From: a virus
Direction: 5' to 3' (one strand)
Virus record (IMG/VR): IMGVR_UViG_3300030098_001920
Coordinates: 1 to 27,839 of that record
Length of the DNA: 27,839 nucleotides
Every line of letters starts with the position of its first letter. The first letter of the stretch is position 1. Both the position numbers and the translations under genes were made by a program. The notes under the pieces are model-generated. The model was not told the origin of the DNA, did not search any database, and worked only from the letters and a program-made list of their open reading frames with translations. Shown here piece after piece: positions 1-27,839 of this stretch.

Positions 1-3000
1 AAATCCATTATAGTATTTTTAGCTGCTGATATAATAACTCCATGAACACCAATACCTTTTAAAATATTATCTGCCATGCTGTTAGCTGTTGATATAACTT
101 TCTCTTCAGGTATTTTAGCTTCTTCATCATCGTCATCACCTGCGGCTAAAGCAAATAGTGCAGATTGTAAAGCTGTGAATATTAAGTTTTGAACAAAACC
201 ATAGTATGCTATTTTACTCATGTTAGCTTTCCAATCACCTCTACCTGCTATTAAATCTTTACCAGCTTTGTCCATAATTCTAGCATACTGAGATGGAGTA
301 TTAGCAAACGCAAGTACAAGTCTACCAAGCGTTGAAGCTTGTTGTTGTGATATCTTATCAGCACGAGCAGACTGTTGTGACTCTTCTGCCAGCTCTCTAA
401 AATCTAAGAAAGCTTTTTCTGTAGCTTCAGCTTCAGACATACCTTCTTTCATATATGTTTTAATTCTATTTCTATAAAGTGTTGCACCACCTGAAGCAAT
501 AGCAAAGCTATCTGCAATTTGAGTAAATACAAAACCTTTATTTAATAATAACGATATAACTCCTTTAACTTTATTTTTACTTGTCTTAGCAGCTTCAGCT
601 ATTTCAGATTCACTAACATTTATTTTTAAACCATTTCTTCTATCAACAAGAAAATCTGAGTTCATTAATTTCATAAAGTCAGACCAATACTGTTTTTGGT
701 TTGCAAAAGCTATTCCAGCTTTAATAGGATTATTGTCTTTCCAGTTTATAAAGTTAGCTGCAGATATAGTCTGTAACACTGCAGATCTTGCATTTAAGAA
801 CATTACAGCACCGACAGAGTTGTTTATATAATCTAAAAATCTTTGTTCAACACGACTCATCCCTTGACGTCTATTTTGACCAGTACTCATACGTTGTAAA
901 GAGTTTTCTAACGCTTCTCTATACTTAGGACCAAATGCTGCTTCAAGCTTGTTCATGTTACTTTCATTGAAAGCTAGATCAACATTTTCTTGCCATTGCT
1001 GTAGTAAATTCTTTCTAGTAACTTGCCTTAAACCTTCTCTAAAATCTGTAGTAATAGTACCAGCTAACCAATTTTTACCTGGATAGTAATACCCATCACC
1101 TTTAGTAATAGCTATTAATTGATCAATAAATATATTTAAATCAGGTTTACCTTCTACGTATTTTCTTATAGCATCTAAATCTCTTTTAGATATACCTTCA
1201 ACTTCAATACCTTGTCTATCCCAAGTAGCAACTCTTACAACATCTTCATTTGTAAAACCTTTAATAGCTTCTTTTTTCAAGTTTTTAGGTATACCAATTA
1301 AACTTTCTTTAAGTGTTTTAAAATCAGCCATAAGTTGATTCTGAGCTACAGATAAATCATTCATAGCTCTACCATATGGTTTAATTAAATGCTCTTGCAT
1401 CCACTGCCATTGCTTGTTACCTACTTCACCTTTACTTAATAACTTATATAATAACCCACCAAAATCTTGAGCTGACGGAGGTATAAGATCAAATGACCTT
1501 TTCTTTCTACCTCTTGCTTGTGCTGTTATCTCTGCAAATTGTTTTTCTGGAGTAATACCAGTTTTCTGAAAGATAATAGTATTCATTACCTCATCTACAT
1601 TCTTGCTGAACTTAACTTTAGCTTGTTGCACCTTAGATTTAACATCAATAACATCTAGTACTCTTTTAACAGCATCAACATTACCTAAGTGATCATCTGC
1701 AAAGTAGAAATCATTATAACCATCAGCAGCTTTATCTACTATCCAGTTTGATTTAGCAAGTGGAGAACTATCACCTAACCCTGTTATGTTTTCTATTGGT
1801 ATGTTTAATCCTACACTATCTAAAAATTCTTTAATAGCTGGTGCTGCTTCTGCTGCTCTAGCTGTAAGAACAAATACATCTTTAGTACCTCTAGCTTCTT
1901 GAATCTTTTTTGCTACATCAAACAAAGGTCCTTTTCTACCTTTCATTACTTTGTTAAACTCAGAGAAGTCAAACTCAGCTCCTTGTTCTAACATTTCAGT
2001 ACCACGTTTAGCAAACTCTTCAGCTGTTAATTTACCAGTCTTACCATCAGGCATTGTGTACAATACATTACTTTTAGTTCTAGCTAGTGTGTCGTCAAAG
2101 TCAAATACCCTAATCTTTTTAACTGGAGCGTTGGGATCACGAGCTATATTCAAAGCTTTATCTAGAATTTCAGCTTCTCTAATTACTTCAGAGTTAGTTG
2201 ATTTTTTAGAATACTTAACTACTTTACTTTTGTTAATATTACCAATATTTATTTCTTTAGCTTTTTGAATTTTATCATAAGCTTTCTTAAATCCTTCTCC
2301 TCTTGTTGATTTTTCCCATGATGTAATTTCTCCTTTCTTGTTAAACTTAGGGGTAAAAACTGTCATTGAATAGGGAAATTTACCAAAAGTAAATGAGTTG
2401 AAGTATCTTGAAAATCTACTAGTACCAGTTAAAGGTATAGTATCTTTGTATCGTATGTTAATAACATCATCCATTAACTTTGGAACAACACTTACCGAAG
2501 CGTCTTTAAATTTGTTTTTTAATTCATTTTTTGTTATTTTCCCATCAATATATTGAGCCATATAAACTTTCATAACTCTAACGGGTGGATTATGTTCGAA
2601 CCTATAATCATTAGGATTACTACTTTCACTTACAGAAATACTATCCATAGGATAAGCAGATCTTAATATTTGCGTCATTCCAGACGTGGAGGTCATGAAA
2701 TACATACCTACATCATTTAGCGTTATTCCTTTATCTTTATTGTTTTTATAATAATCTAAATAATCTATAATAGCTTCTTGATTTGCAATAGCATCATTGT
2801 AACTATTAGTTAAAGTATTGTTACTTAAAGCGCCGGTTTTTTTAAACTCATTTAAATATTTTGCTGTAGCTGAATCCGATTGAGGAGCTCTTTGTATTTC
2901 TATTTTTTTACCTTTATAAAAAACATCATATCCTTTAGTTGGTTTTCCATCTTTCGTTTTTTTACCAACTACTTTAATATTATTATCAGTATCAAAAGCT

Positions 3001-6000
3001 TGTTTTATCAATACATTTACTAACTCTTTACTATTGTTAAATAAACCATATCTTTGACCAGTTCCTCTTTTTGTTTTAGGTCCTTCTACTATTCTCCATA
3101 CACCTTTATTGTCTTGTTTCCATATAGCATTAGGCATGTTTCCTATTTTAGAAGGCGAAGACATAGTCCCGTAATGTTGTAATATATATTTATAAAAATC
3201 TAAATCGTTATTAAAGGTTTCTCTCACATCACTAAAATAATTAATAAGAGAATTTGCAAAATTTTCTAATTGAGTTATTCCAGTTTTAGTAAAATCTACA
3301 GATTCTTTATTTAATCCTAATATATCTTGAACTTCTTCTCTTTGAGTTTGTTCAGCAAAAGCCTCATGTAAATACTCGTTTAACTTTCTTTGACTAGGTT
3401 TATCAGTCACAAACTTTTGTTTTGGAAAATTAGAAACTACAGTTTCCCAGTCTTTTATTATATTCTTTCTTATTTTTAAAGGGGTTTGATTTTTTCCTGA
3501 AGTTAAAAATTCATTACCATAAGTGTTTATAAAAGCAGAATTAACATCTTCTCCTATATTAATTCTTTCTATAAATTCAGGCAATTTATCTAAATAAATA
3601 ATATCATTACCTTTTCCCTCTTTAATTAAAGCATTATATGTTCTTCCTAAATTTTCTACTGATTTAGTGTTAATAGACTCTATATTTTTAAGTTTATCTA
3701 ATTTTCTACTAAACTTAATACCAGGTTCTCTACCTATTTTCTCTGCTATCTTGGCTTTAGTTTCCGATGTAACTTTTTTTCCTTGTAACTCTTGAATTTC
3801 AGTAAATCGTTTAAATGCTTTAGGATTTTCTAGCACTTCTAACACTGCATCTTTACCAAGTTCTTTACCTATGGTTTGAGCCAACTGAGTTTGTTTAGAT
3901 GCTGGTCTTCCTTTTGTAGGTGCTAAATGATAATCACTCCAAGTTTGTTGATCAAATTTCTTTTTCGTAAACAAAGTAGGTCCAGAATCTCTAGGCGTAT
4001 CTTTAGGTAACAATCCTTTTTTAATAGCTGCATCAACTTTCAAAGGACCGATATTTTCTTCTCCTTTTATAATAAACTCTTCGAAAGATTTATTTAAAAC
4101 GTCTTGAGGTATTAAATCATAGATTTGTTCACCATACTCTTGCAAAAAATCTTGATATTTAGCACTACCGGGTTTACCCATCAACTCTTTTACAGAGGAC
4201 ATTAACTCACTAGCAAAAGCATCTTGTACTACTTTTTTAAACTTAGGATCAGTGGGAGATGGTAACTTAGTTCCAAAAGTTTTCTTTACAACATCTTTAA
4301 CTTTGTTATAAATTTCGCTACCTTCTTTTATATCTAAAGCTCTTCTTAAATTTATAGATCCTTTTTCTTTTTTAGCTTGTTCTTCTGCTTCTTTTTTCTC
4401 TAAAATTTCAGATGGATCTAAACTTGGATCTACAATAGTCTCTCCTACTGTTCTAGATCCTTGTTCAGTACCAATTTTAGGTACATCTAAAGATTTAGTT
4501 TGTAATCCTTTATCTTTATATCTATTAGTTACATCTCCAACCCTAAAATCCCTTATTCTTTGAGTAATAAACTTACCTAAATCTGCACCTATTCCAGCTT
4601 TTTTTGGATCAAACCTATATAAATCTAAAGCAACTTCTTCAGCCACTTCTTTCATAATCTTTTTTCTTGGTTGACCATGTATATTGTCTCCAGGTTCTAA
4701 ATATTTATTTATTAAAGGATCAAATCTTTCATCATAAAAAGCATCAGTTAAAGCTTGAAACTCTGGACTGGTAATCCACTCGTTTTGAGTCATGTCATAA
4801 TTACCTTCTGAATCTCGAGGTATAACTCTAGACATATCTATTTGATTATCTCCTTTTGTAGGTAAGAGTGTTTTAGAAAACTTAGTATCTGATTTTTTTG
4901 ATGCTGCAATTTTTGAAGGTGCGACTTCAGTTTCTGTTACCTCAAGCTCAGATTTAGTTTCAGCTGTTATTTTGCCTTTAGCCAAGTCATTACCTAAATT
5001 AGTTAAAAATTCAACAATATCATTTTCTCCTTTAAAATCTAATTCAAAAGTTCCATTACTAACTTTTTTCAAACCTTGATTTAAAAGTTTAGCAAACTTA
5101 GCAGCAAAGCCTGGTTCTAGTTCAACGTTACCTTCAACCATTTCCTCTACAAAAGAAGAAAACACTTCTTCAAAGTCAAAACCAGTACCATCCTCTGTTT
5201 TTAAGTTGTTAGTTCCTTCAACCTGCATTTTAGTAAATAATTCTGGTTGAGTAATTTTTAAATAACTAGTTAAGAATTGCATTGCATCTGTGAAAGCTGC
5301 AGGATCTTTTGCTATTAATAGTGTAGTAGCACCATGACCAGATTCATGAAGAGGTACTCCTGGCTTTTGATTAGCAACAGAATTTTCTTTTATATTAACT
5401 TGCAACCTTTTATTAGGATCAAAAAACCCATTTGTCTTTTGATTAAGTATTGCATCAGCATATTCTTCTCCAAGATTTTCAAAATTTTCATCTGTTGCTG
5501 GATCATTTTTATATATTTCTTTTACAGCTTCAGCAGCTTCTTCTTTTGTATCATATGACTGCATTGTTAATTGTAAATCCTTAGCAACATTTTCAGCTTT
5601 GGTTAAGTTAGCATCATAATCTCTTGCATCAACTATTTTTACTGCTTCTGCATTTATTTCATTACCTGTAGGAGAGTATGTTGGATCGTTTTTCTTTTCT
5701 TGTATGTTTTTGGTTGCTTCTTTAGTTATAGCCTCAACATCTGTTTGAATGTTTTCATTTGTGTTACCAAGCATAGCAAACCACTTATGCCCAAACAACT
5801 CATTATTTTTAAATAATTGCTGTGTAGAATTTAAAGCGTTATACCTATCATTTAATCTTTTTAAAAGTTTTTCTTTAACCTCTGTATCAAGTTCTAAATC
5901 ATTTGTTATTTCTTGAGCCTGTAACCTTAAATCAGCTAACTTTTCTTGGTTTTGAGCATATAGTTCTCCAGCGTCTTTTTTTATACCTTCTTCTCTTAAT

Positions 6001-8807
6001 TGTGTTTCTTTATTTTTAATGCTTTTTTCAACTTGATCATTAAGACTTTTAATATCGTCTTTATTAAATTCAATGTCTTTTTCTAAAGATTTTATTTTTG
6101 AATTCTTAGGATCGTTTTCTTTTAAATTTACTAATTGTTTTTCTAATTTATCAGTAGCATCAACTAGTTCATTTCTTAATTTTATTTTTTCTTGTATATT
6201 TAATATTTCACCTTGAGTGGTAAAGTCTTTTGTAATTAATCCTTGTGCAGTACTTACTCCTTCAAATATGTTTCCAAAAATAAATCCACCAGTATAAGAC
6301 TCTAAAGCACCCATAGTTATAGGTCTACCATCAACAAAATTAGTACCAATAGCTACATATACTTCTCCTAATCCTTCTATATTACCCTCTTTAAAAGCAT
6401 TGAATGTTTTGTTCTTAAGAAAATCTCCAGCTCCTTTATAAAATTTTTCTGAAATTTTACCTGAACTTCTAAACACAGCATATGCATCTGAAATAGCAGC
6501 AGATGTAGTTAAATAAGCACTTGATCCTTCAATTAGTGTATATGCTAATCCTTTTAATATATACTCTGAATCACTAATGTATTCACCTTTCCTTCGAGAC
6601 TTATCCATTTCAGTAAACTTATCTCCACCAGAGCTAAACCCCGCTATTGCTGAACTTGTAATCATTCCACTAGTACCTGCACCACCTCCACTAAGTATCA
6701 TAGCTAATATAATAGGAGCAGTATCAGCTGTCATATTAAAAGTCCAATCAAACGCATCTGACACGCTGTCTATTTTATTAAACTGTGTTGGTCTTAGGAA
6801 TTTATATCTATCTGTTTCTTTGTCAAGTTTATCAGTTATCCATAAATTAACATCAGCAGTTGCTTTCATTCCATCAATTCCAGCAGCTTTTAAAGCGTAA
6901 GTCATAGGACTTAAAGCTTGAGTTAATTGTGCAGCTCCATATACAATGTTTTTAGCTGTACTTAAACCAGAAACGCCTAGTGTTACTAAAAATCTTTCGT
7001 ATTGATTAGTATTTTGACTCCATATTTTAAATTTATCATCAAAGTTATCCATTAACTCTAGTTGATCACTATATTGTTTATAACGGTCACTAGCTATGGA
7101 TTCTAATATTTTTAAGTTAACTAAATCTGAAGTATATTCATCATATATATAAGCAGGAATTTTTCTTCCTTCTTCATTTTGATAAAACTTTTGTCCTGGT
7201 TCTATAATATAATTTAATGTAGATCCTTCCTCTAACCAATCTTGTACTGTTAAAGTACTAGACTTTTTATTAAAAATTTCTTGTTGTTGAGTTAATTTAG
7301 TAATAGCAAAATTAGCTTTGTTATTCGCTTTTCTAATAGCTCTATTTTCTTCCTTTGCTAAAACCATAGATCCAGCAGTAAACATAGCTTGTCTTTTAGA
7401 CTTTTTGTCTAACATCCCTCCAGCTCTAAAAAAACTACTTGTACTTTCTATGTATTTTTCTAAATTTTCATTTATAACATCTTCTTCTAACTCATCGTAA
7501 ATAATTTGTTTAGTTAAATTAGTTATAGCTTCATTAGTAACTTTAGGTGCTGTTGTAGGATTAAGTAAATATTGATTAGTTAAAAAAGAAGTAGCATATT
7601 CTCTTTGAGATTTATAATCATCTTTGATAATAGTAGTTGTATAGTATCCAGATTGGATATATTCTGAAGTTGTAATTTCTTCAGGCCAAACATTAATGTT
7701 AGATATTGTTTCATCTAACTGAGTCTTTTGGCTGTTATTTAAAGCTACACCACCACTGTTTATATCTTTAGGATTAAATGAAGTATTTTGAAGAGTTAAA
7801 TATCTACTAGTTACTCCTTCTACTTTTTCTTTCCACTCTGCAACATTTGGATTTGTTTTTTTAATATACTCTTCTAATTTAACTACTTGATCCATGTAAC
7901 CTTCTACATCGTCGGAGTAATATCTAGTTTTTAATACTATAGGTTTTATATTACTACCTGGTAAATCTATTTTTACAGCATTAAACCCAAATCCAGTTTC
8001 TTCTATAGTATATTCGTTGGGTAATAAGTTTAATAATATATTTTTAACATCTTTTTCTTTTTGAGTAAAAAGCTTTTCATTGTCTATTATATCACTTAAG
8101 TATTCTATTGGAGTTTGTTCTATTTCTTCTTGTTGGCCTTGTGCACCTATTTCAAAGTCTGGTAATTCTGCACTTATAACAAAAGTTCTGCCAGATGTTT
8201 GGTTCATGTAGTTAACATAATCATTTGCTGTCTCTAACTTTACTCCGGCTATCTTAGAATACTCTCCACTTTTTAAAAAATCTTTTATAGCGTCTACATT
8301 CCATTTTATTTCATTACCTTTACTATCAAGTTTATACTCTCCAGTTTCAGGATTTGTTTCGTAAATATAATTTACACCTCCTCTTGCAAGTTCTAAATTT
8401 CTTTTAGCTGTTAAAAAATTATTTAATTCACTAGTAAATTTTGTTCTTTCTTCATTAAAATTCTTTGCTTTAAATTGTCTTCTAACGTTTCTTGTTTCTC
8501 TTCTTTCTGCAGGACTTAAAGTTTTGTATACTATTTTCTCAGCTAACTTTCTAGCGACATCAATTTTACGACCCTCTTTTTCTAATAATTTCGTGTATTG
8601 CTCTATATTATATTTGTCTTCTAATTGTTTATTTTGATTTTCAATATTTTTTTCTTTCTCTTTTTCTCCATTAATTTCAACTTGAGCTTCATATTCAGGA
8701 TGTTTGTTAATTACTTTTTGAGTTAATTCTACATCGTCCATTTCCATATAATCTGGAAACTTATTCTTGATTAATTCAGAAAACTGCTGTACACTATATC
8801 TAGCCAT
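1..8807 (-). CDS. Giant multidomain virion/ejected protein, C-terminus cut by window edge
   Basis: I translated from ATG at 8807 to position 1 without meeting a stop, giving at least 2,935 residues. The order seen is: an N-terminal segment (about 1-45) typical of giant marine phage proteins; hydrophobic stretches near 605-655 and 695-780; a charged coiled coil near 860-1000; a zinc peptidase-like HESGH at 1154-1158 with a candidate third ligand Glu at 1221 or 1222; a sigma-factor-like stretch at 1395-1461; a HAD phosphatase-like domain at 2230-2390 (Asp2236, Asp2238, Thr2315, Lys2352, Asp2371/2372); and a late helical region ending in a hydrophobic segment (2868-2889) followed by an acidic run. 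Short K-F/Y-S-K/R motifs at 1309, 1698, 2198 and 2399 lie between modules. Size and last place in the virion operon suggest an internal protein ejected with the DNA. The CDS is certain; the function is inferred. A virion RNA polymerase is an alternative, but I found no polymerase motif. Confidence 0.9.
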   Translation of the reverse strand, partial: MARYSVQQFSELIKNKFPDYMEMDDVELTQKVINKHPEYEAQVEINGEKEKEKNIENQNKQLEDKYNIEQYTKLLEKEGRKIDVARKLAEKIVYKTLSPAERRETRNVRRQFKAKNFNEERTKFTSELNNFLTAKRNLELARGGVNYIYETNPETGEYKLDSKGNEIKWNVDAIKDFLKSGEYSKIAGVKLETANDYVNYMNQTSGRTFVISAELPDFEIGAQGQQEEIEQTPIEYLSDIIDNEKLFTQKEKDVKNILLNLLPNEYTIEETGFGFNAVKIDLPGSNIKPIVLKTRYYSDDVEGYMDQVVKLEEYIKKTNPNVAEWKEKVEGVTSRYLTLQNTSFNPKDINSGGVALNNSQKTQLDETISNINVWPEEITTSEYIQSGYYTTTIIKDDYKSQREYATSFLTNQYLLNPTTAPKVTNEAITNLTKQIIYDELEEDVINENLEKYIESTSSFFRAGGMLDKKSKRQAMFTAGSMVLAKEENRAIRKANNKANFAITKLTQQQEIFNKKSSTLTVQDWLEEGSTLNYIIEPGQKFYQNEEGRKIPAYIYDEYTSDLVNLKILESIASDRYKQYSDQLELMDNFDDKFKIWSQNTNQYERFLVTLGVSGLSTAKNIVYGAAQLTQALSPMTYALKAAGIDGMKATADVNLWITDKLDKETDRYKFLRPTQFNKIDSVSDAFDWTFNMTADTAPIILAMILSGGGAGTSGMITSSAIAGFSSGGDKFTEMDKSRRKGEYISDSEYILKGLAYTLIEGSSAYLTTSAAISDAYAVFRSSGKISEKFYKGAGDFLKNKTFNAFKEGNIEGLGEVYVAIGTNFVDGRPITMGALESYTGGFIFGNIFEGVSTAQGLITKDFTTQGEILNIQEKIKLRNELVDATDKLEKQLVNLKENDPKNSKIKSLEKDIEFNKDDIKSLNDQVEKSIKNKETQLREEGIKKDAGELYAQNQEKLADLRLQAQEITNDLELDTEVKEKLLKRLNDRYNALNSTQQLFKNNELFGHKWFAMLGNTNENIQTDVEAITKEATKNIQEKKNDPTYSPTGNEINAEAVKIVDARDYDANLTKAENVAKDLQLTMQSYDTKEEAAEAVKEIYKNDPATDENFENLGEEYADAILNQKTNGFFDPNKRLQVNIKENSVANQKPGVPLHESGHGATTLLIAKDPAAFTDAMQFLTSYLKITQPELFTKMQVEGTNNLKTEDGTGFDFEEVFSSFVEEMVEGNVELEPGFAAKFAKLLNQGLKKVSNGTFELDFKGENDIVEFLTNLGNDLAKGKITAETKSELEVTETEVAPSKIAASKKSDTKFSKTLLPTKGDNQIDMSRVIPRDSEGNYDMTQNEWITSPEFQALTDAFYDERFDPLINKYLEPGDNIHGQPRKKIMKEVAEEVALDLYRFDPKKAGIGADLGKFITQRIRDFRVGDVTNRYKDKGLQTKSLDVPKIGTEQGSRTVGETIVDPSLDPSEILEKKEAEEQAKKEKGSINLRRALDIKEGSEIYNKVKDVVKKTFGTKLPSPTDPKFKKVVQDAFASELMSSVKELMGKPGSAKYQDFLQEYGEQIYDLIPQDVLNKSFEEFIIKGEENIGPLKVDAAIKKGLLPKDTPRDSGPTLFTKKKFDQQTWSDYHLAPTKGRPASKQTQLAQTIGKELGKDAVLEVLENPKAFKRFTEIQELQGKKVTSETKAKIAEKIGREPGIKFSRKLDKLKNIESINTKSVENLGRTYNALIKEGKGNDIIYLDKLPEFIERINIGEDVNSAFINTYGNEFLTSGKNQTPLKIRKNIIKDWETVVSNFPKQKFVTDKPSQRKLNEYLHEAFAEQTQREEVQDILGLNKESVDFTKTGITQLENFANSLINYFSDVRETFNNDLDFYKYILQHYGTMSSPSKIGNMPNAIWKQDNKGVWRIVEGPKTKRGTGQRYGLFNNSKELVNVLIKQAFDTDNNIKVVGKKTKDGKPTKGYDVFYKGKKIEIQRAPQSDSATAKYLNEFKKTGALSNNTLTNSYNDAIANQEAIIDYLDYYKNNKDKGITLNDVGMYFMTSTSGMTQILRSAYPMDSISVSESSNPNDYRFEHNPPVRVMKVYMAQYIDGKITKNELKNKFKDASVSVVPKLMDDVINIRYKDTIPLTGTSRFSRYFNSFTFGKFPYSMTVFTPKFNKKGEITSWEKSTRGEGFKKAYDKIQKAKEINIGNINKSKVVKYSKKSTNSEVIREAEILDKALNIARDPNAPVKKIRVFDFDDTLARTKSNVLYTMPDGKTGKLTAEEFAKRGTEMLEQGAEFDFSEFNKVMKGRKGPLFDVAKKIQEARGTKDVFVLTARAAEAAPAIKEFLDSVGLNIPIENITGLGDSSPLAKSNWIVDKAADGYNDFYFADDHLGNVDAVKRVLDVIDVKSKVQQAKVKFSKNVDEVMNTIIFQKTGITPEKQFAEITAQARGRKKRSFDLIPPSAQDFGGLLYKLLSKGEVGNKQWQWMQEHLIKPYGRAMNDLSVAQNQLMADFKTLKESLIGIPKNLKKEAIKGFTNEDVVRVATWDRQGIEVEGISKRDLDAIRKYVEGKPDLNIFIDQLIAITKGDGYYYPGKNWLAGTITTDFREGLRQVTRKNLLQQWQENVDLAFNESNMNKLEAAFGPKYREALENSLQRMSTGQNRRQGMSRVEQRFLDYINNSVGAVMFLNARSAVLQTISAANFINWKDNNPIKAGIAFANQKQYWSDFMKLMNSDFLVDRRNGLKINVSESEIAEAAKTSKNKVKGVISLLLNKGFVFTQIADSFAIASGGATLYRNRIKTYMKEGMSEAEATEKAFLDFRELAEESQQSARADKISQQQASTLGRLVLAFANTPSQYARIMDKAGKDLIAGRGDWKANMSKIAYYGFVQNLIFTALQSALFALAAGDDDDEEAKIPEEKVISTANSMADNILKGIGVHGVIISAAKNTIMD

Positions 8808-8829
8808 GTATTATTTAAATTTAAACTTA

Positions 8830-10383
8830 CTAATCTTCTTCTTTGATTCTTTTCTCAATCATTTCATCCGTTGGGTTTTTTGATCTCCATTCTGCCACTC
8901 TTTCGTAGTTTATTGTCTCTGCATCATCCAACTCTTTTCCAGTTAATTTATCTAACTCTATTAAATCTACTCCGGCTTCTCTAGCGTCAATTTGATCTTG
9001 GTAAGTTACGTTTTGAATTCCATATTCATAAGGTTCTTCACCATCATCAAGTGTACCTTTATCAGTATTTGTAGAAGGAGTTTGAGTTTCAACCACTTCT
9101 TCTACAACTGTTTCTTCAGGAGTTGTATCAAATATTCCTAATGGATCATTTTTAGGTTTAACTATGGATGGTATATTTCCTTGTTCTAAATTAGTAGGAG
9201 CAGTAGCAGTTTCAATAGTATCTTTAACATCTCCTAATTCCTTATATTCAACTTCTGTAATATTACCTTTATCGTCTTTACCATATACAGAAGTTTCTGA
9301 GGGATGACGTTCAGAAAACTCTAACACCTTTCCTTTTACCGGCTCACTACCGGCAGCTTGTTCTATTAAGTAATTAGTAAATATATCTTCATTAGCATAT
9401 GAATCCCAATTTTCAAAATCTGTAACTGAATCTGGTGCTATAGTTCTCCAATAATTTTTTATTACATCAACACCATTTGTTTTAGTAATGCTTTCAATAT
9501 GTTCTTTACCCTTAGGAGTATTTAAATATTTTTTAATTTTTAATTGATCAATTTTACCGTTAGCGTTTACAAAACTTGGATTTTGTTCTATAATGTTAGC
9601 AATACTTTTATTAAAAGATTCTTGTAGTCCAGGTTCTATTTCTTTTACCGTATTAAATAATTGAGTACCGGTATTAACAGCTTCACTTAATTTTTTATTT
9701 GAAAGGTTTACAGCTACATTAACATCGTCATAATCAACTTTACCATTTTCAACTTTAAAGTTAACTCCTTGATATTCCCCTCCTAATCCTAAATCATAAT
9801 CAGCGGGATTGTTAGTTCTATTTTTATTTCTTAAATTAGTTCTACCAATACCTTCTTTAGTGTCAATAGTTAATTCAAGTAGATCTTGATAAGGACCGCC
9901 ACTGAGTATAAAACCTTCTTCATTTGGTTTAACAGCAAGTCCACTGGTGACTTGTGTATCAGCAGCACCTAAATTAATCATAGCTTGAGTTAGTTGATTT
10001 ACATTGTTTTTAGCTCCAAGAATTAATGCATCTATTCCTGCAGCTGTTAAATCTTGATCTTTAAGTTGACTAGCTAAAGCTTTTCTAATATATTCTAACT
10101 CGTTAATCATATCTTGATTAAGTCCATTACTAACAAAATCATCACCTAAAGCTTTATTTACTTCGTCCATTTTTTCAAGTCTATACTTATCAAATGGAGT
10201 CATATTTTTATCTAACCTTTTTTGAAACTCTTTGTTAGCTTTATCTTGAGCTTCTTTATATCGCTGCATATTTTTACTAGCCTGAGTTAAGGTATTTTTA
10301 ATATTAGTATAATATTTATTTAATCCTTGTGTCATCGCTGCGTATTTTGCGTCTATGTTTAATTTTGGATTTCTATAACTCAT
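8830..10383 (-). CDS. Helical internal virion protein, function unknown (517 aa)
   Basis: I do not recognise a family. The first about 150 residues are helical and charged, with Gln/Lys/Asn-rich coiled-coil character. The centre is mixed and polar. From about 370 the chain is acidic and low in complexity, rich in Glu, Thr, Pro and Val, and it ends in a short helical Glu/Lys tail. There is no signal peptide or clear membrane segment. It lies 13 bases downstream of the small coiled-coil gene and 22 bases upstream of the giant gene. This small-medium-giant series recalls the internal core (ejectosome) genes of podoviruses such as T7 gp14-gp15-gp16, which line up in the same order. By position I infer a cargo or ejection protein. 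No catalytic motif is visible. Confidence 0.85.
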   Translation of the reverse strand: MSYRNPKLNIDAKYAAMTQGLNKYYTNIKNTLTQASKNMQRYKEAQDKANKEFQKRLDKNMTPFDKYRLEKMDEVNKALGDDFVSNGLNQDMINELEYIRKALASQLKDQDLTAAGIDALILGAKNNVNQLTQAMINLGAADTQVTSGLAVKPNEEGFILSGGPYQDLLELTIDTKEGIGRTNLRNKNRTNNPADYDLGLGGEYQGVNFKVENGKVDYDDVNVAVNLSNKKLSEAVNTGTQLFNTVKEIEPGLQESFNKSIANIIEQNPSFVNANGKIDQLKIKKYLNTPKGKEHIESITKTNGVDVIKNYWRTIAPDSVTDFENWDSYANEDIFTNYLIEQAAGSEPVKGKVLEFSERHPSETSVYGKDDKGNITEVEYKELGDVKDTIETATAPTNLEQGNIPSIVKPKNDPLGIFDTTPEETVVEEVVETQTPSTNTDKGTLDDGEEPYEYGIQNVTYQDQIDAREAGVDLIELDKLTGKELDDAETINYERVAEWRSKNPTDEMIEKRIKEED

Positions 10384-10396
10384 TTTATATCATTTA

Positions 10397-11077
10397 TTAT
10401 CCACCTTGACTTTGTTGCATTGCTATTTGAGCAACTGTAGCCCCTAAATCTAATGTTTGTCCTATACCTTCAGACAGCGCTTGTTGACCTTGTTGTTGAT
10501 AGGCAAATTGTTGTGCTTCAGCGTTTGATTGTAAAGTTGCTAATCTATCTAACATAGCTAAATCTCTAGATTCTTGCATTTGCCAACTTGCAGCTTCTGC
10601 ACCTAAAGCAGCTTGATCAAGTTGTAATTTTTGACTTGCTAATTGAGCTTCACCTTGTAATCGTTGTTGTTGATTGTTTAGTTCTTGCTTTTCTAATGAA
10701 GCACTTATTTGCGCTTTACTTGCAGCTGCCATTTTAGCTAAAGCAGTAGCATTTCCTGCTCCAGTTCCAGATCTGTTAATAGAATCTAAAGTATTAGCTA
10801 AAGCTTGATCGGTTTGTTCTATTTGTAAATTAGTAGCTTGAGTAGCAACTCCTAAATTAGCATAAGGATTAAAAAGCTGAGATTTTAAGTTTGTATAGTC
10901 TTGTGACTGGTTTAAAACTGCTTGTCTACTACTTTCTAACTGCTGAAGTTTTCTTTCGTATTCCTTCATTTTATCCTCTTGCTTCTTAGCGTCTATATTC
11001 GCTTTATTTTGATTAATTCCTCCAACAATAACTGGGGCTAATAGAGCTGCTCCTCCTAAAACTGCTTGCCATGTCAT
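10397..11077 (-). CDS. Small coiled-coil internal virion protein (226 aa)
   Basis: The protein begins with a hydrophobic, Gly/Ala-rich segment (about residues 6-20), followed at 25-60 by a charged coiled coil. The rest is Ala/Gln/Leu-rich helix with almost no aromatic residues until near 180. The short hydrophobic N-terminus plus Gln-rich helix resembles the smallest internal ejection protein of T7-type phages (gp14), which enters the host envelope first. That parallel is by composition and position only. The start is the ATG 10 bases below the tail protein stop; the upstream bases are A/T only, with no Shine-Dalgarno sequence. It is probably cotranscribed with the 517-residue and giant genes that follow. 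Confidence 0.85.
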   Translation of the reverse strand: MTWQAVLGGAALLAPVIVGGINQNKANIDAKKQEDKMKEYERKLQQLESSRQAVLNQSQDYTNLKSQLFNPYANLGVATQATNLQIEQTDQALANTLDSINRSGTGAGNATALAKMAAASKAQISASLEKQELNNQQQRLQGEAQLASQKLQLDQAALGAEAASWQMQESRDLAMLDRLATLQSNAEAQQFAYQQQGQQALSEGIGQTLDLGATVAQIAMQQSQGG

Positions 11078-11087
11078 ACTTTAAATT

Positions 11088-13040
11088 TTAATATGATGAT
11101 ACTACAAAGTTTGATGATACTGAAAATAATTCTTTCATGCCACCTGAATCAGTTGTAGCGTCTGTTGATAATTTTACTGTAGCTATATATCCTTTTATTC
11201 CACTAATTTGACTACCAAATATAATCTCTCCTGGTCTAGCAACACTAGAACTAACAAGATTAGCTACGTATTTATTTTCTTTACGATTAAACCCTGCTCT
11301 ATAAATCACCCCACTAGTACTATATTTACCTTCTTCATAACTTTTAACAGAGTTAGTTGTGTCCTGATATTGATTACTAGCATTGTATGCTAACGGATTA
11401 GTGAATGGTATATCAGGATCAATACCTTCAAAATCTGATTTAAATGAATCTACTTCCCATCCATTACCTCCTTCGTAAGCAACTGTGTTAAAGTTTTTAA
11501 CTACCGTAGGATTAGGGTTAAATATGAACGTTATACTAGTGTCTGCTGGAGTAGTAGCTCCATAGAATTTACCTCTATTGTTAGCAGTAGTCTCATCGTA
11601 ATGCTCATATATTGTATTAGTGTAAAACGAATAAAACTTATTTTTTAAACTACCTAATTGATTAGGTTTGTATGTATAAAAACTAGTCCATCCTTGAGCA
11701 CCTTCATCAAAAGATACTGTAGTAAAAGTAGAATCTTCTTTTGAAATATTAGCAGGTTTTGTTTGCAATGATACAACATAGTTTTGATTATGTATATCAT
11801 ACCCACCTAATGCTTTATCTTTTCTATATGTAATAAAAACAATTTCGTCATCACCAGCAGCTATGGAAACATCTGGGCTAACTGACACTGTACATGTAGC
11901 ACCACCATCACTAACTTGTGTTACAACAGAAGTTGTAGGTGTTACTACTTGAGTTGTAGAATTATATAATGATATTTCAGCTCCTACTTCAATAGCACAA
12001 CATGTATCACTAGTAACTGTTACAGAACTATGTGTACCTGCGCTTGTAGTTAAAACTTTATAAACAGTGGTAGCTTTATACTCGTTAGTTATTGTAGATA
12101 AATAATCCCTAAAGAAATCTCGCATACCATAAGCAGATATCTCAGTTATACCATCTCTTGACAATCTTAGTATTGCTGCTCTGTTTCTATCAATGAAATA
12201 CTTCCTATATCCAAAGATTGCAAATGATTCAGGATTTTTACTTATTCCATACTCACCTAAATAAGGAACTATCTGTCCAATAAATGTTGGTGAACCTAAA
12301 ACTTCATTAGCTCCTTGCTCTCCAGAATATATAGTAGTTTTGTTTATTAATGCCTTACTAACTTTATTTTCTTGGAATATAAGTAAGTTAGTATCTTCAC
12401 TGTACAACTTTTGAATACTACCATTTATAGGTTCTGCGTCTTTAATAATAGGATCTGCAACAGAAAATACATTAGTCTCATTATAACCTGTTCTTACATT
12501 GTATACACCAGAGAATATTAAACTATGAGATCTATCTATTTTATCTCTGTTTTCGTTAACAGAATATGCTCTAACACCTAGATCTGTTATTTTATTATTA
12601 AACCCACCTTTTATTCTAGCTTCTTCTAAATAATAATTTTGAGTTCCAGATTTAGGTGTTCCTGCAACTCCACCAGAACCAAAAGGAAACGGTTTAGTTG
12701 TCAATGTTAACGTGCAGTTACCTCCACCACCATCTACTGTAAATTGATCTCCTGAAGCTATGTTTATCCCAGGGTTTACAATTTTAACTGCAGTTATTGG
12801 ATTTGGAAAAACTGATGAAGCAATTATGTCAACTATCAATCCTCCACCAGTCCCTGATACTCTAGTTGTAGTTACATCATTACTAGTACTATATCCTGTA
12901 TTAACACCACCTATGGCTACACTAAAAGCACCATAAGGATTCCATGGTAAACCAGGCCAACTAGGATCTGTGTCTCCATTTTTAACAACTTTTTTTAACC
13001 AAAAAGAATTAAAGTAATTTACTTCTATTGTTGCTGCCAT
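11088..13040 (-). CDS. Tail nozzle/stabilization-type structural protein, second part (650 aa)
   Basis: Residues 139-149 hold an EARIKGGFNN signature. They are followed by conserved-looking beta stretches such as SIQKLYSEDTNLLIFQENKV (209-228) and a Phe/Tyr-rich segment around 255-315, which I recognise from tail hub or stabilization proteins of marine and crAss-like phages. Two low-complexity beta insertions interrupt it: one at 45-117 of the Gly-rich module type found in neighbouring proteins, and one at about 325-405 rich in Thr, Val and Ser. The ATG overlaps the stop of the upstream 1308-residue gene by one base (TAATG), so translation is probably coupled. The two proteins may be halves of what is one chain in relatives. 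A role at the tail tip is inferred. Confidence 0.85.
   Translation of the reverse strand: MAATIEVNYFNSFWLKKVVKNGDTDPSWPGLPWNPYGAFSVAIGGVNTGYSTSNDVTTTRVSGTGGGLIVDIIASSVFPNPITAVKIVNPGINIASGDQFTVDGGGGNCTLTLTTKPFPFGSGGVAGTPKSGTQNYYLEEARIKGGFNNKITDLGVRAYSVNENRDKIDRSHSLIFSGVYNVRTGYNETNVFSVADPIIKDAEPINGSIQKLYSEDTNLLIFQENKVSKALINKTTIYSGEQGANEVLGSPTFIGQIVPYLGEYGISKNPESFAIFGYRKYFIDRNRAAILRLSRDGITEISAYGMRDFFRDYLSTITNEYKATTVYKVLTTSAGTHSSVTVTSDTCCAIEVGAEISLYNSTTQVVTPTTSVVTQVSDGGATCTVSVSPDVSIAAGDDEIVFITYRKDKALGGYDIHNQNYVVSLQTKPANISKEDSTFTTVSFDEGAQGWTSFYTYKPNQLGSLKNKFYSFYTNTIYEHYDETTANNRGKFYGATTPADTSITFIFNPNPTVVKNFNTVAYEGGNGWEVDSFKSDFEGIDPDIPFTNPLAYNASNQYQDTTNSVKSYEEGKYSTSGVIYRAGFNRKENKYVANLVSSSVARPGEIIFGSQISGIKGYIATVKLSTDATTDSGGMKELFSVSSNFVVSSY
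12690..12908 (-). repeat. Gly-rich beta module, copy in 650-aa tail protein
   Basis: Residues 45-117 of the tail protein carry a Gly/Thr-rich stretch with a GINIASGDQFTV core that matches the spacing of the other copies. It is the most divergent copy and lies before the conserved EARIKGGFNN signature. Confidence 0.55.
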
Positions 13041-16000
13041 TACGTTATTGTTACAGTTATTGCACTAGATTTATTAAATAAACCTCCTGCATCGGTTACT
13101 ATTATTTTAACTAAATATACTCCAGCTGGTAAACCATTTCTAGCATTTAAACCTGCTGAACCTGTTGTTCCGTTAGGCACTATGCTAAAGTATCCATTAC
13201 CAGTAACATTGTTTCCACCAGCGTCTATTACACTTAATATATCCCAATTTAGTTCAAAACCATCTAAACTAGTAGTTCCACTTCCATTACCTGCTACTAC
13301 AGTATAAACTACTCCACCTGCCGTAGTTCCACTTGCAGAAGCACCACCGCCAGGAGGGGCTGAAAATCCAGGAGCTGCATTAAGCATTTTAAATGGGTTA
13401 CCTTGTAAAGGTAAATCCATTGTTATAGTAGTACCGTCATCTACGTATGTGCTACTCTTAACAACTGTTCTTACAACAAAATCCCAGGTGTGGTGACTAT
13501 TAGATATAGCACCATAATATAAACCTGTGCTAGAAGTAATTTTGTATAATCCAGCACCACTACCTGAAGCAGTAGAAAACGAACTAGACCAATCAGCACC
13601 AGTTCTATCTAAAGCTGATATTACACTCATAGATAAAACTTCTGTTGCTAAACTTGCACCTGCTGCGGTATAAGCAGTAAAATCACCTGTTACATCAGTT
13701 GTACTACCTTGAATCAAGGTATTCTCTGTCACTAACGAAGGTACATTACCTGCTGCATTCTTTAAAACGCTAGGTGTGTTAGGATCAAATCCGCCACCAC
13801 TAAGAATAGCGGTGTTTAATTCAGAAATTAAACCAGATGTTGATGTTTCCCAGTAAATATTTAACCTAGATTCTATTGGTTCGGTTTCATATACTGTCAA
13901 TATAGGGTACATATTTTGACTAAAATCTGAAGCTTTTAAAGTTATTATAGCATCTTGAGTTCCACCATAACCACTTGGAGGAGCAACTCTAGATAAAGTT
14001 ATTGTGTCTCCAGGTATAAAACCTTCTCCAGGATCTGAAATAGTTAGTGCTGTAATAACACCACCTGCTACAGTGAAGTCTAAACTTAAACCTGTACCAT
14101 TAGAACTACTTGTAGTCACACCAGTTGTTGCTAGAGGTCCACCTGCTATTTGATTAACATAAGGAGCGTTCACTGCTCCACTAAAATTCTGTGTTATACT
14201 GTCTAATAAGCTAGCTCCATTAGTTAATCCTGCATAACCTATTTTATTTACAGTTAAAGTAAAAGTAGCAGCGTTGTCTCCAGCTAATATCTTACAACCT
14301 GTAATTGTCATAGGGAAAGAACCATTTACCATATCCCATCCTTCACCTTCGTTATCAATAGATATAGAAGTTGGACCTTGAGGAGCAACAGCACTAACAC
14401 TCCATACAGCTACTTGAAGTCCAGTACCGGCTCCTACAGGTGTGTTATTTGGAAACTCCACATTTACATACCGTGAACCAGCAACATAATCTGCTCCACC
14501 GGTTACGGCACTACATGCGAACCATAATTTTCCCGCGTAAGGACTAGGACCCTTTACACCTATTGTATAATCAGAAGCGTTTAATCTAGCTATGTAAGGA
14601 TTATCTTCATAGTTGTAAAACACTGGAGCAGTATTAAAAGGACTAATAGAAGCTGGATCCCACAAACCTAAATCTTGACCTGTACCTATTGTTGTTACTA
14701 AATCTGTATTTGTTCCAGGATACCATTGCTCGGTTGTAGATCCAGAGTTATTGTTTACTCTTAATGATAATTTTACCGCAGCATTAGTAACTTGACTACC
14801 AGAATCTAAATCTCTAACTCTATCTCTTAATGATAAAAATCTTTCTCCTTCAGTTGTATAAGGATCAACTGTAAATAATCTGCCAGCAGTATTTGTAAAC
14901 TTGTAATAGTCAGGGTCTTCAGAGAAACTTGGTCTACCACTTCTAAATATATTTTGATTAGGACCTACTAAAGTTAAATCTCTAGGAATTTTATTTATAT
15001 TGTCACTATATAAAGCAAGGTGCATTATAGGTTCAGAGTCTTCTGCTGCAAATGGATATTGCATATCTCCGTTTATATAACCATTTAATATACCTGGAAA
15101 ATAAACATTATAATAGTCTTGTTCGGTTTGTTTAATAACGATTTTATAACTGTGCCAACCTAATGGATTAGTTGTAGCATCGTACAAACCAGGTGCACCG
15201 GTAACAGAAGATTTGTTAGATAATATTTGATCGATAAAAGTTACTTTTAAAGAATCTCCTGGCCAAGTATCTGTTGATGTTAGTAAATCTTCAGCATTAG
15301 TATTTGGGTAAGTAGAAAACGGTGAGGTTTTAAAACCATGAAAAATAGTAGAACCTTTTAACGTGGACGATGTAGAATCATTATCAATTTGTGAAAGTAA
15401 TACTGTAGACTGTCGTCCGTATCTATCACATAATACAACTCCAGCTTGATAGGTTCTATTTTGCTTTAAAGTATGATTTTGATATTCTTTTTCTAAAGTT
15501 AAAGTATCTTTTGTGTCCACTGATACATTATAATTAAGTGTTTCAGGTGGAGTAGGTTTGTCTACAAAGTTACCATATATAACCCTATTAGCTGAAACCT
15601 CTTGACTTAAAGCTCTAACTGGTACTTGATCATAAACTCTTGTTAATTCTTTTTCTGGTAAAGTTTTCCAAGGTTTTTGAGATTGATATTCATATTCATA
15701 GTTGACTTCTGTAGACTCTGTGAATATTGAAGATGGTACTGTATCAACTACTTTAATAGCTGTTTCTCCAGCTTCTTTCATTAATATATCCATTTCTACA
15801 ATCTTCAAATCTGAATCAACTTGACTCCAAGCGTTACCACTAGGAGATGGTATTTGTAAAAGAATATTATTAATTTTATTTTCCATAAAAGAAACTTCAG
15901 TACTTTTGAAAGTTCTATCTTCATCTGTACCAATAAAATATCCATCTTGCTTAGGAACAAAACACGCTTGAGTAAACGGTGCTATTAAAGAATATTCGTC

Positions 16001-16966
16001 GTCATCAAATTTAAATCTATAACTAAATCTAGGAAATTTATCTTTTAAATAATCAGAATCTCCAGGCCAGTTTTTATTATACAAAGGATTATTAGTTCCG
16101 TCAGGAAGAGTTTCACTAACAACATCTTGCATTGTACTAACTATACCTTTATTAATTGTTAATATAGCACCACCAGGTCCTGGTCCACCTCTAACAATCA
16201 CTTCAACAGTTTCTCCATCAACATAACCAGTTCCAGGATTAACTATAGATACTGAAACAATTCCTCCACCAGAAGTGTCTGCATTAACCATTAAACCAGA
16301 TCCTGATCCAGGTGAACCACCACCAGCTTGAGTTTGTAGATTACCTGGTATATAACCAGTACCTGCGGTAGTAATAGTTAAACTAGTTATTTCTTCTTTA
16401 TAGAGTAATATAGGCTTGTGAGGATATATTTTAGCAACAGATATGTTGTCTTCAGATTGATAATAAGTGTTGTCAGCAAGAGCTGTTTCAATATTTATTT
16501 TTCTAGGTTGATTTCTATTGTCAGTCCAAAATAATAAATCTTCAATTAAGTTTACTCCGTAAACTTCATGAGTTTTAGAAAAGTTAAGAAACCTTCCGCT
16601 TACTATAATTTGAGATTCACCACTTAACACATTGTGAACTCCAATAGCATGTAAAGAATTACTACTTGCAAAGTTAGATAAGTTATCTCCTGATGTATCT
16701 ACAAAGTTTGTCATAAACACTACTATTCTATCGTTTACAACATCCATATACTTACCTATAATACTTATATTACAGTCAGAATAATCAGCTCCCCAAGTAT
16801 CTAACGCTAAGTTTCCTAGAACATTTTCTAGAGCTCCAACATCTTCCCCTTCTGATTTGCTAATCATAACATTAAAAGCTTCTCTATACTCACCAGAGGG
16901 TACTAATCTAGCGTCTAAATCTCTATTCATTCGAGATTTGAGGAAGTTATTTCTTACTTCAGCCAT
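13040..16966 (-). CDS. Large tail hub/stabilization protein with Gly-rich modules (1308 aa)
   Basis: The N-terminus (about 8-52, with SRMNRDLDARLVPSGEYREA) is a signature I recognise from stabilization or tail-hub proteins of crAss-like and marine phages. Residues 60-190 and 300-720 appear beta-rich, with many aromatics and Asn/Asp. Three Gly-rich modules sit at about 193-273, 825-908 and 923-1014. Residues 1205-1308 look like a cadherin or Ig-type domain, ending in VYLVKIIVTDAGG and a short strand. No catalytic site is visible. It starts 4 bases below the ring-protein stop and ends in a one-base overlap with the 650-residue tail gene. The most likely role is a tail nozzle or hub built from beta domains, with the C-terminal Ig-like part possibly touching the host or another tail protein. 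Confidence 0.88.
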   Translation of the reverse strand: MAEVRNNFLKSRMNRDLDARLVPSGEYREAFNVMISKSEGEDVGALENVLGNLALDTWGADYSDCNISIIGKYMDVVNDRIVVFMTNFVDTSGDNLSNFASSNSLHAIGVHNVLSGESQIIVSGRFLNFSKTHEVYGVNLIEDLLFWTDNRNQPRKINIETALADNTYYQSEDNISVAKIYPHKPILLYKEEITSLTITTAGTGYIPGNLQTQAGGGSPGSGSGLMVNADTSGGGIVSVSIVNPGTGYVDGETVEVIVRGGPGPGGAILTINKGIVSTMQDVVSETLPDGTNNPLYNKNWPGDSDYLKDKFPRFSYRFKFDDDEYSLIAPFTQACFVPKQDGYFIGTDEDRTFKSTEVSFMENKINNILLQIPSPSGNAWSQVDSDLKIVEMDILMKEAGETAIKVVDTVPSSIFTESTEVNYEYEYQSQKPWKTLPEKELTRVYDQVPVRALSQEVSANRVIYGNFVDKPTPPETLNYNVSVDTKDTLTLEKEYQNHTLKQNRTYQAGVVLCDRYGRQSTVLLSQIDNDSTSSTLKGSTIFHGFKTSPFSTYPNTNAEDLLTSTDTWPGDSLKVTFIDQILSNKSSVTGAPGLYDATTNPLGWHSYKIVIKQTEQDYYNVYFPGILNGYINGDMQYPFAAEDSEPIMHLALYSDNINKIPRDLTLVGPNQNIFRSGRPSFSEDPDYYKFTNTAGRLFTVDPYTTEGERFLSLRDRVRDLDSGSQVTNAAVKLSLRVNNNSGSTTEQWYPGTNTDLVTTIGTGQDLGLWDPASISPFNTAPVFYNYEDNPYIARLNASDYTIGVKGPSPYAGKLWFACSAVTGGADYVAGSRYVNVEFPNNTPVGAGTGLQVAVWSVSAVAPQGPTSISIDNEGEGWDMVNGSFPMTITGCKILAGDNAATFTLTVNKIGYAGLTNGASLLDSITQNFSGAVNAPYVNQIAGGPLATTGVTTSSSNGTGLSLDFTVAGGVITALTISDPGEGFIPGDTITLSRVAPPSGYGGTQDAIITLKASDFSQNMYPILTVYETEPIESRLNIYWETSTSGLISELNTAILSGGGFDPNTPSVLKNAAGNVPSLVTENTLIQGSTTDVTGDFTAYTAAGASLATEVLSMSVISALDRTGADWSSSFSTASGSGAGLYKITSSTGLYYGAISNSHHTWDFVVRTVVKSSTYVDDGTTITMDLPLQGNPFKMLNAAPGFSAPPGGGASASGTTAGGVVYTVVAGNGSGTTSLDGFELNWDILSVIDAGGNNVTGNGYFSIVPNGTTGSAGLNARNGLPAGVYLVKIIVTDAGGLFNKSSAITVTIT
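13925..14200 (-). repeat. Gly-rich beta module, third copy in 1308-aa tail protein
   Basis: Residues 923-1014 contain SITQNFSG, TVAGG, GEGFIPGDTITL and IITLKASD in order. The same order of patches appears in the 344-residue ring protein, with TQNVTG, TVAGG, GTGFQVGDTITV and IITLTASD. Confidence 0.75.
14243..14494 (-). repeat. Gly-rich beta module, second copy in 1308-aa tail protein
   Basis: Residues 825-908 show GAGTGLQVAVW, SISIDNEGEGWDMVNG and FTLTVNK. This is the same plan as the other modules but with Trp in place of Phe/Tyr after the GxG. Confidence 0.6.
16148..16390 (-). repeat. Gly-rich beta module, first copy in 1308-aa tail protein
   Basis: Residues 193-273 contain TAGTGYIPG, GSGSGLMVNADTSGGG, NPGTGYVDGETVEV and AILTINK. 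This copy looks doubled at its core, with two GTGY segments about 40 residues apart. Confidence 0.65.
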
Positions 16967-16970
16967 TTAA

Positions 16971-18101
16971 TTAATGTTTAATCCATTTAGACTTGCCTCT
17001 CATTATTTGAACAAACTCGTCTAACTTAATATTTGATAATCTAATCTTAGCATTTCTTAAAGCTGCTCTTCTATCAATTTTATATCTTCTAACTATGTAC
17101 TCAGGTATATTTCTTCTACCAGCTAATATTGAATAAGCTATATGCATGTAAATAGCTTCTTCAGCCATTTTAGGTATACGCATATCGTAGTCTACAGACA
17201 AACCATCAGATATATATTCAAATAATATTAACCTATTTTTTAAATTGCTACTAAATGAAAATTTACCTTCTCTATCATTTATAGTAAACCAACCATTTTT
17301 ATTTGATGTTTCAGGATCTAGTCCATATCTTTGTCCAAAAGCAAATTTCTCCCAGTTCCATCCTAATATATTAGCATCGTAAAAATCTAAATCTATATTT
17401 CCAGATATTAACTTGTCATTTGCAGTATCCCATCTTTCTTCAATAACAGAAGGTCCTTGTTCGTTTTCACCTAAACTATTTTGTTTGGGTACACCATTAG
17501 CATTAAGTACAGGTATTTCATAAGGATTACCTGTTAATGTAGTAGGATATATAATATGTTTAACACCAAAATCATCGATCCAAGATAATTGTACATAGTT
17601 AACATAATCTTGAGGAATAATAACTGATAAGCTATCTGGTATAGTTAACTCTTGTGATTTAATACTTCTTAATGTATCATAACTAAATTCTTGTAATCCA
17701 CGCTTAGCGTGAAACATTACATCAGTTCTTTTAACATGTGGTATTAATTTATCATTACCGACGTATGCTACTAGAAAGTTATTAATTACATCGGCCATAG
17801 AAATATATTCATAGCTACCATAATTAGCTTCCATTGCAGCATTAGTAAGTTGAATTGTAACCGTTTCACCTCCAACTGTTGGTACACCACTTAGTTCTAC
17901 AACGTTTTCTACTGCGGTAGATGCTGCTGCTACTCCATTAACGAATATTGAATAATTAGTATTAGAAACACCTGCTACTGTATTTAATAACACTGTATCT
18001 CCTGTCCAAGTAAATTTTTCGTTAGGAGAATTTACTCCTGTAGCTGTAAATACTTGTTGTCCACCGTAATATTGTTGATTAGTTTCTGTTAGTAATCCCA
18101 T
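16971..18101 (-). CDS. Tail adaptor/ring protein (376 aa)
   Basis: Residues about 95-150 (YGSYEYISMADVINNFLVAY onward) and the C-terminal helices at 310-376, rich in Arg/Lys/Ile, match my memory of the ring or adaptor proteins below the portal in crAss-like and marine podoviruses. A Thr/Val/Gly-rich beta segment at about 12-92 precedes this core and looks like an added domain. The middle (about 150-300) is beta-rich with several Trp and Tyr. The gene is 7 bases after the 344-residue ring gene and 4 bases before the 1308-residue tail gene. The C-terminus ends in a basic cluster (KSKWIKH). I infer a head-to-tail connector; the exact ring position is unknown. Confidence 0.82.
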   Translation of the reverse strand: MGLLTETNQQYYGGQQVFTATGVNSPNEKFTWTGDTVLLNTVAGVSNTNYSIFVNGVAAASTAVENVVELSGVPTVGGETVTIQLTNAAMEANYGSYEYISMADVINNFLVAYVGNDKLIPHVKRTDVMFHAKRGLQEFSYDTLRSIKSQELTIPDSLSVIIPQDYVNYVQLSWIDDFGVKHIIYPTTLTGNPYEIPVLNANGVPKQNSLGENEQGPSVIEERWDTANDKLISGNIDLDFYDANILGWNWEKFAFGQRYGLDPETSNKNGWFTINDREGKFSFSSNLKNRLILFEYISDGLSVDYDMRIPKMAEEAIYMHIAYSILAGRRNIPEYIVRRYKIDRRAALRNAKIRLSNIKLDEFVQIMRGKSKWIKH

Positions 18102-18108
18102 ATCTTAT

Positions 18109-19143
18109 TTAGCTTTTTTCTAGTACTTCATCTTGCTGTACCATGTTGGCAGCAGTTTGTACAATTTGTGGATCTCTTATAACAACACCACTATACATTA
18201 GTATTTGTAGTATTAGATTAGTTTGTTCTGTTGGATGTAATTCAAATTGAGTTGAACCTTGAGCTGTATTGGTTAATATATCACTAGCTGTTAAAGTAAT
18301 AATTAAATTTTGACTTGCACCTGCAAGAAAAGCGTTTGTAACAGTAATCGTATCTCCTACTTGAAAACCAGTTCCAACAACACCAACAACAGCAGCGGTT
18401 ACAATACCACCAGCAACTGTAATAGAAATAGTAGCACTTGCACCAGTTCCACTTGTTGATACACCGGCACTAGTACCTAAAGTAGCAACAGTTGTACCGT
18501 TAGCAGCACCAGTAACATTTTGAGTTACACTTCCTATTAGATCATTAGCAGCTACTAATCCATATGGCAAATTAGGATCGTATAAATATTGTCCTAAACT
18601 TCCAACAGTATAACCCCATCTAGGATCAACTGGTGCTTTTAAATAATTACATCTTACTCTGGATTGTATGTCAGTTGGATATACCTGTATTTGACTTGGT
18701 GCAGCTGAAGGAGCTCCTGTAGTTTCACCTATATAAACAGGATAAGAAATTGAAGGTTTTGTTAACGGAGAACTTTCAAGTAAAGTATGCTCTGCTCTAC
18801 CTACTTTTTGTATGGCTATTGTGTTGACAAGACTTGAACCTTCATACGAAATAGAACCTATACGATGAACATCGTCAGGTAAAGTAAATGGATTAGCTCC
18901 TGTACATAAGGCGCTAGTATTAAATATATCAATCTTCTCTTGTAAGTTTGATACACGATTAGCATATTCGCTATCGTTTTGTGGTACACGTAATTGTTGA
19001 TTTAACTCTTCAAAATACGCTTCAAATATTTCTCTTTGCACTTGCGTTCCAAGAGTGTTAAATTCATCTGGCGTTATAAATCCTCTTTGCTCTTTGTTTA
19101 AGATATATAACACTGTTTTATAAACTGTATTAACGTTTACCAT
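18109..19143 (-). CDS. Tail adaptor/ring protein carrying a Gly-rich insertion (344 aa)
   Basis: The N-terminus with NKEQRGFITPDEFNTLGTQV (16-35), followed by helical EIFEAYFEELNQQLR, is a signature I associate with connector or ring proteins of marine Bacteroidota-type phages. A beta domain runs from about 85 to 190. Residues 206-292 are a Gly/Ala/Thr-rich module that interrupts it, and the core resumes with FELHPTEQTNLILQILMYSG at 300-319. The insertion closely resembles the module at 923-1014 of the 1308-residue tail protein. The start lies 12 bases below the terminator-like hairpin at 19156-19188, which leaves no room for a separate promoter. Expression therefore probably depends on read-through. 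Confidence 0.83.
   Translation of the reverse strand: MVNVNTVYKTVLYILNKEQRGFITPDEFNTLGTQVQREIFEAYFEELNQQLRVPQNDSEYANRVSNLQEKIDIFNTSALCTGANPFTLPDDVHRIGSISYEGSSLVNTIAIQKVGRAEHTLLESSPLTKPSISYPVYIGETTGAPSAAPSQIQVYPTDIQSRVRCNYLKAPVDPRWGYTVGSLGQYLYDPNLPYGLVAANDLIGSVTQNVTGAANGTTVATLGTSAGVSTSGTGASATISITVAGGIVTAAVVGVVGTGFQVGDTITVTNAFLAGASQNLIITLTASDILTNTAQGSTQFELHPTEQTNLILQILMYSGVVIRDPQIVQTAANMVQQDEVLEKS
18268..18528 (-). repeat. Gly-rich beta module in 344-aa ring protein
   Basis: Residues 206-292 form the module that splits the ring protein's beta domain. It is the copy closest to the one at 13925-14200. Confidence 0.75.
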
Positions 19144-19155
19144 ATTAATATTTTT

Positions 19156-19188
19156 AAAAAAAAAGGATGGCGGTTAGGCCACCCTTTT
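19156..19188 (-). terminator. Intrinsic terminator or attenuator hairpin
   Basis: Read on the minus strand, GGGTGGC-CTAACC-GCCATCC forms a 7-bp stem (one G-U pair) with a 6-base loop at 19165-19184. It is followed by nine T (19156-19164). This is a textbook Rho-independent terminator placed after the 258-residue gene. An A run precedes the stem, so it may also act weakly in the other direction. The next ATG is only 12 bases further on, so it must be partly read through. Confidence 0.85.
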
Positions 19189-19200
19189 AATAATCACTTG

Positions 19201-19977
19201 TTATTTGAGTTTTTTCTCTATTGACTTGTAAACTTCTACACCTTCATCTGTTTTAAGCCATGCAGCAATAGCTGAATATGGATTTTCATCAAAAGGAACA
19301 TTAAGTAATTTACGTTTATTAGAAACCCAATGTACAGTTCTTTGATCAGAAGATATTGCTATAATATCAGATTCTACTGCTTTAATAGCAAAGTTTCTTA
19401 AAACTACATTATCATCATTAGCTAAAGCTAAAAATAATTTAGGTTTTCTTTTAGCAAATATCAATATATCTCTTTTAAGCTCTTTAGAACTTAAATTGCT
19501 AACTCCTGATCCTTCTTCTACTCTTAAAATAGCTTCTGCTTGATCCAAGTCCATAGTTCTAGCTGCATTCATAGCGTCTAGTTCTATATTTAAATCTTCA
19601 AACTCATCTACAGCTACCTTAACTGGATCAAATTCTTGAAATAAAACTCCTTTATGAGGGTGATGAGCTAAAAATTCTTGTAAAGTTCTTTTTTGTTTAG
19701 GAACCATTAAATGACCACTTTCAAATACAATATGTTTTAAAGTTGCAGGACCTTTTTGTTCATCAACAAAAATACTTTTTTGATTTGTGGCATATCTAAG
19801 TTCTCTTTCATATCCTTTTTCTGAATCAAACCATACTAATGGATATCTTTGGCTATGTCTTGATATGACCGTATAAGTTAAAGGAGTTTTATCTCCTAAT
19901 AAATAATAATTTCTATCTTTATACTCCCAAGTGTCTTTTATTTTTGGAGTTTCCCTTTTTTCTTTTGTTTTTTCCAT
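19201..19977 (-). CDS. Unknown phage protein between capsid and tail genes (258 aa)
   Basis: The first 20 residues are highly charged (Lys/Glu/Arg). They are followed by a beta-rich part with WEYKDRNYYLLGDKTPLTYT (17-36) and several His and Arg. The centre (about 120-160) is acidic and helical, and the C-terminal half is helical with LFLALANDDNVVLRNFAIKA at about 181-200. I recall similar proteins from marine phage genomes, always without a firm function. It is flanked on both sides by strong hairpins (20005-20028 and 19156-19184), so it may be expressed at its own level. The leader contains a TATAT/ATTAT repeat also found before the scaffold gene. It could be a minor structural or assembly protein. 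No catalytic motif seen. Confidence 0.8.
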   Translation of the reverse strand: MEKTKEKRETPKIKDTWEYKDRNYYLLGDKTPLTYTVISRHSQRYPLVWFDSEKGYERELRYATNQKSIFVDEQKGPATLKHIVFESGHLMVPKQKRTLQEFLAHHPHKGVLFQEFDPVKVAVDEFEDLNIELDAMNAARTMDLDQAEAILRVEEGSGVSNLSSKELKRDILIFAKRKPKLFLALANDDNVVLRNFAIKAVESDIIAISSDQRTVHWVSNKRKLLNVPFDENPYSAIAAWLKTDEGVEVYKSIEKKLK

Positions 19978-20004
19978 GATATAATATAATATAAATAATT
20001 AATA
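19978..20004 (-). promoter_or_regulatory. AT-repeat leader without Shine-Dalgarno
   Basis: The bases just upstream of the 258-residue gene are only A and T except near the ATG. They contain a TATTATATTATAT-type run almost identical to that before the scaffold gene (23822-23843). No GGAG-like site is present. It probably keeps the start codon free of structure, as in Bacteroidota leaders. A promoter role is possible but not shown. Confidence 0.35.
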
Positions 20005-20028
20005 AAGACCCCGCTGAAGCGGGATCTT
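20005..20028 (-). terminator. Strong hairpin, attenuator or processing site
   Basis: On the minus strand AAGATCCCGC-TTCA-GCGGGGTCTT forms a 10-bp stem with a 4-base loop, immediately after the stop of the 208-residue gene. The following bases (TATTAATTATTT) are T-rich but broken by A, so termination is probably weak. It lies 28 bases before the next ATG. A transcript-end stabiliser or attenuator is the best reading. Confidence 0.7.
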
Positions 20029-20034
20029 ATTATG

Positions 20035-20661
20035 TTAGGCATTAACTAAGTCTACTTCAAGAACTTCTGCATCGTTATAAAACTCTACAGTAGGTATTGA
20101 AAGTGCACTTTGTGATCCTTTATTTACTGCTTCTGCTAAATCAGCAGCTAAATGTGCTGTAGTACTAGCAGGTACATCATCAACTGTAACTTTAAATCTT
20201 AAAGCAGTTGCTGCACTAGCATCCCACTTATTAGTCCAAAGTTCAGCTACAGTAGCGCTAACAGGCTTAACAAAAACCACATCATCAATAGGTATCATTT
20301 GATACGGATTAGTAGATGAGCCTTCTATAGTGACTAAGTCAGCAGCTACAATAGTATAAGATATTTCAGCATCCCATGTTGTAGCACCACCACCACCTAA
20401 GGCCGCGATAGTAACAACGTCACCAACTTTATATCCTTCACCAATAGCTGTAATAGTTATAGTTGCTGTTGAAATAGTAGCATCACCACCTTTAGTTACG
20501 GTAGCTTCAGCACCGCTACCGGATCCACCAACAATAGGTTGTGCAGCACTCGCTCCAGTTCCTGCGACGGTACCACCACCTGTGGCAGTTCCATTTAACG
20601 CACCAGCTACGAAACTTCTAGCAGGATTAGATGCTAAAGGTATTTTTATATAATTTCCCAT
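20035..20661 (-). CDS. Small capsid-associated protein with Gly-rich module (208 aa)
   Basis: The N-terminus MGNYIKIPLA matches MANYIRIPLK of the preceding 126-residue gene, which suggests the two are paralogs or share an assembly tag. Residues about 38-110 are a Gly-rich beta module with GEGYKVGDVVTI and end in AAD, like modules in the ring and tail proteins. Residues 110-208 are a beta/alpha domain rich in Val, Asp and Ala. There are no cysteines and no signal peptide. The position after the capsid gene suggests a decoration, head-fibre or head-completion protein. The function is inferred from location only. The gene is followed closely by a strong hairpin. Confidence 0.8.
   Translation of the reverse strand: MGNYIKIPLASNPARSFVAGALNGTATGGGTVAGTGASAAQPIVGGSGSGAEATVTKGGDATISTATITITAIGEGYKVGDVVTIAALGGGGATTWDAEISYTIVAADLVTIEGSSTNPYQMIPIDDVVFVKPVSATVAELWTNKWDASAATALRFKVTVDDVPASTTAHLAADLAEAVNKGSQSALSIPTVEFYNDAEVLEVDLVNA
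20332..20550 (-). repeat. Gly-rich beta module in 208-aa capsid-associated protein
   Basis: Residues 38-110 contain GSGSGAEATV, TITAIGEGYKVGDVVTI and YTIVAAD, in the same order as in the tail proteins. The paralogous 126-residue protein lacks it. Confidence 0.65.
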
Positions 20662-20683
20662 TTTGTGTATGTTTTAAAATAAT

Positions 20684-21064
20684 TTATATTGGAGTTATAG
20701 AGCTAACTAAAAATGCGTCAGCTTGATAATCCTCTAAATCAGCAGCAGCCGCAGTAGCAGCACCTTCTAATTCAAAAATAGGATTCGACCCAGGATTTTG
20801 ATTTGCCTCAACAATTTTATTTCTAAGGTTTTCAAGATCTTGTGAAGTAACTACAGTAGTACCACCACCATTCGCGTAATATTCTACAATATAAACTTGT
20901 ACATCATTTGTATCAGCTGGAAGATTCGTATAAAAACGAATATGTTCATCTGATCCACTTGCTTCTACATCGTATACATTGCTCACATTAATCAGGCCGT
21001 ATTTAGGGCCTCCAGCAGTTGTAATTGTTGTGTCTTTTAGAGGTATTCTAATATAATTTGCCAT
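20684..21064 (-). CDS. Small capsid-associated protein (126 aa)
   Basis: This short protein begins MANYIRIPLK, nearly the same as the downstream 208-residue protein. It continues with a beta-rich part (about 20-70, with IRFYTNLPADTNDVQVYIVE) and ends with a helical Ala-rich tail (about 75-126, with AATAAAADLED). It lies 62 bases after the capsid gene, across a hairpin, and ahead of its apparent paralog. Such small, abundant-looking proteins next to the capsid gene are often decoration or head-fibre proteins, but I see no specific family signature. The leader is A/T only, with no Shine-Dalgarno sequence. Confidence 0.8.
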   Translation of the reverse strand: MANYIRIPLKDTTITTAGGPKYGLINVSNVYDVEASGSDEHIRFYTNLPADTNDVQVYIVEYYANGGGTTVVTSQDLENLRNKIVEANQNPGSNPIFELEGAATAAAADLEDYQADAFLVSSITPI

Positions 21065-21091
21065 AATTTTTATTATTTAAAGGTTAATAAA

Positions 21092-21113
21092 GAGAGTGAC
21101 CTAAGCCACTCTC
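21092..21113 (-). terminator. Hairpin after the capsid gene, likely attenuator
   Basis: On the minus strand GAGAGTGGC-TTAG-GTCACTCTC forms a 9-bp stem (one G-U pair) with a 4-base loop, followed by TTTATT. It sits 12 bases after the capsid stop and 28 bases before the next ATG, leaving little room for a promoter between. Partial termination would make capsid mRNA the most abundant message. Confidence 0.72.
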
Positions 21114-21125
21114 ATTATAAAAATA

Positions 21126-22607
21126 TTAAGCTCCTTTAAATAACACGAAGTTATTAGCAGCTTGAGTTACTAAACATCTTTCAGTCAAGAAATTAACTCT
21201 CATTACATCTAGATCAGAAGTGTAAGCACCTCCAACAGAACCAGTGATCCAAGATTTAAATCTTCTATCTTCTGTTTCTGACGCTCTATATCTAACGTGC
21301 AAGAATGGACGTCTAATATTAGATCCTAACATTTGATCGTATACTGTAGAAGTTCCAGCAGGAACTAAAACACCATCAATCTCTTTGTCTAATCCTCTAG
21401 TAGTAGCATCATTTAGATATTTCCAATCAGTTTTGTAGAAGTCATAAGAACCTCTTCTAAACCCAGAAAATCCAAAGTTCAACGCCATTTCAGCTTCGTT
21501 GTCAAAAAGACCGTAAGAAGCAGCAGCAGTTGAAGCGTAGTTACCATTCATAGCAGCGATCATATCATCAAAATCAAGAGCAGTAGATCTTGATAAGAAT
21601 AACATGTTTTCTTCAATAGCACCTTGCTTGTCTAATTGCTTAAGGATTTCATCGAAATCTCCTAATGCACCAGAACCTGGAGCAGCAGCACCAGCAAAAC
21701 CAGAGTATACATTACCTCTTGCTTCGATAGCAGCAAATAAACCTTGAGTACCTTTTATAGCTTGATTAGCTACAGTTGCAGGTCCAAATTGAGCTATTGG
21801 AAAGTTTGCAGCATTAACGTTAAGTTCACCTTCAACCATTTCCATTTCCATATAGTCTTCAAATCTTAATCTTGTTTCAGATTCAGCTTTTAAATACCAT
21901 AAGTATCCAGACGTACCATCTTCAGTAGCAACTTCAATCCATCCAATTTGAGCAGCATCAGAACCACTTAACTCATAATTATCTTTCATGATGATTGGTG
22001 AGTTTTCATAAGTAGTAACTCCTGGTTGGATAGCACCAGCCATACCATTACTTCCTTTTGGAAATTCAGAACCATATACAAATATACTACATGTTCCACC
22101 AGTTAAAGCAGCAGCTAATGCAGCACCTGTATACGCGTGACATTCTAAAGTATAACCATTAGTAGTACCACCGTCTAATCTATTAACAACTAAAGCTTTT
22201 AATGTGGTTAATCCTGTAGCGTTATCAGAAATTAAAATTGTATTACCATTTCTAATTGCAGATGAAGGTTCTGAAGCTCCTGGAGTAATTGTTACTCTAA
22301 ACGATGGAAAAGCGTGTCCACCAGCAGCAATTGCACAATTGCTATACGCAACATGCAATCTGTTTTGTTCAGACCAAATTACTTGATCAGATGTCATAGG
22401 CATTTCAGCGCCTACCATTCTTAAGAAACCTGATAATGTTCTATTACCATATCTCTCTACTTCCTGCTCATAAAGCTCAGGTAAGTATTGTTGTGTCCAT
22501 GTCGAAAAAGCTGCATCGTGAAAATCAATATAATTTCCTTGAACGGCAACTTGAGTCGGCATAGGTACAATCGATGCGGGAAAACTCCCACCAGTTACAA
22601 ATCCCAT
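21126..22607 (-). CDS. Major capsid protein
   Basis: Length (493 residues), position after portal and scaffold, and composition fit an HK97-fold major capsid protein. The N-terminal segment (about 20-60, with DAAFSTWTQQYLPELYEQEV at 30-49) is a conserved-looking start. Residues about 105-185 are a Thr/Gly-rich beta insertion that may be a surface domain. The E-loop/P-domain type region around 235-265 is rich in Glu, Met and Arg. The C-terminus ends in a beta/alpha segment with NNFVLFKGA. It is the first gene followed by a terminator-like hairpin, consistent with high expression. I recognise the family from marine and crAss-like phage genomes; domain limits are estimates. Confidence 0.88.
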   Translation of the reverse strand: MGFVTGGSFPASIVPMPTQVAVQGNYIDFHDAAFSTWTQQYLPELYEQEVERYGNRTLSGFLRMVGAEMPMTSDQVIWSEQNRLHVAYSNCAIAAGGHAFPSFRVTITPGASEPSSAIRNGNTILISDNATGLTTLKALVVNRLDGGTTNGYTLECHAYTGAALAAALTGGTCSIFVYGSEFPKGSNGMAGAIQPGVTTYENSPIIMKDNYELSGSDAAQIGWIEVATEDGTSGYLWYLKAESETRLRFEDYMEMEMVEGELNVNAANFPIAQFGPATVANQAIKGTQGLFAAIEARGNVYSGFAGAAAPGSGALGDFDEILKQLDKQGAIEENMLFLSRSTALDFDDMIAAMNGNYASTAAASYGLFDNEAEMALNFGFSGFRRGSYDFYKTDWKYLNDATTRGLDKEIDGVLVPAGTSTVYDQMLGSNIRRPFLHVRYRASETEDRRFKSWITGSVGGAYTSDLDVMRVNFLTERCLVTQAANNFVLFKGA

Positions 22608-22621
22608 AATTTATAGTTTTA

Positions 22622-23821
22622 TTATTTTCTTGTTTTAATTTTTAACCTAGAACTATCTACACCACTCACCGCTTTTACTTTTAAACCGTTAATAAATAAA
22701 TCTCCTGAATTAGATTCTCTAACCTCATTAGTTATATTTTTAGATTTAGCAGTAACATCTTTAACAGCATCGGCTTTGCCTTGCTCATAAAAATGTTTTG
22801 CTATAGTATCAGCATTTCGTGCTGCATAGATTGCTTTATGATATCCAGTATAATCCTTTACGTTACCCTTTTCATCTAAGAACGTCTTGATAAAATCAGA
22901 TAGATTAGATTGATTAGATGCAACTTCACCCGGATTGTTTACTCCATACCTAAATCGTTTTTCTCCTAAGTTAAATTCAAAACCTTTGAAGTCGTTTGAG
23001 AAAAATTTGTTGGTACCATCTTTAAACGTAGTGTGACGTTGTTGAATAGCATCTTGTTCTTTGTTATATCTATTGAAAAAGTCCATAGCTTTCTGTTGCT
23101 CTTGAGTTACTCCAGGTCTCAACTTGATTTCCTCGTAGTATTTACTCTTTAAGTCTTCCATGTAGCTTCTGGCTTTTGCAATTTCTTCTTTCATAGCAAG
23201 TTTTTTCTTTTTAATATCTTTCTCGCTATCATAATCTTCATCGTAAGCAAATTTATCATCCATTAAGAAATCAATTTCTTCTGAATCTAAATGTGGTTTA
23301 CTATGAACATAATATTCTTTTAATATTGTTTCATCATTAATAGTACTATAATCAGCATTTAATCTAATATAGTCTTTTAAATCTCCTCCTGTTTCTTTCA
23401 TAAAATTAACCAGTTTTTCTATATTTTCCGGCAACTCTATTTCAGGGTTTTGTTTAATTTCTTCTTTTATTTGCTCAGCTACTGCTGGTTCTATTTCTTT
23501 TTGTTCTTCACCTATTTTAATTTCTTCAATAGCAGGTTTATCCTCTTCAGTTTTTTCAATAACTTCTTTAGGTTTTTCTACTACTTCTTTTTCTTCGGTG
23601 GACCGTACTTCTTCAACCACCTTCTCGCTGTTAGTTTCGTTTTTGGATTCTTCGACAACAGCATTGCTATCATTTGCTTCTGGTGTTTGAACGGCATTTT
23701 CTTCTTTTTTAGTTAAATCTAACTTTACTGGCTCATCAGTTTTGTTTAATTTTCTAGGTCTGCCAGGTTTTTTCTTCATTTTAAATTCACCTTCTTGAGG
23801 TACTTTTTCTTCTTTTGACAT
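22622..23821 (-). CDS. Scaffold-like protein with N-terminal AT-hook (399 aa)
   Basis: It is placed between portal and capsid genes, where scaffold or capsid-assembly proteins lie. Residues 16-25 (KKKPGRPRKL) contain the GRP core of an AT-hook flanked by basic residues. Residues about 27-130 are extremely acidic and repetitive (Glu/Lys/Val/Ile), probably disordered. From 138 to 260 there are helices, including an Asp/Glu-rich stretch and a Lys/Glu coiled coil (about 195-230). The C-terminus is basic (SSRLKIKTRK). Length and acidity fit a scaffold, and the basic tail could contact the capsid. No protease triad is visible. A DNA-binding function for the AT-hook is inferred, not shown. Confidence 0.82.
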   Translation of the reverse strand: MSKEEKVPQEGEFKMKKKPGRPRKLNKTDEPVKLDLTKKEENAVQTPEANDSNAVVEESKNETNSEKVVEEVRSTEEKEVVEKPKEVIEKTEEDKPAIEEIKIGEEQKEIEPAVAEQIKEEIKQNPEIELPENIEKLVNFMKETGGDLKDYIRLNADYSTINDETILKEYYVHSKPHLDSEEIDFLMDDKFAYDEDYDSEKDIKKKKLAMKEEIAKARSYMEDLKSKYYEEIKLRPGVTQEQQKAMDFFNRYNKEQDAIQQRHTTFKDGTNKFFSNDFKGFEFNLGEKRFRYGVNNPGEVASNQSNLSDFIKTFLDEKGNVKDYTGYHKAIYAARNADTIAKHFYEQGKADAVKDVTAKSKNITNEVRESNSGDLFINGLKVKAVSGVDSSRLKIKTRK

Positions 23822-23843
23822 AATATAATATAATAGTTAATAA
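23822..23843 (-). promoter_or_regulatory. AT-repeat leader without Shine-Dalgarno
   Basis: Upstream of the scaffold ATG lies a TATTATATTATATTAT run matching the one before the 258-residue gene. The rest of the leader is A/T, with no ribosome-binding consensus. It may be a translation-enhancing leader. Confidence 0.35.
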
Positions 23844-26249
23844 TTAAGGAGCCATCATGTTATCCATTAATCCCATTGGCCCGTCAGCTTGTTCTTCAAA
23901 GTTTATAGGCGCTTCGTTGTTTTGTCGCTGCGAAATCATTTTACTTTGTTGAGTAGCTTGAAGTTGAGTTCGTTTATCTTTACGATCTTCAATATCTTTT
24001 TCTTTTTGAGACACTTGGTTAAGATCCATAGTTTTAAGTTGCTGGTCATATCCAAACTGTTGAGCCATAAGCTCTTTTTTAATTTGTCCATCAACTTGCA
24101 TTTGTTGTATTTGAAAGTCAGATTTACCTTTTTCAATTTGAAGTTCAGTATCAGCCATTGCTTGTTGTTTTTGAACTTCATACATTGCAGCTTTTTCTGC
24201 TGTCTCTTGATTTGCTTGTGCTTGAGCTTCAATATTAGCCTGTTGTATCTGCATATCTCTAGCTTGCTTTTGCTTTCTTCTTTTCTTTAATAATTCATTA
24301 GCAAGTTTAAGATTATTTATATTTCTGATATCAATAGCATCTTCTAAATCTATTGACTGAGTTTGTAATGCAACTTGAATGTTTTGTTCTAATTGTGCTT
24401 TTTCTTCATCGTCAGGTTCAAGTTCTATAAATATTCCAAAGTCATGTAGGTTAGCGTCTTTAATTTCATCTAATGTAGCTACATTAAAAGTTGACACGCT
24501 ATTTTGTAAAGCCATTCTAGTCAGTGGAAACATTAAAGCATCTGTTGCTCTTAGTGCTATATTTTCACAAGTTTTTAAAGTTAAATATAAACTAGCTTGT
24601 AATATATGTCTTGTTGCAGTGTTAGAATTAGCAGCCGCTAATTTTTGTAATCCTACTAAAGCATTTTTATCTGGAGTGCTAGCATCACGTGCTTCATTTA
24701 ATCCGGTTACATCTCTTATCATCTGTAAATAATATTGATAAGTAGATATTAACGCTTGAATTTTAGCACCACCGCTAGATGATTGTAGTTCTTGTATTGG
24801 AACTTTACCACGATTCATTTCACCATCTTGAGTTAATGATCTACCAACTACCGATCCAGTTTGGAAATACATATTTAATGCTTCACGTGGATTATAATTA
24901 GTGCCATTACCAAGATCAACTTCTGCTAAACCATCAACATCAAGATAAACACCATCTGGAACCATGCGTGAAATTACTTGTTGTAGTTTTAACGATGTTA
25001 TATTTATCATATCTGCAAATCCAGTAGTTCTACTTACAATAGATTCAATACGTCCTCTATACATTCTTGGAGCACATATATTGTAACTCATATTTACTTT
25101 AACAGTATCACCAAAAGGTTTAGTCATGTTCTCTGCTAGTTTCCATTCTAGCATGTTTTCATAACCTAATACCTTAGCTCCTGAGTATAATACTTCAATA
25201 GCTCTAAATGCTTTCTTAAAATTTTCTGTTTCAGGTGGATTAAAAGTATCTCCTTTTTCTAATGCTTTTTCTAAACCGGTTGGAGTTTCTTTTATTTTCC
25301 AAACTTGGTTAGCGTAAGTTTTCCACTCAAAAAATAATACTTGTATACTTTGATCATTGGTTCTACCATTCCAATTTCTAGCGTAATTTTTATTTCCTTG
25401 ATACTGCTGCATCTTTATTAATTCTTCAGCGGTTAAATAAGGAAATTGTTTTTTTATCTCAACTAAACTTAAATTTTTTATTTCACCTACGTAATATATA
25501 TCTTCAAAGTTAGGATCTTCAGTATATGAATATACTATTCTAGCAGGATCTACATACTCTGTAACAATACCATTTGACCTATTAAAAGTAGTTTTAGTAG
25601 CAGCAATACCTAAAACAGCTAAATCGTAGTTTAATCTTTTTCTAATTAAGTGGTATTTGTTTTTATCTAATACTTGATTTATTAACTCTTCTTCTGCAAT
25701 CTCAATAGACTGTTTATAATTTAACTGCATATGAGCAGGTAGTTCATCTATAGTTTGTGGAGTATTTTCATCTTTTTTACTTTGAGATAAATCAATACCA
25801 AATTGCTCTTGAACTTGTTTATCAAATTGTTGAAGTTGAATATCTTCTATAATTCTTTGTGCGTACTCAGTTCTCTTTTTAACAGACTCTGGATCTTGTG
25901 CCATAGTTTTAACTTCATAGCTACGTTGTGACATTCCGTTAACAACTATATCTACAAATTTAGCAAGTACAGGTACAGGTTTCCAATCAAGATTTAAATA
26001 AGATAAATCACCGTCAATAGATAATTCATCTTTATATTTTTGAACTGATTGTTCTCCTCTAGCATATAGTCTTAAGTTATGAAAATTAGTATATGTACTA
26101 TCAAACCTATAACCATTATTCATTTCATTACTGAACCATTCCCCTTCAATAGCTTTAGCTACCTTTAAACCATATTCCCAAGTTTGCTTTTCTGCATCAG
26201 GTACCACCTGATCTGGAAAGGAACTATTATTACTTGTATAAATCTGCAT
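23844..26249 (-). CDS. Portal protein
   Basis: At 801 residues it fits the long portals of crAss-like and related podoviruses. The order is: an N-terminal helical and acidic region; a clip/stem-like core (about 200-620) with many aromatic residues and repeated Asn/Thr-rich turns; and a long Gln/Lys/Glu-rich C-terminal coiled coil (about 650-776), like a portal barrel. It ends in a Met/Gly/Pro-rich tail (LMDNMMAP). The ATG follows the terminase stop with zero bases between (TAA then ATG), so the two are translationally coupled. Portal forms the dodecameric DNA gate at the head vertex and docks the terminase. The family call rests on length, context and my recognition of the sequence. Confidence 0.88.
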   Translation of the reverse strand: MQIYTSNNSSFPDQVVPDAEKQTWEYGLKVAKAIEGEWFSNEMNNGYRFDSTYTNFHNLRLYARGEQSVQKYKDELSIDGDLSYLNLDWKPVPVLAKFVDIVVNGMSQRSYEVKTMAQDPESVKKRTEYAQRIIEDIQLQQFDKQVQEQFGIDLSQSKKDENTPQTIDELPAHMQLNYKQSIEIAEEELINQVLDKNKYHLIRKRLNYDLAVLGIAATKTTFNRSNGIVTEYVDPARIVYSYTEDPNFEDIYYVGEIKNLSLVEIKKQFPYLTAEELIKMQQYQGNKNYARNWNGRTNDQSIQVLFFEWKTYANQVWKIKETPTGLEKALEKGDTFNPPETENFKKAFRAIEVLYSGAKVLGYENMLEWKLAENMTKPFGDTVKVNMSYNICAPRMYRGRIESIVSRTTGFADMINITSLKLQQVISRMVPDGVYLDVDGLAEVDLGNGTNYNPREALNMYFQTGSVVGRSLTQDGEMNRGKVPIQELQSSSGGAKIQALISTYQYYLQMIRDVTGLNEARDASTPDKNALVGLQKLAAANSNTATRHILQASLYLTLKTCENIALRATDALMFPLTRMALQNSVSTFNVATLDEIKDANLHDFGIFIELEPDDEEKAQLEQNIQVALQTQSIDLEDAIDIRNINNLKLANELLKKRRKQKQARDMQIQQANIEAQAQANQETAEKAAMYEVQKQQAMADTELQIEKGKSDFQIQQMQVDGQIKKELMAQQFGYDQQLKTMDLNQVSQKEKDIEDRKDKRTQLQATQQSKMISQRQNNEAPINFEEQADGPMGLMDNMMAP

Positions 26250-27839
26250 TTATTCTATTATTTTTGAAATTAATCCTGTATTGTCATATCTTCTAAAACC
26301 TAACGATATCGCTTGGTTAACTCTATCTTGAACTGGTTTATATTTATTTTTATTGCAAGCCATAATAGCTAAACCTGAACTAATAGAAGCATCGTGTTTT
26401 GTTCTTTTGTTTATATCGAATAAAGCCCAATCTTCTAAAGTACGTTGGAAATACATATCACCATATCCATTTTCTAAAGCACCAACATAATTTTCTATAT
26501 AAGATTCGATAGCAGCAGCATGTGCTTGTTTAATATCTTCACTTGAGTTTGGTATACCACCAATCTCTCTTTCTGTTACAGATAGTTTGTTTAAAGTTCT
26601 ATCTGGTCTGTTCATACTAAAACCTCTATAACCTCTACGTTTTAAATAGTATAGTAATCGAGGTTTGTTGTTCTCTGCAAGTAGTGGCATGCTATAAAAA
26701 TGTAGTGCCATTAAAACATCTTCAAAAAATATTTCAGCCATAGGTGGTCTTTCAATATATTCTAAAAAAAATCTGTTTGGAGGAACATCCTCCATACTAT
26801 ATTTAGTTAATCCATGTAAAGATCCTTTGGATCCTCTACCATCTACAGTTCCACTAATATCGTAACTATCGCAACCAAAAGCACCAATGTGTTCATTACC
26901 AGGGTATTTCACTCCGTTTTTTATTATCACTTGATTTTGCAAGCTTTTAGGTGGAACCCAACTAATTAAAAACCTACCATTAAGTTGAGGTATAAAAATT
27001 ACTTTAGAATCTTGACCATTTTCCCACTGGAAATTTCCTCTAGTTATATTAGCAGCATTATTTAATTCTTCATTGTAATCTATCTGCTCGTATATTTTAA
27101 CTAGATTATAAAGACTTTGTTTAGTTTCATCACGGAAGGCATGTTTTTCAGTTCTTGGAAATTGCCTATAGTATTCATTTAATCCGTCTTGATCATCTTT
27201 TAATCCTTCAACTTCATTCTCCCAATGCTCAATAACACCTGTATCTATTTTATTACCATCTATTCCTAAAACTGGTTTAGCTGGTGTATCAAAAACAGGG
27301 TAGCCATATATATCTATAAACCCTTCGTAGTTCCACTCCATTGGTATAAACAATGAATACAAACCTTCTTTAGTTTGACCGTTTTTATTCCTATTTAAAC
27401 AGTTTGAACCGTAATAAATATCTTTAAAATTTTGACCACCTTTATCTAAAGCATTTGAAGTAGAACCCATCATACATTTACCAACAATTCTACTACCTAA
27501 CCTTAAACACGTTTTGGTTACTTTCCAGTTATTTTTAATATTGTCAGGTCTCTCCCATTTACCACTTTCATCGTGTCCTAATAGTTTTAGTTTTTCACCA
27601 TCATAACTATTATCTCCAGTATTTTTCCAATCTATAGTAGTATCTAATCCGTCTAGTTCTCTAAGTTCTTCATTAACCTCAATTTTTCTACGTGTAAGTT
27701 TTGATGCTGGCACTCTATACGCAAGTTCGGTTTTAGGACGATCCATACCATCTTGGATGGGTTTGAAGAAGAATGGATAGTTAACTGAGATCGGTACAAC
27801 TTTATCTGTAAACATTTTTTTAGCATCAGCACCGGTTTT
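26250..27839 (-). CDS. terL: Terminase large subunit, 5' end cut by window edge
   Basis: The reading frame is open to the right edge: the 8 codons above Met at 27815 (KTGADAKK) continue the protein. The true start and the Walker A motif therefore lie outside the window. Counting from that Met, a Walker B (LKLLGHDES, Asp82-Glu83) and a coupling motif (GSTSN at 117-121) mark the ATPase. The RNase H-type nuclease follows, with acidic residues Asp316/Asp319 in GCDSYD, Glu365/Asp366 in FFEDV, and Asp475 in KHDASISSG. The product packages DNA into the prohead through the portal and cuts concatemers. Sequence context is typical of terminases from marine uncultured phages. It is followed directly by the portal gene. 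Confidence 0.92.
   Translation of the reverse strand, partial: KTGADAKKMFTDKVVPISVNYPFFFKPIQDGMDRPKTELAYRVPASKLTRRKIEVNEELRELDGLDTTIDWKNTGDNSYDGEKLKLLGHDESGKWERPDNIKNNWKVTKTCLRLGSRIVGKCMMGSTSNALDKGGQNFKDIYYGSNCLNRNKNGQTKEGLYSLFIPMEWNYEGFIDIYGYPVFDTPAKPVLGIDGNKIDTGVIEHWENEVEGLKDDQDGLNEYYRQFPRTEKHAFRDETKQSLYNLVKIYEQIDYNEELNNAANITRGNFQWENGQDSKVIFIPQLNGRFLISWVPPKSLQNQVIIKNGVKYPGNEHIGAFGCDSYDISGTVDGRGSKGSLHGLTKYSMEDVPPNRFFLEYIERPPMAEIFFEDVLMALHFYSMPLLAENNKPRLLYYLKRRGYRGFSMNRPDRTLNKLSVTEREIGGIPNSSEDIKQAHAAAIESYIENYVGALENGYGDMYFQRTLEDWALFDINKRTKHDASISSGLAIMACNKNKYKPVQDRVNQAISLGFRRYDNTGLISKIIE

Follow-up and report, generated by a model that had tools for sequence, protein, structure and literature searches.

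The giant protein encoded in this stretch of phage DNA carries short tags of the form K-F/Y-S-K/R at its module borders, and these tags are probably the cleavage sites of a self-processing polyprotein, which would be read and cut by a zincin-like metallopeptidase embedded in the same chain, according to a private code that drifts in each lineage. The tags are enriched, stand between modules, covary within one protein and are absent from relatives that lack the peptidase module; from these observations we infer that the zincin is the reader, that it cuts, and at which bond.

The window, that is the whole stretch of 27,839 bases that was analyzed, is an IMG/VR virus record with a podovirus-like structural block of TerL, portal, MCP, ring and muzzle genes. 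By portal, its nearest named relative is an uncultured spring podovirus (50%), followed by Flavobacterium elemo phages at 41% and Cellulophaga phi38:1 at 35%. The giant open reading frame is the last in the block (Table 1). Its location downstream of the structural genes and the annotation of the elemo counterpart as 'structural protein' suggest that its product is a virion protein delivered along with the genome. The protein has the make-up of a polyvalent protein, being very large and containing several unrelated domains (zincin, HAD and others) that are shuffled between relatives. When the whole giant was the query, neither tblastn against named phages nor a single-sequence scan of IMG/VR returned a match, and relatives were recovered via MCP and portal instead. 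Set 1 comprised 95 non-redundant homologous giants collected by MCP and C-terminal searches, and set 2 comprised 56 giants retrieved with a different query. These homologs, 1900-3900 aa long, come from environmental contigs and are known from sequence alone. The module labels SIG, M2, N1 and CT are local and carry no functional meaning.

Table 1. Modules and tags of the giant protein, in window coordinates.
Feature	Position	Strand	Remarks
Giant polyvalent-type ORF	3..8807	-	2935 aa; 3' end missing (contig end)
Zincin-like peptidase module	4965..5540	-	residues 1090-1281; profile in about 130/151 giants
HESGH, predicted zinc-binding and catalytic motif	5334..5348	-	residues 1154-1158; columns of H1154, E1155 and H1158 invariant in A4
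Glu1214, candidate third zinc ligand	5166..5168	-	invariant column E125 of A4
Tag 1, KFSK	4872..4883	-	residues 1309-1312; border of zincin and next module; codons AAG TTT TCT AAA
Module SIG	3795..4382	-	residues 1476-1671; local profile, present in 57 giants
Tag 2, KFSR	3705..3716	-	residues 1698-1701; codons AAG TTT AGT AGA; 27 residues past SIG model, like many relatives
Module M2	2361..3608	-	residues 1734-2149; local profile, few relatives
RFSR, doubtful tag	2406..2417	-	residues 2131-2134; falls inside end of M2 model
Tag 3, KYSK	2205..2216	-	residues 2198-2201; codons AAG TAT TCT AAA; 18 residues ahead of HAD model
HAD-fold hydrolase module	1632..2162	-	residues 2216-2392 (Asp2236 to Asp2372); phrog_415 match
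Tag 4, KFSK	1602..1613	-	residues 2399-2402; codons AAG TTC AGC AAG; 7 residues past HAD model, 6 ahead of C-terminal model; same spacing in relatives
Conserved C-terminal module CT	3..1595	-	residues 2405-2935, incomplete; alignment A1, 50-71% identity among relatives

The four motifs named in the initial annotation (KFSK 1309, KFSR 1698, KYSK 2198 and KFSK 2399) were all located exactly at those residues, and the HESGH region (residue 1154) precedes the first of them, as had been said. The region it gave for the motifs began too low: the motifs reach down to base 1602, and the stated limit of 1411 matches none of them. The sequence FDFDD at residue 2236 was invariant in alignment A3, and both the DxD and the fold of a HAD hydrolase were found, the fold matches being weak (class-C acid phosphatase and PSPH, probabilities 0.97 and 0.94, E 0.02-0.06). 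AlphaFold modelling of residues 1045-1760 places tag 1 in a linker with a pLDDT of about 31-40 and tag 2 where the pLDDT falls after a domain. Confidence is reduced around tags 3 and 4 in the model of HAD (about 68 and 50-65, respectively), where tag 4 is part of a predicted helix.

Protein shuffling gave an expectation of 0.22 K-F/Y-S-K/R motifs in the window giant against the 4 seen (P(>=4) = 1.5e-4). In set 1, KFSK occurred 46 times (7.4 expected) and [KR][FY]S[KR] 83 times (25 expected); the enrichment was repeated in set 2, where KFSK was found 26 times against 5.1 expected. Permuted and substituted motifs reached 0.7-1.6x in set 1, with the exception of [KR][LIVM]S[KR] at 1.9x, which includes likely variants, and permuted motifs over both sets 0.7-1.7x. 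The other ORFs of the same loci had no excess of the motif (8 vs 12.1 expected). Other words, LTPE and KDGK among them, are also over-represented in the giants. The matches of an IMG/VR DNA-pattern scan for [IMV]KFSRK were for the most part HNH endonucleases or short frames, and a permuted control did as well; the tag alone is therefore unusable for discovery.

The position of the tags was evaluated with local profiles built for six modules. In set 1, 77 of 83 motifs were between domain models, and in set 2, 45 of 46. Independently of any profile, BLAST alignment ends clustered at the motifs, with a median of 12 within 25 aa vs 1 at random positions (P = 8.5e-16). The spacings recur: mostly 18 residues ahead of HAD, 5-7 past HAD, 6-8 ahead of CT and about 27 past SIG. 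The bracketing of the HAD domain by two motifs was borne out in relatives, 18/87 giants having a tag shortly before the HAD model, most commonly at 18 residues, and 22/87 the exact [KR][FY]S[KR] after it, at the HAD/C-terminal junction 5-7 residues past HAD, where others have KFSE, KASK, QFSK and the like. Strict tags at both HAD flanks co-occurred weakly (P = 0.06). Tags are still present before the C-terminal module where the upstream module is not HAD. Many single junctions have no recognizable tag, and no case was found of a giant divided at its tags into separate genes. A site repeated at module borders, as self-processing demands, is thus present in these giants.

The tags do not persist as an exact motif across the family. 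One giant tends to reuse its own version at several non-homologous junctions, for example QFSK four to five times, KFSET five to six times or [MK]ASKR three times; KASM and SFSKN are further versions. When words recurring within one protein were searched for without reference to the motif, tag versions ranked near the top: QFSK (four times each in L447 and L496), FSET/KFSE (L541, L442) and KASM (L400). [MK]ASKR was found three times in each of L388, L399 and L408. These variants were spotted post hoc, and the covariation test was independent of them, using junction windows of 15-34 residues and no motif definition. When the junction before CT was compared with the others, windows from the same protein were more alike than windows from different proteins for CT/HAD (z = 6.0), CT/SIG (about 5.6-5.7) and CT/ZN (zincin; about 7.0-7.1), with P < 1/3000 for these pairs. 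Once every giant whose windows held a canonical tag had been taken out, z was still 5.6, 3.4 and 8.4, respectively. Shuffling the residues inside the windows brought z to about 0, and windows shifted by 40 residues gave essentially no signal (z up to 1.95). The HAD/zincin junction pair covaried more weakly (z 2.5); in this junction-window test the HAD/SIG and SIG/ZN pairs showed no significant covariation. A coarse test that sorted position 2 into three classes, F/A/L, missed significance (P = 0.26), whereas the unbiased 5-mer test was significant. The Ser codons of the tags differ within one protein, being TCT, AGT, TCT and AGC in the window and both TCN and AGY across the giants; the likeness of the tags therefore arose at the protein level, and recombination by DNA micro-homology is ruled out by the same differences.

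Several sites read by one drifting factor would be expected to be alike within a protein, and the sites of one protein do evolve together. By the letter of the initial annotation, a lack of motif conservation in homologs would speak against the idea, and this would partly be the case. In pairwise alignments the tag residues were no more identical than their flanks (mean identity 0.42 vs 0.44), because the tag drifts. What is conserved is the position of the junction and the sameness of the tag inside one protein; the exact motif, found in the 22 of 87 giants at the HAD/C-terminal junction, is not.

The zincin-like module is the candidate reader. H1154, E1155, H1158 and E1214 were invariant in the 21-member alignment A4, which is the HExxH and downstream Glu of a zincin. 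Neither the Pfam MPTase-PolyVal nor another peptidase profile matched the window protein or the A2 members. AF2 gave a confident model of the module, the best PDB match of which was a zincin protein with an E value of 0.56, below significance. Among the 136 N-terminally complete giants that were compared, 8 are without the module both by profile and by motif. None of the 8 had a tag, compared to 106 of the 128 with the module (broad tag, P = 2.5e-6); for the strict tag the counts were 0/8 and 74/128 (P = 1.4e-3). Three tag-bearing giants that the first scoring had placed among those lacking zincin do contain the module, with EExxH instead of HExxH. The giants without zincin keep homologous junctions, with IDRAIxxL where their zincin-bearing sisters have xGRPxxFKFSK. 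With correction for the tree there were about seven independent contrasts, and the informative ones all pointed in the same direction, on average 5.6 to 0 for the broad tag (median p 0.03) and 4.6 to 0 for the strict tag, which alone does not reach 0.05 (median p 0.06). The sites thus depend on the presence of the peptidase-like module encoded in cis, as judged on few independent contrasts. With C-terminal identity accounted for, zincin identity still predicted how similar the tags were (partial beta 0.19, P < 0.001), an effect that was not significant in a smaller set including SIG. HAD identity predicted tag similarity equally well, so that the identity test alone cannot single out the zincin.

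The possibility was considered that the tags are not cut and instead serve docking or packaging. Each module would have one such tag, to which the zincin-like module, or else a partner from the portal or scaffold, would bind for compact folding, packaging or ordered threading. Such tags would account for the border position, the covariation and the co-occurrence with the zincin without catalysis. The EExxH of three tag-bearing giants would suit them too, as would phage N4, in which the region with the peptidase domain is needed to encapsidate a protein that is not processed (PMC5512222). However, pure docking needs neither the HExxH nor the distal Glu that are invariant in the 21-member alignment, and P1 DdrB, a polyvalent protein with a peptidase, is reported as processed (PMC5512222). 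Docking is thus considered unlikely, although it is the strongest of the alternatives. The initial annotation had left processing sites and docking tags side by side; the sameness of the tags in each protein and their absence where there is no zincin favor processing by the embedded peptidase.

Cleavage by another protease, either a prohead protease encoded outside the window or a host protease preferring basic residues, appears improbable. Internal proteins of other phages are cut by capsid maturation proteases, the sites here are rich in K and R, and the equal performance of HAD identity also fits such an enzyme. However, each protein has a tag code of its own, which follows the presence of zincin in that polypeptide. 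Other structural proteins would be expected to carry tags as well if a general capsid protease were at work, in contrast to the lack of excess in the other ORFs, and none of the window's other structural genes was recognized as coding for a protease. The tags could also be a by-product of module shuffling, in linkers that travel with recombining modules or are duplicated within the gene. The modules are clearly shuffled and giants near in sequence share linkers, but the tags of one protein differ in codons and have unrelated flanks, and they covary between non-homologous junctions, so that this origin is largely refuted and very improbable. Chance or composition is the least credible source: linkers with so much K, S and N could yield KFSK-like words, as the excess of LTPE and KDGK might suggest, yet permutations of the same composition show little excess, KFSK is 9.2x above the expectation from linker composition, and shuffling inside the windows abolishes the covariation, which refutes it on the present data.

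Processing by the embedded zincin would proceed as follows. The giant polyprotein would be packaged in the virion and ejected along with the DNA. Its module borders would be marked by the short tags, K-F/Y-S-K/R in the phage of the window, which the zincin-like module would recognize in its own polypeptide and cut, freeing the modules. If the cut falls after the last tag residue, the predicted fragments of the window protein are the N-terminal part with the zincin of about 148 kDa, two of 44 and 57 kDa, the HAD module of 22 kDa and CT of at least 60 kDa. As the specificity of the reader drifts, all tags of one protein would shift together in each lineage.

In eukaryotic RNA virus polyproteins, a cis-encoded protease reads repeated short sites between modules, and the sites drift in concert. 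The window giant is not homologous to these; it belongs to a DNA phage and has a zincin rather than a serine, cysteine or aspartic protease. The same analogy is drawn in Iyer et al. 2017 (PMC5512222), which describes polyvalent proteins with zincin-like MPTase domains in phages and conjugative elements and predicts autoproteolytic release of domains. The window giant resembles the proteins described there in its great size, its several domains and the HExxH peptidase embedded among them, and differs in that candidate sites are located, lineage-specific and covarying, and in having no Pfam MPTase-PolyVal match. Neither the passages of PMC5512222 nor the further open-licence papers that were searched contained a cleavage site or tag. 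According to PMC5512222, the MPTase-bearing P1 DdrB is processed to about 76 kDa before packaging, one reported product, unlike the many modules of the window protein, and the N4 virion RNAP, with the same kind of peptidase domain, is packaged unprocessed. The latter is a virion protein of about 3500 aa and has, like the window giant, an HExxH module; it has a single KFSR at 2745 (0.14 expected by chance). Crassvirus phicrAss001 encodes its giant cargo proteins, gp47, gp49 and gp50, past the muzzle gene, and they are found in virions (PMC10172136); unlike the window giant they show no tag enrichment (0, 1 and 0 motifs), with one HExxH (gp47) and an RNA-polymerase-related annotation. The tag was rejected as a general feature of polyvalent proteins, being absent from P1 DarB, which is also polyvalent, from 5/6 proteobacterial LPD38 giants, from crAss001 gp47 and gp50, and from the phi38:1, phi13:2 and elemo giants.

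As far as can be told, the idea of self-cleavage was already known, and what is new are the sites and the way in which they drift in concert. Self-cutting of giant phage proteins has been suspected but was untestable as long as the sites were not known. The sites can now be read from the sequence, the exact fragments can be predicted for about 150 phages, and the tag of each phage is a specificity control. If the reading is true, this would be the first located, evolving cleavage code in phage polyvalent proteins; the tag would mark domain boundaries in unannotated giants and aid in finding new ejected enzymes, and the phages would hold a set of sequence-specific peptidases with differing specificities. 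It seems somewhat more probable than the contrary that a family of marine, flavophage-related phages uses a true polyprotein strategy for its ejected proteins, in which a zincin would read a private tag at every border, the two would diverge together in each lineage, and the tags would be lost after the protease is lost.

The codon AAG accounts for only 20% of lysine codons overall, whereas it is in excess at the first lysine of the tag, the K-F/Y-S-K/R motif at the module borders of the giant protein, where it was found in all four window tags and in 14 of 24 non-homologous KFSK sites. The word KFSRK is shared by two proteins of other phages that are both giant and virion-associated, the N4 vRNAP (L476) and crAss001 gp49 (L557), and occurs once in each, at a chance expectation of 0.14 per protein.

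Substitution of the first histidine of HExxH was observed in the peptidase-like zincin modules of six giants (L381, L551, L548, L539, L452 and L523), the motif being EExxH in five and QExxH in one. Canonical tags were retained in three of these six. In two further giants, L113 and L421, a P-loop kinase-like segment (IFMIGGPGSGKT) is inserted inside the HAD domain and splits it, which makes a split polynucleotide-kinase/phosphatase-like arrangement. Contigs from MAGs that bear labels such as Aliivibrio, Woesearchaeota and Caldiserica also encode homologs of the giant (L453-L463); these contigs probably come from phages and were mis-binned under the wrong organism.

Coordinates of the KFSRK words and of the sigma-like region
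Feature	Protein	Residues	Window positions
KFSRK	phage N4 vRNAP	2745	
KFSRK	crAss001 gp49	1108	
Sigma-70 region 2 resemblance (FDPxKxG...RIRD), ahead of and within module SIG	window giant	about 1390-1671	3795-4640

Several sigma-factor models were matched by one homolog of the giant (E 0.003-0.03), and sigma factors appeared repeatedly among fold matches that fell short of significance. It is possible that the giant carries a sigma-like domain, as yet a candidate only, in the virion.
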